This document shows, in pieces, positions 1 through 64,000 of a stretch of 64,000 nt of DNA (the stretch's first letter is position 1; every line of letters starts with the position of its first letter). The DNA lies in NCBI RefSeq assembly GCF_036226605.1, contig NZ_CP109000.1, forward strand, positions 5,824,501 through 5,888,500, given 5' to 3'. A program made the position numbers and the translations under genes. The notes beneath the pieces were generated by a model that was not told the DNA's origin, made no database searches, and saw nothing but the letters and a program-made list of their open reading frames with translations. This DNA is from Streptomyces sp. NBC_00704 (GTDB lineage Bacteria > Actinomycetota > Actinomycetes > Streptomycetales > Streptomycetaceae).

Positions 1-330
1 GAGAAGCAGTGGGCCCGCGCGAAGGGCTTCGACACCTCTTGCCCCCTCGGCCCCTGGGTGGAGACCGGCCTGGACCTGAAGACCGCGGGCGACCTCACCG
101 TCCAGCTCACGGTCAACGGCGCCCAGCGGCAGCTCGGCCGCACCAGCGAGATGATCCACTCCATCGAGGATCTGATCGTCAACATCACCGAGGCCATGAC
201 GCTGCTCCCCGGCGACGTGATCCTCACGGGCACCCCGGCAGGGGTCGGCCCCCTGGCTGTCGGCGACGAGGTCGCCGTCACCATCGAAGGCATCGGCACT
301 CTCACCAACAAGGTTGTCAAGCGTGGCTAG
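1..330 (+). CDS. Fumarylacetoacetate hydrolase family protein (5' end outside window)
   Basis: The frame is open from the first base and encodes the last 109 residues of a FAH-fold enzyme. Typical C-terminal family features are visible: a polar GPW-E-T stretch near residues 18-22, a [11 protein letters not shown]-like segment, and the [16 protein letters not shown] motif followed by the GDEV strand. The fold usually carries metal-dependent hydrolases, hydratases or decarboxylases acting on acylpyruvates and similar 2-oxo acids; the substrate cannot be read from this part. The stop codon lies inside the first codons of gltX, so the two genes are probably co-transcribed. The start lies upstream of the window. 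Confidence 0.9.
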
Positions 331-1807
331 CGCATCAGGCTCCCCCGTACGCGTCCGTTTCTGCCCCTCGCCCACCGGCAACCCCCACGTGGGCCTGGTC
401 CGCACCGCCCTGTTCAACTGGGCGTTCGCCAAGCACCACCGGGGCACGCTGGTCTTCCGCATCGAGGACACCGACGCGGCCCGCGACTCCGAGGAGTCCT
501 ACGCCCAGCTGCTGGACTCGATGCGCTGGCTGGGCTTCGACTGGGACGAGGGCCCCGAGGTCGGCGGCCCGCACGCGCCGTACCGCCAGTCGCAGCGCAT
601 GGACCTCTACAGGGACGTCGCCGACAAGCTCCTGCAAGCCGGGCACGCGTACCGCTGCTACTGCTCGCAGGAGGAACTGGACACCCGCCGCGAGGCCGCC
701 CGCGCCGCCGGCAAGCCGTCCGGCTACGACGGCCACTGCCGCGACCTGAGCGCCGGGCAGGTCGAGGAGTACACGGCCCAGGGCCGCACGCCCATCGTCC
801 GCTTCCGGATGCCCGACGAGACGATCACCTTCACCGACCTGGTGCGCGGCGAGCTGACGTTCACCCCGGAGAACGTCCCCGACTACGGCATCGTCCGCGC
901 GAACGGCGCCCCGCTGTACACGCTGGTCAACCCGGTGGACGACGCGCTGATGGAGATCACGCACGTGCTGCGCGGCGAGGACCTGCTGTCCTCCACGCCC
1001 CGCCAGGTCGCCCTCTACAAGGCGCTGATCGAGCTGGGCATCGCGAAGTCCGTGCCCGCCTTCGGTCACCTGCCGTACGTGATGGGCGAGGGCAACAAGA
1101 AGCTCTCCAAGCGCGACCCGGAGTCGTCCCTCAACCTCTACCGCGAGCGCGGCTTCCTCCCCGAGGGCCTGCTCAACTACCTCTCGCTCCTCGGCTGGTC
1201 GCTCTCGGCCGACCAGGACATCTTCACGATGGACGAGATGACGGCGGCCTTCGACATCGCCGACGTCAACCCCAACCCGGCGCGTTTCGACCTGAAGAAG
1301 GCCGAGGCGATCAACGCCGACCACATCCGCCTGCTGGACGTGAAGGACTTCACCGAGCGCTGCGCCCCCTGGCTGAAGGCCCCCGCCGCCCCCTGGGCGC
1401 CGGAGGACTTCGACGAGGCGAAGTGGCAGGCGATCGCCCCGCACGCCCAGACCCGCCTGAAGGTCCTCTCCGAGATCACCGACAACGTCGACTTCCTCTT
1501 CCTGCCGGAACCCGTCGTCGACGAGGCGTCCTGGACGAAGGCGATGAAGGAGGGCAGCGACGCCCTGCTGACCACGGCGCGCGAGAAGCTCGACGCGGCG
1601 GACTGGTCCTCGGCCGAGTCCCTGAAGGAGGCCGTCCTGGCCGCCGGCGAGGCCCACGGCCTCAAGCTCGGCAAGGCCCAGGCCCCCGTCCGCGTCGCCG
1701 TCACCGGCCGCACCGTAGGCCTGCCCCTCTTCGAGTCCCTGGAGATCCTGGGCAGGGACAGGACGCTGGCCCGCATCGACGCCGCCCTGGCGAAGCTCGC
1801 CGCGTAG
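323..1807 (+). CDS. gltX: Glutamyl-tRNA synthetase
   Basis: A 494-residue class I aminoacyl-tRNA synthetase that attaches glutamate to tRNA. The HIGH-like motif is in the N-terminal [18 protein letters not shown] stretch and the KMSKS-like motif is KLSKRD near residue 260. The C-terminal third is the helical anticodon-binding part. The GTG at 323 gives [13 protein letters not shown] and has AAGG upstream; a TTG at 314 is also open but less likely. In actinobacteria this enzyme normally charges tRNA-Gln as well, with GatCAB amidating the product (family knowledge). That fits the Glu and Gln tRNA genes 1.2 kb downstream. The start overlaps the stop of the preceding gene. Confidence 0.97.
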
Positions 1808-1820
1808 CGGCGGAACCCAT

Positions 1821-1862
1821 GTGAGGGGCGGCTCCCGGACACCACCGGGGGCCGCCCCTCAC
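1821..1862 (+). terminator. Hairpin terminator after gltX
   Basis: A 12-bp perfect stem (1821-1832 with 1851-1862), extended inward by further G:C pairs, begins 14 bases after the gltX stop. No T-tract follows, as is common in Streptomyces. Confidence 0.75.
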
Positions 1863-1871
1863 GCGTTCGCC

Positions 1872-2154
1872 TCAGACGGCGTCGTTCTCGTCGATCAGGT
1901 AGGCGAACCCGTCAAAGATCTCCCGTGCGACGACGATCACGACGGCCCCCGGACCCTGTACTCGATCCTGACTCCGGGGGCCGCGCAAGCCCTGCGGAAG
2001 CGGTCGCCGGCGCCGATCGGCGCGCTGGACTTCGTGCTGAACGGGTCGCTCGCCAGTATCCGCACGGCCCTGTCCCGTCCCGCCCGGCGTTCGCCGGACG
2101 CGGCGTCGTACGCGGCCTGTGCCTCGACGGTGAACTGAACGCGTACTCGGTCAT
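1872..2154 (-). pseudogene. RelE/ParE-like toxin remnant with two frameshifts
   Basis: No single frame spans this region, but three overlapping minus-strand frames join into one convincing protein of about 94 residues. It would start MTEYA at the ATG at 2154-2152, continue in another frame as VQFTVEAQAAYDAASGERR through VRIEYRVRG, then in a third frame as AVVIVVAREIFDGFAYLIDENDAV to the TGA at 1874-1872. Adding one base near 2140 and one in the C5 run at 1946-1950 restores the whole frame. Length, the strand-rich C-terminal half (YRV then VVIVV) and the final helix resemble RelE/ParE toxins. No antitoxin gene is adjacent. It may be a decayed orphan toxin; a homopolymer sequencing error could explain the second lesion only. 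Confidence 0.55.
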
Positions 2155-2189
2155 GTCCGGAGCGTGCCGGCCCGCGATACCGTCGGCGC

Positions 2190-2924
2190 ATGAGCATTCG
2201 TGCCGTGGTCTGGGACGTGGACGACACCCTCTTCGACTACACGACCGCCGACCGCGAGGGCATGCGGTCGTACCTCACCACCGAGCGGCTGCTCGACCGC
2301 TTCGGCACCGCGGAGGAGGCCCTCGCGCGCTGGCGGGAGGTGACCGACCAGCAGTGGGCGCGGTTCTCCGCGGGCGGGATGACCTTCGAGGACCAGCGCC
2401 GCGACCGGGTACGGGCGTTCCTGGAGCGACCGGAGCTGACCGACGACGAGGCCGACGCCTGGTTCCGCCGCTACATCACGCACTACGAGGCGGCCTGGTC
2501 GCTCTTCCCCGACGTCCTGCCCGTGCTCGACGCCCTCGCCGCCAGCCACCGCCACGCCGTGCTGTCGAACTCCAGCATCCACGTGCAGGACCACAAGCTG
2601 CGCGTCCTCGGCGTCCACGACCGTTTCGAGGCCGTCCTGTGCGCAGCGGAGCTGGGCGTCTCCAAGCCGGAGGCGGCCGCCTTCCTCGCGGCCTGCGAGG
2701 CCCTCTCCCTGCCCCCGCACGAGGTGGCCTACGTCGGCGACCATCCGGAGATCGACGGACGGGGCGCCGCCGACGCCGGACTCCTGTCGGTGTGGATCGA
2801 CCGCCCCGGAGGCGGCGCCACCGTCGAGCTCCCGTCCGGCCGGCACCGCATCGTCAGCCTCGCCGAACTTCCCGCGCTGCTCGGCGCGGATACCCGTTTT
2901 GGAGCGCAGTCCACCTTCGGGTAA
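2190..2924 (+). CDS. HAD-superfamily hydrolase
   Basis: A 244-residue haloacid dehalogenase-like hydrolase, probably a small-molecule phosphatase. Motif I is DVDDT, with nucleophile D9 and acid/base D11. Motif II lies in the HAVLSNSSIHV stretch, the motif III lysine in GVSKPEAAAF, and motif IV in the VAYVGDHPEID segment. A helical cap domain occupies about residues 16-105. The ATG at 2190 puts the catalytic aspartate at the usual distance from the N terminus. The substrate cannot be told from the sequence. A promoter for the downstream tRNA genes seems to lie inside its 3' end. Confidence 0.88.
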   Translation: MSIRAVVWDVDDTLFDYTTADREGMRSYLTTERLLDRFGTAEEALARWREVTDQQWARFSAGGMTFEDQRRDRVRAFLERPELTDDEADAWFRRYITHYEAAWSLFPDVLPVLDALAASHRHAVLSNSSIHVQDHKLRVLGVHDRFEAVLCAAELGVSKPEAAAFLAACEALSLPPHEVAYVGDHPEIDGRGAADAGLLSVWIDRPGGGATVELPSGRHRIVSLAELPALLGADTRFGAQSTFG

Positions 2925-2927
2925 TGT
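2899..2927 (+). promoter_or_regulatory. Probable promoter of the tRNA cluster
   Basis: TTGGAG (2899-2904) and TAATGT (2922-2927) are separated by 17 bases, a good match to a housekeeping sigma-70-type promoter. It overlaps the end of the HAD gene, and the first tRNA starts about 85 bases beyond the expected start of transcription. A small CCCC-TTC-GGGG hairpin lies in that leader and may mark a processing site. Confidence 0.55.
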
Positions 2928-3014
2928 TCTTCCTGCGCCGCCGGAGAGCGGGCCGAAAGGCCGGACCGGAGGAGCGAAACTAGAACGAGATCCCCTTCGG
3001 GGCTTGCGTTCCAG

Positions 3015-3086
3015 TGGCCTATGGTGTAATTGGCAGCACGACTGATTCTGGTTCAGTTAGTCTTGGTTCGAGTCCAGGTAGGCCAG
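3015..3086 (+). tRNA. tRNA-Gln (anticodon CTG), copy 1
   Basis: The cloverleaf is complete. The acceptor arms TGGCCTA and TAGGCCA pair fully, the anticodon stem ACTGA/TCAGT carries loop TTCTGGT with anticodon CTG, and the T-loop is TTCGAGT. The discriminator is G and CCA is not encoded. Confidence 0.95.
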
Positions 3087-3129
3087 CTCGCAGAGCTCAT
3101 CTGCGCACGTGGAGATCATCTCCGCAAAC

Positions 3130-3202
3130 GCCCCCGTTGTGTAGCGGCCTAGCACGCCGCCCTCTCAAGGCGGTAGCGCCGGTTCGAATCCGGTCGGGGG
3201 TA
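3130..3202 (+). tRNA. tRNA-Glu (anticodon CTC), copy 1
   Basis: A 73-base cloverleaf with acceptor GCCCCCG/CGGGGGT (terminal G-U pair), anticodon stem CCGCC/GGCGG, loop CTCTCAA with anticodon CTC, and T-loop TTCGAAT. CCA is not encoded. Copies at 3265 and 3473 are identical. Confidence 0.95.
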
Positions 3203-3264
3203 CAGATCCTTCCCGCGGGGGGAGTTCGGGTAGCTCCCGCTCACCTCGATGCAGGATCGCTAGG

Positions 3265-3337
3265 GCCCCCGTTGTGTAGCGGCCTAGCACGCCGCCCTCT
3301 CAAGGCGGTAGCGCCGGTTCGAATCCGGTCGGGGGTA
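3265..3337 (+). tRNA. tRNA-Glu (anticodon CTC), copy 2
   Basis: Identical in sequence to the tRNA-Glu at 3130-3202. The 62-base spacer between the two copies is unrelated to the other spacers. Confidence 0.95.
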
Positions 3338-3357
3338 CAAACTGGTCTAAACCACAT

Positions 3358-3429
3358 TGGTCTATGGTGTAATTGGCAGCACGACTGATTCTGGTTCAGT
3401 TAGTCTAGGTTCGAGTCCTGGTAGACCAG
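3358..3429 (+). tRNA. tRNA-Gln (anticodon CTG), copy 2
   Basis: Same structure and anticodon as the first tRNA-Gln. It differs by one compensated acceptor pair (TGGTCTA/TAGACCA instead of TGGCCTA/TAGGCCA) and one compensated T-stem pair (CTAGG/CCTGG instead of CTTGG/CCAGG). The structure is intact, so it should be functional. Confidence 0.95.
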
Positions 3430-3472
3430 CTCGGATCTGCGGCGGTGCAGTTCACTCGCTCGCAAGATCCTC

Positions 3473-3545
3473 GCCCCCGTTGTGTAGCGGCCTAGCACGC
3501 CGCCCTCTCAAGGCGGTAGCGCCGGTTCGAATCCGGTCGGGGGTA
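3473..3545 (+). tRNA. tRNA-Glu (anticodon CTC), copy 3
   Basis: Third identical tRNA-Glu copy and the last gene of the Gln-Glu-Glu-Gln-Glu cluster. A hairpin terminator follows 10 bases downstream. Confidence 0.95.
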
Positions 3546-3555
3546 CGCATCAGGC

Positions 3556-3583
3556 AAGGCCCTCCACTCCGGTGGGGGGCCTT
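3556..3583 (+). terminator. Terminator of the tRNA cluster
   Basis: AAGGCCCTCC (3556-3565) pairs with GGGGGGCCTT (3574-3583) across a short loop, directly after the last tRNA. One pair is a T-G wobble. Confidence 0.75.
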
Positions 3584-3626
3584 CCTCGTGCGTCCGCGGG
3601 CGTCCCGACCACTCCTGTGACCGCGC

Positions 3627-4271
3627 TCACTCGAAGCCGTACCGCCGGGCCGACTCCTCCTCCTGCGCCAGCCGGTGCAGCGCCTGAAGCATCGGCTCGA
3701 CGAGGATCGCGCCGAGCACCGCCGTCTCGACCCGCTCGGCCTCCGACTCCTGCGTCTCCACGAAGTCGAGGTCCAGCGAGGCCGCCCGGTGCATCAACCG
3801 GGCGTAGGACGCGAGGAGTTCGGCGTCCCACTCGTAGCCGAGCCGGCGCAGCGCGGCCACCGACACCACCAGCGAACGGTAGGCGGGGGACAGGGACGTC
3901 AGCAGCCGGGCGTTCTCCCAGCCCAGGCCCGCGAGCAGCTCGTCCGTCTCCTGACGCGCCGCGCGCACGTGGTCGTCGTCCGTGTCCGGCTCGGGCGCCT
4001 GGGGCAGCGCCCACAGGGCCGCGCCGAGGCGCATCGTGCGGCCCAGGGAGTCGTCGTCGACATGGCCGAGCACCTCGCGGACCGTGGCCACCGGCAGCCG
4101 GCCCACCTGGATCATCGCGCGCACCAGCCGCAGCCGGCGCAGATGCTCCTCGTCGTACTCCGCGGTGGTCCGGTTGACCTGGCGGCCGGGCGGCAACAGG
4201 CCTTCGCGCAGGTAGTACTTGATCGTCGCGGTGGACACACCGCTGCGTTCGCTCAGTTCGGCCAGTCGCAT
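3627..4271 (-). CDS. MerR-family transcriptional regulator
   Basis: A 214-residue protein opening with the MerR winged helix: MRLAELSERSGVSTATIKYYLREGLLPPG. A dimerisation helix region follows and then a long C-terminal effector part of about 130 residues rich in Leu, Ala and Arg. No cysteine cluster for metal sensing is visible. The ATG at 4271 has AAGGAGAG upstream; the frame extends further but without a better start. It is divergent from the DUF4188 gene with only 38 bases between start codons, so it probably regulates itself and that neighbour. The ligand is unknown. Confidence 0.85.
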   Translation of the reverse strand: MRLAELSERSGVSTATIKYYLREGLLPPGRQVNRTTAEYDEEHLRRLRLVRAMIQVGRLPVATVREVLGHVDDDSLGRTMRLGAALWALPQAPEPDTDDDHVRAARQETDELLAGLGWENARLLTSLSPAYRSLVVSVAALRRLGYEWDAELLASYARLMHRAASLDLDFVETQESEAERVETAVLGAILVEPMLQALHRLAQEEESARRYGFE

Positions 4272-4285
4272 GTCTTGCGTCTCTC

Positions 4286-4308
4286 CTTGGGAAGCGCCAC
4301 TATCCAAG
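4286..4308. promoter_or_regulatory. Dyad between the MerR gene and the DUF4188 gene
   Basis: CTTGG and CCAAG form an inverted repeat separated by 13 bases in the 38-base divergent gap. MerR proteins bind such dyads inside overlong promoter spacers, so this is the natural operator candidate (inference). Confidence 0.4.
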
Positions 4309-4309
4309 C

Positions 4310-4804
4310 ATGTCTGTCGAAGCCACCCGCACCACCGCGGACGCCCGGGGAGACGTGGTCGTCCTCCTGATCGGCATGCGCGTCAACCACTTCTGGGCCG
4401 TGCACCAGTGGGTGCCGGTCATGCTGGCCATGTTCCGCATGCTCGCGGAGCTGAAGAAGGACCCGGAGCGCGGGCTGCTCTCCCGGGTGCTGCTGACGGC
4501 CTCGCCCCGCACGTACTACGTCGTCCAGTACTGGGAGTCCAAGGAGAAGCTCTACGCCTACGCGACCGCGCCCGACGCCTTCCACCACGAGGCGTGGGCG
4601 AAGATCAACCGCATGGAACGGCGCGGGCGGATCCGCGGTCACGTCGGGATCTGGCACGAGACGTATGTCGTGCCGGAGGGCTCCTACGAGGCGGTCTACG
4701 GGGACATGCCCGCGTTCGGCCTCGCGGCCGCGCACGGGCAGATCCCGCTGGAACAGCGGGGACGGTACGCCAGGGACCGGTTCGCGCACCGGTCGGCGCC
4801 GTAG
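4310..4804 (+). CDS. DUF4188 domain-containing protein
   Basis: A 164-residue protein of the DUF4188 family, which has a dimeric alpha/beta-barrel, monooxygenase-like look. Visible features are the RVNHFWAVHQWVPV segment, the YYVVQYWESKEKLYAYA strand-helix and the conserved HVGIWHETY motif. Family members are often annotated as phenylacetaldoxime dehydratase-like or haem-binding proteins, but no reaction can be assigned here. The ATG at 4310 has no clear ribosome binding site, so the mRNA may be leaderless. It is divergent from, and probably controlled by, the neighbouring MerR regulator. Confidence 0.8.
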   Translation: MSVEATRTTADARGDVVVLLIGMRVNHFWAVHQWVPVMLAMFRMLAELKKDPERGLLSRVLLTASPRTYYVVQYWESKEKLYAYATAPDAFHHEAWAKINRMERRGRIRGHVGIWHETYVVPEGSYEAVYGDMPAFGLAAAHGQIPLEQRGRYARDRFAHRSAP

Positions 4805-4857
4805 GGGAGAGGGCCGCCGCGGCGTTGAGGCTGCCCTCGTCCCCCCCCCCCGGCGGG

Positions 4858-5574
4858 TCAGCCCGTCCTGCGCAGCGCCTCCGACAGACGGGCCGCCGCG
4901 TCGATCACGGCCTGTGCGTGCATACGGCCCGGATGCCGGGTCAGGCGCTCGATCGGGCCCGACACGGAGACGGCGGCCACCACGCGGTTCGAGGGACCGC
5001 GCACGGGGGCCGACACCGAGGCCACGCCCGGCTCGCGCTCGCCGATGGACTGGGCCCAGCCGCGGCGCCGCACGCCCGACAGGGCCGTCGCCGTGAACCG
5101 GGCGCCCTGGAGGCCGCGGTGCAGGCGCTCGGGCTCCTCCCAGGCCATCAGGATCTGCGCGGAGGAGCCGGCCTTCATCGTCAGCGTGGAGCCCACCGGG
5201 ACCGTGTCCCGAAGACCGGACAGGCGTTCCGCCGCGGCCACGCAGATGCGCATGTCGCCCTGGCGGCGGTAGAGCTGCGCGCTCTCGCCCGTGATGTCCC
5301 GCAGGTGGGTGAGCACCGGGCCGGCGGTGGCCAGCAGGCGGTCCTCGCCCGCGGCCGCGGCCAGCTCGGCCAGCCGGGGGCCCAGGATGAACCGTCCCTG
5401 CATGTCCCGCGCCACCATACGGTGGTGTTCCAGTGCCACGGCCAGACGATGGGCCGTGGGTCGTGCGAGTCCGGTGGCAGCGACCAAGCCTGCGAGGGTG
5501 GCCGGACCGGACTCCAGGGCGCTCAGGACAAGGGCTGCCTTGTCCAGGACGCCGACGCCGCTACTGTTGTCCAT
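4858..5574 (-). CDS. ndgR: IclR-family regulator NdgR
   Basis: A 238-residue IclR-family protein. The N-terminal winged helix spans about residues 8-65 (VLDKAALVLSALESGPATLAGL with recognition helix RPTAHRLAVAL), followed by the IclR effector domain. NdgR of Streptomyces coelicolor regulates leucine and other amino-acid biosynthesis and influences antibiotic production; its orthologues sit divergently from leuCD exactly as here. The ATG at 5574 has GGGAG nine bases upstream and gives the MDNSSGVGVLDKA start; the open frame reaches further but reads through the shared promoter. An 11-base C run just past its stop lies between convergent genes. Confidence 0.92.
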   Translation of the reverse strand: MDNSSGVGVLDKAALVLSALESGPATLAGLVAATGLARPTAHRLAVALEHHRMVARDMQGRFILGPRLAELAAAAGEDRLLATAGPVLTHLRDITGESAQLYRRQGDMRICVAAAERLSGLRDTVPVGSTLTMKAGSSAQILMAWEEPERLHRGLQGARFTATALSGVRRRGWAQSIGEREPGVASVSAPVRGPSNRVVAAVSVSGPIERLTRHPGRMHAQAVIDAAARLSEALRRTG

Positions 5575-5588
5575 GAAACGATACTCCC

Positions 5589-5628
5589 GTCTCACTCTGT
5601 GAAACGCAAGTTCATTTTTCCGTGAGAC
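5589..5628. promoter_or_regulatory. Inverted repeats in the ndgR-leuC divergent region
   Basis: GTCTCAC (5589-5595) and GTGAGAC (5622-5628) are perfect inverted arms 26 bases apart, with a nested TGAA-N7-TTCA repeat at 5600-5614. The patch is unusually AT-rich and lies just upstream of ndgR. NdgR binding to this intergenic region is known in S. coelicolor; assigning it to these arms is inference. Confidence 0.5.
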
Positions 5629-5736
5629 GCGCAACCCTTGGAGACATGACGGCCCGCAGACCAACGGGCCTGGCGGCGAGTGCCCGGGAACGCCGAGAAC
5701 ACGACGAGGGCGTCGCCTCCACCAGATCTCTAGTTG

Positions 5737-5764
5737 GGCCGGTGCTCCTGCGCCGGCCGGAGGG
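5737..5764 (+). promoter_or_regulatory. leuC: Hairpin and ribosome binding site before leuC
   Basis: GGCCGG (5737-5742) can pair with CCGGCC (5753-5758) immediately before the strong GGAGGG (5759-5764), six bases ahead of the leuC ATG. I found no leucine-rich leader peptide, so classical attenuation is not supported. Confidence 0.4.
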
Positions 5765-5770
5765 AAAGCG

Positions 5771-7201
5771 ATGGGTAGGACACTCGCGGAGAAGGTCTGG
5801 GACGACCACGTCGTCCGGCGCGCCGAGGGCGAGCCCGACCTCCTCTTCATCGATCTGCACCTGCTGCACGAGGTGACCAGCCCCCAGGCCTTCGACGGCC
5901 TCCGTCAGAACGGCCGCCCGGTGCGGCGTCTCGACCTCACCATCGCGACCGAGGACCACAACACCCCGACTCTCGACATCGACAAGCCGATCGCCGACCC
6001 GGTCTCGCGCGCCCAGCTGGAGACGCTGCGCAAGAACTGCGCCGAGTTCGGCGTGCGGCTGCACCCCCTCGGCGACGTCGAGCAGGGCGTGGTGCACGTC
6101 GTGGGCCCGCAGTTGGGCCTGACCCAGCCCGGCATGACCGTCGTCTGCGGCGACTCGCACACCTCCACGCACGGGGCCTTCGGTGCGCTGGCGTTCGGCA
6201 TCGGCACCTCGCAGGTGGAGCACGTGCTGGCCACCCAGACGCTGCCGCTGGCCCGCCCGAGGACCATGGCGATCACGGTCGACGGCGAGCTGCCCGACGG
6301 CGTCACCGCCAAGGACCTGATCCTGGCGATCATCGCGAAGATCGGCACCGGCGGCGGCCAGGGCTACATCCTGGAGTACCGCGGCTCCGCCATCGAGAAG
6401 CTCTCGATGGAGGCCCGGATGACCATCTGCAACATGTCGATCGAGGCCGGCGCCCGCGCGGGCATGATCGCCCCCGACGAGACCACCTTCGCCTACCTCG
6501 AGGGCCGCGCCCACGCGCCCGAGGGCGAGGACTGGGACGCCGCCGTCGCGTACTGGAAGACGCTGAGGACGGACGACGACGCCGAGTTCGACGCCGAGGT
6601 CGTCATCGACGCCGCCGCGCTGTCGCCGTTCGTCACCTGGGGCACCAACCCCGGCCAGGGCGCGCCGCTTTCGGCCCACGTCCCCGACCCGGCTTCGTAC
6701 GAAGACGCCTCGGAGCGCTTCGCCGCCGAAAAGGCCCTGGAGTACATGGGGTTGGAGGCCGGACAGCCGCTGCGCTCCATCAACGTGGACACCGTCTTCG
6801 TAGGTTCCTGCACCAACGGCCGCATCGAGGACCTGCGCGCCGCCGCCGCGATCGTCGAGGGCCGCAAAGTCGCCGACGGCGTACGGATGCTGGTCGTCCC
6901 CGGCTCGGCGCGGGTCGGCCTCCAGGCCGTCTCCGAGGGCCTGGACGTCGTCTTCAAGGAGGCCGGCGCCGAATGGCGGCACGCGGGCTGCTCGATGTGC
7001 CTCGGCATGAACCCCGACCAGCTCGCGCCGGGTGAGCGCTCCGCGTCCACCTCCAACCGCAACTTCGAGGGCCGGCAGGGCAAGGGCGGGCGCACCCACC
7101 TGGTGTCGCCGCAGGTCGCGGCCGCCACGGCCGTCCTGGGGCACCTGGCCTCCCCGGCCGACCTGTCCGACGCCGAGAACCGCACGCCCGCTGGAGTCTG
7201 A
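5771..7201 (+). CDS. leuC: 3-isopropylmalate dehydratase large subunit
   Basis: A 476-residue aconitase-family subunit that, with LeuD, isomerises 2-isopropylmalate to 3-isopropylmalate in leucine biosynthesis. The three cysteine ligands of the 4Fe-4S cluster are C347 (VGSCTNGR), C407 and C410 (CSMCLGMN). The [13 protein letters not shown] motif is also present. The ATG at 5771 has a strong GGAGGG site. leuD starts six bases after its stop, so both subunits come from one mRNA. NdgR, encoded divergently, is the expected regulator. Confidence 0.98.
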
Positions 7202-7207
7202 TCAGTC

Positions 7208-7801
7208 ATGGAAGCATTCACCACGCACACCGGCCGGGCCGTCCCGCTGCGCCGCTCCAACGTCGACACCGACCAGATCATCCCTGCTCACTGGCTCAAG
7301 AAGGTCACGCGGGACGGCTTCGAGGACGGACTGTTCGAGGCCTGGCGCAAGGACCCGGAGTTCATCCTCAACCGCCCCGAGCGGCAGGGCGCGAGCGTGC
7401 TGGTCGCCGGCCCCGACTTCGGCACCGGCTCCTCCCGTGAGCACGCCGTCTGGGCGTTGCAGAACTACGGCTTCAAGGCCGTGATCTCCTCCCGCTTCGC
7501 CGACATCTTCCGGGGCAACTCGCTCAAGAACGGCCTGCTCACGGTCGTCCTGGACCAGAAGACCGTGGAGGCGCTCCAGGACCTGAGCGAGAAGGACCCG
7601 ACGGCCGAGATCACCGTCGACCTGGAGGCCCGCGAGGTGCGCGCCGAGGGCGTCACCGCGGCCTTCGAGCTCGACGAGAACGCCCGTTGGCGGCTGCTCA
7701 ACGGCCTGGACGACATCTCCATCACCCTCCGGGACGAGGGCGACATCGCCGCCTACGAGGCCAAGCGCCCGTCGTACAAGCCGAGGACGCTCCCGGTCTG
7801 A
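7208..7801 (+). CDS. leuD: 3-isopropylmalate dehydratase small subunit
   Basis: A 197-residue swivel-domain partner of LeuC. The [17 protein letters not shown] stretch near the N terminus and the [14 protein letters not shown] substrate-binding motif around residues 76-90 are diagnostic. The length matches the family norm. It is the last gene of the leuCD operon; a perfect 14-bp hairpin follows 56 bases downstream. Confidence 0.98.
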
Positions 7802-7857
7802 TCACGGAGCCCGGCACGCCCCGGGCAGGTCGAGTTTCGGCCACCGCGACACCCCCG

Positions 7858-7890
7858 CCGTACCCCCGATCCCGCCGATCGGGGGTACGG
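7858..7890 (+). terminator. Terminator of leuCD
   Basis: Perfect 14-bp inverted repeat (7858-7871 and 7877-7890) around the loop CCGCC. Confidence 0.85.
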
Positions 7891-8075
7891 CTGTGTCTGC
7901 ACCCGTTCGGCCCTGCGGTCCCCGTCCGCCGCCGCCAACTTCCCACGTTAGGCGGGGTGTTGCCGGGGTACGCGGCTGATGACGACGCGACCGCCGCAGG
8001 TGCCGGAACGGCCGTCCGAGGCGGCAGTTGCCCCCTGAGCGGGCGACAACTCGCCCCAGATGGCACAATCTGTGC

Positions 8076-8306
8076 ATGGAACACGACGGCCAACTCGAGC
8101 TCTATACGGCGGTCGCGAACCAACTCAAGGAAGCGCACGCGAGGGTGCGCGCACTGCAAGTCCCGGAGGGCGTACGGATGGCGCTGACCCGGAAGCTGCT
8201 GGTCATTACGGCCGCGGCCAAGCACGATCTCGCCGATGCGACAAGGCGTCTGGAGCGGTTCATGGCGGACCTCGACGAAGGGCGAACGCCCGAAGAGGGG
8301 CGTTGA
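8076..8306 (+). CDS. Small conserved hypothetical protein
   Basis: A 76-residue, mostly helical charged protein (MEHDGQLELYTAVANQL at the start, RRLERFMADLDEG near the end). I recognise it as commonly present between leuD and hupS in Streptomyces but know no function. The ATG at 8076 has no ribosome binding site; a CACAAT hexamer ends six bases upstream and could be the -10 of a leaderless transcript. An alternative start at 8028 would add 16 residues with no similarity to expectation. Confidence 0.75.
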   Translation: MEHDGQLELYTAVANQLKEAHARVRALQVPEGVRMALTRKLLVITAAAKHDLADATRRLERFMADLDEGRTPEEGR

Positions 8307-8404
8307 TCGCCTCCGGAGCCGCCGATTTCGTTGCGGCACAAGGGTGATTAGCCCGTTTCGTGTTTGATTTGCGGTATATATCTGCCTAACGTGCGAAAAA
8401 GCTT

Positions 8405-8417
8405 GAACGTATCGTTC
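8405..8417. promoter_or_regulatory. Inverted repeat in the hupS leader
   Basis: GAACG-TAT-CGTTC is a perfect 5-bp inverted repeat 26 bases before the hupS start, inside the most AT-rich patch of the area (8345-8425). The N5 spacing between GAAC and GTTC does not fit the N4 spacing of actinobacterial SOS boxes. Confidence 0.35.
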
Positions 8418-8443
8418 CGGCTAATGTCTCCGAAGGGGAAGAC

Positions 8444-9118
8444 GTGAACAAGGCGCAGCTCGTAGAAGCGATTGCCGACAAGGTGGGCGGCCGCCAGCAG
8501 GCCGCCGACGCGGTCGACGCGGTCCTGGACGCCATCGTCCGCGCGACGGTCGCCGGCGACCGGGTCTCGGTCACCGGCTTCGGTTCGTTCGAGAAGGTCG
8601 ACCGGCCGGCCCGCTACGCCCGCAACCCCCAGACGGGCGAGCGGGTGCGGGTCAAGAAGACGTCTGTCCCGCGCTTCCGCGCGGGCCAGGGCTTCAAGGA
8701 CCTGGTGAGCGGGTCGAAGAAGCTTCCCCGCGGTGGCGAGGTCGCCGTCAAGAAGGCCCCCAAGGGCAGCCTGACCGGCGGTTCTTCCGCCACGGTCAAG
8801 AAGGCCGCCGCGAAGAAGGCCTCCCCCTCGACGAGGGCCGGCGCCGCGAAGAAGACCACGGCCGCGGCGAAGAAGACGACGGGCGCGGCGAAGAAGACCA
8901 CGGGCGCCGCCAAGAAGACGACGGCCAAGAAGACCACCGCCAAGAAGGCGACTCCGGCGGCCGCGAAGAAGACCACGGCCGCCAAGTCGGCCACCGCCAA
9001 GAAGACGACGGCGAAGAAGGCCCCGGCCGCGAAGAAGGCGACGGCCACCAAGGCCCCCGCCAAGAAGTCGACCGCGCGCAAGACCACCGCCAAGAAGGCC
9101 ACCGCCCGCAAGGCGTAG
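8444..9118 (+). CDS. hupS: HU-family DNA-binding protein with histone H1-like tail
   Basis: A 224-residue nucleoid protein. Residues 1-93 are a standard HU domain (MNKAQLVEAIADKVGG, the GFGSFEK turn, the RNPQTGE arm). Residues from about 105 onward are lysine/alanine/threonine repeats (KKTTAKK, AAKKTTG) like the tail of histone H1. This two-part architecture is that of HupS, the sporulation-associated HU of Streptomyces, which compacts nucleoids in spores. The GTG at 8444 has GAAGGGGAAG upstream. The tail DNA is strongly repetitive, so its length may vary between strains. Confidence 0.95.
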   Translation: MNKAQLVEAIADKVGGRQQAADAVDAVLDAIVRATVAGDRVSVTGFGSFEKVDRPARYARNPQTGERVRVKKTSVPRFRAGQGFKDLVSGSKKLPRGGEVAVKKAPKGSLTGGSSATVKKAAAKKASPSTRAGAAKKTTAAAKKTTGAAKKTTGAAKKTTAKKTTAKKATPAAAKKTTAAKSATAKKTTAKKAPAAKKATATKAPAKKSTARKTTAKKATARKA

Positions 9119-9133
9119 GGCAGCTGGGGCACT

Positions 9134-9179
9134 CACACGCCGGGCCGGACTCCGCACGGAGCCCGGCCCGCGGCGTGTG
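9134..9179. terminator. Terminator between hupS and the convergent small gene
   Basis: CACACGCCGGGCCGG pairs with CCGGCCCGCGGCGTGTG with a few mismatches, giving a long strong hairpin that can serve both convergent genes. Confidence 0.75.
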
Positions 9180-9189
9180 CGCGGAGCGC

Positions 9190-9399
9190 TCAGAAGGTCT
9201 GCAGCGTCACCAGGGTGATCCGCGGGCCGGCGCCGTCGCCACCGTCCTCCGTCTCCACGCGCACCCGCTGTCCGGGCCGCAGCAGCCGCAGCCCGCCCGC
9301 GTCGAACGCCGACGCGTCGAAGGGGACGGGAGTGCCGTCGTCCAGCAGCACCTGTCCGCTGCGCGTGGCGGGGTCGTACGTGTACGCGGTCGCCTGCAT
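9190..9399 (-). CDS. Small conserved hypothetical protein (possible OB-fold)
   Basis: A 69-residue protein starting MQATAYTYDPATRSGQVLLDDGTPVPFDASAF. The glycine-spaced strands followed by LRPGQRVRVE resemble the strand pattern of cold-shock-like OB-fold proteins, but RNP motifs are not evident. It starts 10 bases after the cofC stop on the same strand and so is probably co-transcribed with it. I assign no function. Confidence 0.75.
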   Translation of the reverse strand: MQATAYTYDPATRSGQVLLDDGTPVPFDASAFDAGGLRLLRPGQRVRVETEDGGDGAGPRITLVTLQTF

Positions 9400-9409
9400 G
9401 TGCGGCAGC

Positions 9410-10048
9410 CTACTGCCCCGGGATCAGCAGCCGCGCGGTCGCCGCGGCCGTCCGGGGCCCCACCCCCAGGGCCAGCGCCGCACGCAGGTCCTCGCCGGTG
9501 TCCACGTCCCGGCGCACGGAATCCACCGCGTCGAGACGGAGTTCCTCGGCTCCGCGGGCCCGGTGACGGGCACGGGAATCCGCGCCGAACGCGGGCCGCA
9601 ACGCGCTTCCCGGAGCGGCGGTGAGAAGAGTCGTGCCGATCGCGGCCGCGTCGGCGAGAAAAGCACGGGGGAATTCGGCGGCCGCCTCCAGAACGCGCGT
9701 CAATTCCGGTGGGCGCAGCGCGGGCAGGTCGGCGTTGAGGGCCGCGAGCGCGGAATCCGGACGAAAGGCCCGTACGGCGGCCGCGCCGTGCTCCAGGGCG
9801 GCGTTGAGGCCCGCGCGCGGCTCGTCCGGGACGATCCGGGCGCCCAGCGCCGCCAGGGAACGCGCGGCCAGCGCGTCGTCCGTGACTACGGCCACATCCC
9901 GCACCGCGGCCGAGGCCAGCGCCGCCGCCACGGTGTCCTCGGCGAAGGCCAGGGCGAGACCGGGGCGCAGCCCGTCGGCGGCGGTGTCCGCGAGTCTGCT
10001 CTTGGCCAGCGCCAAGGGCTTCAGGGGTATGACCAAGGTCCACTGCAC
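9410..10048 (-). CDS. cofC: 2-phospho-L-lactate guanylyltransferase (F420 biosynthesis)
   Basis: A 212-residue nucleotidyltransferase. The MQWTLVIPLKPLALAKSRL N terminus is the nucleotide-binding signature of CofC/FbiD, and the ALNADLPALRP stretch carries the conserved metal-binding aspartate. It activates phospholactate or phosphoenolpyruvate with GTP for coenzyme F420 side-chain assembly. The start is GTG at 10048. It is divergent from plsC and precedes a small gene with which it likely forms an operon. An LLM-class oxidoreductase, some of which use F420, lies elsewhere in the window but is not linked. Confidence 0.88.
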   Translation of the reverse strand: MQWTLVIPLKPLALAKSRLADTAADGLRPGLALAFAEDTVAAALASAAVRDVAVVTDDALAARSLAALGARIVPDEPRAGLNAALEHGAAAVRAFRPDSALAALNADLPALRPPELTRVLEAAAEFPRAFLADAAAIGTTLLTAAPGSALRPAFGADSRARHRARGAEELRLDAVDSVRRDVDTGEDLRAALALGVGPRTAAATARLLIPGQ

Positions 10049-10211
10049 CGGTGTACCGTCCCTCTCTCGTCGCGGCCATTGTCACCCGGCCCGTCGGCAC
10101 GCCGCGGAGGCGGGCGTACGGTGTTCTCGACAGACCAGCGGCCCGGGGCGACACTTGTGCGGCCCCGGGTCCAGGAGCAGGCCTCGGGAAGTCCTAGAGG
10201 AAGGTGTCCGC

Positions 10212-10991
10212 GTGCCCCGCCGCAGAATCGGCTTCTGGTACCGCTTCGCAGCGGTCCTCTGCAAACCCTGGCTGGTGGTTCTGATCAAGCGGGACTGGCG
10301 CGGAATGGAGCACATTCCGGCAGAGGGTGGATTTATCACCGCGGTGAACCACAATTCGCATGTCGACCCCTTCGCGTACGCCCATTTCCAGTACAACACC
10401 GGGCGGGTGCCGCGATTCCTCGCGAAGAGCGGGCTTTTCAGGGAGGGATTCGTCGGAGCCGCGATGCGCGGCACCGGGCAGATCCCCGTGTACCGCGAGA
10501 GCACGGACGCGCTGAGCGCCTTCCGGGCCGCGATCGACGCCGTGGAACGCGGCGAGTGCGTCGCGTTCTACCCCGAGGGCACCCTCACCCGCGACCCCGA
10601 CGGCTGGCCCATGACCGCCAAGACCGGCGCGGCCCGCGTGGCCCTGCAGACCAGGTGCCCGGTGATCCCCGTCGCCCAGTGGGGCGCCAACGAACTGCTG
10701 CCGCCCTACGCCAAGAAGCCCCACCTCTTCCCGCGCAAGACCCACCATGTGCTCGCCGGCCCGCCCGTGGACCTCTCGCGGTTCTACGGCCACGAGATGA
10801 CCCCCGAGCTGCTGAAGGAGGCGACGGAGGTCATCATGGCGGCCGTCACCGCCCAGCTGGAGGAGATCCGCGGCGAGAAGGCGCCCGAGAGGCCCTACGA
10901 CCCGCGCCGGGAGCGGATCGAGCAGCGCCGCCGCACGCAGTCGCAGACCGGCCGCGCGCAGGACCGTCACGAGGGGGAGAACAGCAAGTGA
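10212..10991 (+). CDS. plsC: 1-acyl-sn-glycerol-3-phosphate acyltransferase
   Basis: A 259-residue membrane-associated acyltransferase of phospholipid synthesis. The catalytic box NHNSHVDPF (NHx4D type) is near residue 46, and the substrate-binding FYPEGTLT block near residue 117. The GTG at 10212 has GAGGAAGG seven bases upstream, which fixes the start although the frame is open much further. Its TGA overlaps the gpsA GTG by four bases, so the two genes are translationally coupled. They act consecutively: GpsA makes glycerol-3-phosphate, and PlsC adds the second acyl chain. Confidence 0.93.
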   Translation: MPRRRIGFWYRFAAVLCKPWLVVLIKRDWRGMEHIPAEGGFITAVNHNSHVDPFAYAHFQYNTGRVPRFLAKSGLFREGFVGAAMRGTGQIPVYRESTDALSAFRAAIDAVERGECVAFYPEGTLTRDPDGWPMTAKTGAARVALQTRCPVIPVAQWGANELLPPYAKKPHLFPRKTHHVLAGPPVDLSRFYGHEMTPELLKEATEVIMAAVTAQLEEIRGEKAPERPYDPRRERIEQRRRTQSQTGRAQDRHEGENSK

Positions 10992-11998
10992 GCAAGTCCG
11001 TGAAGGCGGCGGTGTTCAGCGCCGGTTCGTGGGGGACGGCGTTCGGCATGGTGCTCGCCGACGCCGGGTGCGACGTCACCCTGTGGGCGCGCCGCCCCGA
11101 GGTCGCCGACGCGATCAACACCACCCGGACCAACCCCGACTACTTCCCCGGCGTCGAGCTCCCGGACGGTCTGCGGGCCACGACGGACCCGGCCGAGGCC
11201 GCCGCCGGCGCCGACTACACCGTGCTGTCGGTGCCCTCGCAGACGCTGCGCGCCAACCTCGCCGACTGGGCGCCGCTGCTCGCCCCGGGCACCGTCCTGG
11301 TGTCGTTGATGAAGGGCGTCGAACTCGGTACGACCATGCGGATGAGCGAGGTGATCGAGGACGTCGCCAAGGTGGGCCCCGGCCGCGTCGCGGTGGTCAC
11401 CGGTCCCAACCTCGCCAAGGAGATCGCCTCCCGCAGGCCGGCCGCCGCCGTGGTCGCCTGCACCGACGAGGCCGTCGCCCAGCGGCTCCAGGCCGCCTGC
11501 CACACGCCCTACTTCCGGCCCTACACCAACACCGACGTGGTGGGCTGCGAGCTGGGCGGCGCGGTGAAGAACGTCATCGGGCTCGCGGTCGGCATCGCCG
11601 ACGGCATGGGCCTCGGCGACAACGCCAAGGGCTCGCTGATCACCCGCGGGCTCGCCGAGACGACCCGGCTGGGCCTGGCCATGGGCGCGGACCCGCTCAC
11701 CTTCGCCGGACTCGCCGGTCTGGGCGACCTGGTGGCCACGTGCTCCTCGCCGCTGTCCCGCAACCACACCTTCGGCACCAACCTCGGCAAGGGCATGACC
11801 CTCCAGGAGACCATCGCGGTCACCCGGCAGACCGCCGAGGGCGTCAAGTCCTGTGAGTCGGTGCTGGATCTGGCCCGCCGGCACGGCGTCGACATGCCGA
11901 TCACCGAGACGGTCGTCGCCATCGTGCACGAGGGCAAGCCTCCGGTCGTCGCCGTCAAGGAGCTGATGTCGCGCAGCGCGAAGCCCGAACGACGCTGA
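10988..11998 (+). CDS. gpsA: Glycerol-3-phosphate dehydrogenase [NAD(P)+]
   Basis: A 336-residue GpsA that reduces dihydroxyacetone phosphate to glycerol-3-phosphate for lipid synthesis. The Rossmann loop is SAGSWGTAF near residues 11-19, the nucleotide-domain GPNLAKEI motif is near residue 140, and the substrate-binding lysine is in CELGGAVKNVIGLA near residue 190. The GTG at 10988 overlaps the plsC stop as GTGA. The frame is open for 1.7 kb upstream, but that part reads through cofC antisense and plsC out of frame and is not coding. Confidence 0.96.
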   Translation: MSKSVKAAVFSAGSWGTAFGMVLADAGCDVTLWARRPEVADAINTTRTNPDYFPGVELPDGLRATTDPAEAAAGADYTVLSVPSQTLRANLADWAPLLAPGTVLVSLMKGVELGTTMRMSEVIEDVAKVGPGRVAVVTGPNLAKEIASRRPAAAVVACTDEAVAQRLQAACHTPYFRPYTNTDVVGCELGGAVKNVIGLAVGIADGMGLGDNAKGSLITRGLAETTRLGLAMGADPLTFAGLAGLGDLVATCSSPLSRNHTFGTNLGKGMTLQETIAVTRQTAEGVKSCESVLDLARRHGVDMPITETVVAIVHEGKPPVVAVKELMSRSAKPERR

Positions 11999-12018
11999 GC
12001 GACCCCGGCGGGCGGACG

Positions 12019-12048
12019 CTGACTCCCGGCCCTACCACCGGGTACTCT
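12019..12048 (+). promoter_or_regulatory. Promoter of ddlA
   Basis: CTGACT (12019-12024) and TACTCT (12043-12048) are 18 bases apart. The ATG lies 9 bases after the -10 and there is no ribosome binding site, which suggests a leaderless transcript. Confidence 0.55.
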
Positions 12049-12057
12049 CACACCGAT

Positions 12058-13215
12058 ATGAGCACCGAGAACCTCCCCCAGAGCCCTCAGCAGCCCGTCC
12101 GCAAGCCGCGGGTGGCCGTCGTCTTCGGCGGCCGCAGCTCCGAGCACGGGATCTCCGTGGTGACCGCCGGCGCGGTCCTCAGGGCCATCGACCGGACCAA
12201 GTACGAGGTCCTGCCGATCGGCATCACGCGCGAGGGCCGCTGGTTCCTCACCGCCGACGCGCCCGAGCGCATGGCGATCGCCGACCGCCGCACGCCCGAC
12301 GTCGAGGAGCTCGCCGAGTCGCGGGACGGCGGAGTGGTGCTCCCCGTCGACCCCGCCAACCGCGAAGTCGTCTACTACGAGCCCGGATCGGTGCCGAAGG
12401 CGCTCGGCGAGGTCGACGTCGTCTTCCCGGTGCTGCACGGCCCCTACGGCGAGGACGGCACGCTCCAGGGCCTGCTGGAGCTGTCCGGCGTCCCCTACGT
12501 GGGCGCGGGCGTGCTCGCCTCGGCCGTGGGCCAGGACAAGGAGTACATGAAGCGGGTGTTCACCTCCTTCGGGCTCAAGGTCGGCCCGTACGTGGTGATC
12601 CGCCCGCGCGAGTGGGCGCAGGACGAGTCCGCCGCCCGCAAGAAGATCGTCGACTTCGCGGGCGAGCACGGCTGGCCGCTCTTCGTGAAGCCCGCGCGCG
12701 CGGGTTCGTCCATCGGCATCACCAAGGTCGACGACCTGTCCGGCCTGGACGAGGCGATCGCCGAGGCCCAGCGCCACGACCCGAAGATCCTCGTCGAGGC
12801 GGCGCTGCGGGGCCGCGAGATCGAGTGCGGCGTCCTGGAGTTCGAGGACGGCCCGCGCGCGTCCCTCCCGGCCGAGATCCCGCCGCCGGACGCGCACGCC
12901 TACTACGACTTCGACGCCAAGTACATCGACTCGACCCCGGGGATCGTCCCGGCGCCGCTGACGGACGAGGAGACGGCGCAGGTCCGCAGGCTGGCGGTGG
13001 AGGCCTTCGACGCGGCGTCCTGCGAGGGCCTGGTCCGCGCGGACTTCTTCCTCACCGAGGACGGCGAGTTCGTCATCAACGAGATCAACACGATGCCCGG
13101 CTTCACGCCGATCTCGATGTACCCCAAGATGTGGCAGGAGACCGGGATCGGCTACCCCGAGCTGGTGGACCGCCTGGTGCAGGCGGCGCTGCGCAGGTCC
13201 ACGGGCCTGCGCTGA
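12058..13215 (+). CDS. ddlA: D-alanine--D-alanine ligase
   Basis: A 385-residue ATP-grasp enzyme that joins two D-alanines for peptidoglycan precursors. Visible are the N-terminal GGRSSEHGISV motif, the GPYGEDGTLQG loop, the ATP-grasp FVKPARAGSSIGI segment and the NEINTMPGFT metal-binding motif near the C terminus. Streptomyces Ddl proteins that make D-Ala-D-Ala are of this length. A VanA-like lactate ligase is unlikely but was not excluded residue by residue. It is a single gene with its own promoter, convergent with a lipoprotein gene. Confidence 0.95.
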   Translation: MSTENLPQSPQQPVRKPRVAVVFGGRSSEHGISVVTAGAVLRAIDRTKYEVLPIGITREGRWFLTADAPERMAIADRRTPDVEELAESRDGGVVLPVDPANREVVYYEPGSVPKALGEVDVVFPVLHGPYGEDGTLQGLLELSGVPYVGAGVLASAVGQDKEYMKRVFTSFGLKVGPYVVIRPREWAQDESAARKKIVDFAGEHGWPLFVKPARAGSSIGITKVDDLSGLDEAIAEAQRHDPKILVEAALRGREIECGVLEFEDGPRASLPAEIPPPDAHAYYDFDAKYIDSTPGIVPAPLTDEETAQVRRLAVEAFDAASCEGLVRADFFLTEDGEFVINEINTMPGFTPISMYPKMWQETGIGYPELVDRLVQAALRRSTGLR

Positions 13216-13329
13216 CCCCCGGCTCGGAGCCGTCAGGCGGCCCGGTCCGGGGCCGCGACCCCGGCGGAACCGGCCGGATCCGCACGAACAGGACACTCGG
13301 CGCACGCGGCCGTGCAGGCCGTGCAGGAC

Positions 13330-13812
13330 CTAGTCGGCGATCCCCTCGGGGATCGCCTTCTTCACGGCCGGGGCGACGTCGACGAGCGGCGCCATGCCGT
13401 CCCCCGTGCGCTTCTCGGGGATCGTCACCTCCACATACGCCTTGCGCAGGGTGGTGGTGAAACGGAACGCCCCGCCGTCCCGCTTCTCCAGCAGCCAGCC
13501 CACCCCGTCCACTTCGACGCCCTCGGCCTCGGAGTCGTTCATCTTCGCGGGTCGTTCCACACCGCAGCGCAGTATGATCGCCGGGTTCCCCCAGCCCGCG
13601 GTCAGCGCGGACGCGGGCGAGGGATCCCGGCGGTCGAGGTCGTCCACGGCGGACGGCAGCGCCTCGTCCAGGTTTCGGCACAGCTCGGTGACCGCTGCCG
13701 TGGGACTGGGAACCGCCGTCGACGTGGCGCCGTCTGCTGAGGAGCAGCCCCCCGCAGCGAGCAGGAGAGCGAGCGAGGGCAGGACGACGGGCCGGTGACG
13801 GAAAAGGTTCAC
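13330..13812 (-). CDS. DUF3515 family lipoprotein
   Basis: A 160-residue secreted protein. The signal peptide (MNLFRHRPVVLPSLALLLAAGGC) ends in a lipobox with the lipidated cysteine at position 23, so it should be anchored outside the membrane. The rest matches the actinobacterial DUF3515 pattern (LCRNLDEALPSAV, AGWGNPAIILRCGVERP). Function is unknown; it sits 20 bases after an AsnC-type gene on the same strand and is probably co-transcribed with it. Confidence 0.85.
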   Translation of the reverse strand: MNLFRHRPVVLPSLALLLAAGGCSSADGATSTAVPSPTAAVTELCRNLDEALPSAVDDLDRRDPSPASALTAGWGNPAIILRCGVERPAKMNDSEAEGVEVDGVGWLLEKRDGGAFRFTTTLRKAYVEVTIPEKRTGDGMAPLVDVAPAVKKAIPEGIAD

Positions 13813-13832
13813 CGGCCAAGGTTAGACGGGGG

Positions 13833-14066
13833 CTACAGATGGACCACCGGGCAGGTCAGGGTGCGGGTGATCCCGTCCACCTGCTGGACCTTGGCGACCA
13901 CCATGCGGCCGAGGTCGTCCACGGTGTCGGCCTGGGCTCGCACGATCACGTCATAGGGTCCCGTCACGTCCTCGGCCTGGACCACGCCAGGGATTCTGCC
14001 GATCTCCTCGGCGACGGTCGACGCTTTGCCGACGTCCGTCTGGATGAGGATGTACGCCTGTACCAC
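13833..14066 (-). CDS. AsnC/Lrp ligand-binding domain protein without DNA-binding domain
   Basis: A 77-residue stand-alone RAM (AsnC_trans_reg) domain. It has the two-strand, helix, GPYDVIVRAQADTVDDLG and VDGITRTLTCPVV pattern of Lrp C-terminal domains but no helix-turn-helix. The GTG at 14066 has GGAGG four bases upstream; the open frame before it is not expected to be coding. Such proteins bind amino acids and may form mixed oligomers with full Lrp regulators, but no partner is encoded nearby. Divergent from thiL. Confidence 0.85.
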   Translation of the reverse strand: MVQAYILIQTDVGKASTVAEEIGRIPGVVQAEDVTGPYDVIVRAQADTVDDLGRMVVAKVQQVDGITRTLTCPVVHL

Positions 14067-14275
14067 GGAACCTCCAGGGCGGCCACGAGGATCATGTGGG
14101 GAAAAGGAACGCCACGGTATCGCGTCGCCGCGCGCCGCGGGGAGACCTACGAGGACCACGGCTCGCGCGCCGGGGTACGGGGGCACGGAAGAAGACGACG
14201 GTCGCCTCGACCGTATCGAGGACACTGGGTATGCGCGACCGGGCACGGACAGGTACAGAAGGGGCCGAAGGGCAA

Positions 14276-15241
14276 ATGAAGGGCACTGTTGGTGAACTCG
14301 GCGAGTTCGGGCTCATCAGGGAGCTCACCTCCCGTCTCACCACCACCCCCGCGGTCCGGGTCGGCCCCGGCGACGACGCCGCGGTGGTCGCCGCGCCCGA
14401 CCGCAGGGTCGTGGCCAGCACCGACATCCTGCTGGAGGGCCGGCACTTCCGCCGCGACTGGTCGACGGCCTACGACGTCGGACGCAAGGCCGCCGCGCAG
14501 AACCTCGCCGACATCGCCGCCATGGGCGCGGTGCCGACGGCCCTGCTGCTCGGCCTCGTGGTGCCCGCCGAGCTGCCCGTGACCTGGCCGTCGGAGATGA
14601 TGGACGGACTGCGCGACGAGTGCCAGGTGGCGGGCGCCTCCGTGGTCGGCGGCGACGTCGTGCGGGGCGACACGATCATGGTGTCGATCACCGCGCTCGG
14701 CGATCTGCGCAACCAGGAGCCCGTCACCCGCGGCGGAGCCCAGCCCGGCGACCTCGTCGCGGTGACCGGGTGGCTCGGCTGGTCCGCCGCCGGGTACGCG
14801 GTCCTCTCCCGCGGCTTCCGCTCGCCCCGCGCCTTCGTGGAGGCCCACCGCCGTCCCGAGCCGCCCTACCACGCCGGTCCGGCGGCCGCCGGGCTCGGCG
14901 CGACGGCGATGTGCGACGTCAGCGACGGGCTCATCGCCGACCTCGGGCACATCGCCGAGGCCAGCAAGGTCCGCATCGACATCCGTTCGGGCGCCATAGA
15001 CATCCCCACCCAGATGAACGACATCGGACAGGCCGTCGGCGTCGACCCCATCCAGTGGGTGCTCACCGGGGGAGAGGACCACGCGATCGTGGCGACCTTC
15101 CCGCCGGACGTGAAACTGCCCGCCCGCTGGAAGGTGATCGGCGAGGTGCTCAACCCGTCCGCGCTGCCCCAGGTGACGGTCGACGGGGCGCCGTGGACCA
15201 GCAAGGGCGGCTGGGACCACTTCGGGGACATGGAGTCGTGA
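14276..15241 (+). CDS. thiL: Thiamine-monophosphate kinase
   Basis: A 321-residue PurM-fold kinase that makes thiamine diphosphate. The [11 protein letters not shown] start, GPGDDAAVV near residue 31, [11 protein letters not shown] and the [12 protein letters not shown] metal-binding motif are all present. I chose the ATG at 14276, with GAAGGG just upstream; an in-frame ATG at 14231 would add 15 residues. The stop overlaps the thiD GTG by three bases, so the two thiamine genes are translationally coupled. Confidence 0.95.
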
Positions 15242-16053
15242 CCGCCCGACCGGCCCCGCCCCGCGTGCTGACCGTGGCCGGCTCCGACTCCGCCGGCGGG
15301 GCCGGCGTCCAGGCCGACCTCAAGACGATGCTCGCCCTCGGGGTGCACGGCATGAGCGTCGTCACGGCCGTCACGGCGCAGAACTCCCTCGGCGTGCAGG
15401 GGGCTTGGGAGCTGCCGGCGGAGGCGGTCCGTGCCCAGTACCGCAGCGTCGTCGACGACGTCGGCGTCCAGGCCGTCAAGACGGGCATGCTCTCCTCCGC
15501 CGAACTCGTCGAGACCGTCGCCGAGTTGCTGGCCGGGACGGACGCGCCCGTCGTCGTCGACCCGGTCGGCGTCTCCAAGCACGGCGATCCGCTGCTGGCC
15601 GTCTCCGCGCTGGAGTCCGTGCGTACGAAGCTGCTGCCGCGGGCCACGGTCGCCACCCCCAACCTCGACGAGGTGGCCCGGCTGACGGGCGTGCGGGTCG
15701 AGTCCGAGGATCAGCTCAGGGAGGCGGCGGCCGCGGTGCTGGCGTTCGGACCGCGCTGGGCGCTGATCAAGGGCGGCCATCTGCCCGGCGACGCGGTGGA
15801 CCTGCTGACGGACGGCGTCGAGGAGCACTGGCTGCGCGCCCGGCGGCACGACAACCGGCACACGCACGGCACCGGCTGCACCCTCGCGTCGGCGATCGCC
15901 TCGCACCTCGCGAAGGGACGGTCCGTGCCCGAGGCGGTGACGGCGGCGAAGAGCTACGTCACCGGGGCGATCGCCGCCGGCTTCGCGCTCGGGGCGGGCA
16001 TCGGTCCCGTGGACCACGGCTGGGCCCTCGACCGGGACGTCCCGGCATCCTGA
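15238..16053 (+). CDS. thiD: Hydroxymethylpyrimidine/phosphomethylpyrimidine kinase
   Basis: A 271-residue ribokinase-fold enzyme that phosphorylates HMP and then HMP-phosphate in thiamine synthesis. The N-terminal [20 protein letters not shown], the [17 protein letters not shown] stretch and the catalytic [11 protein letters not shown] anion hole near the C terminus are diagnostic. The GTG at 15238 overlaps the thiL stop. A bidirectional hairpin separates it from the convergent rpmB. Confidence 0.95.
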
Positions 16054-16136
16054 CGGCCGTGCCCCGGCTGGTCGTGCTCCGGGTCGTCGAGCCTCGGACG
16101 GTCGCGTTTCGGACGGTCGGGCCCGTCGGGGACGGC

Positions 16137-16167
16137 AAAAAGCCGGTCCACACTGGGTGGACCGGCT
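16137..16167 (-). terminator. Bidirectional terminator between thiD and rpmB
   Basis: AGCCGGTCCA (16141-16150) pairs with TGGACCGGCT (16158-16167). The A5 run at 16137-16141 becomes a U-tract on the minus strand, giving a canonical intrinsic terminator for rpmB. Confidence 0.85.
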
Positions 16168-16246
16168 CGATGCAGCGAACCAGCAGTGGCCGCGCGCGAT
16201 GGGGATCCCGCCGGCTCGAACGGAGTCGAGCGCGGGGGAACGTGCG

Positions 16247-16432
16247 TCAGCGCGAGACCTTGCCGGCCTTGATGCACGAGGTGCAAGCGTTCACGCGCTT
16301 CGGCGTCCCGCCCACCACGGTACGGACGCGCTGGATGTTCGGGTTCCAGCGACGGGACGTACGGCGGTGCGAGTGCGAGATGTTGTTGCCGAAGCTCGGC
16401 CCCTTGCCACAGACGTCGCAGTTGGCAGCCAC
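16247..16432 (-). CDS. rpmB: 50S ribosomal protein L28 (zinc-type)
   Basis: A 61-residue L28. [32 protein letters not shown] is the family signature. Two CxxC pairs (C5/C8 and C50/C53) show the zinc-binding form; actinobacteria often keep a second, cysteine-free L28 for zinc starvation elsewhere. The start is GTG at 16432 with TTTGGAG upstream. It is monocistronic, with a strong terminator. Confidence 0.96.
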
Positions 16433-16467
16433 GGGTCACTCCAAAGACTTCAGATGCACTTACGGAT

Positions 16468-16487
16468 GATCCCGGCATGCCGGGATC
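16468..16487. promoter_or_regulatory. 20-bp perfect palindrome upstream of rpmB
   Basis: GATCCCGGCATGCCGGGATC is self-complementary over 20 bases and centred about 45 bases before the rpmB start. It could be an operator or a leader hairpin; I know of no matching regulator. Confidence 0.4.
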
Positions 16488-16712
16488 GGATCTAGGATCT
16501 GAGTGGCGGTGCCAGGGGGATGGCCCGATGCGGATCGGGCAACCGGAGCAGCATACAACGGCCGCGCCGGTACAACGAAACTACCATGGCTGCTCAGGGG
16601 CCCGGCCCCCGCCCGGAGCCGTCCCGCCCGCTCCGGCCCGGCCCGGCCGCTTTCCGCCGTTCACCCGTCCGGGGTCTACGCTGCGTCCAGTCCAGCAGCC
16701 AGGGAGGCGCAG

Positions 16713-18467
16713 GTGGCGCAGGTGCCGCAGACATTCTTCGATGCTCTCGCGGTGCGCACCTGGTGCGGCCTGGCCCTCACGGCCCTGGGGCGGGCGCGCG
16801 AGGAGATCGACGCCATCAACGTCTACCCGGTCGCGGACGGGGACACCGGCACCAACCTGTATCTGACCGTCGAGTCGGCGGCGACCGCCGTCGAGGCGGT
16901 GTTCGCCGGGTACGAGGCCGGTTCGGGTGCGGGCGCCGGTTCCGCGCCCGCCGGGAAGCCCGCCCTGGCCGACGCCGCCCGCGCGATGGCGCACGGCGCG
17001 CTGATCGGGGCGCGCGGCAACTCGGGGACGATCCTCGCGCAGCTGCTGCGCGGCATGGCCCAGGTGCTCGCCGCCGAGGGTGAGGCCTCTCACACCGACG
17101 GACGCGGACTGCGGCTGGCCCTCCGGCGGGCGGCCGACTCGGCCCGCCAGGCCGTCGCCCACCCCGTCGAGGGCACCGTCCTGTCGGTCGCCTCGGCCGC
17201 CGCCGACGCCGCCGGGACGGCCGGGGGGACCGAGGGGGCGGAGGACGACTGCGGGATCGTCGCCCGCGCCGCCTACCGGGGGGCCTGCGCGGCGCTCGCC
17301 GCGACCCCGCGGCAGCTGGCCGTCCTGGAGCGCGCGGGAGTCGTGGACGCGGGCGGCCGGGGACTGGTCGCGGTGCTCGCGGCCCTGGTGGAGACGTTCA
17401 CCGGGGAGGCGCCCGGGTTCTCCCCGGTCGCGTCCGGAGGGCCGGTGCGGGAGCGCGGGGAGCGGGAGGGCGAGGGCGGGTCGGCTCTGGGCGGTGGCGA
17501 GGGTCCCGCGCGGGACTGCGGCGACGGGCCGCAGCACGGGAACGGTCCCGCCTTCGAGGTGATCTACCTGCTGGAGGCCGAGGACGCCGCCGTGGGGCGG
17601 CTGCGCCGACGGCTGGACGCCCTGGGCGACTCGCTCGTCGTGGTCGGCGGCGACGGACTGTGGAACGTCCACGTGCACGTCGACGACGCGGGCGCCGCCG
17701 TGGAGGCCGGCGTCGACGCGGGCCGGCCCTACCGGATCCGCATCACCCACTTCGGCGCCGGTGACGCGCACACGCGCGGGAGCGAGCGTCCGCCCCGCGA
17801 GCGCGTCCAGCGCGCCGTCGTCGCCGTCGTCCCCGGGGAGGGGCTGGCCGGGCTCTACGCCGAGGCGGGCGCGACCACCGTGCTCGCCCGCCCCGGGGAG
17901 CCGCCCGCGAGCGGCGAACTGGTCGACGCCGTACGACGGGCCCACGCGCGGGAGGTCGTGCTGCTGCCCAACGACGCCGACCTGCGCCACACCGCCGCCG
18001 CGGCTGCCGAGCAGGCCCGCACGGAGGGCATCCGGGTGGCCCTGATCCCGACCCGCTCGGCCGTGCAGGGGATCGCCGCCCTCGCCGTCCACGAGCCGGA
18101 ACGCCGCTTCGACGAGGACGTCGTCTCGATGACCTCGGCGGCCGGCGCGACCCGGCACGCCGAGATCGTCCTGGCCGAGCGCCAGTCGTGGACCATGGCC
18201 GGCATCTGCCAGGCCGGCGACGTCCTCGGACTCGTCGACGGCGACGTGGCCGTCATCGGCTCCGACGTGACCGCCACCGCCGAGACCGTCCTGAACCGCA
18301 TGCTGTCGGCCGGCGGCGAACTCGTCACCCTCGTACTGGGCGACGAGGCCCCCGAGGGGGTCGCCGACCACCTGGAGGCACGGGTGCGGGAGGCGTACCT
18401 CGCCGTCGACACGGTGGTGTACCGGGGCGGCCGGCAGGGCGCCCTGCTGCTCATCGGCGTGGAATAG
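16713..18467 (+). CDS. DhaL/DAK2 domain protein (FakA/YloV-like)
   Basis: A 584-residue protein with an N-terminal DhaL (DAK2) nucleotide-binding domain: NVYPVADGDTGTN at residues 36-48 carries the Mg-binding aspartates D42 and D44, and GARGNSGTIL follows. The middle and C-terminal parts match the FakA/YloV arrangement. In Firmicutes FakA phosphorylates fatty acids held by a FakB partner; no fakB is seen here, so the substrate is uncertain. A low-complexity Gly/Glu/Arg insert lies at about residues 245-275. The GTG at 16713 has GGGAGG five bases upstream. In many actinobacteria the gene precedes recG, as here apart from the intervening Hsp90/TPR pair. Confidence 0.88.
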   Translation: MAQVPQTFFDALAVRTWCGLALTALGRAREEIDAINVYPVADGDTGTNLYLTVESAATAVEAVFAGYEAGSGAGAGSAPAGKPALADAARAMAHGALIGARGNSGTILAQLLRGMAQVLAAEGEASHTDGRGLRLALRRAADSARQAVAHPVEGTVLSVASAAADAAGTAGGTEGAEDDCGIVARAAYRGACAALAATPRQLAVLERAGVVDAGGRGLVAVLAALVETFTGEAPGFSPVASGGPVRERGEREGEGGSALGGGEGPARDCGDGPQHGNGPAFEVIYLLEAEDAAVGRLRRRLDALGDSLVVVGGDGLWNVHVHVDDAGAAVEAGVDAGRPYRIRITHFGAGDAHTRGSERPPRERVQRAVVAVVPGEGLAGLYAEAGATTVLARPGEPPASGELVDAVRRAHAREVVLLPNDADLRHTAAAAAEQARTEGIRVALIPTRSAVQGIAALAVHEPERRFDEDVVSMTSAAGATRHAEIVLAERQSWTMAGICQAGDVLGLVDGDVAVIGSDVTATAETVLNRMLSAGGELVTLVLGDEAPEGVADHLEARVREAYLAVDTVVYRGGRQGALLLIGVE

Positions 18468-18540
18468 CCCACCCTCGCCGCCGGCCCCGGCCCACCCTCG
18501 CCGCCGACCCCGCCCACCCTCGACGGTGGCCCCGGCCCGG

Positions 18541-18661
18541 CCCGGCCCCGAACCGGGCCCCGCCCCGGCCGCTCCGCGAGCCCGGAGCGCGGCGCCCACG
18601 GGGTGCGGCGTCCTCGGGGTTCAAAGGCATGGGGACATGCCCTCATCGGGAGCCTGGGCGC
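18541..18661. repeat. Imperfect direct repeat, copy A
   Basis: Matches 18695-18821. The shared blocks are the AACCGGGCCCCG...CCGCTCCGCGAGCCCGGAGCG core with GGCG-CCACGGGG, and a CATCGGGAGCCTGGG block at the end. Confidence 0.7.
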
Positions 18662-18694
18662 TTCCTTGGAGTAGCCCGGTGCACCCGGTGCCGA

Positions 18695-18821
18695 CCCGGC
18701 CCGTCCTGAACCGGGCCCCGACCCGGCCGCTCCGCGAGCCCGGAGCGTGGCGTCCACGGGGCGCGGCGGGCACGGGGTGCGGGGGTGTGGGGGCGCGCCC
18801 CCATCGGGAGCCTGGGGGCGC
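18695..18821. repeat. Imperfect direct repeat, copy B
   Basis: Second copy of the repeat at 18541-18661, about 155 bases downstream. Small insertions separate the shared blocks, so the duplication is not recent. Confidence 0.7.
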
Positions 18822-18933
18822 CCCCTCGTCGGGGCATGGCCCCACGGGAGGCGGCCCACGGCGTCACCACGGCCTCACCGCTCGCGGTTCGTGGGCCCTG
18901 CGGTTCGCGGGCCCCTGGGGGGCGCCGGGGCGT

Positions 18934-21900
18934 TCAGCGGTCCTTCTGTTCCTCCGCCACCTGGAGCAGCTGCTCCGCCTCGGCCCGCCGTGCCCGCGCC
19001 GTCCCGTCGTCGCCCTGCGGGCTCCGGCCGCGCCGGCCGCCGCCGTACTCACCGTGTTCGCCGGGCTCGTCGAGGCGGCCGTGTCCGGCCTCCGCGTCGG
19101 CGCCCGACCCGGCGCGCGACTGCGCGTCCGCGTAGGAGCGCAGCACCGCACGCGCGCGTGCCGCCGCCTCGGCCGGACGCCCCAGGTCGCTCTCCAGCCA
19201 GCCCGCCGCCAGCTCCGCGCCGGTCCGGGCGTGCAGGGCGCTGTCGCCCAGGGCGACGAACACCGCGACGGCCTCGGACATCTGGGAGAGCGCCTCGTCC
19301 AGAGCGGCCCGGATCGCGTCGTCGTCGGCGTCCTCGGCGGCCGAGCGGGCCAGCAGATCCCCGAACTGGCGGTGGGTGTCGCCCAGTTCGACGACGATCC
19401 GGCGGCGCACCTCGTCGTCGTCGCGGGCCGCGTCGAACGCGTCCGCGCACTCCTCCAGGGCGCTCGCCATCAGGTCGCGCGCCGCCTCGGCGCCGCCCTC
19501 GGCGCGCAACGCCAGCCACGCGCGGGCCCGCAGTGAGCGGACCAGCCCGTGGACGTTGCCCAGCTCGCGCCACAGCGCGCCAGCGCGCGCGTAGGCCCGG
19601 TCCGCGTCGGCATGCAGACCGGCCTGGCCGAGCGACTCGGCGGCCAGGTGGGCCAGGGTCGCGTGGTCGTGCTGTTCGGGCCAGTGGCGGGCGGTCTCGG
19701 CCGCCTGCAACCGCCGCTCGGCGGCGTCCCGGTGCTCTCCCAGCTCGCTGAGGCAGTCGCCCAGCCACCACTGCGTCTGGACGACCGCGCCGTCGCCGTG
19801 CGTGTCCGCGCTCAGGTCCGCGAGCGCCGACTCCAGCACCTCCGCGGCCTCGGCCCAGCGGCCCTGCCGCACCAGGTACCCGCCGAGCTGGTGGCGCGCC
19901 CACGCGCCGAACGTCGGGCCCACGCCCGCCTCGTCGGCCCAGTGCGCCGCCTCCAGGGCGTGCTCGGCGGCCTCGGCGTCCTCCCCCCGGCCCCCGACCA
20001 CTTCGGCGAGCTGTAGATGCAGCTGGGCGCGCCCCACCGCCTCCAGGTACGGCCCGCCGTGCTCCAGCGCCGCCCGCAGCGCCCGCTCCGCCTCCGCCAT
20101 GTCGTCGAGCTGGTGGGCGAGACCGGCCAGCCGTGCCTCGTACTCCACGGCGAACCACGGCAGTCCGGCCGCGACGAACTCGCCGGCCGCCCGGGCGAAC
20201 AGCTCCACGCCCCCTTCCGGCTCCCCCGACCGCACCGCCAGCTCGGCGAGCATCGCGTGGCCCTCGGCGACCCGTGCGGCGAGCCGCACGTCGTCGCCCG
20301 CCCGGCCCTCCACCAGCGCCAGCAGCTCCCGCACGGCCGCCTCCGCCGCCGTCAGGACGCCGTCCGGCACCGGGCCCTCGGCCCCGTGGACGTGCCGCAT
20401 CAGGATCCGGGCCCGCGCCATCAGCACACCGGCCGCCTGCGGCACCTGGGTGCCGCCGTCGGCGTACAGCGAGAGGACGCGGTCGTAGGGGCCGGCCACC
20501 GCCGCGAGCGCCTCGTCCACCTCGCCGGCGAGCGCGCGGACGTAGGCGGCACGCGCGCGTGCGGCCAGCGCCTCGCCGGGGTCGCCCGCCCGCTCGTACA
20601 GCCGGGCCGCCTCCTCGAACCTCCCGGCGCCCTCGGGGCCCAGGCCGATCGCCTCGTGGTCGGCGATCTCCGCGAGGTCACGCGCCCCCAGCTCCAGGCC
20701 CTCCGGGCCGGCGGCCGCCTCGGCGACCCGCGCCCAGGCCTCGACGGCGTGCGGCTGAAGGGTCTCCGACAGCCGCCGGGCCTCGGCGAGCAGAGCCGCC
20801 GACTGCGGCCCGCCGGACTCCCCGGCCGCGGCCGGAGCCTGCGCCGAGGGCTTCGGGACGGCCCCGGCGGACACCGGGCGCGCGGTCCGCACCCCCAGGG
20901 GCAGCCGCTCCACCAGGGGCCGCCGCGCCATCCGCGCGCGGGCCCGCTCGCTGACGTGCCGGGTGCCGTTGCGCTCGTCGAAACGCGCGGCCAGCGCGAG
21001 CGCCTGCACGCGCGCGTGGTCGGCGAGTGCGGCGGCGGTCCACTCCCGGCCGGCCGGCCCGGGCACCCGCTGACCGCCGAGCCCCAGCTCCGCCAGCCGG
21101 TCCATCAGCAGCACCGTCACGCTCAGGAACTCCATCCTGCTGCGCGGGTGCCCCTCGTCGGTGAAGTACGCGGGCCGCTCCGCGAGCAGCTCCAGACCAC
21201 GCGCCTCGTTGCCGGTCAGCGCGCAGAACTCGACGTGGTCGGCGTAGGCCCCCCGCATCGACTCCATGGGCCGCACCAGCCGGAACCCGCGCAGATGGTG
21301 GGCGCGGGCCTCCTCCGCGCGGCCCAGCCGCAGCAGCGGCAGCAGGGACGAGGCGAGCACGGTGTGCGGCTCGTGCGCGCACGTGTACTCGCCCTCCAGG
21401 ACCGGCGCCCACACCTCCAGGGCCTCGGCGTCCCGGCCGCGCTCCGCCTGCCACCAGCCCTGCCCGTGCAGCTCGCACGCATGGCAGTCGGCCATGGCGT
21501 CCCGGTCCGCGGCCAGCCAGGCGGCGAACGCCCGCTCGGCCCGCTCCACGTCGCCCACGTGCGCGGCGACGCTGAACTCGGCGCTGCGCACCGCCCGCTC
21601 GGAGTGCCCGGCGAGACGGTAGCGGTGCTCCATCTCGCCCAGCCACTTCTCCACCGACGCCAGCGGCACGTGCGGCTGGTCGAGCATGCCCGCCGACATC
21701 CACTTGAAGACCCAGTGCAGCGTGTGCGTCTCGTACGCGTCGAAGTCCTCGGGCCGCTCGTCCCACATGCGCAGCAGCCGCGCGAACGGGACGAACATCT
21801 TCGCCTTCTCGGAGCTGTAGTTGTAGACCTTCAGCTGGTGCCCGAGCGCCTCGATCACGGCCAGCGGGATGCCCAGCCGCTCGGCCTCCGCCAGCAACTG

Positions 21901-21993
21901 CTCCGCGCGCGCGTTGCGGGCCGGGCCCTCCGGCTGCTCGCCGTTCTCCGCCATCGCCCGGCGCAGCGAGTCGAAGTCCGTGATCTCACTCAT
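18934..21993 (-). CDS. Large TPR-type helical repeat protein paired with Hsp90-family gene
   Basis: A 1019-residue all-helical protein with no signal peptide or membrane segment. Residues 60-320 contain helical pairs with W and H-rich segments; residues 400-950 show repeated TPR-like units spaced about 34-40 residues (e.g. AVEYEARLAGLAHQLDDMAEAERALRAALEHG, WAEAAEVLESALADL). The tail is a Gly/Asp/Arg-rich linker ending in a short coiled coil. Its ATG overlaps the end of the Hsp90-family gene by eight bases, so translation is coupled and a physical partnership is likely (inference). I cannot name a function. Spacer repeats lie downstream. Confidence 0.85.
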   Translation of the reverse strand: MSEITDFDSLRRAMAENGEQPEGPARNARAEQLLAEAERLGIPLAVIEALGHQLKVYNYSSEKAKMFVPFARLLRMWDERPEDFDAYETHTLHWVFKWMSAGMLDQPHVPLASVEKWLGEMEHRYRLAGHSERAVRSAEFSVAAHVGDVERAERAFAAWLAADRDAMADCHACELHGQGWWQAERGRDAEALEVWAPVLEGEYTCAHEPHTVLASSLLPLLRLGRAEEARAHHLRGFRLVRPMESMRGAYADHVEFCALTGNEARGLELLAERPAYFTDEGHPRSRMEFLSVTVLLMDRLAELGLGGQRVPGPAGREWTAAALADHARVQALALAARFDERNGTRHVSERARARMARRPLVERLPLGVRTARPVSAGAVPKPSAQAPAAAGESGGPQSAALLAEARRLSETLQPHAVEAWARVAEAAAGPEGLELGARDLAEIADHEAIGLGPEGAGRFEEAARLYERAGDPGEALAARARAAYVRALAGEVDEALAAVAGPYDRVLSLYADGGTQVPQAAGVLMARARILMRHVHGAEGPVPDGVLTAAEAAVRELLALVEGRAGDDVRLAARVAEGHAMLAELAVRSGEPEGGVELFARAAGEFVAAGLPWFAVEYEARLAGLAHQLDDMAEAERALRAALEHGGPYLEAVGRAQLHLQLAEVVGGRGEDAEAAEHALEAAHWADEAGVGPTFGAWARHQLGGYLVRQGRWAEAAEVLESALADLSADTHGDGAVVQTQWWLGDCLSELGEHRDAAERRLQAAETARHWPEQHDHATLAHLAAESLGQAGLHADADRAYARAGALWRELGNVHGLVRSLRARAWLALRAEGGAEAARDLMASALEECADAFDAARDDDEVRRRIVVELGDTHRQFGDLLARSAAEDADDDAIRAALDEALSQMSEAVAVFVALGDSALHARTGAELAAGWLESDLGRPAEAAARARAVLRSYADAQSRAGSGADAEAGHGRLDEPGEHGEYGGGRRGRSPQGDDGTARARRAEAEQLLQVAEEQKDR

Positions 21994-23848
21994 CGTCGGC
22001 CGCCTGTCCCTCCGCCGGCTCCCGATGGGCCGGCTCCCCGTGTGTGGCCCACTCCAGAAGGCCGATGAACGCCCGGTTCAGCAGCGCCGAGTCCGCCGGG
22101 CGCAGGGGCCGCTGCGCCATCAGCAGCGCCTGCCCGTACAGGGACTCCGTGGCCGTGCCGATCAGCTCGGGATCGCGCAGCGAACCGATCCGCCGGATCA
22201 GCGGGTTGAGATGGTTGAGCACCAGACGCGCGCGTGGGGCGCTTCCGCGCAGCGAGCCCAGGATGCCCGCCCACAGGTCGTCGGCCTCGTCCTCGGCCTG
22301 TGCGCGCGCCTGCTCGTGCCTCGCCGCCCGGTCGTCCAGATGGAGCGCGGGCACCGACAGCGGATGGAAGGCCCGCAGGACGACGTCGCACCCCAGCGGG
22401 TCCAGCCTGGCGCGCGCGGCCGCCAGGAAGCCCGCCAGCGCCAGCTCGTCGGCCGCGTCGACGCCGTCCAGGTGGGCCGTCACGGTGAGCGCGTCCAGCT
22501 CGGCGACCACGGTCCCCGGCCGCACCGAGGGCAGCGCCTCCACCAGCTCGCCGTCGTACGTGTAACCGCCGTTGACCACCCCGACGCCCTGCGCGGAGGC
22601 GATCGGCGCGACCTGCCGGAACTCCTCCACGGTCCGGGTGAAGTGCACCACCGGGTGGCGCCGGGCGAAGTCCTCCAGCGACAGCCGTCCGTCGGTCGTC
22701 TCGAAGGGCAGCCACGGCAGCATCGTGCGCAGCATCTCCCGGTCGTGCCGCGCCAGGGACTTCACGCCCAGGTGGTGCACCGCCAGGAAGGCCGTGAGCC
22801 GCTCCGGATCGCCGGCGGCCAGTCCCGTCAGCCAGGACCGGATGCGCCCGCCCAGCGCCTCGCGCACCGCCGCCAGCGTCTCGTCCTCGTACAGCGACTC
22901 CCGCGACGCCGTGGGGCGCAGACTGTCGGTGTCCAGGACGCAGCGCACGAAGAACGCCCAGTCGGGCAGCAGTTGTTCGCCCCGCTCGGTCAGCAGCATG
23001 CCCTTGAGGTGCACCCGGTGACCGCCGCGCTGCGCCGGGCTGACCGCCGACGGCAGCACGTACGCCACCCCGCGGACGCCCGCCAGCGGCACGTCCAGTT
23101 CGACCGCGTCCAGCGGTGTGAAGCCGAACAGCTCGTGACAGTGCCGGGCCAGCGCGACCCGCCGGGCCGCGGGGGAGGGGTACGGGCGGTCCCAGGGCGC
23201 GGGCAGGTCGGCGACCGCCTCGTCGCCGACCCGGACGTCGTACGGCAGCAGCGACCCGAAGTCCCGCGCCAGCTCCCGCACCCGCGACGGCGTCAGCCAC
23301 TCCCCGGCGCCCGCGCGGGCCTCCAGATGCACGGTGGTGCCCGGCTCGGGACGCTCCTCGTGGGGCAGTGTCCGCACGGTGTACGAGCCGTCGTCGCGGG
23401 CCGTCCACTCCACGGGCGGCGCGTCCGGCGTCCGCGCGCTGCGGCTGACCACCCGGATCCGCTCGGCGACCACGAAGGCGGCCAGCAGCCCGATGCCGAA
23501 CTGCCCGAGGAAGTGCGAACGCGCTTCCTGGAGGCCCTCGGCGCGCTTGGAACTGCGCCCGATGGTGGCCAGCAGGCTGTGCACGTCGGCCTCGGTGAGC
23601 CCGATGCCCGAGTCCTCCACCCGCAGCCGCCCGTCCGCCGCGACCAGCCGCACCCGCGCCGGGGCGCCGGGCTCCTCGGCCCGCCGGGCGGTGACGGCGT
23701 CCACCGCGTTCTGCAGCAGCTCCCGCAGGTAGACCCGCGGACTGGAGTAGAGGTGATGGGACAGCAGGTCCACCAGGCCGCGCAGGTCGACCTGGAACGT
23801 GTGAGGCGGCCGGGGCGCCTGGGATGACTGTGAGGTCTGGGAGTCCAT
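21986..23848 (-). CDS. Divergent Hsp90-family ATPase
   Basis: A 620-residue Hsp90-type GHKL ATPase. The N domain has the Mg-binding N47 in RELLQNAVDA, DSGIG at 79-83, the lid glycines GQFGIG at 115-120 and GTTV at 170. The middle domain keeps the ATP-contacting arginine R316 in the TASRESL segment after LPDWAFFVRCVLDTDSL. Beyond about residue 400 similarity to HtpG fades, and the protein ends with the acidic tail GQAADDE. It is therefore not standard HtpG but a divergent relative with intact catalytic residues. It is the first gene of a two-gene operon with a TPR protein, divergent from recG. Confidence 0.9.
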   Translation of the reverse strand: MDSQTSQSSQAPRPPHTFQVDLRGLVDLLSHHLYSSPRVYLRELLQNAVDAVTARRAEEPGAPARVRLVAADGRLRVEDSGIGLTEADVHSLLATIGRSSKRAEGLQEARSHFLGQFGIGLLAAFVVAERIRVVSRSARTPDAPPVEWTARDDGSYTVRTLPHEERPEPGTTVHLEARAGAGEWLTPSRVRELARDFGSLLPYDVRVGDEAVADLPAPWDRPYPSPAARRVALARHCHELFGFTPLDAVELDVPLAGVRGVAYVLPSAVSPAQRGGHRVHLKGMLLTERGEQLLPDWAFFVRCVLDTDSLRPTASRESLYEDETLAAVREALGGRIRSWLTGLAAGDPERLTAFLAVHHLGVKSLARHDREMLRTMLPWLPFETTDGRLSLEDFARRHPVVHFTRTVEEFRQVAPIASAQGVGVVNGGYTYDGELVEALPSVRPGTVVAELDALTVTAHLDGVDAADELALAGFLAAARARLDPLGCDVVLRAFHPLSVPALHLDDRAARHEQARAQAEDEADDLWAGILGSLRGSAPRARLVLNHLNPLIRRIGSLRDPELIGTATESLYGQALLMAQRPLRPADSALLNRAFIGLLEWATHGEPAHREPAEGQAADDE

Positions 23849-23922
23849 CGCTGCAGCGCCGCGGGCTGGGGGAGGAGCACGGCGCGGGGTCGGGCGGTCC
23901 CGGTGGGGCGGTGACCGCGGAT

Positions 23923-23940
23923 GATGGCCAAAGCGCCATC
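23923..23940. promoter_or_regulatory. Inverted repeat upstream of the Hsp90-family gene
   Basis: GATGGC-N6-GCCATC is a perfect 6-bp inverted repeat in the recG-hsp90 divergent gap. On the minus strand a TACGAT -10-like hexamer (23938-23943) overlaps one arm, so a bound protein could block the Hsp90 promoter. It is not a HrcA CIRCE or HspR HAIR element. Confidence 0.35.
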
Positions 23941-24013
23941 GTAGGGCCCGAACGAGCCGTCTGACCAGGGGTTTCGGGACACCTGTGCGGCGATGTCAGT
24001 GCCGTGGTGTGCA

Positions 24014-26242
24014 ATGGATCCCGTGCCCGCGCTGAAAGAACCACTGGAACGACCGCTGAAGTCAGTGCTCGGCCCCGCCACCGCGAAGGTGATGGCCGAG
24101 CACCTCGGCCTGCACACCGTCGGCGACCTTCTGCACCACTACCCCCGCAGATACGAGGAGCGCGGCCAGCTCACCCACCTCGCCGACCTGCCCATGGACG
24201 AGCACGTCACCGTGGTCGCCCAGGTCGCCGACGCCCGGCTGCACAGCTTCGCCTCCGCCAAGGCCCCCCGCGGCAAGGGCCAGCGCCTGGAGGTGACGAT
24301 CACCGACGGCAGCGGCCGGCTGCAACTGGTCTTCTTCGGCAGCGGCGTGCACAAGCCCCACAAGGACCTCCTGCCCGGCACGCGCGCGATGTTCTCCGGC
24401 AAGGTCTCGGTCTTCAACCGCCGCCTCCAACTCGCCCACCCGGCCTACGAGCTGCTGCGCGCCGACTCCGAGGAGTCCGTCGAGAGCTGGGCCGGCGCCC
24501 TGATCCCGCTCTACCCGGCCACCGCCAAACTGGAGTCCTGGAAGATCGCCAAGGCGGTCCAGACCGTCCTGCCCGACGCCCGCGACGCCGTCGACCCCCT
24601 CCCCGACTCCCTGCGCGAGGGCCGCGGCCTGGTCTCCCTGCCCGAGGCCCTGCTGAAGATCCATCGCCCGCACACCAAGGCAGACATCGCCGACGCCCGC
24701 GCCCGCCTGAAGTGGGACGAGGCGTTCGTCCTCCAGGTCGCCCTGGCCCGCCGCCGGCACGCCGACGCCCAACTCCCGGCCGTCCCCCGCAGGCCCGCCC
24801 CCGACGGCCTCCTCACCGCCTTCGACGCCCGTCTGCCGTTCACCCTCACCGAGGGCCAGCGGAAGGTCTCCAGGGAGATCTTCGACGACCTGGCCACGGA
24901 CCACCCGATGCACCGGCTGCTCCAGGGCGAGGTGGGTTCGGGCAAGACCCTGGTCGCCCTGCGCGCCATGCTCGCCGTGGTCGACGCCGGCGGGCAGGCC
25001 GCGCTGCTCGCCCCCACCGAGGTCCTCGCCCAGCAGCACCACCGCTCCGTCGTCGAGATGATGGGCGACCTCGCCGAGGGGGGCATGCTCGGCGGATCCG
25101 ACCACGGCACCAAGGTCGTGCTGCTGACCGGGTCGATGGGCACGGCCGCCCGCCGCCAGGCCCTCCTCGACCTGGTCACCGGCGAGGCCGGCGTCGTGAT
25201 CGGCACGCACGCGCTGATCGAGGACAAGGTCCAGTTCCACGACCTCGGCCTGGTCGTGGTCGACGAGCAGCACCGCTTCGGCGTCGAACAGCGCGACGCC
25301 CTGCGCGGCAAGGGCAAGCAGCCCCCGCACCTGCTGGTCATGACGGCCACGCCGATCCCGCGCACCGTCGCCATGACCGTCTTCGGCGACCTGGAGACCT
25401 CCGTCCTGGACCAGCTCCCGGCCGGCCGCTCGCCCATCGCCAGCCATGTCGTCCCGGCCGCCGACAAACCCCACTTCCTTGCGCGCGCGTGGGAGCGCGT
25501 GCGCGAGGAGGTGGCGGGCGGCCACCAGGCCTACGTCGTCTGCCCGCGCATCGGCGACGACGCCGACGAGCCGGGGGAGTCCGGGAAGGGCGGCCGGAAG
25601 AAGTCCGCCGAGGACGAGGCGGAGAAGCGCCCGCCCCTCGCGGTCCTGGAGGTGGCCGAGCAACTGGCGAAGGGCCCGCTGAGCGGGTTGAGCGTCGAAG
25701 TGCTGCACGGCCGGATGCACCCCGACGACAAGGACGCCGTCATGCGCCGCTTCGCCGCCGGCGACACCGACGTCCTCGTCGCGACGACCGTCATCGAGGT
25801 CGGCGTCAACGTCCCCAACGCCACCGCGATGGTGATCATGGACGCCGACCGCTTCGGCGTCTCCCAGCTCCACCAGCTGCGCGGCCGGGTCGGCCGGGGC
25901 TCGGCCCCCGGCCTGTGCCTCCTGGTCAGCGAGATGCCGGAGGCGAGCCCGGCCCGGCAGCGCCTCGACGCCGTCGCCACCACCCTCGACGGCTTCGAGC
26001 TCTCCCGCATCGACCTCGAACAGCGCCGCGAGGGGGACGTCCTGGGCCAGGCCCAGTCCGGCGCCCGCACCTCCCTGCGCGTCCTCGCGGTGATCGAGGA
26101 CGAGGAGGTCATCGCCGAGGCCCGTCAGGAGGCGGTGGCCGTGGTCACGGCCGACCCGGAACTCGGCGCCTACCCGGGCCTGCGCACGGCCCTGGACGCC
26201 CTGCTGGACGAGGAGCGGGAGCAGTACCTGGAGAAGGGCTGA
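24014..26242 (+). CDS. recG: ATP-dependent DNA helicase RecG
   Basis: A 742-residue superfamily 2 helicase that remodels stalled forks and branched DNA. The N-terminal wedge/OB domain includes the [16 protein letters not shown] strand block; Walker A GEVGSGKT is near residue 305, DEQH (motif II) near 416, MTATPIPRT follows, and the helicase C-terminal QLRGRVGRG is near 640. A charged insert of about 25 residues ([18 protein letters not shown]) lies between the helicase lobes, common in Streptomyces. The ATG at 24014 lacks a good ribosome binding site. Confidence 0.95.
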
Positions 26243-26361
26243 GCCACAGCGGCCGCCGCAGGCCACGAGGGCGTCCCGTCCCCGCCTGAGAGACTGGAGC
26301 CGTGACCGTCGGGCCCGTCCGCAACGGGCGGCCCGTGACCCCTGCCGAACAAGGACCCGAG

Positions 26362-26946
26362 ATGACCCGCGTGATCGCTGGCGCAGCAGGCGGACGTCGC
26401 CTGGCCGTCCCGCCGGGGAACGGCACCCGTCCCACCTCCGACCGCGCCCGCGAAGGCCTCTTCTCCACTTGGCAGTCGCTCCTCGGCGGCCCCCTGGACG
26501 GCGAACGCGTCCTCGACCTGTACGCCGGCTCCGGCGCCGTCGGCCTGGAGGCCCTCTCCCGCGGCGCGGGCCACACCCTCCTGGTCGAGGCGGACGCCCG
26601 CGCGGCCCGCACGATCCGGGAGAACGTGAAGGCGCTCGGCCTGCCCGGCGCCGAGGTCCGCGCGGGCAAGGCCCGCCAGGTCGTCCAGGAGGAGCCCGCC
26701 GCCCCCTACGACCTCGCGTTCCTCGACCCCCCGTACGCCGTCTCCGACGACGATCTTCGCGAGATCCTGCTCACACTCCGCTCGGGGGGCTGGCTAGCGG
26801 CCGATGCCCTCGTCACCGTGGAGCGCAGCACCAGAGGCGGGGAGTTCCCCTGGCCGGACGGCTTCGCGGCGCTGCGGGCCCGTCGCTACGGCGAGGGAAC
26901 GTTTTGGTACGGTCGCGCCGCCTCTACGTGCGAAGACGCACGATGA
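26362..26946 (+). CDS. rsmD: 16S rRNA (guanine(966)-N2)-methyltransferase
   Basis: A 194-residue SAM-dependent methyltransferase. [19 protein letters not shown] is the RsmD N terminus, [20 protein letters not shown] is motif I, and FLDPPYAV is the catalytic DPPY motif for N2-guanine methylation. The ATG at 26362 has AAGGA upstream; a GTG at 26302 is in frame but gives a non-homologous extension. The coaD gene starts 26 bases after its stop. Confidence 0.95.
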
Positions 26947-26972
26947 CCGGACCGGAGAGCGAGGGACCACAA

Positions 26973-27452
26973 GTGCGCCGTGCCGTCTGTCCCGGGTCGT
27001 TCGACCCGATCACCAACGGACACCTCGACATCATTTCCCGCGCCTCCCGTCTGTACGACGAGGTCTATGTCGCGGTGATGATCAACAAGTCGAAGAAGGG
27101 CCTGTTCGAGATCGACGAGCGGATCGACCTGATCCGCGAGGTCACCGCCGAGTACGGCAACGTCCGCGTCGAGGCCTTCCACGGCCTCCTCGTCGACTTC
27201 TGCAAGGAACGCGAGATCCCGGCCATCGTCAAGGGCCTGCGCGCGGTCAGCGACTTCGACTACGAGCTGCAGATGGCCCAGATGAACAACGGCCTCTCGG
27301 GCGTCGAGACGCTGTTCGTGCCGACCAACCCCACCTACAGCTTCCTGTCGTCCTCCCTGGTCAAGGAGGTCGCCACCTGGGGCGGCGACGTCTCCCACCT
27401 GGTGCCCGCGCAGGTCCTCGCGGCGCTCGGCGAGCGCCTCCGGCGGGACTGA
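26973..27452 (+). CDS. coaD: Phosphopantetheine adenylyltransferase
   Basis: A 159-residue nucleotidyltransferase that makes dephospho-CoA. [17 protein letters not shown] carries the (T/H)xGH-type site, and the C-terminal [20 protein letters not shown] matches the family. The GTG at 26973 has GAGGGA six bases upstream and gives the usual length. An in-frame ATG at 26943, overlapping the rsmD stop, would add ten residues. The rsmD-coaD pairing is widely conserved. Confidence 0.96.
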
Positions 27453-27562
27453 CGCCGAACGGGGTTCCTGACGGCCCGTCATCCGCTGTCCGGCGGACAC
27501 CCCGTGGCCTTACAGTCGACCCGTCCGTCTCCAACCCAGCTGTAGAGAGTGGCGAGCAACCG

Positions 27563-28681
27563 GTGGACGTGCAGAAGAAGCTCGACGAGATCGTCACGGC
27601 GGTCTCCAGTGCCCGGTCGATGCCGATGTCGGCCTCGTGCGTGGTCAACCGCGCGGACCTGCTCGCCCTGCTCGAAGAGGTGCGCGCGGCCCTGCCCGAC
27701 TCCCTGGCCCAGGCCGAGGAGCTGATCGGCGGCCGCGAGCAGATGGTCGAGCAGGCCCGCGCCGAGGCCGAGCGGATCATCTCCGGCGCGCACGCCGAAC
27801 GCGGCTCGCTGCTCTCCGACACCGAGATCGCCCGCCGCTCGCAGGCGGAGGCCGACCGGATCCTCGCCGAGGCCCGCAAGGAGGCCGAGGAGGTCCGCGC
27901 CGAGGCCGACGACTACGTCGACTCCAAGCTCGCGAACTTCGAGGTCGTCCTCACCAAGACGCTCGGCTCCGTCGGGCGCGGCCGCGAGAAGCTCCTCGGC
28001 ACCGGCCCGGGCGTCGACGAGAACGGCTACGAGGACGAGGACGCCCCCGAGCGCAGCCACGACCCCGAGACCCTGCGCCGGGACGCCGACGCCTACGTCG
28101 ACACCAAGCTGGGCGCCTTCGAGGCGGTCCTCGCCAAGACCCTGGAGGCGGTCGGCCGCGGCCGCCAGAAGCTGCACGGCCGCATCGCCACGGACGACCT
28201 CGGCGCCCTCGCCGGCGACCCGACGACGTTCCAGCACTCCTCGGACGCCGACTACCTCGCCGACCTGGCCGCTCTCGCGGAGCAGGACGCGAACGCCGCA
28301 CAGCCCGTCCAGCAGCCGTACGGACAGCAGGAGCCGCAGCCGGCGTACGGCTATCAGCAGCCGGGGGACGGCTACCCGCAGCAGGCGGACCCCTACGGCG
28401 GCTACCAGCAGCAGGAGCAGCAGACCTACGGCGGGCAGGACGCCTACGGCTACCAGCAGGCGGACCCCTACGCGTACGGCTACGACAGCGGGCAGGCGTC
28501 CTACGACCCCCACCAGGCCGTCCAGCAGGCCCAGCAGGCCCAGCAGGCCCAGCAACAACAGCAGGCGCAGCAACAGCAGCAGGACCGGCCGGGGTACGCC
28601 CTGGACGAGACCAGCCTCTTCGACACCAGCATGATCAGTGCCGAGCAACTGCGCGCGTACGAGCAGGAGCGCGGCCTGTAG
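27563..28681 (+). CDS. DivIVA-like coiled-coil protein with Gln/Tyr-rich tail
   Basis: A 372-residue cytoplasmic protein. Residues 1-60 (VDVQKKLDEIVTAVSSARSMPMSASCVVNRADLLALLEEV) are followed by a long charged coiled coil with an internal duplication: ADDYVDSKLANFEVVLTKTLGSVGRGREKL near 115-145 recurs as ADAYVDTKLGAFEAVLAKTLEAVGRGRQKL near 173-203. Residues 255-345 are Gln/Tyr/Gly/Ala-rich low complexity. Orthologues are often annotated as cell-division initiation (DivIVA-like) or ATP synthase subunit B-like protein; neither function is shown. The GTG at 27563 has only a weak ribosome binding site; a GTG two codons later is an alternative. Confidence 0.82.
   Translation: MDVQKKLDEIVTAVSSARSMPMSASCVVNRADLLALLEEVRAALPDSLAQAEELIGGREQMVEQARAEAERIISGAHAERGSLLSDTEIARRSQAEADRILAEARKEAEEVRAEADDYVDSKLANFEVVLTKTLGSVGRGREKLLGTGPGVDENGYEDEDAPERSHDPETLRRDADAYVDTKLGAFEAVLAKTLEAVGRGRQKLHGRIATDDLGALAGDPTTFQHSSDADYLADLAALAEQDANAAQPVQQPYGQQEPQPAYGYQQPGDGYPQQADPYGGYQQQEQQTYGGQDAYGYQQADPYAYGYDSGQASYDPHQAVQQAQQAQQAQQQQQAQQQQQDRPGYALDETSLFDTSMISAEQLRAYEQERGL
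28521..28582 (+). repeat. CAG-rich tandem repeats coding a Gln/Ala tract
   Basis: CAGCAGGCC-type 9-mers repeat in tandem and run into CAA/CAG glutamine codons, coding QQAQQAQQAQQQQQAQQQQQ. This is likely to vary in length between strains. Confidence 0.8.
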
Positions 28682-28836
28682 GGGCGCCCGCACCACCCGA
28701 TTGGGCTGTGGGCGAAAGCTCCAGTATCCTGGCTCTTCGGTCGCGTGTGCGCCTGGCCGATTTCGCATGCGCCCGCGATCGATGCCGCCCGTCCACACCG
28801 GGGGCGGCGTCCCGAGTTCGAAGATCGAAAGCAGGA

Positions 28837-29490
28837 ATGGCTCTGAACGCCCGCCTCGACCACCGCAACCCTCTTGTGTTCGACACACACGAGCTGGGGC
28901 GGCGTCCTGGCGCACTCCAGCGCCTGACCCGTGAGATCGACGCTCCCAGGGATCTCGGGATCCAGGGAGTGATCGGGGTGCCGGAAGGCGCCCCGGTGGA
29001 GCTCGCGCTCCGACTCGAGTCGGTCATGGAAGGGGTGCTCGTCACAGGCACCGCCCGTGCACAGGCCGAGGGGGAGTGCGTAAGGTGTCTGGAGCCGCTC
29101 GAGCTCGATCTCGAAGCGGAGTTCCAGGAGATGTTCTCGTACCCTGACGCCGACGACCGGGGCCGCGTGAAAGCGGAGCCGGCCGACGACGCCGAGGAAG
29201 ACGAGGACAGGCTCTTTCTCGAGGACGGCCTGTTCGACCTCGAACCCGTGCTGCGTGATGCGGTAGTGCTCGCACTGCCGATGCAGCCGGTGTGCCAGGA
29301 CGACTGCCCCGGCCTGTGCTCCCAGTGCGGAGCCCGGCTGGCGGACGACCCGGGACACCACCATGACGCCACCGACATCCGTTGGGCGGCATTGCAGGGA
29401 CTCGCCGGTTCACTCGAAGACGGCGAGAAGGACGAGATGAGCGGCGGCGTGCCTCGATCAGCGCCCGCCGACGAGAAGCAGGAGAAGTAG
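28837..29490 (+). CDS. YceD/DUF177 family protein
   Basis: A 217-residue protein of the DUF177 family, linked in other organisms to 23S rRNA accumulation. The [20 protein letters not shown] block and the cysteine-rich [18 protein letters not shown] segment are typical. It ends in an unusual Glu/Asp/Lys-rich tail. rpmF starts two bases after its stop and rnc follows, the yceD-rpmF-rnc order found in many bacteria. The ATG at 28837 has AGGA very close upstream. Confidence 0.9.
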
Positions 29491-29492
29491 CC

Positions 29493-29666
29493 GTGGCTGT
29501 TCCGAAGCGGAAGATGTCGCGCAGCAACACGCGCCACCGCCGGTCGCAGTGGAAGGCTGCGGTCCCCACCCTGGTTGCGTGCGAGCGCTGCCACGAGCCC
29601 AAGCTGCAGCACATCGCGTGCCCGTCTTGCGGCACCTACAACAAGCGCCAGGTCCTCGAGGTCTGA
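29493..29666 (+). CDS. rpmF: 50S ribosomal protein L32
   Basis: A 57-residue L32. [20 protein letters not shown] is the family N terminus, and the [17 protein letters not shown] segment holds four zinc-binding cysteines. The start is GTG with AGGAGAAG upstream. It lies in the middle of a tight operon with yceD and rnc. Confidence 0.97.
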
Positions 29667-29685
29667 GCGGCTGGTGAGAGGCTTC

Positions 29686-30504
29686 ATGTCTGACGCCAAG
29701 GCGGACACGACCGCCAAGAAAAAGGCGGACACCACAGCCTCGTCCCACACGCTTCTGGAAGGGCGGCTCGGCTATCAGCTCGAGTCCGCCCTTCTGGTGC
29801 GTGCGCTGACCCACCGTTCCTACGCGTACGAGAACGGCGGTCTGCCGACGAACGAGCGGCTGGAGTTCCTCGGGGACTCCGTGCTCGGCCTCGTCGTCAC
29901 GGACACGCTGTACCGCACCCACCCCGACCTGCCCGAAGGCCAACTGGCCAAGCTTCGGGCCGCGGTGGTCAACTCGCGCGCGCTGGCGGAGGTCGGCCGT
30001 GGCCTCGACCTGGGCTCCTTCATCCGGCTGGGCCGGGGCGAAGAGGGCACGGGCGGCCGGGACAAGGCGTCCATCCTCGCCGACACCCTGGAAGCGGTGA
30101 TCGGCGCGGTCTATCTCGACCAGGGCCTCGAAGCGGCCTCCGAACTGGTGCACCGCCTGTTCGACCCGCTGATCGAGAAGTCCTCCAACCTCGGCGCCGG
30201 CCTGGACTGGAAGACCAGTCTCCAGGAGCTCACCGCGACCGAAGGGCTCGGCGTCCCCGAGTACCTGGTCACGGAGACCGGCCCCGATCACGAGAAGACC
30301 TTCACTGCTGCCGCCCGCGTCGGAGGCGTCTCGTACGGCACCGGCACCGGCCGCAGCAAGAAGGAGGCGGAGCAGCAGGCCGCCGAGTCCGCATGGCGGT
30401 CCATCCGGGCCGCGGCGGACGAGCGCGCCAAGGCGGAGCAGACGGCCCAGGCCGTCCCGGTCGCCGACGGCAGCACGCCGGACCCCGAGTCCGCCTCCGC
30501 CTGA
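29686..30504 (+). CDS. rnc: Ribonuclease III
   Basis: A 272-residue double-strand-specific RNase. The catalytic signature [13 protein letters not shown] is near residues 60-72, and a dsRNA-binding domain occupies about residues 175-245 (KTSLQELTA, then [16 protein letters not shown]). In S. coelicolor this gene is absB, a global regulator of antibiotic production. The ATG at 29686 lies 20 bases after rpmF; a GTG at 29674 is possible. The N-terminal Lys/Thr/Ala-rich extension of about 25 residues is disordered. Confidence 0.95.
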
Positions 30505-30590
30505 CCGGCACCGCGGCAGCGACACAGCAGCACCGCAGTGCCGGCACCAGCAGTACCCGGCAGCACCAGCAGTACCAGCAGTACGAGACG

Positions 30591-30624
30591 AACGCCCGCC
30601 CCCCCCCGCAGGGAGGCGGGCGTT
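30591..30624 (+). terminator. Terminator after rnc
   Basis: AACGCCCGCC (30591-30600) pairs with GGCGGGCGTT (30615-30624). A nine-base C run extends from the 5' arm. Just before it, 30521-30585 is rich in CAGCAGTAC and CAGCACCAG repeats without a convincing gene. Confidence 0.8.
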
Positions 30625-30640
30625 CCGTACGGGGGATCCC

Positions 30641-31501
30641 ATGCCCGAGTTGCCCGAGGTCGAAGTCGTCCGGCGCGGTCTGGAGCGGTGGGTCGCCCAT
30701 CGCACGGTCGCCGACGCCGAGGTGCTGCATCCGCGCGCCGTGCGCCGCCACCTCGCGGGCGCCGACGACTTCGCTCACCGCGTCGAGGGCCATCGCGTCG
30801 GCACGCCCAGCCGCCGCGGCAAGTACCTGTGGCTGCCGCTGGAGGACACCCGCCTCGCGGTCCTGGCCCACCTCGGCATGAGCGGCCAGCTCCTGGTCCA
30901 GCCGCACGCGGCCCCCGACGAGAAGCACCTGCGCGTCCGGGTCCGCTTCGCCGACGACGTGGACACCGAACTGCGCTTCGTGGACCAGCGAACCTTCGGC
31001 GGCCTGTCCCTGCACGACGTCACCCCCGACGGACTGCCGGACGTCATCGCGCACATCGCCCGCGACCCCCTCGACCCGCTGTTCGACGACGAGGCCTTCC
31101 ACCAGGCCCTGCGGCGCAAGCGCACCACGATCAAGCGGGCCCTGCTCGACCAGTCGCTGATCAGCGGAGTCGGCAACATCTACGCGGACGAGGCGCTGTG
31201 GCGGGCCCGTCTGCACTACGACCGCCCGACCGGGAACCTCACCCGTCCGCGCACGCGTGAACTCCTGGGCCACGTCCGGGACGTGATGAACGCGGCGCTC
31301 GCCGTCGGCGGCACCAGCTTCGACAGCCTTTACGTCAACGTCAACGGCGAATCCGGCTACTTCGACCGGTCGCTGGACGCCTACGGGCGCGAGGGCCTGC
31401 CCTGCAAGCGCTGCGGCACGCCCATGCGCCGGCGCCCGTGGATGAACCGGTCCAGCTACTTCTGCCCGAAGTGTCAGACGCCGCCGCGCATACCGTCGTA
31501 A
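30641..31501 (+). CDS. mutM: Formamidopyrimidine-DNA glycosylase
   Basis: A 286-residue base-excision repair glycosylase/AP lyase for oxidised purines. The N-terminal MPELPEVE supplies the catalytic proline and glutamate, the RRGKYLW lysine is near residue 58, and the zinc finger CKRC-x16-CPKC closes the protein. The ATG at 30641 follows the rnc terminator, so it has its own promoter or is read through. Its last 28 bases overlap the convergent HxlR-family gene. Confidence 0.96.
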
Positions 31502-31875
31502 CGCTCGCGGGCCGCGAGGACGTCGTCCATCCGTCCTTCGAGGTGATGGATCAGGCTGAGCAGGCGTTCGGCCACCTCACGCCCGAGCGGGGTCAGTTCG
31601 TAGTCCACGCGGGGCGGGTTGGTGGGCTGCGCCTCACGGTGCACCAGCCCGTCGCGCTCCAGGGCGTGCAGCGTCTGCGACAGCATCTTCTCGCTCACGC
31701 CGTCGACCCGGCGGCGCAGCTCGTTGAACCGCAGTGAGCCCTCGTACAGCGCGCCGAGCGTGAGCCCGCCCCAGCGGCCGGTGATGTGCTCCAGCGTGCC
31801 GCGCGAGGGGCAGGCCCTGGCGAACACGTTGAACGGGAGGGCCTGGTCCTCCTCGTCCGTCCGGGTGGTGGTCAT
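31474..31875 (-). CDS. HxlR-family transcriptional regulator
   Basis: A 133-residue winged-helix protein. The [25 protein letters not shown] start, [30 protein letters not shown] recognition helix and [10 protein letters not shown] wing are the HxlR signature. The single cysteine C22 before the helix is at the redox-sensing position used by YodB/HypR-type members. It is divergent from a flavodoxin-like quinone reductase gene, the usual target of such sensors, and a perfect operator-like palindrome lies between them. Confidence 0.92.
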
Positions 31876-31914
31876 GACGCGAGCGTACTCCAAGGCAGCG
31901 CTAACCGGCAGGTT

Positions 31915-31935
31915 GCACTAACCAAAAGTTAGTGC
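31915..31935. promoter_or_regulatory. HxlR-type operator candidate
   Basis: GCACTAAC (31915-31922) and GTTAGTGC (31928-31935) form a perfect 8-bp inverted repeat around CAAAA. A further CTAAC half-site starts at 31901. Shape and AT-rich centre match HxlR/YodB-type operators. Confidence 0.6.
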
Positions 31936-31991
31936 TTTCCTTCATTCACTGTCCCTGAGCTGCCCAACGGCTCTGTTCATGAGGAGTGAGC

Positions 31992-32624
31992 ATGTCCGCC
32001 CCTGTCACCACGGCCGCCGGCGCCGCCCCCGTCCTCCCCACCCCGCCCGTCGTCTCCGTCGCCTACCACTCCGGCCACGGCCACACCGCCGTCCTCGCCG
32101 AGGCCGTGCGCGCGGGCGCCCTGGACGCCGGCGCCGAGGTGCACCTGATCAAGGTCGACGAGATCACCGAGGAGCAGTGGTCCCTGCTCGACGGCTCGGA
32201 CGCGATCGTCTTCGGCTCACCCACCTACATGGGCACCGCGTCCGGCGCCTTCCACGCCTTCGCCGAGGCGACCTCCGCGCGCTGGGCCACCCAGGCCTGG
32301 AAGGACAAGCTGGCCGCCGGATTCACCAACTCGGGCTCCAAGAGCGGCGACAAGCTTCACACGCTTCAGTTCTTCCAGATCCTGGCCGCGCAGCTCGGCA
32401 TGCACTGGGTCAGCCTCGGTCTGCTGCCCGGCTGGAACAGCTCCACCGGCTCCGAGCACGACCTCAACCGCCTCGGCGTGTTCCTCGGCGCGGCCGCCCA
32501 GACCAACGTCGACGAGGGCCCGGACGCCGTGCACAAGGCCGACCTCGCGACGGCGGAGCACCTGGGCCGCAGGGTCGCCGAGACGGCCGCGGTCTTCCTG
32601 GCCGGCCGCAACCGGGCTGCTTGA
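31992..32624 (+). CDS. Flavodoxin-like NAD(P)H:quinone oxidoreductase (WrbA-type)
   Basis: A 210-residue flavodoxin-fold protein. The FMN phosphate loop is VAYHSGHGHTAVLAEAV near residue 25, and the FGSPTYMGTASGAFHAF segment near residue 77 matches WrbA-type two-electron quinone reductases. The ATG at 31992 has GAGGAG five bases upstream; a GTG two codons earlier overlaps that site. Divergent from an HxlR regulator, so it is probably induced by quinone or electrophile stress (inference). Confidence 0.88.
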   Translation: MSAPVTTAAGAAPVLPTPPVVSVAYHSGHGHTAVLAEAVRAGALDAGAEVHLIKVDEITEEQWSLLDGSDAIVFGSPTYMGTASGAFHAFAEATSARWATQAWKDKLAAGFTNSGSKSGDKLHTLQFFQILAAQLGMHWVSLGLLPGWNSSTGSEHDLNRLGVFLGAAAQTNVDEGPDAVHKADLATAEHLGRRVAETAAVFLAGRNRAA

Positions 32625-32656
32625 TCGTTTCTGCGCTCAGGGCGGGGGGAGGGCCC

Positions 32657-33808
32657 TCAGTAGCCGAAGTCCTGCGTCCACCAGGGGCCGCCCGAGCCGA
32701 AGTGGACGCCGACGCCGAGCGTCTTGAAGTCGCAGTTCAGGATGTTCGCCTTGTGGCCGGGGCTGTTCATCCAGGCCGCCATGACCGCGGCGGCGTCGGA
32801 CTGGCCGCGGGCTATGTTCTCGCCGCCGAGGTCGGATATGCCGGCCTTGGCCGCCCGGTCCCAGGGGCTCGCACCGTCCGGGTCGGTGTGGTCGAAGAAG
32901 CCGCGCGCGGCCATGTCGTCGCTGAAGTTCTCGGCGAGGTCCGACAGGGCGCTGTTCGCGGAGAGAGGGGTGCAGCCGACCTTGGCCCGCTCCTCGTTGA
33001 CCAGGCTCAGCACCTCGGCCGCGGCCTGGGCCTCGGCGGAGACGGTGATCGGCGTCTCGGCCCGCTGCGGCGCCTTGGCCGACGGCTTCGAGGTGGACGG
33101 CGTGCTCTGCGGCTTCCGCGCCGGCTTCGAGGGCGTGACCTGCGGCTTCTCGGCCGCCGTCTTGCTCGGAGAGGCCGAGGGCGAGGTCGAGGCCGAGGGT
33201 GCGGAGGTAGAGGGGGACGGGGCGGCCGAGGAGGCGGACGGCGAGGCGGCCCGGCCGGCGTCGCGGCTGGTCGACGCGGGGCCGCGGCCGGACTCGGCGG
33301 AGCCCGACGTGCCGCCCTGCTCGGCGGCCGAGTTGGTCGGCGAGCCCGCCGCCTGCACCTTGTCGGCGGGGCCGCTGCCGCCGCCGAGCCGGTAGCTGTC
33401 CAGGCCCGGCACCACGCCCGTGGCCACCGCGACGGTGCCCAGGGCGACCGCCGCGGACACGCCGAGCAGCCCCGTCTTCACCGGGGTGACGACGCGCTTC
33501 TTGCGGCGGCGGCCCGAGCCGTCCCGGCCCGCAGGCCTGCCGCCTGGAGCGAACCCGCCGGAGGCGAAGACGGCGGTGTCGGCGCGCCCGTGCTCGTCGT
33601 CCCTCGCGAACAGGTACTCCTGGCTGCGGGCCACGGAGTCGGCGTAGGCCTCGGGGTTCAGGTACGGGGCGATGCCCATGGCGGGGCGGTCGGCGCCGTA
33701 CCGGTCCTGCGGGGTGTGACCGTCCGCGAGCGAGCCGTGCGTCTGTGCGACCCCCGTGGCGCGGCTCGTGGCGGCGCGGCCGGCGGCGGAGCGTCGGTGG
33801 CGTCCCAT
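32657..33808 (-). CDS. CAP-domain (SCP/PR1-like) membrane protein
   Basis: A 383-residue protein anchored by one membrane helix near residues 110-135 (VKTGLLGVSAAVALGTVAVATGVV) preceded by an RRRKKR patch, so the C terminus should face outside. A Ser/Pro/Ala/Lys-rich wall-spanning linker covers about residues 145-255. The C-terminal 125 residues are a CAP domain: NEERAKVGCTPL, FFDHTDPDG, GENIARGQ and WMNSPGHKANILN hold the conserved His/Glu cavity. The ATG at 33808 has GAGGAAGG upstream. Function in Streptomyces is unknown. Confidence 0.9.
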   Translation of the reverse strand: MGRHRRSAAGRAATSRATGVAQTHGSLADGHTPQDRYGADRPAMGIAPYLNPEAYADSVARSQEYLFARDDEHGRADTAVFASGGFAPGGRPAGRDGSGRRRKKRVVTPVKTGLLGVSAAVALGTVAVATGVVPGLDSYRLGGGSGPADKVQAAGSPTNSAAEQGGTSGSAESGRGPASTSRDAGRAASPSASSAAPSPSTSAPSASTSPSASPSKTAAEKPQVTPSKPARKPQSTPSTSKPSAKAPQRAETPITVSAEAQAAAEVLSLVNEERAKVGCTPLSANSALSDLAENFSDDMAARGFFDHTDPDGASPWDRAAKAGISDLGGENIARGQSDAAAVMAAWMNSPGHKANILNCDFKTLGVGVHFGSGGPWWTQDFGY

Positions 33809-34007
33809 GTCCTTGCCTTCCTCGTCCAAGCGGTGTTTCCCCAGGGTCGGCCGGGGGCTCGGGGCGTCGCGCGCCTCCTGCTCCCCCTGGTCAACCGGAC
33901 TCACCCGATCGAGTGAGTTTCATATGAGAATCATTGGGTGGGGACGGTACCGCATGGCGCCCGGGGAGGAAGTGCCCCGAGTGACTTTGCCCGGTTAGGT
34001 TGCACCC

Positions 34008-34289
34008 ATGAGCGAGGATGTACGGCTGGTCGCCTGGGTGCGCGGAAACGTCCAGGGCGTGGGATTCCGCTGGTTCACGCGGGCCAAGGCTCTGGAGATC
34101 GGCGGCCTGAGTGGTTTTGCTCTCAATTTGGCCGACGGCCGGGTCCAGGTCGTCGCCGAGGGCGCGCGGAAGGGCTGCGAGCAACTGCTCGACTGGCTCC
34201 TCGGCGACGACACGCCCGGACGCGTGGACGGCGTCACAGAGATATGGGACACACCGCGCGGGGGCTACGACGGCTTCGCCATCCGCTGA
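34008..34289 (+). CDS. acyP: Acylphosphatase
   Basis: A 93-residue enzyme hydrolysing acyl phosphates. The catalytic R21 is in the VQGVGFRW loop and N40 in the GFALNLADG turn; both are intact. The ATG at 34008 has no ribosome binding site, while TAGGTT ends six bases upstream, so the mRNA is probably leaderless. It stands alone, upstream of a gene-free region before a small coiled-coil protein and smc, an order common in Streptomyces. Confidence 0.95.
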
Positions 34290-34669
34290 TCGGGGGAGGC
34301 GGGCCGGCGCCCCGGAAACGGGCGGATGTGCCACCGGCAGCTGCCGGAAGAGGAAAGCGCAGGTGGTTGCCAAGAATCGCTTGCAGTGGCAGGCTCCGCA
34401 CGCAAGGATGATCGCCACGCCTCCAGGGCCCCGCAGGAGCCGCAGCGCCGCCGTGAACGGCCGCATGCCACCGGGTCGCCCGCCAATACGGGGCGTGATC
34501 GTGTTGACCGTCAAACTTTTTGGTGAGACGCTGAAAGCACCCCGCGCACCTTCGCTGTCCGGCATGGATCAACGGCAGCAAGAACAAGATCCCGCCAGGC
34601 ATCGCGGGTGCGAATCCCTCACGACCCACACCGCTTCGGTCGGTCACTCATTGTGGAGGACCATCCATC
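34290..34669. other. Gene-free region upstream of the coiled-coil gene
   Basis: No credible gene in 380 bases. It has lower GC than its surroundings, a TTGACC -35-like box at 34504-34509 followed by CAAACTTTTTGG but no convincing -10, and a GGAGGA ribosome binding site just before the next start. A long untranslated leader or a small RNA is possible but I see no recognisable fold. Confidence 0.5.
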
Positions 34670-34873
34670 ATGGCAAAGGCGCTTCTCGGTTACGTCGGCG
34701 GCTCCGACCCGCGACTCCTCGCCGAGATGCGACGGCTCCAGCAGCGTGTACAGGATCTGGAATCCGAGCTCGGACGGATCCAGGCCGAGAACGACGCGCT
34801 GACGGCTGCCGCTTCTCACGAATCGCTTCTGGAGAGCATCGACGCACGCCAGGCGGAGCCTGCGCTCACCTGA
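34670..34873 (+). CDS. Small coiled-coil hypothetical protein
   Basis: A 67-residue protein, MAKALLGYVGGSDPRLLAEMRRLQQRVQDLE and onward, with heptad-spaced leucines over residues 17-50 that should form a parallel coiled coil. GGAGGA lies nine bases before the ATG. It has its own strong terminator and sits just upstream of smc in Streptomyces. The function is unknown to me; association with chromosome organisation would be a guess from position only. Confidence 0.82.
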   Translation: MAKALLGYVGGSDPRLLAEMRRLQQRVQDLESELGRIQAENDALTAAASHESLLESIDARQAEPALT

Positions 34874-34956
34874 TCGCTGCACGGCTGCACAACGGCATCG
34901 CAGTGGTCGGGCGGCACACACCAACCGCGTCGGACCGCTAAGTTGTCAGAGTTTGC

Positions 34957-34989
34957 AAGGGACGCCTCCTCGGCGTCCCTTCTTTCTTT
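34957..34989 (+). terminator. Canonical intrinsic terminator
   Basis: AAGGGACGCC (34957-34966) pairs perfectly with GGCGTCCCTT (34972-34981) around TCCTC, followed by CTTTCTTTC. It is one of the few terminators here with a clear T-tract. Confidence 0.92.
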
Positions 34990-35067
34990 CCCGCCGCTCC
35001 CGTGGCCCCCGCCGACGCTTCCCCCACGCACCCTTTCACTCTCTTGACGTCTGGTGTGCCCTGCGTG

Positions 35068-35079
35068 TTCACCGGTGAA
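35068..35079. promoter_or_regulatory. Perfect palindrome upstream of smc
   Basis: TTCACCGGTGAA is a 12-bp perfect palindrome 50 bases before the smc start and 18 bases after a TTGACG box (35044-35049), so it lies where a -10 would be. It resembles but does not match parS (GTTTCACGTGAAAC). Confidence 0.35.
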
Positions 35080-35128
35080 ACCGCGCGTTCATGGAGTGAG
35101 ACAGGCCCGGAAGGTAGAGTCCAGCGCC

Positions 35129-38100
35129 GTGCACCTCAAGGCCCTGACCCTCCGGGGATTCAAGTCGTTCGCCTCGGCGACCACCCTCCGGTTCGAACCG
35201 GGCATCACCTGCGTCGTGGGTCCGAACGGCTCGGGCAAGTCCAATGTGGTCGACGCGCTCAGCTGGGTCATGGGGGAACAGGGCGCCAAGTCCCTGCGCG
35301 GCGGCAAGATGGAGGACGTCATCTTCGCCGGCACCACCGGCCGCCCCCCGCTGGGCCGCGCCGAGGTGTCGCTGACCATCGACAACTCCGACGGGGCGCT
35401 GCCCATCGAGTACGCCGAGGTCACCATCACGCGGATCATGTTCCGCAACGGCGGCAGCGAGTACCAGATCAACGGCGACACCTGCCGCCTGCTCGACATC
35501 CAGGACCTGCTGTCCGACTCCGGCATCGGCCGCGAGATGCACGTCATCGTCGGCCAGGGCCAGCTCGACTCCGTCCTGCACGCCGATCCGATGGGCCGCC
35601 GCGCCTTCATCGAGGAGGCCGCGGGCGTCCTCAAGCACCGCAAGCGCAAGGAGAAGGCGCTGCGCAAGCTGGACGCGATGCAGGCCAACCTCGCGCGCGT
35701 GCAGGACCTCACCGACGAACTGCGGCGCCAGCTCAAGCCCCTCGGCCGCCAGGCGGCCGTCGCCCGCCGGGCCGCCGTCATCCAGGCCGACCTGCGCGAC
35801 GCCCGGCTGCGCCTCCTCGCCGACGACCTCGTCACACTGCGCGAGGCCCTGCGCGGCGAGATCGCCGACGAGGCCGCCCTCAAGGAGCGCAAGGACGCCG
35901 CCGAGCAGGAGCTGCGCAAGGCGCTGCAACGCGAGTCCCTCCTGGAGGACGAGGTCCGCCGCCTCACGCCCCGGCTGCACCGCGCCCAGCAGACCTGGTA
36001 CGAGCTGTCCCAGCTCGCCGAGCGCGTCCGCGGCACGATCTCGCTCGCCGACGCGCGGGTCAAGAGCGCCACCTCGGCGCCCCCCGAGGAGCGGCGCGGC
36101 CGCGACCCCGAGGACATGGAACGCGAGGCCGCCCGCGTCCGCGAGCAGGAGGCCGAGCTGGAGGCCGCCCTCGAAGCCGCCCGGCACGCCCTGGACGACA
36201 CCGTCGCCCACCGCGCCGACCTGGAGCGTGAACTCGCCGGGGAGGAACGCCGGCTAAAGGACGTGGCCCGCGCGATCGCCGACCGGCGCGAGGGGCTGGC
36301 CCGTCTGAACGGGCAGGTCAACGCCGCCCGCTCGCGCGCCGCGTCCGCCCAGGCCGAGATCGACCGGCTGGCCGCCGCCCGCGACGAGGCACAGGAGCGC
36401 GCCGCCGCCGCGCAGGAGGAGTACGAGACGCTGAAGGCCGAGGTCGACGGCCTCGACGCCGACGACCACGAACTGGGGGAGCGGCACGAGACGGCCAGGG
36501 TGCGGCTCGCCGAGGCGGAGGCCGCCCTCGCCGAGGCCCGTGAGGCGACCACGGCCGCCGAGCGCAGCCGCGCCGCGACCCGGGCCCGCCGCGACGCCCT
36601 CGCGCTCGGACTGCGCCGCAAGGACGGCACCGGCGTGCTGCTGGGCGCGCGGGACCGGCTGAGCGGCCTGCTCGGTCCCGCCGCCGAACTCCTCACGGTG
36701 ACCCCGGGACACGAGGTCGCCCTCGCGGCCGCCTTCGGGGCGGCCGCGGACGCGGTGGCCGTGGCGACGCCGGCGTCGGCGGCCGACGCGATCCGCCTGC
36801 TGCGCAAGCAGGACGCCGGCCGGGCCGCGCTGCTGCTGAGCGGCGCCGCCGACGAGCCGCCCGGGGAACGGCGCGGCGACGGTCCGCCCTGGGCCGCCGA
36901 CCTCGTGCGGGGCCCCGCCGAGCTGATGCCCGCCGTGCGCCGGCTGCTGCGCGGGATCGTCGTCGTCGGCACCCTGGAGGACGCCGAGGACCTCGTCTAC
37001 GGCCGTCCCGACCTCGTCGCCGTCACCGCCGAGGGCGATCTGCTGGGGGCGCACTTCGCGCACGGCGGGTCGGCCGGGGCGCCCAGTCTGCTGGAGGTGC
37101 AGGCGTCGGTCGACGAGGCCGACGCCGAGCTGGAGGAACTGGCGGTGCGGTGCGAGCACTTGGCGCGGGCGCAGAGCGCGGCCGGGGAGCGGCGCGCGCG
37201 GTGTGCCGCTCTCGTCGAGGAGCTGGGGGAGCGGCGGCGGGCCGCCGACCGGGAGAAGTCGGCCGTGGCGCAGCAGCTCGGGCGGCTCGCGGGCCAGGCG
37301 CGGGGCGCTGCGGGCGAGGCGGAGCGGTCCGCGGCGGCCGCGGCGCGGGCGCAGGACGCGCTGGACCGCGCCGTCGAGGAGGCCGAGGAGCTGGCCGAAC
37401 GGCTGGCCGTGGCCGAGGAGATGCCGGTCGAGGAGGAGCCCGACACCTCGGTGCGCGACCGGCTCGCCGCGGACGGGGCGAACGCCCGGCAGACCGAGAT
37501 GGAGGCACGGTTGCAGGTGCGCACCCACGAGGAGCGGGTCAAGGGGCTGGCCGGGCGGGCCGATTCCCTGGACCGGGCCGCGCGCACCGAACGCGAGGCA
37601 CGCGCGCGTGCCGAGCAGCGGCGGGCGCGGCTGCGGCACGAGGCCGCCGTCGCGCAGGCCGTGGCCTCCGGTGCCCGTCAGCTGCTCGCCCATGTCGAGG
37701 TGTCCCTCGGGCGGGCGCAGGAGGAGCGCGTCGCGGCCGACGCCGCGAAGGCGCGCCGGGAGCAGGAGCTGGCCGCCGCCCGCACCGCGGGGCGTGATCT
37801 GAAGGCGGAACTCGACAAGTTGACGGATTCGGTTCACCGGGGCGAGGTACTCGGAGCGGAGAAGCGGCTGCGGATCGAGCAGCTGGAGACCAAGGCTCTG
37901 GAGGAGTTCGGTGTCGAACCGGCGGGACTCGTGTCGGAGTACGGTCCGCAGCTGCCGGTGCCGCCCTCGCCCCCCGCCGAGGGCGAGGAGCTGCCGGAGG
38001 ATCCCGAGCACCCGCGCAACCGGCCGAGGGCGTTCGTCCGGGCGGAGCAGGAGAAGCGGCTCAGGGCCGCCGAGCGCGCCTACCAGCAGCTCGGCAAGGT

Positions 38101-38683
38101 CAACCCGCTGGCCCTGGAGGAGTTCTCCGCGCTGGAGGAGCGCCACCAGTTCCTCAGCGAGCAGCTGGAGGACCTCAAGAAGACCCGCACCGACCTGCTT
38201 CAGGTGGTCAGGGAGGTCGACGAGCGGGTGGAGCAGGTCTTCACCGAGGCGTTCCGGGACACCGCCCGCGAGTTCGAGGGCGTGTTCGGCCGGCTGTTCC
38301 CGGGCGGCGAGGGACGGCTGGTCCTGACCGACCCCGACAACATGCTCACCACGGGCGTCGACGTCGAGGCGCGGCCTCCCGGCAAGAGGGTCAAGCGGCT
38401 GAGCCTGCTCTCGGGCGGCGAGCGTTCGCTGACCGCCGTCGCGATGCTGGTGTCGATCTTCAAGGCCCGTCCGAGCCCGTTCTACGTCATGGACGAGGTC
38501 GAGGCGGCTCTCGACGACACCAACCTCCAGCGGCTGATCCGGATCATGCAGGAGTTGCAGGAGGCCTCGCAGCTGATCGTCATCACCCACCAGAAGCGCA
38601 CGATGGAGGTCGCCGACGCGCTCTACGGCGTGTCCATGCAGGGCGACGGCGTGTCCAAGGTGATCAGTCAGCGGCTGCGCTGA
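35129..38683 (+). CDS. smc: Chromosome partition protein SMC
   Basis: An 1184-residue condensin ATPase that organises and segregates the chromosome. Walker A GPNGSGKS is at residues 31-38. Two coiled-coil arms flank a hinge around 500-640 (GLRRKDGTGVLLGARDRLSGLLGPAAE), and the C-terminal head holds the LSGGERSL signature and Walker B YVMDEVEAALDD. The GTG at 35129 gives the expected VHLKALTLRGFKSFA start; the open frame before it reads through the promoter. scpA/scpB are not in this window. Confidence 0.97.
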   Translation: MHLKALTLRGFKSFASATTLRFEPGITCVVGPNGSGKSNVVDALSWVMGEQGAKSLRGGKMEDVIFAGTTGRPPLGRAEVSLTIDNSDGALPIEYAEVTITRIMFRNGGSEYQINGDTCRLLDIQDLLSDSGIGREMHVIVGQGQLDSVLHADPMGRRAFIEEAAGVLKHRKRKEKALRKLDAMQANLARVQDLTDELRRQLKPLGRQAAVARRAAVIQADLRDARLRLLADDLVTLREALRGEIADEAALKERKDAAEQELRKALQRESLLEDEVRRLTPRLHRAQQTWYELSQLAERVRGTISLADARVKSATSAPPEERRGRDPEDMEREAARVREQEAELEAALEAARHALDDTVAHRADLERELAGEERRLKDVARAIADRREGLARLNGQVNAARSRAASAQAEIDRLAAARDEAQERAAAAQEEYETLKAEVDGLDADDHELGERHETARVRLAEAEAALAEAREATTAAERSRAATRARRDALALGLRRKDGTGVLLGARDRLSGLLGPAAELLTVTPGHEVALAAAFGAAADAVAVATPASAADAIRLLRKQDAGRAALLLSGAADEPPGERRGDGPPWAADLVRGPAELMPAVRRLLRGIVVVGTLEDAEDLVYGRPDLVAVTAEGDLLGAHFAHGGSAGAPSLLEVQASVDEADAELEELAVRCEHLARAQSAAGERRARCAALVEELGERRRAADREKSAVAQQLGRLAGQARGAAGEAERSAAAAARAQDALDRAVEEAEELAERLAVAEEMPVEEEPDTSVRDRLAADGANARQTEMEARLQVRTHEERVKGLAGRADSLDRAARTEREARARAEQRRARLRHEAAVAQAVASGARQLLAHVEVSLGRAQEERVAADAAKARREQELAAARTAGRDLKAELDKLTDSVHRGEVLGAEKRLRIEQLETKALEEFGVEPAGLVSEYGPQLPVPPSPPAEGEELPEDPEHPRNRPRAFVRAEQEKRLRAAERAYQQLGKVNPLALEEFSALEERHQFLSEQLEDLKKTRTDLLQVVREVDERVEQVFTEAFRDTAREFEGVFGRLFPGGEGRLVLTDPDNMLTTGVDVEARPPGKRVKRLSLLSGGERSLTAVAMLVSIFKARPSPFYVMDEVEAALDDTNLQRLIRIMQELQEASQLIVITHQKRTMEVADALYGVSMQGDGVSKVISQRLR

Positions 38684-38684
38684 C

Positions 38685-38701
38685 GACCGGGCCGCCCGGT
38701 C
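38685..38701 (+). terminator. Short hairpin after smc
   Basis: GACCGGG-CCG-CCCGGTC begins two bases after the smc stop. It is a compact 7-bp stem without a T-tract. Confidence 0.5.
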
Positions 38702-38788
38702 CCAGGGCGCACGCCGCGATGCGCGCTGTCTTCAAGAAGTGAACACATCTGCCCTCGATCTTGTCTGGGTTCTCACAACTCACCACGT

Positions 38789-38816
38789 TTGATTTTGAAA
38801 CTTGAAGGCATAAGGT
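38789..38816 (+). promoter_or_regulatory. Probable glcP promoter
   Basis: TTGATT (38789-38794) and TAAGGT (38811-38816) are 16 bases apart in a distinctly AT-rich patch, 85 bases before the glcP start. TTTTGAAACTTGAAGG between them holds repeated TTGAA words that could bind a sugar-responsive regulator. Confidence 0.45.
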
Positions 38817-38900
38817 CAGGAACGTTGGATTTACCTTCAGGTGCCACCTACCTGGAGGGCTGACCACGCCGGCGGCGTTGCCGGTGCCCGAGGAGTTCAC

Positions 38901-40319
38901 GTGACCAGCACAGCGCAGGCACCCAAGTCAGGAGCCGCGACGGCTCACCCCGATCATCTCGGGCATGTCATCTTCATCGCCGCGGCGGCCGCGATGGGCG
39001 GCTTCCTCTTCGGCTACGACAGCTCCGTGATCAACGGCGCCGTCGAGGCCATCCGCGACCGCTACGACGTGGGCTCCGCAGCCCTCGCGCAGGTCATCGC
39101 CATCGCCCTGATCGGCTGTGCCATCGGCGCGGCGACCGCCGGCCGCATGGCGGACCGCATCGGCCGCATCCGGGTCATGCAGATCGCCGCCGTCCTGTTC
39201 ACGGTCAGCGCCGTCGGCTCGGCCCTGCCCTTCGCGCTGTGGGACTTCGCCCTGTGGCGGGTCGTCGGCGGCTTCGCCATCGGCATGGCCTCCGTGATCG
39301 GCCCCGCCTACATCGCCGAGGTCGCCCCGCCCGCCTACCGCGGCCGGCTCGGCTCCTTCCAGCAGGCCGCCATCGTCATCGGCATCGCGATCTCGCAGCT
39401 GGTCAACTGGGGTCTGCTCAACGCCGCCGGCGGCGACCAGCGCGGCAAGCTCATGGGCCTGGAGGCCTGGCAGGTCATGCTCGGCGTGATGGTCGTCCCG
39501 GCCGTCCTGTACGGACTGCTCTCCTTCGCCATCCCCGAGTCCCCGCGCTTCCTGATCTCCGTCGGCAGGCGTGAGCGGGCCCGCGACATCCTGGAAGAGG
39601 TCGAGGGCGACAAGATCGACCTGGACGCCCGCGTCGCCGAGATCGAGCACGCGATGAAGAGCGAGCACAAGTCCACCTTCAAGGACCTGCTCGGCGGCTC
39701 CTTCTTCTTCAAGCCGATCGTCTGGGTCGGCATCGGCCTGTCGGTCTTCCAGCAGTTCGTCGGCATCAACGTCGCCTTCTACTACTCCTCGACGCTGTGG
39801 CAGTCGGTCGGCGTCGACCCGACGGAGTCCTTCTTCTACTCCTTCACGACGTCGATCATCAACATCATCGGCACCGTCATCGCCATGATCTTCGTGGACC
39901 GGGTCGGCCGCAGGCCGCTCGCCCTCATCGGCTCGGTCGGCATGGTCGTCGGCCTCGCGCTGGAGGCCTGGGCGTTCTCCTTCGACCTCGTCGACGGCAA
40001 GCTCCCGGCCACCCAGGGCTGGATCGCCCTGATCGCCGCCCACGTGTTCGTCCTCTTCTTCGCCCTGTCGTGGGGCGTGGTCGTCTGGGTCTTCCTCGGC
40101 GAGATGTTCCCCAACCGGATCCGCGCCGCCGCCCTCGGCGTCGCCGCCTCCGCGCAGTGGATCGCCAACTGGGCCATCACCGCGAGCTTCCCGTCGCTGG
40201 CCGACTGGAACCTGTCCGGGACCTACGTGATCTACACCGTCTTCGCCGCGCTCTCCATCCCGTTCGTCCTCAAGTACGTCAAGGAGACGAAGGGCAAGGC
40301 ACTGGAGGAGATGGGCTGA
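38901..40319 (+). CDS. glcP: Glucose permease (major facilitator, sugar porter)
   Basis: A 472-residue 12-helix proton-sugar symporter, matching S. coelicolor GlcP in length and sequence features. Sugar-porter signatures: GRMADRIGRIRV between helices 2 and 3, PESPRFLI after helix 6, QQFVGINVAFYYSS in helix 7, GRRPLALIGS between 8 and 9, and the PNRIRAAALG loop. The GTG at 38901 has GAGGAG five bases upstream. GlcP is the main glucose uptake system of Streptomyces and acts with glucose kinase, which is not encoded here. The gene is monocistronic. Confidence 0.93.
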   Translation: MTSTAQAPKSGAATAHPDHLGHVIFIAAAAAMGGFLFGYDSSVINGAVEAIRDRYDVGSAALAQVIAIALIGCAIGAATAGRMADRIGRIRVMQIAAVLFTVSAVGSALPFALWDFALWRVVGGFAIGMASVIGPAYIAEVAPPAYRGRLGSFQQAAIVIGIAISQLVNWGLLNAAGGDQRGKLMGLEAWQVMLGVMVVPAVLYGLLSFAIPESPRFLISVGRRERARDILEEVEGDKIDLDARVAEIEHAMKSEHKSTFKDLLGGSFFFKPIVWVGIGLSVFQQFVGINVAFYYSSTLWQSVGVDPTESFFYSFTTSIINIIGTVIAMIFVDRVGRRPLALIGSVGMVVGLALEAWAFSFDLVDGKLPATQGWIALIAAHVFVLFFALSWGVVVWVFLGEMFPNRIRAAALGVAASAQWIANWAITASFPSLADWNLSGTYVIYTVFAALSIPFVLKYVKETKGKALEEMG

Positions 40320-40433
40320 ACCACGGATCCAGGCCGGGTCCCGTGACGGGGCCCGCGATCCCCCCGAACTCGAGGAGCCGGGCCGAGTCCCCGCCGCCCG
40401 CTCCTCGACACCCGTGACGCGTGCCGCCCCGGC

Positions 40434-41405
40434 TCACTGCCCGAGCCGGGGCAGCACGCGTTCGCAGAACAGCCGCAGGCTCCGCCAGGCCTCCTCCACC
40501 GGCATCCCGCCCGCCAGCGGATGCAGGACGAGGTTGTCGAGCCCCTGCGCCACGCACTCGTCCGGCGTGAGGATCCGGTACACGCCCTCGTCGCGCAGCT
40601 CGTCGACCGTGAGCGCGCCCGAGCGCACCGCCGAGCGGATCTCCCCGGACTGCCACGAGGCGTACGTCCTGGCCTCGTGCAGGAAATGCCCGCCGTAGTG
40701 CGCCCAGGCCCGGTCGGGGTCCTCGGCCACGTGCAGCAGCGGGGTCTCGGCGGCGGGCATCATCGTCCAGCCCTCCGTCCCGTACTCCACCAGCCGCTCC
40801 TTGTAGTACGCCTCCAGCTCCGGAAGATGCGCGCTGGGGAAGAAGGGCAGACCCAGCCGGGCGGCCCGGCGGGCGGCGGCCCGCGAGGAGCCGCCGACCA
40901 GCAGCAGGGGGTGCGGCGCGGTCCCCGGGCGCGGGGTGACCCGTACGGTGCGGCCGCGGTACTCGAACTCCTCGCCGGTCCACGCCCGCAGCACGGTCTC
41001 CAGCAACTCGTCCTGGAGCCGGCCCCGGCGCTTCCACTCGACGCCCGCGCGCGCGTATTCCTCGGGCCGGTAGCCGATCCCGGCCACCGTGACCAGCCGG
41101 CCCCCGCTCAGCAGGTCGAGCACCGCGATGTCCTCGGCGAGCCGCAGCGGGTCGTGCAGCGGGCCGATGACGGCGGAGACGGTCACCGCCAGCCGCCGGG
41201 TCGCCCCCAGCACCGCGCCCGCGAACGTGAACGGGGACGGCAGCCAGTTGTTCTCGACGCCGTGGTGCTCCTCGGTCTGCACGGTCGTGACCCCGTGCCC
41301 GTCCGCGTACGCGGCCATCTCCAGCGCGGCCCGGTAACGGGCGCCCAGCTCGGCGCGGGTCGCGCCCGGCGCGACGAGGTTGAACCGGACCACGGTGACG
41401 GGCAT
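40434..41405 (-). CDS. LLM-class flavin-dependent oxidoreductase
   Basis: A 323-residue luciferase-like TIM-barrel protein. The EEHHGVENNWLPSPFTFAGAVLGAT segment near residue 45, the LDLLSGGRLVTVAGIGYRPEEY block near residue 95 and PLLLVGGSSRAAARRAARLG near residue 167 are family hallmarks. It could use FMN or coenzyme F420; the sequence alone does not decide. The substrate is unknown. An operator-like palindrome lies 34 bases before the start. Convergent with glcP. Confidence 0.9.
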   Translation of the reverse strand: MPVTVVRFNLVAPGATRAELGARYRAALEMAAYADGHGVTTVQTEEHHGVENNWLPSPFTFAGAVLGATRRLAVTVSAVIGPLHDPLRLAEDIAVLDLLSGGRLVTVAGIGYRPEEYARAGVEWKRRGRLQDELLETVLRAWTGEEFEYRGRTVRVTPRPGTAPHPLLLVGGSSRAAARRAARLGLPFFPSAHLPELEAYYKERLVEYGTEGWTMMPAAETPLLHVAEDPDRAWAHYGGHFLHEARTYASWQSGEIRSAVRSGALTVDELRDEGVYRILTPDECVAQGLDNLVLHPLAGGMPVEEAWRSLRLFCERVLPRLGQ

Positions 41406-41439
41406 GGCGACCCCCTTCGGCGGATGCGAGGGACGGTAA

Positions 41440-41454
41440 CTGACGCAACGTCAG
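41440..41454. promoter_or_regulatory. Palindromic operator candidate upstream of the LLM oxidoreductase
   Basis: CTGACG-CAA-CGTCAG is a perfect 6-bp inverted repeat in an AT-rich context (GGTAA before, ATATC after). Such TGACG/CGTCA dyads are typical of TetR-family operators, but no TetR gene is adjacent. Confidence 0.5.
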
Positions 41455-41680
41455 ATATCCATCCCCGCGAACCCCCGCCGTGACCGTGACATCCGCACCG
41501 CCCACGACCGCCGGCCCACGGCAGCGGACGCGCGTGCAGCGTGGCGGCCCCCGTCATGTTTTCGGTGGCCCGGCAACGGGGCCGCCGGCCCCCGGGCCCG
41601 CGGGAGCGTTCGGTGGGTCGGAGGTCCCGGCGTGGAGCCGTCCGTCCCGGCGCGGAGGGGTCGCGCATACTGGGTGCGTT

Positions 41681-42886
41681 ATGGAAACCGTCATCCTTGC
41701 TGTAGTCATCGCCGTGGTCGTGCTAGCGGTGCTCGGCGGGCTCGTCGTCGGCAGTCGACGGCAGAAGTCGCTGCCCCCGCCGCCCCCCACCACGCCCGAC
41801 ATCACCGCCCCGCCGACCGAGCCGCACGTCGGCGACGAGGCCGAGACGCCGCGCGACGAACCGCGCCGCACGATCGAGGAAGTGGACCTCCCCGGCGGCG
41901 GCGCGACCGGCACCGCCGTCGAGGAGCCGCCCGCTCCCGAGGTCCCCGAGCTCGAGATCCCGGAGCCGACGGAGGGCCGTCTGGTCCGCCTGCGCGCCCG
42001 GCTCTCCCGTTCGCAGAACGCCCTCGGCAAGGGGCTGCTCACGCTGCTGTCGCGCGAGCACCTCGACGAGGACACCTGGGAGGAGATCGAGGACACCCTG
42101 CTCACCGCCGACGTCGGCGTGCAGCCCACCCAGGAACTGGTCGAGCGGCTGCGCGAGCGCGTGCGGGTGCTCGGCACCCGCACCCCGGAGGAACTGCGCG
42201 CCCTGCTGCGCGACGAACTCCTCAAGCTGGTCGGCACGGACTTCGACCGCACGGTGAAGACCGAGCCCGCGGACCGCAAGCCGGGCATCGTGATGGTCGT
42301 CGGGGTCAACGGCACCGGCAAGACCACCACCACCGGCAAGCTCGCGCGCGTGCTCGTCGCCGACGGGCGCACCGTGGTGCTGGGCGCGGCCGACACCTTC
42401 CGCGCCGCCGCCGCCGACCAGCTCCAGACCTGGGGCGAGCGCGTCGGCGCCCACACCGTGCGCGGGCCCGAGGCCGGCGACCCCGCCTCCGTCGCGTTCG
42501 ACGCGGTGAAGGAGGGCAAGGAGATGGGGGTCGACGTCGTCCTCATCGACACCGCCGGCCGGCTGCACACCAAGACCGGCCTCATGGACGAGCTCGGCAA
42601 GGTCAAGCGGGTCGTCGAGAAGCACGCCCCGCTGGACGAGGTGCTGCTCGTCCTCGACGCCACCACCGGGCAGAACGGACTCGTCCAGGCCCGGGTCTTC
42701 GCCGAGGTCGTGGACATCACCGGCATCGTGCTGACCAAGCTGGACGGCACGGCCAAGGGCGGCATCGTGGTCGCGGTCCAGCGCGAGCTGGGCGTCCCGG
42801 TCAAGCTGGTGGGGCTCGGCGAGGGCGCGGACGACCTGGCGCCCTTCGAGCCGGAGGCGTTCGTCGACGCCCTCATCGGCGACTGA
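41681..42886 (+). CDS. ftsY: Signal recognition particle receptor FtsY
   Basis: A 401-residue SRP receptor GTPase. Residues 3-22 form a true N-terminal membrane helix (TVILAVVIAVVVLAVLGGLV), an actinobacterial feature, followed by an acidic Pro/Glu-rich linker to about residue 105. The NG domain has GVNGTGKTTTTGKLA (G1) near residue 207, DTAGRL (G3) and TKLDGTAKGG (G4). The ATG at 41681 has no ribosome binding site, with CATACT ten bases upstream. It partners Ffh, encoded 8 kb downstream. Confidence 0.96.
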   Translation: METVILAVVIAVVVLAVLGGLVVGSRRQKSLPPPPPTTPDITAPPTEPHVGDEAETPRDEPRRTIEEVDLPGGGATGTAVEEPPAPEVPELEIPEPTEGRLVRLRARLSRSQNALGKGLLTLLSREHLDEDTWEEIEDTLLTADVGVQPTQELVERLRERVRVLGTRTPEELRALLRDELLKLVGTDFDRTVKTEPADRKPGIVMVVGVNGTGKTTTTGKLARVLVADGRTVVLGAADTFRAAAADQLQTWGERVGAHTVRGPEAGDPASVAFDAVKEGKEMGVDVVLIDTAGRLHTKTGLMDELGKVKRVVEKHAPLDEVLLVLDATTGQNGLVQARVFAEVVDITGIVLTKLDGTAKGGIVVAVQRELGVPVKLVGLGEGADDLAPFEPEAFVDALIGD

Positions 42887-42951
42887 GCGACCCGAGGAAC
42901 GGCCCCGGCCCGCAAGCCGCATGGCTTCGGGGGCCCGGCCGCCGGCGGCGA

Positions 42952-42990
42952 GAAGCGCCCGCCCCCAGGTGCAGTGGGAGCGGGCGCTTC
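42952..42990 (+). terminator. Terminator after ftsY
   Basis: GAAGCGCCCGC (42952-42962) pairs perfectly with GCGGGCGCTTC (42980-42990) over an internal loop. Confidence 0.8.
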
Positions 42991-43013
42991 GCTGTGTGCG
43001 CCGTTGCACGGGC

Positions 43014-43243
43014 CGCCCGCGCCGCCCGTGCCGTACGCCCGCGCGGGTCTCGCACGCGTCGTGCGCGTCGTGCGCGGGGCGTGCGGAGTGCCGGCGGGTG
43101 AGGCCGGGCGCCCCGGCTCAGGCGCGGGCGCGGTGGGCCAGGTAGGCCAGGGTGCCCAGCAGCAGCCGCGCCTCCGGCGGGCGGGTGGCCGAGTCCAGCG
43201 CGGGCGGGCGCAGCCAGCGCGCCGGGCCGAGGCCGCCGCGGTC
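43014..43243. repeat. 230-bp tandem duplication, copy 1
   Basis: Identical to 43247-43476 except one base (C at 43066, T at 43299). The offset is 233 bases. Copy 1 is the orphan; copy 2 contains the true 3' end of the primase-like gene. Confidence 0.95.
43118..43243 (-). pseudogene. Orphan copy of the 3' end of the primase-like gene
   Basis: This stretch repeats the last 41 codons and stop of the neighbouring gene (GLGPARWLRPPALDSATRPPE and on to AYLAHRARA) as a result of the 233-base tandem duplication. It has no start codon of its own in a sensible place and is a gene fragment. Confidence 0.85.
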
Positions 43244-43246
43244 CGG

Positions 43247-43476
43247 CGCCCGCGCCGCCCGTGCCGTACGCCCGCGCGGGTCTCGCACGCGTCGTGCGTG
43301 TCGTGCGCGGGGCGTGCGGAGTGCCGGCGGGTGAGGCCGGGCGCCCCGGCTCAGGCGCGGGCGCGGTGGGCCAGGTAGGCCAGGGTGCCCAGCAGCAGCC
43401 GCGCCTCCGGCGGGCGGGTGGCCGAGTCCAGCGCGGGCGGGCGCAGCCAGCGCGCCGGGCCGAGGCCGCCGCGGTC
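43247..43476. repeat. 230-bp tandem duplication, copy 2
   Basis: The in-place copy. Bases 43351-43476 are the 3' end of the primase-like gene and 43247-43350 its downstream flank. Confidence 0.95.
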
Positions 43477-44007
43477 GGAGGGCGGGGCCGTGACGTGCGT
43501 GCCGGGGCCGAGACCGCGCAGGTCGAGGGCGGTGGGATCGTCCCAGCCCATGCGGTAGAGCAGACCGGGCAGTTCGGCGGCGGCGCCCGGCGCGACGAAG
43601 AACTGGGTGCGGCCCTGCGGGGCGGCGACGACCGGACCGAGCGGCAGCCCCATGCGTTCCAGGCGGACCAGGGCGCGCCGCCCGGCCGCCTCGGCGACGT
43701 CGATCACGTCGAACGCGCGCCCGACGGGCAGCATGATCGCCGCGCCCGGGAACTCCGACCAGGTCCTCGTCACGTCGTCGAGGGTGGCCCCGGCGGGAAC
43801 CCGCGGGGCGAACTCCAGAGGGTGCGCGCCCGGTGCGCGGCAGTCGGGGCGGCCGCACGAGCAGACGCCCGCCGAGGCCCGCGCGCCCGGCACCGCGTCC
43901 CAGCCCCACAGCCCGGTGAACTCGGCGACGGCGGTGCACTCGGACGCGCGGCCCCGCCTGCGCGCCCCGGATCGGATCTCGCGAATGCCGCCGATCGTGA
44001 AGCCCAT
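43351..44007 (-). CDS. Bifunctional primase/polymerase-like protein (short, N-terminal domain)
   Basis: A 218-residue protein resembling the N-terminal Prim-Pol domain of archaeo-eukaryotic primase superfamily proteins. The CSCGRPDCRAPGAHPLEFAPRVPAGATLDDV segment is the usual Cys/His motif followed by the pattern preceding TWSEFPGAAIMLPVGRAFDVIDV. No helicase domain is attached and polymerase activity is uncertain. I chose the ATG at 44007 (MGFTIGGIREIRSG); earlier ATGs give a Gly-rich extension. Its last 126 bases are duplicated downstream. Orthologues sit between ftsY and nsdA in Streptomyces. Confidence 0.82.
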   Translation of the reverse strand: MGFTIGGIREIRSGARRRGRASECTAVAEFTGLWGWDAVPGARASAGVCSCGRPDCRAPGAHPLEFAPRVPAGATLDDVTRTWSEFPGAAIMLPVGRAFDVIDVAEAAGRRALVRLERMGLPLGPVVAAPQGRTQFFVAPGAAAELPGLLYRMGWDDPTALDLRGLGPGTHVTAPPSDRGGLGPARWLRPPALDSATRPPEARLLLGTLAYLAHRARA

Positions 44008-44475
44008 GCCCCCTCCAACGGGTCCGACTGCCCCCTCCAACGGCCCGCCGCACCGATGGTTACGCAGCGGTCCCGTTCCGTGACGCTCTGTGTTGTCGCT
44101 TCCCGCGGGCCGCGCGTTCCAGGCAGCGCCCGGAAGCGCCCTCGGTGGCGTGCCCGGCTTCGCGCGCCCCTGAGTGCACCGCTCCGCTCACTCCCGCCCG
44201 TCCTATGTCAAGTGAATCGCGTGCGGGCCGCCGAGAGTTCATTCGAAGGGGTGGCGAATGGTGGCGATTCCGGGATCCCCGTGGCTGGGAGCGTGATCGT
44301 AGGACTACTTTGAGTGTGCGGGTCATGGAGGCACATGCGCTTGTGGGTATGCCGGAGGCAAGTCGCCTTTCCGTTCGAAGGGTGACAAGTGCCGTACGGC
44401 GGGCCGTATTTACCGGCATTCTGATAGGGCTTGGCGCACTCGGTGACAAGTGGTCTCAGGAATGGGGGCGTTCCA
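44008..44475. other. Gene-free region between the primase-like gene and nsdA
   Basis: 468 bases without a credible gene. The part near nsdA (44200-44470) has lower GC and many GTG/ATG words, but open frames there lack ribosome binding sites and run antisense-like or into nsdA out of frame. It holds the direct repeats listed below and probably the nsdA promoter. Confidence 0.5.
44381..44452 (+). promoter_or_regulatory. Direct repeats GGTGACAAGTG upstream of nsdA
   Basis: The 11-mer GGTGACAAGTG occurs at 44381-44391 and again at 44442-44452, 61 bases apart on the same strand, the second ending 23 bases before the nsdA start. Identical spaced words in a promoter region suggest a shared binding protein. 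Confidence 0.4.
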
Positions 44476-45960
44476 GTGAGCGGCAACGGCGGAAGCGGAA
44501 CCAACGCTGCGGGCGCGGACAAGCGCCCGAACGAGCTGCTCACTTCGTGGTTCGTGCGCAGCGGCTGGTCGAAGGGCGAACTGGCCCGCCAAGTCAACCG
44601 CCGGGCCCGCCAGTTGGGTGCCAACCACATCTCCACGGACACCTCGCGGGTGCGCCGCTGGCTGGACGGCGAGAACCCCCGCGAGCCCATCCCCAGGATC
44701 CTCTCCGAGCTGTTCTCCGAGCGGTTCGGCTGCGTCGTCTCCGTCGAGGACCTCGGTCTGCGCGCCGCGCGCCAGGCGCCCTCCGCGACCGGCGTCGACC
44801 TGCCCTGGACGGCCCCGCAGACGGTCGCCCAGCTCAGCGAGTTCTCACGCAGCGACCTGATGCTGGCCCGGCGCGGCTTCCTCGGCACCTCGCTCGCCCT
44901 GTGCGCGGGACCGTCCCTCATCGAGCCGATGCAGCGCTGGCTGGTCCCCTCGCCGCCCGCCCCGCTCCCGGAACCGGACTCGATGCCGACCAGCCGGGCC
45001 CGCGGCCGGCTCTCCCGGCCCGAACTGGAGCTGCTGGAGTCCACCACCGTGATGTTCCGGCAGTGGGACGCCCAGTGCGGAGGCGGGCTGCGCCGCAAGG
45101 CGGTCGTCGGTCAGCTCCACGAGGTGACCGACCTGCTCCAGGAACCGCAGCCCGAGGCCACCGCGAAGAAGCTCTTCAAGGTCGCCGCCGAACTGGCGGA
45201 GCTGGCCGGGTGGATGTCGTACGACGTGGGCCTGCACCCGACCGCGCAGAAGTACTTCGTCCTCGCGCTGCACGCCGCCAAGGAGGCGGGCGACCGGCCG
45301 CTCGGCAGCTACGTGCTGTCCAGCATGAGCCGCCAGATGATCCACCTCGGCCGCCCCGAGGACGCGCTGGAACTCATCCACCTCGCCCAGTACGGCAGCC
45401 GGGACTGCGCCGGCCCGCGCACCCAGTCCATGCTGTATGCGATGGAGGCCCGCGCCTACGCCAACATGGGGCAGCCCGGCCGCTGCAAGCGGGCCGTGCG
45501 GATGGCCGAGGACACCTTCACCGAGGCCGGCGAGTGGGACGAGCCGGACCCGGACTGGATCCGCTTCTTCTCCGAGGCCGAGCTGTACGGCGAGAACAGC
45601 CACTCCTTCCGCGACCTCGCCTACGTCGCCGGACGCAGCCCCGCGTACGCCTCGCTCGCCGAGCCCCTGATGCACAGGGCCGTCGAGCTGTTCGCGGGCG
45701 ACCGCGACCACCAGCGGTCGTACGTGCTCAACCTGATCGGCATGGCCACCGTCCATCTGCTCCAGCGTGAGCCCGAACAGAGCGCCGCCCTCGCCACCCA
45801 GGCCATGAGAGAGGCGAAGAAGGTGCGCTCCGAACGGGTCAACACGCGCATCCGCAAGACCGTCGACAGCGCTGTACGCGATTTCGGGGAGCTGTCCGAG
45901 GTCGTGGACCTCACCGAACGGCTCACCATCGAACTCCCGGAGACGGCCGAGGCGGTCTGA
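44476..45960 (+). CDS. nsdA: NsdA, negative regulator of sporulation and antibiotic production
   Basis: A 494-residue cytoplasmic protein with a helix-turn-helix-like N-terminal region (SKGELARQVNRRARQLGANH through RVRRWLDGENPREPIP, about residues 32-80) and TPR-like helices over residues 200-460. NsdA of S. coelicolor negatively affects sporulation and antibiotic production; this protein and its place next to amtB match it. The GTG at 44476 follows GGGGG; the open frame extends 15 codons upstream. A Tat/TM-like stretch (RRGFLGTSLALCAG, near residue 138) is a curious RR motif but internal. Confidence 0.9.
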   Translation: MSGNGGSGTNAAGADKRPNELLTSWFVRSGWSKGELARQVNRRARQLGANHISTDTSRVRRWLDGENPREPIPRILSELFSERFGCVVSVEDLGLRAARQAPSATGVDLPWTAPQTVAQLSEFSRSDLMLARRGFLGTSLALCAGPSLIEPMQRWLVPSPPAPLPEPDSMPTSRARGRLSRPELELLESTTVMFRQWDAQCGGGLRRKAVVGQLHEVTDLLQEPQPEATAKKLFKVAAELAELAGWMSYDVGLHPTAQKYFVLALHAAKEAGDRPLGSYVLSSMSRQMIHLGRPEDALELIHLAQYGSRDCAGPRTQSMLYAMEARAYANMGQPGRCKRAVRMAEDTFTEAGEWDEPDPDWIRFFSEAELYGENSHSFRDLAYVAGRSPAYASLAEPLMHRAVELFAGDRDHQRSYVLNLIGMATVHLLQREPEQSAALATQAMREAKKVRSERVNTRIRKTVDSAVRDFGELSEVVDLTERLTIELPETAEAV

Positions 45961-47967
<2,007 letters not shown>

Positions 47968-47993
47968 CGGCAGAACAGAACAGGAGTCGCTGG

Positions 47994-50441
47994 GTGACGA
48001 GTACGAACGTGCGCAAGGATGCAGAGGACTCGGGACCCAGCGGCTACGCGGCGGCCCGGCTGCGCCTCCTCACCGAGGGGGCGCGGTCCGGGCCGCCGCG
48101 CCGTGCGGCCCTCGCCGAACTGACCGACGAATGGCTGGCCGGCCTGTTCGCCGCCGGCTCCGAGGACCTGAAGGGCGTGTCCCTGGTCGCCGTCGGCGGC
48201 TACGGGCGCGGCGAGCTGTCCCCGCGCAGCGACCTCGACCTCCTCCTGCTGCACGACGGCGGCGACACCAAGGCGGTCGCGGCCCTGGCCGACCGGCTCT
48301 GGTACCCCGTCTGGGACCTGGGCCTCGCCCTCGACCACTCCGTCCGCACCCCGGCCGAGGCCCGCAGGACCGCCGGGGAGGACCTCAAGGTCCAGCTCGG
48401 CCTGCTGGACGCCCGCCACCTCGCCGGCGACCTCGGCCTCACCGCCGGGCTGCGGACCTCGGTCCTCGCCGACTGGCGCAACCAGGCGCCCAGGCGTCTG
48501 CCCGAACTCCAGGAACTGTGCGCCGAGCGCGCCGAGCGCCAGGGCGAACTCCAGTACCTGCTGGAACCCGACCTCAAGGAGGCGCGCGGCGGGCTGCGGG
48601 ACGCCACCGCGCTGCGCGCCGTCGCCGCCTCCTGGCTGGCGGACGCGCCCCGCGAGGGCCTCGACGACGCCCGCCGCCGCCTCCTCGACGTACGCGACGC
48701 CCTCCACCTCGCCACCGGCCGCGCCACCGACCGGCTCGCCCTCCAGGAACAGGACCAGGTCGCCGCCGAGCTGGGCCTGCTGGACGCCGACGCCCTGCTG
48801 CGGCAGGTGTACGAGGCGGCACGCGTCATCTCGTACGCCAGCGACGTCACCTGGCGCGAGGTGGGGCGCGTCCTGCGCTCGCGCGCCGTACGGCCGCGGC
48901 TGCGCAGACTGGTGGGCGGCGGCAAGCCCGCGCCCGAGCGGTCGCCGCTGGCCGAGGGCGTCGTGGAGCAGGACGGCGAAGTGGTGCTCGCCCGCGCCGC
49001 ACGCCCCGAACGCGACCCCGTGCTCCCGCTGCGCGCCGCGGCCGCCGCCGCCCAGGCCGGCCTCCCGCTCTCCCTGCACGCCGTCCGCCGCCTCGCCGCG
49101 ACCGTGCGCCCGCTGCCCACACCCTGGCCCGCCGAGGCCCGTGAGCAGCTCGTCACCCTGCTCGGCTCCGGCCCGCCCACCGTCGACGTCTGGGAGGCGC
49201 TGGAGGCCGACGGCCTGATCACCCGGCTGCTGCCCGACTGGGAGCGGGTGCGCTGCCGCCCGCAGCGCAACGCCGTGCACATCTGGACCGTCGACCGGCA
49301 CCTCATCGAGACGGCCGTGCGCGCCTCCGAGTTCACCCGCCGCGTCGGCCGCCCCGACCTCCTCCTGGTCGCCGCGCTGCTGCACGACATCGGCAAGGGC
49401 TGGCCCGGCGACCACTCCGTGGCGGGCGAGATCATCGCCAAGGACGTCGCCGCCCGCATCGGCTTCGACCGCGCCGACGCGGCCGTGCTGTCCTGCCTCG
49501 TCCGGCACCACCTGCTGCTCGTCGAGACGGCCACCCGGCGCGACCTGGAGGACCCGGCCACGGTCCGCTCGGTCGCCGACGCCGTCGGCTCGCAGAGCAC
49601 CCTGGAGCTGCTGCACGCGCTCACCGAGGCCGACGCGCTCGCCACCGGGCCCGCCGCCTGGTCCTCCTGGCGCGGTTCGCTCGTGACGGACCTGGTCAAG
49701 CGGGTCGCGGCGGTCCTCGCCGGGGACGAGCCCGACGAGCCCGACGCCGCCGCGCCCACCGCCGAGCAGGAGCGGCTCGCCATCGAGGCGATCGCCACCG
49801 GCGGCCCGGTGCTGTCCCTGCACGCCCAGACCGAGCCGCCCGCCGAGGACGGGCCGGCCGGCGACCCCGAACCGCTCGGCGTGGAACTGCTCATCGCGGT
49901 GCCCGACCAGGCCGGCGTGCTGCCCGCGGTGGCCGGCGTGCTCGCCGTGCACCGGCTCACCGTGCGCACCGCCGAACTGCGCGCCCTGGACCTGCCCACC
50001 GGGGTCGACGGCTCCGTCCTGCTGCTGAACTGGCGCGTCGCCGCCGAGTACGGCTCGCTTCCCCAGGCCACCCGGCTCCGCGCCGACCTCGTCCGTGCCC
50101 TCGACGGCTCGCTGGACATCGCCGGCCGGCTCGCCGAACGCGACGCCGCCTACCCCCGCCGCCGCGGCGTGGTGCCGCCGCCCTCGCGCGTGACCGTCGC
50201 CTCCGCCGCCTCCCGGCACGCCACCGTCATCGAGGTGCGCGCCCAGGACGCGCCGGGCCTGCTGTTCCGCATCGGACAGGCCCTGGAGGACGAGGGCCTG
50301 CACGTGCGCAGCATGCACGTCTCCACCCTCGGCGCCAACGCCGTCGACGCCTTCTACGTCACCGGCGCCGACGGCGCGCCCCTGCCCGCCGACGAGGCGG
50401 CCTCCGTCACCCGCAAGCTGGAGGAGGCGCTGCGGGCGTGA
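47994..50441 (+). CDS. glnD: PII nucleotidylyltransferase GlnD
   Basis: An 815-residue bifunctional nitrogen sensor. The nucleotidyltransferase motif GGYGRGELSPRSDLDLLLLHD is at residues 68-88 with metal ligands D80 and D82. The HD domain shows LLHDIGKGWPGDHS near residue 462. Two C-terminal ACT domains (VPDQAGVLPAVAGVL; RAQDAPGLLFRIGQAL) sense glutamine. In Streptomyces it adenylylates GlnK at Y51. The start is GTG at 47994. It is the third gene of the amtB-glnK-glnD operon. Confidence 0.95.
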   Translation: MTSTNVRKDAEDSGPSGYAAARLRLLTEGARSGPPRRAALAELTDEWLAGLFAAGSEDLKGVSLVAVGGYGRGELSPRSDLDLLLLHDGGDTKAVAALADRLWYPVWDLGLALDHSVRTPAEARRTAGEDLKVQLGLLDARHLAGDLGLTAGLRTSVLADWRNQAPRRLPELQELCAERAERQGELQYLLEPDLKEARGGLRDATALRAVAASWLADAPREGLDDARRRLLDVRDALHLATGRATDRLALQEQDQVAAELGLLDADALLRQVYEAARVISYASDVTWREVGRVLRSRAVRPRLRRLVGGGKPAPERSPLAEGVVEQDGEVVLARAARPERDPVLPLRAAAAAAQAGLPLSLHAVRRLAATVRPLPTPWPAEAREQLVTLLGSGPPTVDVWEALEADGLITRLLPDWERVRCRPQRNAVHIWTVDRHLIETAVRASEFTRRVGRPDLLLVAALLHDIGKGWPGDHSVAGEIIAKDVAARIGFDRADAAVLSCLVRHHLLLVETATRRDLEDPATVRSVADAVGSQSTLELLHALTEADALATGPAAWSSWRGSLVTDLVKRVAAVLAGDEPDEPDAAAPTAEQERLAIEAIATGGPVLSLHAQTEPPAEDGPAGDPEPLGVELLIAVPDQAGVLPAVAGVLAVHRLTVRTAELRALDLPTGVDGSVLLLNWRVAAEYGSLPQATRLRADLVRALDGSLDIAGRLAERDAAYPRRRGVVPPPSRVTVASAASRHATVIEVRAQDAPGLLFRIGQALEDEGLHVRSMHVSTLGANAVDAFYVTGADGAPLPADEAASVTRKLEEALRA

Positions 50442-50561
50442 GCACGGCGGCGCGCGCGTCGTCCCCGTCGCCGAATGCGACAGGCGGGGACGAATGTCTT
50501 GCGCGGCCGGATACCCTGGAAGACGCTCAGACTGCCCCCGACTCCGAGGACCGACGCCGCC

Positions 50562-52112
50562 GTGTTCGATACTCTCTCCGATCGCCTCTCAGCGACCTTC
50601 AAGAACTTGCGCGGCAAGGGGCGCCTGAGCGAAGCGGACATCGACGCCACGGCGCGCGAGATCCGCATCGCGCTCCTCGAGGCCGACGTCGCCCTGCCGG
50701 TCGTCCGCACCTTCATCAAGAACGTCAAGGAGCGGGCCCTCGGCGCCGAGGTCTCCAAGGCGCTGAACCCCGCCCAGCAGGTCCTGAAGATCGTCAACGA
50801 CGAACTCGTCACGATCCTCGGCGGCGAGACGCGCCGGCTGCGCTTCGCCAAGCAGCCGCCCACGGTGATCATGCTGGCCGGCCTCCAGGGCGCCGGCAAG
50901 ACCACCCTCGCGGGCAAGCTCGGCCGCTGGCTGAAGGAGCAGGGCCACTCGCCGCTGCTCGTCGCCTGCGACCTCCAGCGCCCCAACGCCGTCAACCAGC
51001 TCAGCGTCGTCGCCGAGCGCGCCGGCGTCGCGGTCTACGCCCCGCAGCCGGGCAACGGCGTGGGCGACCCGGTCCAGGTCGCGAAGGACTCCATCGAGTT
51101 CGCGAAGTCCAAGGTCCACGACATCGTGATCGTGGACACCGCCGGCCGCCTCGGCATCGACGCCGAGCTGATGCGCCAGGCCGCCGACATCCGCGACGCC
51201 GTCTCGCCCGACGAGATCCTCTTCGTCGTCGACGCGATGATCGGCCAGGACGCGGTCAACACCGCCGAGGCCTTCCGCGACGGCGTCGGCTTCGACGGCG
51301 TCGTGCTGTCGAAGCTCGACGGCGACGCCCGCGGCGGCGCGGCCCTGTCGATCGCCTCGGTGACCGGCAAGCCGATCATGTTCGCCTCCAACGGCGAGAA
51401 GCTCGACGAGTTCGACGCGTTCCACCCCGACCGGATGGCCTCCCGCATCCTCGACATGGGCGACCTGCTCACCCTGATCGAGCAGGCGGAGAAGACGTTC
51501 AGTCAGGAAGAGGCCGAGAAAATGGCCTCCAAGCTGGCGTCCAAGAAGGGCCAGGACTTCACCCTGGACGACTTCCTGGCCCAGATGGAACAGGTCAGGA
51601 AGATGGGCAGCATCTCCAAGCTGCTCGGCATGCTGCCCGGCATGGGCCAGATCAAGGACCAGATCGCCAACCTCGACGAGCGCGACGTCGACCGCACGGC
51701 CGCCATCATCAAGTCGATGACCCCGGGCGAGCGCCAGGACCCGACGATCATCAACGGCTCGCGCCGCGCCCGTATCGCCAAGGGCTCCGGCGTCGAGGTC
51801 AGCGCCGTGAAGGGGCTGGTCGAGCGGTTCTTCGAGGCCCGCAAGATGATGTCCCGCATGGCCCAGGGCGGCGGCATGCCCGGAATGCCGGGGATGCCGG
51901 GCATGGGCGGCGGCGCCGGCCGGACCAAGAAGCAGCCCAAGCAGGCCAAGGGCAAGCAGCGCTCCGGCAACCCGATGAAGCGCAAGCAGCAGGAGCTGGA
52001 GGCGGCCCGGCGGCGCGAGGCCCAGGCCCAGGGCGGCAACGCGCTCGGTCTGCCCCAGCAGGGCGCGCAGGACTTCGAGCTGCCGGACGAGTTCAAGAAG
52101 TTCATGGGCTGA
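50562..52112 (+). CDS. ffh: Signal recognition particle GTPase Ffh
   Basis: A 516-residue SRP54 protein. The NG domain holds GLQGAGKTTLAGKLG (G1, near residue 107), DTAGRLGIDAEL (G3) and SKLDGDARGGAALS (G4). The M domain from about 300 onward is methionine-rich (MEQVRKMGSISKLLGMLPGMGQ) with an MPGMPGMPGMGGG tract near 440. The Lys/Gln/Arg-rich C-terminal extension is longer than in E. coli, as usual in Streptomyces. The GTG at 50562 follows GAGGA; the open frame before it is promoter. It pairs with FtsY. Confidence 0.97.
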   Translation: MFDTLSDRLSATFKNLRGKGRLSEADIDATAREIRIALLEADVALPVVRTFIKNVKERALGAEVSKALNPAQQVLKIVNDELVTILGGETRRLRFAKQPPTVIMLAGLQGAGKTTLAGKLGRWLKEQGHSPLLVACDLQRPNAVNQLSVVAERAGVAVYAPQPGNGVGDPVQVAKDSIEFAKSKVHDIVIVDTAGRLGIDAELMRQAADIRDAVSPDEILFVVDAMIGQDAVNTAEAFRDGVGFDGVVLSKLDGDARGGAALSIASVTGKPIMFASNGEKLDEFDAFHPDRMASRILDMGDLLTLIEQAEKTFSQEEAEKMASKLASKKGQDFTLDDFLAQMEQVRKMGSISKLLGMLPGMGQIKDQIANLDERDVDRTAAIIKSMTPGERQDPTIINGSRRARIAKGSGVEVSAVKGLVERFFEARKMMSRMAQGGGMPGMPGMPGMGGGAGRTKKQPKQAKGKQRSGNPMKRKQQELEAARRREAQAQGGNALGLPQQGAQDFELPDEFKKFMG

Positions 52113-52127
52113 GGCCCCGCAAGGCCA

Positions 52128-52160
52128 TGAGGGCGCTCTCCGCACCGGAGGGCGCCCTCA
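52128..52160 (+). terminator. Terminator after ffh
   Basis: TGAGGGCGC (52128-52136) pairs with GCGCCCTCA (52152-52160), extended inside by CTCCG/CGGAG. Confidence 0.85.
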
Positions 52161-52199
52161 GCGCATGCCGTAGCGCGCGCTCTGCCGTAACGTCCAGAT

Positions 52200-54140
52200 A
52201 TGAGCAATGCCGCTCCGGCGCGCAAGGCCCCCGACAAGCCGTGGCGAACCGAGGGCACCCCGGACGACCGGCAGCGATCCCCGGACGGCAGGAGACCGCG
52301 GGGCCGCTGGTGGGGGCTGGCCATAACCGCGGTGATCGTCTTCCTGCTGGCCTACATCGGGCTGAACTACCTCGGCGGGGGAGACGAACCGACGATCTCC
52401 TACACGGAGTTCAGCAGACAGGTCGACTCGGGCAACGTCGAGAAGATCTACTCCAAGGGCGACGCCATCCAGGGTCGCCTGAAGAAGGCGCGCGACGACC
52501 CCGACGGCGGCGGCCAGTACACCACCTTCAAGACCCAGCGCCCGGCCTTCGCCGACGACGACCTCTGGCGGAGCCTGGACCGCCAGGACGTCACCGTGAC
52601 CGCGCGCCCGGTCGTGCAGCAGCGCAGCCTGCTGTCCAACGTCCTGCTCTCGCTGGCGCCGATCGTGCTGCTGGCGGCCCTGTGGATCTTCTTCGCCCGG
52701 CGACTCGGCGGCGGCCTCGGCGGCGCGGGCGGCATGCTCGGGCGCAAGACCCCGCCCAAGCCGGTGGAACTGCGGCCCGACGGCCGGCGCACCACCTTCG
52801 CCGACGTCGCCGGGATCGACGAGGTCAAGGGCGAGCTGGACGACGTCGTCGACTTCCTCGAACACCCCGAGCGGTACCGCCGGATGGGCGCGAAGATGCC
52901 CCGCGGCGTGCTGCTGGCCGGCTCGCCCGGCACCGGCAAGACCCTGCTGGCACGGGCGGTGGCGGGTGAGGCCGGCGTGCCGTTCTTCTCCGCCTCGGCG
53001 TCGGAGTTCATCGAGATGATCGTCGGCGTCGGCGCGTCCCGGGTCCGTGAACTGTTCGCCGAGGCCCGCAAGGTGGCGCCGTCGATCATCTTCATCGACG
53101 AGATCGACACCATCGGGCGGGCCCGCAGCGGCGGCGCCTCGGTGAGCGGCCACGACGAGCGCGAGCAGACCCTGAACCAGATCCTCACCGAGATGGACGG
53201 CTTCACCGGCTCCGAGGGCGTCGTCGTCATCGCGGCGACCAACCGCGCCGACATCCTCGACCCGGCACTGACCCGGCCCGGCCGCTTCGACCGGGTGGTC
53301 AGCGTCTCCCCGCCGGACCGCGCCGGACGCGAGGCCATCCTCGCCATCCACACCCGCGACATCCCGCTCGCGCCCGACGTGGACCTGACCCGGGTGGCCC
53401 GGACCACCCCCGGCATGACGGGAGCGGATCTGGCCAATCTCGCCAACGAGGCCGCGCTCCTCGCCGTCAAGCGCAAACAGGAGCAGGTGACGCAGTCCGA
53501 CCTGTCCGAGGCGCTGGAGAAGGTGCAGCTCGGCGCGGAGCGCACCCTGGTCATGCCCGAGGAGGACCGCCGGCGCACCGCCTTCCACGAGAGCGGCCAC
53601 GCCCTCCTCGGCATGCTGCAACCCGGCGCCGACCCGGTCCGCAAGGTCACCATCGTGCCGCGCGGCCGATCCCTCGGGGTCACCATGTCGACCCCCGAGG
53701 TCGAGCGGTACGCGCACTCCGAGGAGTACCTGCGCGGCCGGATCATCGGCGCCCTCGGCGGCATGGCGGCCGAGCAGGTCGTGTACGACGTCGTCACCAC
53801 CGGCGCCGAGAACGACCTGGAACAGGTCACCAACATCGCGCGCGGGATGGTGGCGCGCTGGGGCATGAGCGAACGGGTCGGCCGCCTGTCCGCCCTGCCC
53901 GGCGACGCCCAGCAGGCCTACGGCCTCGCCGCCGCACCGGCCACCCTCGACGCCATCGACAGCGAGATGCGCCGCCTCGTCGACGAGTGCTACGAGGAGG
54001 CCTGCCGCAAACTCCGCGACCACCGGGGGCAGTTGGACGCCCTCGCCCAGGCGCTGCTGGAACACGAGACGCTGGAGGAGGCGGACGCGTACCGGATCGT
54101 CGGCATCTCCCGGCTGACCAAGACCGACGCGCAGTTCTGA
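52200..54140 (+). CDS. ftsH: FtsH-family membrane AAA+ metalloprotease
   Basis: A 646-residue membrane protease. Two membrane helices (about 38-57 and 147-166) flank a small extracytoplasmic domain. The AAA+ module has Walker A GSPGTGKT at 241-248, Walker B IIFIDEID near 296-303 and the ATNRADILDPALTRPGRFD second region of homology. The zinc site is H463-E-S-G-H467 with D539. All catalytic residues are intact. The main Streptomyces ftsH lies elsewhere by hpt/folE, so this is probably a second copy (knowledge and inference). TAACGT ends six bases before the ATG and no ribosome binding site is present: leaderless. Confidence 0.93.
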   Translation: MSNAAPARKAPDKPWRTEGTPDDRQRSPDGRRPRGRWWGLAITAVIVFLLAYIGLNYLGGGDEPTISYTEFSRQVDSGNVEKIYSKGDAIQGRLKKARDDPDGGGQYTTFKTQRPAFADDDLWRSLDRQDVTVTARPVVQQRSLLSNVLLSLAPIVLLAALWIFFARRLGGGLGGAGGMLGRKTPPKPVELRPDGRRTTFADVAGIDEVKGELDDVVDFLEHPERYRRMGAKMPRGVLLAGSPGTGKTLLARAVAGEAGVPFFSASASEFIEMIVGVGASRVRELFAEARKVAPSIIFIDEIDTIGRARSGGASVSGHDEREQTLNQILTEMDGFTGSEGVVVIAATNRADILDPALTRPGRFDRVVSVSPPDRAGREAILAIHTRDIPLAPDVDLTRVARTTPGMTGADLANLANEAALLAVKRKQEQVTQSDLSEALEKVQLGAERTLVMPEEDRRRTAFHESGHALLGMLQPGADPVRKVTIVPRGRSLGVTMSTPEVERYAHSEEYLRGRIIGALGGMAAEQVVYDVVTTGAENDLEQVTNIARGMVARWGMSERVGRLSALPGDAQQAYGLAAAPATLDAIDSEMRRLVDECYEEACRKLRDHRGQLDALAQALLEHETLEEADAYRIVGISRLTKTDAQF

Positions 54141-54180
54141 CGGCCGCGACCCGGCCCGCGGCCCCGGACGCGCACGCGCG

Positions 54181-55047
54181 TCAGGGGGTACGGGCGATCA
54201 GGTACCGGAACACGTTCGGCATCCACACCGTCCCGTCCGGCCGCAGGTACGGGTGCAGCGCCTCCGTGACCTCCTTGTCGACCTGCGCCTGGTCGGTCGC
54301 CGCGACCGCCGCGTCGAACAGGCCCGTGGAGAGCAGCCCCTTGAGGGCGCTGTCCAGGCCGGCGTACCCGAACGGGCAGGCCACCCGTCCCGAGCCGTCA
54401 GGCCGCAGTCCGGCCCGCCGGGCTACGTCCTCCAGTTCGTCGCGGACCGCCGGACGCAGACGGACCGTGCCGCGGTCCTGGTCGGCCGCCTTGGCCGCGA
54501 CCCGCAGCACCGCCGTGGTGGCGCAGCGCTCGGGCGGGCCCCAGCCCACCAGCACCACCGGCGCGCCGCGCCGGGCGAGCGGCGTCGCGGCCGCCAGCGT
54601 CCCGGCCAGTTCCTCCGCGTCGCCCGCCACGCGCCCGATCGGCTCGAAGGCCGTGATCGCCGTGTACGCGGACGGCTGTCCGCCCGGCCGGTCCGCGGAC
54701 GCCACGGGCAGGCGGTCCGTGAGCCGGACGCCCGCACGCGCGCGTGCCCCCGGGTTCTCGCCGAGCAGCCGCTCGCGGGCGAGGGCCAGCCGGGCGGGGG
54801 AGGCCGGCTCGACGCCCGTGAAGGCCGCGCCCGCGGAGGCCGCCATCACCAGGGCGAGCCCGGAGCCGCAGCCGAGGGACAGGAGCCGGGTGCCCGGCCC
54901 CACGTCCAGTCGTTCGTGGACCGCCTCGTAGAGCGGAACCAGCATCCGTTCCTGGATCTCGGACCAGTCACGCGCGCGGGCGCCCAGATCAGCGCGGGGC
55001 GCCGGCCCCGCGTGAGCCAGGTTCCGTCGCACGAGCACAGGTGTCAT
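54181..55047 (-). CDS. SAM-dependent methyltransferase
   Basis: A 288-residue class I methyltransferase. Motif I is RLLSLGCGSGLALVMAA near residue 55, then FTGVEPASPARLALARERL (motif II acidic residue replaced by E in GVEPA). VPLYEAVHERLDV before it and the RAGLRPDGSGRVACPFGY segment are recognisable in Streptomyces homologues. The substrate is unknown. The ATG at 55047 (MTPVLVRRNLAHAG) is the likely start; an in-frame GTG/ATG five codons upstream is possible. Confidence 0.85.
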   Translation of the reverse strand: MTPVLVRRNLAHAGPAPRADLGARARDWSEIQERMLVPLYEAVHERLDVGPGTRLLSLGCGSGLALVMAASAGAAFTGVEPASPARLALARERLLGENPGARARAGVRLTDRLPVASADRPGGQPSAYTAITAFEPIGRVAGDAEELAGTLAAATPLARRGAPVVLVGWGPPERCATTAVLRVAAKAADQDRGTVRLRPAVRDELEDVARRAGLRPDGSGRVACPFGYAGLDSALKGLLSTGLFDAAVAATDQAQVDKEVTEALHPYLRPDGTVWMPNVFRYLIARTP

Positions 55048-55576
55048 GGAAAAGCGCCCCAATCCGCCGTGAGTCTGCCGCTCGACTCGCTCAGGTGGGC
55101 CCCCGTGCAGTGCCCTCGCACCGCTCCCGTATGCCAGGTAACTCCCCGTCTGCGGCCGCGTCCAGGGGTTGCGGTGCCCCGGTTGGGGACGGCATGTGCC
55201 TGTGGCGAGAATTCACATCCCGGCAACGCGGGGCCGTACCATCGCGGCCGTGGCCGAGGCTCCCGCCCTCGCCGGGCGTCCGTCGGCGGCCCGGTGCCGG
55301 ACGGCGAGGACGGTCGCGGTAACGTCACGGTCGTCGCACGCGCTTACCGAAGCAGCGCCCTTCGCCGGCGAGAGCGTCCGAAAGGCCCCTTGCGCCCCTC
55401 GGAACAACCGCGCCCCGGCGTGCGGACCCGGCCTACGCGCCGGGTCGTAGCGCGGCCTACGCACCAGCTTGGTATGAGCTGTGAGGCTTCTCCGCAGATC
55501 AGCGCACCCGCCCTCGTCCGGACGCATCAGTACCGACTGACGGGTACGTGCAAATTATTTGGGATGCCCCGGAATA
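55048..55576. other. Gene-free region upstream of the SprT-like gene
   Basis: About 530 bases without a convincing gene. It has one perfect hairpin, GACCCGGC-N6-GCCGGGTC (55425-55446), next to a repeated GGCCTACGC word (55430 and 55453 areas), and an AT-rich GCAAATTATTTGGG patch at 55550-55563. No known RNA fold was recognised. Confidence 0.5.
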
Positions 55577-55602
55577 GGAACACGAGGGCACCCCCGCTCG
55601 TT
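55577..55602 (+). promoter_or_regulatory. SigR-like promoter of the SprT-like gene
   Basis: GGAAC (55577-55581), 18 bases, then GTT (55600-55602) fits the GGAAY-N18-GTT form of sigma-R thiol-stress promoters. The start of transcription would fall at or very near the GTG at 55611. Confidence 0.4.
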
Positions 55603-55610
55603 GTCATTAC

Positions 55611-56207
55611 GTGAGCACGACACAGACACCACCAGTTCTCGCCGCAGAGCTGGCAGAGGCGTGGGCCGACATTCAGCGGTACCACCCCGAGCTGCCGGAT
55701 CTCGCCGCGCCAGAGTCCCTGATCGGGGAGTCGTCGTCCGCCTGCGGTCACGAGCTCTCCTTCGAGCGACTGCTCCATGAGGCAGTCCATGGCATCGCCG
55801 CCGCCCGCGGCGTCCGCGACACCTCCCGCGCGGGCCGCTACCACAACCGCCGGTTCCTCGCGATCGCCGAGGAGCTGGGGCTGGACCACCCCGAGGAGCC
55901 GCATCCCAGCAGCGGGTTCTCGCTGGTGACGCTCAACCCCGAGGCCAAGCGCCGCTACCGGCCGACGATCGAGCGCCTCCAGCGGGCCCTGAAGGCCCAC
56001 ACGGCGGCCACCTCCGCGGACACCGCCCGCACCTTCCGCGGTCCGGCGGCCCGGCACGGCTCCTCGGGCGGAGGCGTCCGGGTCAAGGCCGTCTGCGACT
56101 GCGGGCGCAACGTACGGGTCGTGCCCTCGGTCCTGGCCCAGGCGCCGATCGTGTGCGGGGGCTGCGGCAAGCCGTTCCGGATCCCGGAGATCGCCGGCGC
56201 GGCGTAA
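55611..56207 (+). CDS. SprT-like zinc metalloprotease with C-terminal zinc ribbon
   Basis: A 198-residue protein not usually given a function. It carries LLHEAVHG, an HExxH zincin motif with H56, E57 and H60, and a third candidate ligand H78 in GRYHNRRFLAIAEELGL, at the 18-residue spacing and with the following aromatic seen in SprT/Spartan proteases (HExxH then GHGxxF). The C terminus has CDC (C162, C164) and CGGC (C182, C185), a zinc ribbon as in SprT proteins. I infer a small protease, perhaps acting on DNA-bound proteins; this is not demonstrated. The start is GTG at 55611 without a ribosome binding site. Confidence 0.75.
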   Translation: MSTTQTPPVLAAELAEAWADIQRYHPELPDLAAPESLIGESSSACGHELSFERLLHEAVHGIAAARGVRDTSRAGRYHNRRFLAIAEELGLDHPEEPHPSSGFSLVTLNPEAKRRYRPTIERLQRALKAHTAATSADTARTFRGPAARHGSSGGGVRVKAVCDCGRNVRVVPSVLAQAPIVCGGCGKPFRIPEIAGAA

Positions 56208-56543
56208 CCCGGGCGGCCCGGCACCGGCATCTCGTGGCTGCCGGTCGACGGCCAGGCGGCACGGGCGGGCGCGGCCGGGGCCTCACGGCTCCGGCCACGC
56301 ACACGGCAGGCGTCCGCGGCGCCGGACGCCCCCGCGGCGTGCCCGGCCGGGGCCGGGCGGCCGCCGACGGGACCTCGGCCCGAGGCGCCCCGCGGGGTGT
56401 GGCACAATGGCAAGCTGTACTCGACAGTCGCACAGGACCCCTCTCTCCTCCGGCTGACGCGTCCATCGGGCACTCGGGTACCGCAACCCCACGCGGCAAC
56501 TTCGCCGTGCCCAATCACGTCAAAACCAGGAGAACCCACTCCA
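56208..56543. other. Upstream region of rpsP
   Basis: 336 bases with no gene. The first 190 bases are GC-rich spacer. CACAAT at 56403-56408 is a likely -10 for the ribosomal operon, giving a leader of about 130 bases ending in AGGAGA (56528-56533). A ribosomal-protein leader fold is possible but I could not recognise one. Confidence 0.5.
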
Positions 56544-56966
56544 GTGGCAGTCAAGATCAAGCTGAAGCGTCTGGGCAAGATCCGTTCGCCTCACTACCGC
56601 ATCGTCGTCGCCGACTCCCGTACCCGTCGTGACGGTCGTGCGATCGAGGAGATCGGCAAGTACCAGCCGACGTACCACCCGTCGATCATCGAGGTGGACG
56701 CCGACCGTGTGGCGTACTGGCTGGGTGTCGGCGCGCAGCCGACCGAGCCCGTCCTCGCCATCCTGAAGAAGACCGGCGACTGGCAGAAGTTCAAGGGCGA
56801 GCCCGCCCCGGCGCCGCTGCTCGTCGCCGAGCCGAAGAAGGCCCGCCCGGTGTTCGAGGCCCTCGGTGGCGACGACTCGGGCAAGGGTGAGGCGATCACC
56901 CAGAAGAAGAAGGCCGAGAAGAAGGACGAGGCTGCCGCCGAGTCCTCCGAGTCGACCGAGGCCTGA
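56544..56966 (+). CDS. rpsP: 30S ribosomal protein S16
   Basis: A 140-residue S16. [30 protein letters not shown] and the [19 protein letters not shown] block are the family core (about 85 residues). The C-terminal Lys/Ala/Glu-rich extension of about 50 residues is an actinobacterial feature. The start is GTG at 56544. It is the first gene of the S16-KH-RimM-TrmD-L19 cluster. Confidence 0.97.
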
Positions 56967-56971
56967 GCACC

Positions 56972-57211
56972 ATGCTCGAAGAGGCGCTTGAGCACCTCGT
57001 GAAGGGCATCGTCGACAACCCCGACGATGTGCAGGTCGCCTCGCGCGACCTGCGCCGCGGGCGCGTGCTCGAGGTCCGGGTCCACCCGGACGACCTCGGC
57101 AAGGTGATCGGCCGCAACGGCCGCACCGCGCGCGCTCTGCGCACCGTCGTGGGCGCCATCGGCGGCCGGGGCGTCCGCGTCGACCTCGTCGACGTGGATC
57201 ACGTCCGCTGA
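56972..57211 (+). CDS. khpA: KH-domain RNA-binding protein
   Basis: A 79-residue single KH domain. The GxxG loop is VIGRNGRTARALRTVV near residue 46, preceded by the LVKGIVDNPDDVQV start typical of KhpA. Such proteins bind structured RNA and partner KhpB/Jag, which is encoded near the origin in other bacteria. It starts five bases after rpsP, so they are co-translated. Confidence 0.93.
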   Translation: MLEEALEHLVKGIVDNPDDVQVASRDLRRGRVLEVRVHPDDLGKVIGRNGRTARALRTVVGAIGGRGVRVDLVDVDHVR

Positions 57212-57231
57212 CGCGTTTCGCAGCACCGGCT

Positions 57232-57267
57232 CGGGCCGGGGAGGGCCACTCGGCCTTCCCCGGCCCG
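57232..57267 (+). terminator. Strong hairpin between the KH gene and rimM
   Basis: A 16-bp stem with one wobble pair (57232-57247 with 57252-57267) and a 4-base loop. It probably attenuates readthrough from rpsP-khpA into rimM-trmD. Confidence 0.75.
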
Positions 57268-57332
57268 CAGTCGTTCCGGCACCCGCACCCCCGCAGGTAC
57301 GACGTACTCGTGCCCCCGCGCATCGCCGGCAC

Positions 57333-57357
57333 CGACAGGCACGACAGGCACGACAGG
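57333..57357 (+). repeat. 9-bp tandem repeat before rimM
   Basis: CGACAGGCA occurs in 2.8 tandem copies (57333, 57342, 57351), the last running straight into the rimM ribosome binding site GGAGA. Confidence 0.85.
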
Positions 57358-57369
57358 AGATCTTGAGAA

Positions 57370-57948
57370 GTGCAGCTCGTAGTCGCACGGATCGGCCGCG
57401 CCCACGGCATCAAGGGCGAGGTCACCGTCGAGGTACGCACCGACGAGCCGGAACTGCGGCTCGCGCCCGGCGCCGTCCTGTCCACGGACCCGGCCTCGAC
57501 CGGCCCGCTGACCATCGAGACCGGCCGGGTGCACAGCGGCCGTCTCCTCCTGCGCTTCGAGGGCGTCCGCGACCGCAACGCCGCCGAAGCCCTGCGCAAC
57601 ACGCTCCTCATCGCCGAGGTCGACCCCGAGGCGCTGCCCGAGGAGGAGGACGAGTACTACGACCACCAGCTGATGGACCTGGACGTCGTCACCAAGGACG
57701 GCGAGGAGGTCGGCCGGATCACCGAGATCTCCCACCTCCCCTCCCAGGACCTCTTCATCGTCGAGCGGCCCGACGGCAGCGAGGTGATGATCCCGTTCGT
57801 CGAGTCGATCGTCACCGAGATCGACCTGGAGGAGCAGCGGGCGGTCATCGACCCGCCGCCCGGCCTGATCGACGACCGCGCCGAGATCGCCTCCTCCCGC
57901 GACGCGGCCGAGGACGCGACCGAGGACGCGACCGAGGACGGGTCCTGA
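57370..57948 (+). CDS. rimM: 16S rRNA processing protein RimM
   Basis: A 192-residue 30S maturation factor that binds S19. [19 protein letters not shown] opens the RimM barrel and the PRC-barrel half shows [13 protein letters not shown] and [12 protein letters not shown]. The tail has a 12-base repeat coding [11 protein letters not shown]. The start is GTG at 57370. Its TGA overlaps the trmD ATG by one base. Confidence 0.95.
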
Positions 57949-58781
57949 TGCGCCTCGACGTCGTCACGATCTTCCCCGAGTACCTGGAGCCGCTGAACGT
58001 CTCCCTCGTCGGCAAGGCCCGCGCGCGCGGGCAGCTCGACGTGCGCGTGCACGACCTGCGGGAATGGACGTACGACCGGCACAACACGGTCGACGACACT
58101 CCGTACGGCGGCGGCCCCGGCATGGTCATGAAGACCGACCCCTGGGGCGACGCCCTCGACTCCGTCCTGGCCGACGGTTACGAGACCGGCGCGCACGCCC
58201 CGGCGATCGTCGTCCCGACGCCGAGCGGACGCCCCTTCACCCAGGAACTGGCCGTCGAGCTCTCCGAGCGCCCCTGGCTCATCTTCACGCCGGCCCGCTA
58301 CGAGGGCATCGACCGGCGCATCGTCGACGAGTACGCCACCAGGCTCCCCGTCTACGAGGTCTCCATCGGCGACTACGTGCTGGCCGGCGGGGAGGCCGCC
58401 GTACTGGTCGTCACCGAGGCGGTGGCCCGGCTGCTGCCCGGCGTGCTCGGCAACGCCGAGTCCCACCGCGACGACTCCTTCGCCCCCGGCGCCATGGCCA
58501 ACCTCCTGGAAGGCCCCGTCTACACCAAGCCGCCCGCCTGGCGCGGCCGGGAGATCCCGGAGGTGCTGATCAGCGGGCACCACGGCAAAATCGCCCGCTG
58601 GCGGCGCGACGAGGCGCTGCGCCGCACCACCGCCAACCGGCCCGACCTGATAGAGCGCTGCCCGCCGGAGGCCTTCGACAAGAAGGACCGCGAGATGCTC
58701 TCCATCCTGGGCTGGACACCCGACCCCGAGGGCTCGCCCCACGGTCGATTTTGGCGCAGGACCGGCGGCGTGGAACAATAG
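57948..58781 (+). CDS. trmD: tRNA (guanine(37)-N1)-methyltransferase
   Basis: A 277-residue SPOUT methyltransferase. [16 protein letters not shown], the DDTPYGGGPGMVMK motif, RYEGIDRRIVDEYA and the trefoil-knot SIGDYVLAGGEAAVLVV are diagnostic. The C-terminal domain (SGHHGKIARWRRDEALRRT) contacts tRNA. The ATG at 57948 overlaps the rimM stop. Confidence 0.97.
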   Translation: MRLDVVTIFPEYLEPLNVSLVGKARARGQLDVRVHDLREWTYDRHNTVDDTPYGGGPGMVMKTDPWGDALDSVLADGYETGAHAPAIVVPTPSGRPFTQELAVELSERPWLIFTPARYEGIDRRIVDEYATRLPVYEVSIGDYVLAGGEAAVLVVTEAVARLLPGVLGNAESHRDDSFAPGAMANLLEGPVYTKPPAWRGREIPEVLISGHHGKIARWRRDEALRRTTANRPDLIERCPPEAFDKKDREMLSILGWTPDPEGSPHGRFWRRTGGVEQ

Positions 58782-58918
58782 GTCGCTGTTGTGCGCCGTC
58801 CGGTGTGCGCCCCTGCCACAGGGGGACACGACGCCCGCCTCGACGGGCACACGGCACTCAATCCCCGAACTTCTAGTTCCGTTGATGACCTGTGGCATCA
58901 GCGAAGAAAGCAGACGAA

Positions 58919-59269
58919 ATGTCTCACCTTCTCGACACCGTCGACGCAGCGTCGCTGCGCAGCGACGTCCCGGCCTTCCGCCCGGGCGACACCGTCAACG
59001 TCCACGTCCGCGTCATCGAGGGCAACCGCTCCCGTGTGCAGCAGTTCAAGGGCGTCGTCATCCGCCGTCAGGGCGCCGGTGTCCGCGAGACCTTCACGGT
59101 CCGCAAGGTCTCCTTCTCCGTGGGCGTGGAGCGCACCTTCCCGGTGCACACCCCGATCGTCGAGAAGATCGAGCTCGTGACCCGCGGCGACGTGCGTCGC
59201 GCCAAGCTCTACTACCTCCGTGAGCTGCGCGGCAAGGCCGCGAAGATCAAGGAGAAGCGCGACAACTGA
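58919..59269 (+). CDS. rplS: 50S ribosomal protein L19
   Basis: A 116-residue L19. [29 protein letters not shown] and the [23 protein letters not shown] block are the family core. I chose the ATG at 58919 ([13 protein letters not shown]); an in-frame TTG/GTG region upstream (58892) could add nine residues. The 137-base gap after trmD ends without a clear ribosome binding site. Confidence 0.96.
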
Positions 59270-59314
59270 GCGCCTTCCGGGGTTCACAGAGGGGCCGGAT
59301 ACCATCTGGCCCCG

Positions 59315-60040
59315 ATGGACACCGAAGCTCAGCCGACGGAGCGCGACCGCTCCTCCCGCCCTTCCGCACCCGGCGTCTCCCAGGAGACCCCGGGCCCGGA
59401 GGGACCGGAGGGCCGGTCGCGTTTCGCGTTCGCGGCGCGTCTCGCCCGGTGGCTCCCCGGCGGCCGGGTCAGCCTGACGCTGCTGGTCTGCCTGGTGTTC
59501 CTGCTCGCCGTCAACGCTTTCGTGGCACAGCCGTTCCAGATTCCCAGCGGATCCATGGAGAACGGATTGAGGATCGGGGACCGGGTTCTCGTAAATAAGT
59601 TGGCGTACCGTTTCGGTGCCGCCCCCCGGCGCGGCGACGTCGTCGTGTTCGACGGCACCGGCTACTTCGGGAACTCCGACTACGTCAAGCGCGTCGTGGG
59701 GGTAGGGGGAGACCACGTGGTCTGCTGCGACAAGGAGGGGAGGATCCAGGTGAACGGCCGGTCGGTCGACGAGTCGACGTTCCTGTATCCCGGTGACAGC
59801 CCGTCCACGGTCGGCTTCGACGTCGTCGTCCCCGACGGCAGGCTCTTCGTCCTCGGCGACCACCGCGCCCGCTCCAGCGACTCGCGGAACCACCTCGGCT
59901 CACCGGGCGGCGGCATGATCCCCGTCGGTGACGTGGTCGGCCGCGCCGACTGGATCGTCTGGCCCTACGCACACCTGACCCGGCTGTCCCGTCCGGGTGC
60001 CTACGCGCGCGTGCCCGGCCCGGAGGGCGCCCATGGGTAA
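59315..60040 (+). CDS. sipW: Type I signal peptidase SipW
   Basis: A 241-residue membrane serine protease that removes signal peptides. An N-terminal helix at about 52-70 (VSLTLLVCLVFLLAVNAFV), catalytic S80 in IPSGSM and K125 in YVKRVVGVGGD are present, with the GDHRARSSDSR box. Unlike SipX and SipY it lacks a second half insert and has no C-terminal helix. It is the first of four consecutive sip genes, 45 bases after rplS, and overlaps sipX by eight bases. Confidence 0.93.
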   Translation: MDTEAQPTERDRSSRPSAPGVSQETPGPEGPEGRSRFAFAARLARWLPGGRVSLTLLVCLVFLLAVNAFVAQPFQIPSGSMENGLRIGDRVLVNKLAYRFGAAPRRGDVVVFDGTGYFGNSDYVKRVVGVGGDHVVCCDKEGRIQVNGRSVDESTFLYPGDSPSTVGFDVVVPDGRLFVLGDHRARSSDSRNHLGSPGGGMIPVGDVVGRADWIVWPYAHLTRLSRPGAYARVPGPEGAHG

Positions 60041-61130
60041 CCGCGGCAGACCGCGCGGCGTGTCCGCGTCCCCGGCGGACAACCTGCTGCCCACCGGCTC
60101 ACGGCGCGCCGCGAGCCCCGGCGGCGGACGCTCGCGCGCGGAGCGGCGCAAGCTTCAGCGCAAGGTCAAGCGCAAGCGCAGGCGGTCGGCCGTCCGGGAG
60201 ATCCCGCTGCTGGTCGGCGTCGCCGTGCTGATCGCCCTCGTCCTGAAGACGTTCCTCGTCCAGGCCTTCGTGATCCCCTCGGGTTCCATGGAGCAGACGA
60301 TCCAGATCGGCGACCGCGTCCTGGTCGACAAGTTCACCCCGTGGTTCGGCTCGAAGCCCGAGCGCGGGGACGTCGTCGTGTTCAAGGACCCGGGCGGCTG
60401 GCTGAACGACGAGCAGACCACCGTCAAGAAGAAGGACCCGGTCGTCGTCAAGCAGATCAAGGAAGGACTCACCTTCATCGGTCTGCTGCCCTCCGACAAC
60501 GAGAAGGACCTCATCAAGCGGGTCGTCGGAGTGGGCGGCGACCGCGTCGTGTGCTGCGACGCCCAGGGCCGGGTGACCGTCAACGGCGCTCCCCTGGAGG
60601 AGGGGTCGTATCTGTACCCCGGCAACGCGCCCTCCAGCACCCCGTTCGACATCACCGTCCCGCCCGGCCGGCTGTGGGTGATGGGCGACCACCGGGCCAA
60701 CTCGGCCGACTCCCGGTTCCACCAGAACACCGACTACGGCGGCACCGTCTCGGAGGACGAGGTGGTGGGCCGGGCCATGGTCATCGCCTGGCCGCTGGGG
60801 CACTGGGTGCGCCTCAAGGAACCGCAAACTTTCTCGTCCGTGACCGCCTCGGCCGCCGGGGCGACCGCGTCGCCCCGGCTGTCGCATAGTGTTGCTACCG
60901 GCGATCCGAACGGATCGGTCCGGCAACTCCCGAGCCCTGCGGAACTCCCGCTCGTTATGGGAGTGGTGGGTCTGCGTCGTACGTGGCGCAGGCAGCGGCA
61001 CAGAGTGAGGAGTTGGCGTGGGGGATGTGGCGGTTGGCGCACGGTCCGGGCACGACGGCGAGGAACACCGCGGACACCCCGTGGAAGCCGCCGATCCGGC
61101 GCCGGACGACGGCGTGACCTCCGGGAGTGA
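60033..61130 (+). CDS. sipX: Type I signal peptidase SipX
   Basis: A 365-residue signal peptidase. The N terminus is very basic (RRKLQRKVKRKRRRS), followed by a helix at 54-76, catalytic S85 (IPSGSM) and K162 (LIKRVVGVGGD), and a GDHRANSADSR box. After WPLGHWVRLKEPQTF the tail of about 110 residues turns highly Arg/Gly-rich and overlaps sipY by 113 bases. Such an overlap is odd; a frameshift near 60900-61000 that lost the normal end is possible. The ATG at 60033 overlaps the sipW stop. Confidence 0.85.
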   Translation: MGNRGRPRGVSASPADNLLPTGSRRAASPGGGRSRAERRKLQRKVKRKRRRSAVREIPLLVGVAVLIALVLKTFLVQAFVIPSGSMEQTIQIGDRVLVDKFTPWFGSKPERGDVVVFKDPGGWLNDEQTTVKKKDPVVVKQIKEGLTFIGLLPSDNEKDLIKRVVGVGGDRVVCCDAQGRVTVNGAPLEEGSYLYPGNAPSSTPFDITVPPGRLWVMGDHRANSADSRFHQNTDYGGTVSEDEVVGRAMVIAWPLGHWVRLKEPQTFSSVTASAAGATASPRLSHSVATGDPNGSVRQLPSPAELPLVMGVVGLRRTWRRQRHRVRSWRGGCGGWRTVRARRRGTPRTPRGSRRSGAGRRRDLRE

Positions 61131-61998
61131 CCCTGCGACCGGAGGTGACGGCCCGCCGTCGAGCGAGCCGCCGCGGACCGGCGGCGAGGGATCGGGCGGC
61201 ACGGCGCCGAAGGCGAAGAAGCCCCGCTCCTTCTGGAAGGAGCTGCCGATCCTGATCGGCATCGCGCTCGTCCTGGCGCTGCTGATCAAGACGTTCCTGG
61301 TGCAGGCGTTCTCCATCCCGTCGGCGTCGATGGAGAACACGCTGAAGATCGGCGACCGGGTCCTCGTGGACAAACTGACCCCGTGGTTCGGCTCCGAGCC
61401 GGAGCGCGGCGAGGTCGTCGTCTTCCACGACCCCGACGACTGGCTGGCGGGCGAGAACCCGGCCGAGCCGAACGCCTTCCAGACCGTCCTCAGCTGGATC
61501 GGCCTGATGCCGTCCGCGGAGGAGAAGGACCTGATCAAGCGGGTCATCGGCGTCGGCGGCGACACGGTCTCCTGCAAGGGCACGGGCCCGCTCACGGTCA
61601 ACGGCAAGGCGCTGAACGAGCCGTACGTCTACCCCGGCAACACCCCGTGCAGCCAGGACGACCAGGGCGGCCAGTTCTCGGTGAAGGTCCCCAAGGGCTA
61701 CGTCTGGGTGATGGGCGACCACCGGCAGAACTCGCGCGACTCGCGCTACAACCAGTCCGACAAGAACCACGGCATGGTCCCCGTCGACCAGGTCGTCGGA
61801 CGCGCCATCGTCAAGGCCTGGCCGATCAGCCACTGGGGCACGCTGCCGGTGCCGGACACCTTCGACCAGACCGGCCTGAACGACCAGTCCGCGGCCTCCG
61901 CGGCGCTGACGGCCGCCCCCGGCGGTCTCGCCCTGGCCGGCGCCGTACCGGTCGTCCTGTGGCGTCGTCGGCGCGAGCGGACCGCCGGGACCCGCTGA
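61018..61998 (+). CDS. sipY: Type I signal peptidase SipY
   Basis: A 326-residue signal peptidase with an acidic cytoplasmic extension (residues 1-60), a helix at about 75-96, catalytic S104 (IPSASM) and K174 (LIKRVIGVGGD), a GDHRQNSRDSR box and a second membrane helix at about 300-318 with a basic end (WRRRRER). The GTG at 61018 has GAGGAG five bases upstream. SipY is the principal signal peptidase in S. lividans (literature knowledge). Confidence 0.94.
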   Translation: MGDVAVGARSGHDGEEHRGHPVEAADPAPDDGVTSGSDPATGGDGPPSSEPPRTGGEGSGGTAPKAKKPRSFWKELPILIGIALVLALLIKTFLVQAFSIPSASMENTLKIGDRVLVDKLTPWFGSEPERGEVVVFHDPDDWLAGENPAEPNAFQTVLSWIGLMPSAEEKDLIKRVIGVGGDTVSCKGTGPLTVNGKALNEPYVYPGNTPCSQDDQGGQFSVKVPKGYVWVMGDHRQNSRDSRYNQSDKNHGMVPVDQVVGRAIVKAWPISHWGTLPVPDTFDQTGLNDQSAASAALTAAPGGLALAGAVPVVLWRRRRERTAGTR

Positions 61999-62070
61999 CC
62001 TCCCCCTCTCCGCCGTGCAAACCCTTTCCCAAGCTTGTGGACGGGGCCGGGGAAGTCCTGGGGTGAAGGG

Positions 62071-62100
62071 CTGACCCGGCTCGGTACCGCCGGGTAGGGT
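62071..62100 (+). promoter_or_regulatory. Promoter of the sipZ operon
   Basis: CTGACC (62071-62076) and TAGGGT (62095-62100) are 18 bases apart, ending eight bases before the sipZ ATG. No ribosome binding site is present, so the transcript is probably leaderless. It agrees with sipZ starting a separate operon. Confidence 0.6.
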
Positions 62101-62108
62101 GCGGATCC

Positions 62109-62882
62109 ATGGGTGGCGAGAGCACTACACGTACGGCCCCGCGCAGCGGCGGCACCAGCAGTGGCCCGGTGGGCAGCCGGACCGGACAACGTCTGTCCGG
62201 TCTGGCCGTCGCGCTGGGCCTCGTGCTGTTCCTCGGCGGATTCGGCTGGGGCGCCCTGGTCTACCGGCCGTACACCGTGCCCACCAGCTCCATGAGCCCG
62301 ACGATCGCCGCCGGCGACCGGGTGCTGGCCGAGCGCGTCGACGGCGGCGAGGTGCGCCGCGGGGACGTGGTCGTCTTCACCGACAAGACCTGGGTCAGCG
62401 ACGCGCCCGTGGTCAAGCGGGTGGTCGCCGTCGGCGGCGACACGGTCTCCTGCTGCACCGACGGCAAGCTGACCGTCAACGGCAAGCAGATCGAAGAACC
62501 GTATCTTCCCGCCGGCAGCCTGGCCGAGAACAAGAACATCCCGACCGTGAAGGTCCCGGACGGCCGGCTGTTCCTGCTCGGCGACGAGCGGGAGGGCTCC
62601 CTGGACTCCACCGCCCACCTCACCGACGCGGCGCAGGGAACCGTCGCGCGCACCGCCGTCAAGGCCCGCGTCGACGCCGTCGTCTGGCCGATGAACGGCA
62701 TGCTGAAGCGGCCCACCGGCTTCGAGACCCTCGGCGCGCTCTCCCGGCCCGGTCCGCTGGGCACGATCGGCTGGCTGATCGTCGCCGGGGCGGTCCTGGT
62801 GCTCGGCGGCGGCGCGTACGGCCCGATCGCCAAGCGGACCTCGGGCCGCCGCGCCCGGCCGGAGGCCGCCGGTGCCCGCTGA
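62109..62882 (+). CDS. sipZ: Type I signal peptidase SipZ
   Basis: A 257-residue signal peptidase, the most divergent of the four. A helix lies at about 31-51, catalytic S61 is in VPTSSM and K103 in VVKRVVAVGGD; the usual GDHR box is GDEREGSLDS here. A C-terminal helix is at about 228-249. It heads an operon with a Nudix gene (11-base overlap) and DUF2469. Confidence 0.93.
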   Translation: MGGESTTRTAPRSGGTSSGPVGSRTGQRLSGLAVALGLVLFLGGFGWGALVYRPYTVPTSSMSPTIAAGDRVLAERVDGGEVRRGDVVVFTDKTWVSDAPVVKRVVAVGGDTVSCCTDGKLTVNGKQIEEPYLPAGSLAENKNIPTVKVPDGRLFLLGDEREGSLDSTAHLTDAAQGTVARTAVKARVDAVVWPMNGMLKRPTGFETLGALSRPGPLGTIGWLIVAGAVLVLGGGAYGPIAKRTSGRRARPEAAGAR

Positions 62883-63402
62883 GACGGCGGACGGGCCGGC
62901 CGGCGCCGCCTCCGCCGGGGACGGGCTGCGCAAGGTCGCCCGGGTCGTGCTCCTCGACCCGCAGGACCGCATCCTGCTGCTGCACGGCCATGAGCCGGAC
63001 GACCCCTCCGACGACTGGTGGTTCACGCCCGGCGGCGGTGTCGAGGGCGACGAGACCCGTGCGGAGGCCGCCCTGCGCGAACTCGCCGAGGAGACCGGCA
63101 TCACCGAGGTCGAGCTGGGCCCGGTGCTGTGGCGGCGCGTGTGCTCGTTCCCCTTCGCCGGCCGTCGCTGGGACCAGGACGAGTGGTACTTCCTGGCCCG
63201 TACGACGGGCACGGCGACCGGGGCGACGGCCCTGACCGAGCTGGAGCGCCGCAGCGTCGCCGGATCGCGTTGGTGGACGTGTCGGGAACTGGCCCGGGCA
63301 CATGAGACGGTGTATCCGACCAGACTCGCCGAGCTGCTGCGCACGCTGCTCGACGACGGTCTCCCCGCCGGGCCGGTGACCCTGGACACGGAAATCGTCT
63401 AG
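62872..63402 (+). CDS. Nudix hydrolase
   Basis: A 176-residue Nudix protein. The Nudix box GGVEGDETRAEAALRELAEETGI (Gx5Ex7REUxEExGU) is at about residues 57-79 with all metal-binding glutamates. LRKVARVVLLDPQDRILLLHGHEPDDP before it and WDQDEWYFLARTTG after it are typical. The substrate is unknown. It starts with GTG inside the end of sipZ, so it is translationally coupled. Confidence 0.93.
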   Translation: MPAETADGPAGAASAGDGLRKVARVVLLDPQDRILLLHGHEPDDPSDDWWFTPGGGVEGDETRAEAALRELAEETGITEVELGPVLWRRVCSFPFAGRRWDQDEWYFLARTTGTATGATALTELERRSVAGSRWWTCRELARAHETVYPTRLAELLRTLLDDGLPAGPVTLDTEIV

Positions 63403-63458
63403 GGGCGCGCGGGACTGGCGCACAATGGGGAGATCGCACGGCTGAAGGGGAACATGCC

Positions 63459-63767
63459 ATGAGCGCCGAGGACCTCGAGAAGTACGAGACCGAGATGGAG
63501 CTGAAGCTCTACCGGGAGTACCGCGACGTCGTCGGTCTGTTCAAATACGTGATCGAGACCGAGCGGCGTTTCTACCTCACCAACGACTACGAGATGCAGG
63601 TGCACTCGGTCCAGGGCGAGGTGTTCTTCGAGGTGTCGATGGCCGACGCCTGGGTTTGGGACATGTACCGGCCGGCCCGGTTCGTGAAGCAGGTGCGGGT
63701 GCTCACGTTCAAGGACGTGAACATCGAGGAGCTAAACAAGAGCGATCTGGAGCTTCCGAGCAGCTGA
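63459..63767 (+). CDS. DUF2469 domain-containing protein
   Basis: A 102-residue protein almost invariant across actinobacteria: MSAEDLEKYETEMELKLYREYRDVVGLFKYVIETERRFYL and onward, rich in Tyr, Glu and Val. The function is unknown. It always precedes yraN (and then comM and dprA) in these genomes, as here. AAGGGG lies about eight bases before the ATG. Confidence 0.92.
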   Translation: MSAEDLEKYETEMELKLYREYRDVVGLFKYVIETERRFYLTNDYEMQVHSVQGEVFFEVSMADAWVWDMYRPARFVKQVRVLTFKDVNIEELNKSDLELPSS

Positions 63768-63810
63768 GTCCCGCATACCGCCCGCAGCGCCGCCCGTGCG
63801 GGTGACGGGG

Positions 63811-63837
63811 TTTTCCACAGCCGCCGGGTTGTCCACC
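63811..63837 (+). promoter_or_regulatory. Two near-consensus DnaA boxes
   Basis: TTTTCCACA (63811-63819) and TTGTCCACC (63829-63837) each differ by one base from the Streptomyces DnaA box TTGTCCACA and are in the same orientation, 18 bases apart, between DUF2469 and yraN. Confidence 0.4.
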
Positions 63838-63893
63838 AAGATCTTTTCGGTGGCGGCGGATGCGTGAGCGTGGGTGCCGGAGGTGGTGCCCAC

Positions 63894-64000
63894 ATGAGCA
63901 CGAACACGGATCTGGCCCGAGGAGCACTCGGCAGGTACGGCGAGGACCTGGCCGCACGACGGCTCGCCGCGGCCGGCATGACCGTCCTGGAGCGCAACTG
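63894..64000 (+). CDS. yraN: YraN family protein (3' end outside window)
   Basis: The first 35 codons of a UPF0102/YraN protein: [36 protein letters not shown], where [12 protein letters not shown] and the VLERN strand are the start of the nuclease-like fold. GGAGG lies about ten bases before the ATG. The gene runs off the window; downstream comM and dprA would be expected. Confidence 0.88.

Follow-up and report, generated by a model that had tools for sequence, protein, structure and literature searches.

Does a bacterial Hsp90 have a dedicated TPR protein as its partner? The question is raised by two genes of Streptomyces sp. NBC_00704, found in a stretch of 64,000 nucleotides (hereafter "the window"), which encode a divergent Hsp90 and, immediately downstream, a large TPR-type protein. 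According to a 2021 paper, no co-chaperone for remodelling has been identified for bacterial Hsp90. The pair is a specific candidate and touches the question of whether eukaryotes invented the assistance of Hsp90 by TPR proteins; it also suggests functions for families now annotated as "ATP-binding protein", "HSP90 family protein" or "hypothetical protein". The initial annotation described an eight-base gene overlap and a position between core genes, and both observations hold: the two reading frames share a strand and overlap as listed in Table 1, a divergent recG adjoins the pair, and a convergent Dak2/FakA-like gene lies on the other side. The gene ends overlap by 1, 4 or 8 bases in 75 of 80 relatives and are separated by 5–19 bases in the other 5, the script having chosen, among several possible start codons, the one nearest a 4-base overlap.

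Table 1. Positions of the Hsp90–TPR pair and its parts in the window
Feature	Position	Strand	Remarks
Hsp90 gene	23848..21986 (21986..23848)	-	ORF, 620 aa; divergent Hsp90 paralogue, NCBIfam NF010683 "HSP90 family protein"
TPR partner gene	21993..18934 (18934..21993)	-	ORF, 1019 aa; all-helical TPR-type solenoid
8-base overlap ATGAGTGA (coding strand)	21986..21993	-	TPR start and Hsp90 stop; read from the sequence
Hsp90–recG intergenic region	23849..23992	.	Blocks kept in some Streptomyces
ADDE C-terminal tail of Hsp90	21989..22000	-	Present in the window Hsp90, not conserved
Conserved N-terminal domain of partner (TPR-N)	20899..21993	-	Residues ~1-365; part shared with Listeria and Paenibacillus (alignment A3)
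CxxC motif (DCHAC), C170-C173	21475..21486	-	Invariant in 14 rows of A3
Third conserved Cys, C205	~21379-21381	-	Invariant in 14 rows of A3
Disordered linker between two helical modules	20806..20892	-	Residues 368-396, pLDDT <50
C-terminal TPR module of partner	19108..20805	-	Residues 397-962, model

The Hsp90 of the window is a full member of NF010683 (850.1 bits; cut-off 455) and scores below the cut-off of NF003555, the model of canonical HtpG (171.9 bits; cut-off 371). It is a full-length paralogue of a distinct canonical HtpG encoded in the same genome, and in our tree it falls outside the group, supported at 100/100, that unites the 12 canonical HtpG proteins. It nevertheless resembles HtpG in its three-part architecture, its GHKL ATPase site, its middle-domain arginine and its near full-length alignment (family profile positions 11–588 with HtpG 4–611). 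Residues E43, N47, D50, D79, G81, G83, GQFGIG 115–120 and R316, which we take to have catalytic roles in the ATPase site and the middle domain, are invariant in the 11 sequences of alignment A1 (the window Hsp90 and ten relatives), bearing out the initial annotation on the retention of ATP-binding and middle-domain residues. The same annotation called the C-terminal third unlike HtpG: this third is divergent but still HtpG-like, as the profile aligns through it and the best Foldseek match of the model is full-length HtpG (2iop), with TM-scores of about 0.3 and a model pLDDT of only 67.0. Alignment and model together indicate that an N-M-C Hsp90 architecture with an HtpG-like C-terminal domain is present. 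An apparent Hsp90–TPR fusion in one genome was rejected, since a break of the reading frame close to the end of the Hsp90 accounts for the joined frame.

The partner protein matched no NCBIfam model, and TPR_12 scores 21.7 bits against it, below the Pfam cut-off of 30.1; TPR_8 passes its cut-off in the Listeria relative (26.1 vs. 25.7). Its AlphaFold2 model (mean pLDDT 86.9) matches TPR superhelices in Foldseek, and no Hsp90 co-chaperone is among the 50 matches listed (OGT, LGN, Ski3, Ctr9 and alike). Conservation is concentrated in the N-terminal domain: 50 of the 63 invariant columns of alignment A2 fall in residues 1–369, and the core that the partners share is made up of their first ~350 residues, in most cases including a CxxC motif. 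The partners of Listeria and Paenibacillus, at 320–353 aa, are too short for the C-terminal TPR module. The CxxC motif is present in 25 of 29 TPR-N domain rows; L205 and L162 are without it, as are the two domains of L208. We rejected it as a marker of Hsp90 pairing: eight TPR-N proteins of the class and one of Actinomyces that stand without Hsp90 keep it, and the paired L205 and L208 do not have it.

The initial annotation suggested a survey of gene neighbourhoods, and the homologues proved to occur together nearly always. Across 393 genomes of the class, a TPR-N protein lies downstream of Hsp90 at 59 of 60 Hsp90 places, in searches that scored up to three Hsp90 and five TPR-N candidates per genome and may therefore miss extra copies. 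Fifty-eight of these pairs emerged from the class profile searches (same strand, at most 381 bases between profile ends) and the 59th (G629) from a local profile search; at the 60th place a different TPR protein, over the Pfam cut-off, follows with a 4-base overlap. All 80 named loci are paired as well; being the best-scoring 80 of 576, they are close relatives (Streptomyces and close kin). By comparison, none of 23 canonical HtpG loci, hand-picked from the weaker matches of the Hsp90 search (20 + 3), has a TPR-N match. A Pfam scan of 45 ORFs downstream of these control loci revealed no TPR among 25 of the 81 matching families, and none of six annotated HtpG loci has a gene annotated as TPR next downstream, though at two of them a "hypothetical" or DUF gene on the same strand occupies that place. 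The pairing of Hsp90 and TPR protein in the class is far beyond chance. In Leptospira a TPR gene is located upstream of htpG, at a distance of two genes.

Which part of the Hsp90 might the partner contact? The initial annotation suggested docking of the TPR protein on the acidic ADDE tail, in analogy to the binding of MEEVD by the TPR co-chaperones of eukaryotes. The tail does exist in the window protein, but it is shared by only 2 of 80 relatives; 4 of the 80 end in D/E and 64 in R/K/H, with no conserved acidic EEVD-like motif among them, and Hsp90 proteins of other clades lack an acidic tail, ending in LRKDS, RILEML, RLLGQ or KQGM. Moreover, the final DE is dictated by the start of the TPR gene, whose ATG AGT overlaps the end of the Hsp90 frame, and the tail (residues 605–620) is disordered in the model (pLDDT <50). 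The proposed tail binding is thus unsupported, and we consider it scarcely credible.

The pair extends beyond Actinobacteria, where collections of plasmids, phages and E. coli genomes served as a convenience sample. The same Hsp90 and TPR-N pair is present in Listeria and Paenibacillus, and in Pseudomonas, Xanthomonas and Salmonella a related Hsp90 is followed by a second TPR-like family. This second pair type is found in at least 149 of 5,426 E. coli genomes (a lower bound from megablast), and in each of the 149 the match extends over 80% or more of the two-gene query; fdhD and yiiG flank the cassette in the single E. coli genome inspected. The hhalign values of TPR-N against the gammaproteobacterial partner (11–51%) are no more than suggestive of homology. 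The pair occurs in three phyla (Actinomycetota, Bacillota and Pseudomonadota), with Cyanobacteriota possibly as a fourth, and the earlier proposal that the coupled genes form a functional unit is strongly supported. Distances between the Hsp90 proteins correlate with those between their partners (r = 0.915 over 26 pairs), and their trees are concordant. Both trees place L043 and L216, members of different families, together at 100/100, apparently through joint transfer of both genes, and in two genomes with two Hsp90 copies each (G023 and G153) every copy is paired with a TPR protein from its own clade. These patterns bear on the alternative that the two proteins are merely co-expressed, for example as independent stress proteins, and make no contact. 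Gene overlaps are common in GC-rich genomes and the TPR gene can persist without Hsp90, as that alternative would have it; however, pairing across phyla and at differing genomic sites, co-divergence of paralogues within one genome, the apparent joint transfer and the presence of both halves of the pair in every one of the 149 matching E. coli genomes argue against it, and we judge it quite unlikely.

The TPR-N domain also occurs alone. Eight of its 67 places in the class are without Hsp90, the fetched flanks of those eight holding none, and one of the eight (L204) occupies the recG site itself; Actinomyces and Priestia have further examples. Some of these orphans are fused to or lie beside YbjN domains and one adjoins a cNMP-binding protein, and the domain is therefore not specific to Hsp90. 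Such neighbours would fit a different reading, in which the Hsp90-like protein, instead of being a general chaperone, would work as the ATP-driven switch of a signalling or defence module and the TPR protein would supply its sensor or platform. GHKL/Hsp90 ATPases do have other roles, as weak PADLOC matches to TmtA and REase_II illustrate, some copies are on Streptomyces plasmids, the E. coli cassette is accessory, and a Pseudanabaena relative has a TIR-like region of CAP12 type (PF10137 at 19.5 bits, short of the cut-off of 24.7), with a TIR gene and a helicase nearby. Against the PADLOC anti-phage models, however, the Hsp90 has only weak ATPase-domain matches (at most 33.3 bits) and the TPR protein has none; the Hsp90 keeps full-length HtpG architecture and its ATPase residues; the window-type Streptomyces copy adjoins the divergent recG in 72 of the 80 named loci; and no defence gene is annotated within 6 kb of the cassette in the E. 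coli genome viewed. We regard the switch as unlikely, though less so than simple co-expression.

Because the Hsp90-then-TPR order is conserved, the gene ends mostly overlap or nearly touch, the trees match, the two genes are jointly present in several phyla and the Hsp90 is separate from canonical HtpG, we lean towards the pair being a dedicated two-part chaperone machine, which seems somewhat probable on the genomic evidence. Its first part would be an ATP-driven dimer of the NF010683-type Hsp90, separate from the housekeeping HtpG, and its second the TPR scaffold, as co-chaperone or client adaptor. The overlapping ends would couple translation and thereby hold both proteins in a matched proportion; the domain of ~350 residues conserved at the N-terminus would probably dock on the body of the Hsp90 and not on its C-terminal tail; clients may be presented by the variable TPR module that actinobacterial partners have at the C-terminus; and the cysteines may stabilise the docking domain or bind metal. 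Counting against the machine are the TPR-N orphans, the two paired partners without CxxC, the only suggestive homology between TPR-N and the gammaproteobacterial partner, and the lack of a match to the HAIR and CIRCE heat-shock operators near the pair. A sigma-70 promoter scan found nothing. More tentatively, at a little under an even chance, this may be a genuine Hsp90–TPR co-chaperone system of bacteria, which would be either ancient or convergent with that of eukaryotes and which, in Actinomycetota, Bacillota and Pseudomonadota (including some E. coli), would be inherited and transferred as a cassette of two genes. Its TPR partner would dock by a conserved, usually cysteine-containing domain instead of an acidic tail. 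If so, the belief in a co-chaperone-free bacterial Hsp90 would hold for canonical HtpG only. Many bacteria carry such a divergent second Hsp90 in addition to their ordinary one, and its near-constant pairing makes the TPR protein a strong candidate for a helper hitherto believed to be missing from bacterial Hsp90.

Eukaryotic Hsp90 is similarly teamed with TPR co-chaperones (Hop, FKBP52, PP5), whereas the bacterial pair has no conserved MEEVD-like tail and its genes are adjacent and overlapping. CnoX/YbbN, described in PMC10490939 as a bacterial TPR-containing holdase, is likewise a TPR protein of bacterial proteostasis, but a Pfam domain search detected no thioredoxin domain in the window partner. 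The model of the Hsp90 group (NF010683/PRK14083) covers the Hsp90 only and not its partner. Chen et al. (2006; PMC1525184) describe HTPG Group C as a second HtpG type in Actinobacteria, Firmicutes and gammaproteobacteria, and two HtpG copies in S. coelicolor; we infer that the window Hsp90 belongs to this group. The words "TPR" and "operon" have no occurrence in the text of that paper. The Hsp90 group is already known; for an Hsp90–TPR partnership, or the TPR partner itself, we found no description in print within the part of the open-licence PMC literature covered. The "PA1068" of a Nature 2023 paper is a strain name, and the paper was set aside.

A phage origin was also considered and rejected: no relative emerged when viral_contigs was scanned with the Hsp90 alignment. 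The phage records that match TPR-N consist of four Listeria fragments, all of them short, and a single faecal scaffold of unverified status, which we take to be bacterial DNA. PHROG families exist for both proteins.

The divergent Hsp90 gene and its downstream TPR partner gene have 8 bases, ATGAGTGA, in common at their ends, as the initial annotation had proposed, and their placement between core genes is likewise confirmed: recG (1145.6 bits) adjoins the pair divergently and a Dak2/FakA-like gene lies convergent on the other flank, which makes the pair a bicistron complete in itself. Beyond these neighbours lie an rsmD-type methyltransferase gene (Cons_hypoth95), a cytidylyltransferase-like gene and a phosphomethylpyrimidine-kinase-like gene.

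Coordinates of the paired genes in the window
Feature	Length	Position	Strand	Basis
Hsp90 gene	620 aa	23848..21986	minus	ORF
TPR partner gene	1019 aa	21993..18934	minus	ORF

The Hsp90 belongs to NCBIfam NF010683 (850.1 bits vs. a cut-off of 455) and stays under the cut-off of the HtpG model (171.9 vs. 371 bits); a separate HtpG elsewhere in the source genome scores 184.2 bits to NF010683. Of the 42 rows in a tree, the 12 canonical HtpG sequences group together (100/100), as do the 27 of the window's type (100/99); a Pseudomonas/Xanthomonas-type Hsp90 attaches to the latter and a Pseudanabaena Hsp90-like protein to the HtpG side, in both cases with 93/81 support on a long branch, and such joins may be false. 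That bacteria contain more than one HtpG type is already known (Chen 2006, PMC1525184). The ATP-site residues are retained as first noted, being invariant across an alignment of 11 sequences in which identity falls to 35% for the most distant one. The C-terminal third, initially described as non-HtpG, is indeed divergent but not foreign: the profile of the 11 sequences aligns with HtpG over 11-588, and hhalign of the family against Salmonella HtpG covers nearly the full HtpG length. Foldseek searches with a middling AlphaFold2 model (mean pLDDT 67.0) returned full-length HtpG and TRAP1 as top matches (E about 1e-20), with low TM-scores (about 0.3) that probably reflect the model's unsure domain arrangement.

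The initial annotation further suggested that the TPR protein binds an acidic ADDE tail of the Hsp90, as in eukaryotes. The tail is present in the window's protein but is not kept in its relatives: among the best 80 of 576, ADDE occurs in two, and the last residue is D/E in four and R/K/H in 64. Its “DE” follows from the 8-base overlap, as the last codons GAT GAG TGA include the partner's ATG AGT, and the tail is disordered in the AlphaFold2 model. We reject MEEVD-like tail binding.

The pairing itself is well supported by the neighbourhood survey. Among 393 genomes of the class Actinomycetes, the Hsp90 occurs in 52 and the conserved N-terminal domain of the partner (N-domain) in 56, and at 58 of 60 Hsp90 places the N-domain lies downstream on the same strand. 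At the 59th, a local profile search recovered it (E about 1e-29); the 60th has a different TPR protein, over the Pfam cut-off, with a 4-base overlap. Within the genus, 30 of 44 genomes carry the Hsp90. All of the best 80 of 576 named loci are paired, although these are not independent, since all save one (“Actinobacteria bacterium OV320”) are Streptomyces or Actinacidiphila by name. Their junctions overlap by 4 bases (n=53), 1 base (n=18) or 8 bases (n=4), or leave a gap of 5-19 bases (n=5), the 4-base figure being favoured because the start codon nearest such an overlap was chosen. A divergent recG flanks 72 of the 80 and was not found in the available DNA of the other eight, in one of which (L054) the sequence ends just upstream. 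As a control, DNA fetched for 23 canonical HtpG loci was searched as well, and none of the 23 showed an N-domain match.

The Hsp90 and N-domain trees agree in their main groups, with several weak N-domain forks, and the distance matrices correlate at r = 0.915 over 26 pairs (Mantel p 0.0001), a value that on its own could stem from common descent. Two further observations reach beyond this correlation: loci L043 and L216 come from different families and are sisters at 100/100 in both trees, which is consistent with transfer of the two genes as a unit; and in two genomes with two copies each (G023, G153), every Hsp90 is paired with the TPR type that matches its clade.

The partner is confidently modelled (mean pLDDT 86.9): a disordered linker connects two modules, both entirely helical. 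Structurally it is similar to generic TPR superhelices (OGT, LGN, Ski3, Ctr9), with no Hsp90 co-chaperone among the 50 Foldseek matches listed, and its Pfam TPR scores are under threshold. Conservation is mainly N-terminal (in an alignment of 10 sequences, 63 columns are invariant and 50 of these fall in residues 1-369), and 25 of 29 N-domain rows contain CxxC, mostly as DCxxC plus a third Cys; any role of these cysteines would be conjectural. The same pair occurs in Listeria (Hsp90 799.4 bits to NF010683) and Paenibacillus, where the partner is the N-domain only (two tandem copies of 324 and 320 aa, and one of 353 aa, respectively).

We propose that coupled synthesis would yield an Hsp90 dimer together with a TPR adaptor, whose N-domain may dock on the Hsp90 body and whose variable C-terminal repeats may bring clients. 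The main rival explanation casts the Hsp90 as an ATP switch within a module for signalling or defence. A 2021 paper describes bacterial Hsp90 as without identified co-chaperones for remodelling, and the open-licence PMC papers searched, as far as their retrieved text extends, did not yield an Hsp90-TPR partnership.

N-domains that occur without Hsp90 count against an exclusive pairing. Eight of 67 class N-domain places are such orphans, with no Hsp90 in the fetched flanks. One (L204 4469-9823, genome G610) has the TPR gene alone at the recG site, the Hsp90 missing between; G610 keeps another pair elsewhere. In three others from a single genus (L199, L200, L203, each in a different genome) the N-domain is fused to a C-terminal YbjN domain. 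YbjN genes also lie near the N-domain gene in L200 (4-base overlap) and in L161 (Actinomyces oris, without Hsp90); YbjN is an alternative partner for the same N-domain. At L201 6944-10252 and L202 4829-8089 the orphan adjoins a short cyclic-nucleotide-binding-domain protein (Pfam check for L201). These arrangements indicate that the N-domain is an adaptor used in more than one setting, and the Hsp90 is more dependent on the TPR protein (59/60) than the TPR protein is on the Hsp90. In genome G588, the TPR protein downstream of one Hsp90 (L208) has its N-domain twice in tandem, both times without the Cys motif, and a second, ordinary pair lies elsewhere.

A related Hsp90 in P. aeruginosa, Xanthomonas and Salmonella, under the NF010683 cut-off (Pseudomonas 293.1 bits, Salmonella 285.8), is followed by a TPR-like protein of 764-774 aa (39-62% mutual identity). 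Among 5426 complete E. coli genomes, 149 have this second pair type, always on the chromosome and with 80% or more of the two-gene query covered; in FDAARGOS_144 (L245 6001-10144) the cassette, annotated “ATP-binding protein” and “hypothetical protein”, lies between fdhD and yiiG. This second partner may be homologous to the N-domain: three versions of an hhalign comparison gave probabilities of 24%, 11% and 51%, with CxxC aligned in all. A stand-alone Nonomuraea relative of the second partner has neither an adjacent Hsp90 nor CxxC.

Seven plasmid-collection records have at least 80% Hsp90 coverage, with the N-domain adjacent in six; in the seventh, from Pseudanabaena, a TPR gene is the second gene downstream of the Hsp90-like gene. 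Two entries that the collection lists as plasmids, NZ_CP030101 (L155, 2.9 Mb) and NZ_LT559118 (L163, 11.9 Mb), are probably chromosomes given their size. The Pseudanabaena protein (plasmid ABRG53a, L157 5932-8565; 877 aa) has a C-terminal part weakly matching the CAP12/Pycsar TIR domain PF10137, below cut-off; the following ORF is similar to this C-terminal part, and the genes upstream include a helicase and one with a TIR domain. In Listeria, an SMI1/KNR4-family gene (L154 9903-10649) follows the Hsp90 and two N-domain genes, perhaps in the same operon. Leptospira has another Hsp90-TPR neighbourhood, unlike the pair in layout: batD and two VWA genes precede htpG, with a TPR gene two genes upstream of htpG (L238 1154-5303). 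An unverified “Bacteriophage sp.” scaffold (MT837560, L244), in which an NF010683 Hsp90 (645 bits) is followed by a TPR N-domain protein, probably represents bacterial sequence deposited under a phage name and may be one of the records behind PHROG families 32952 and 34905.
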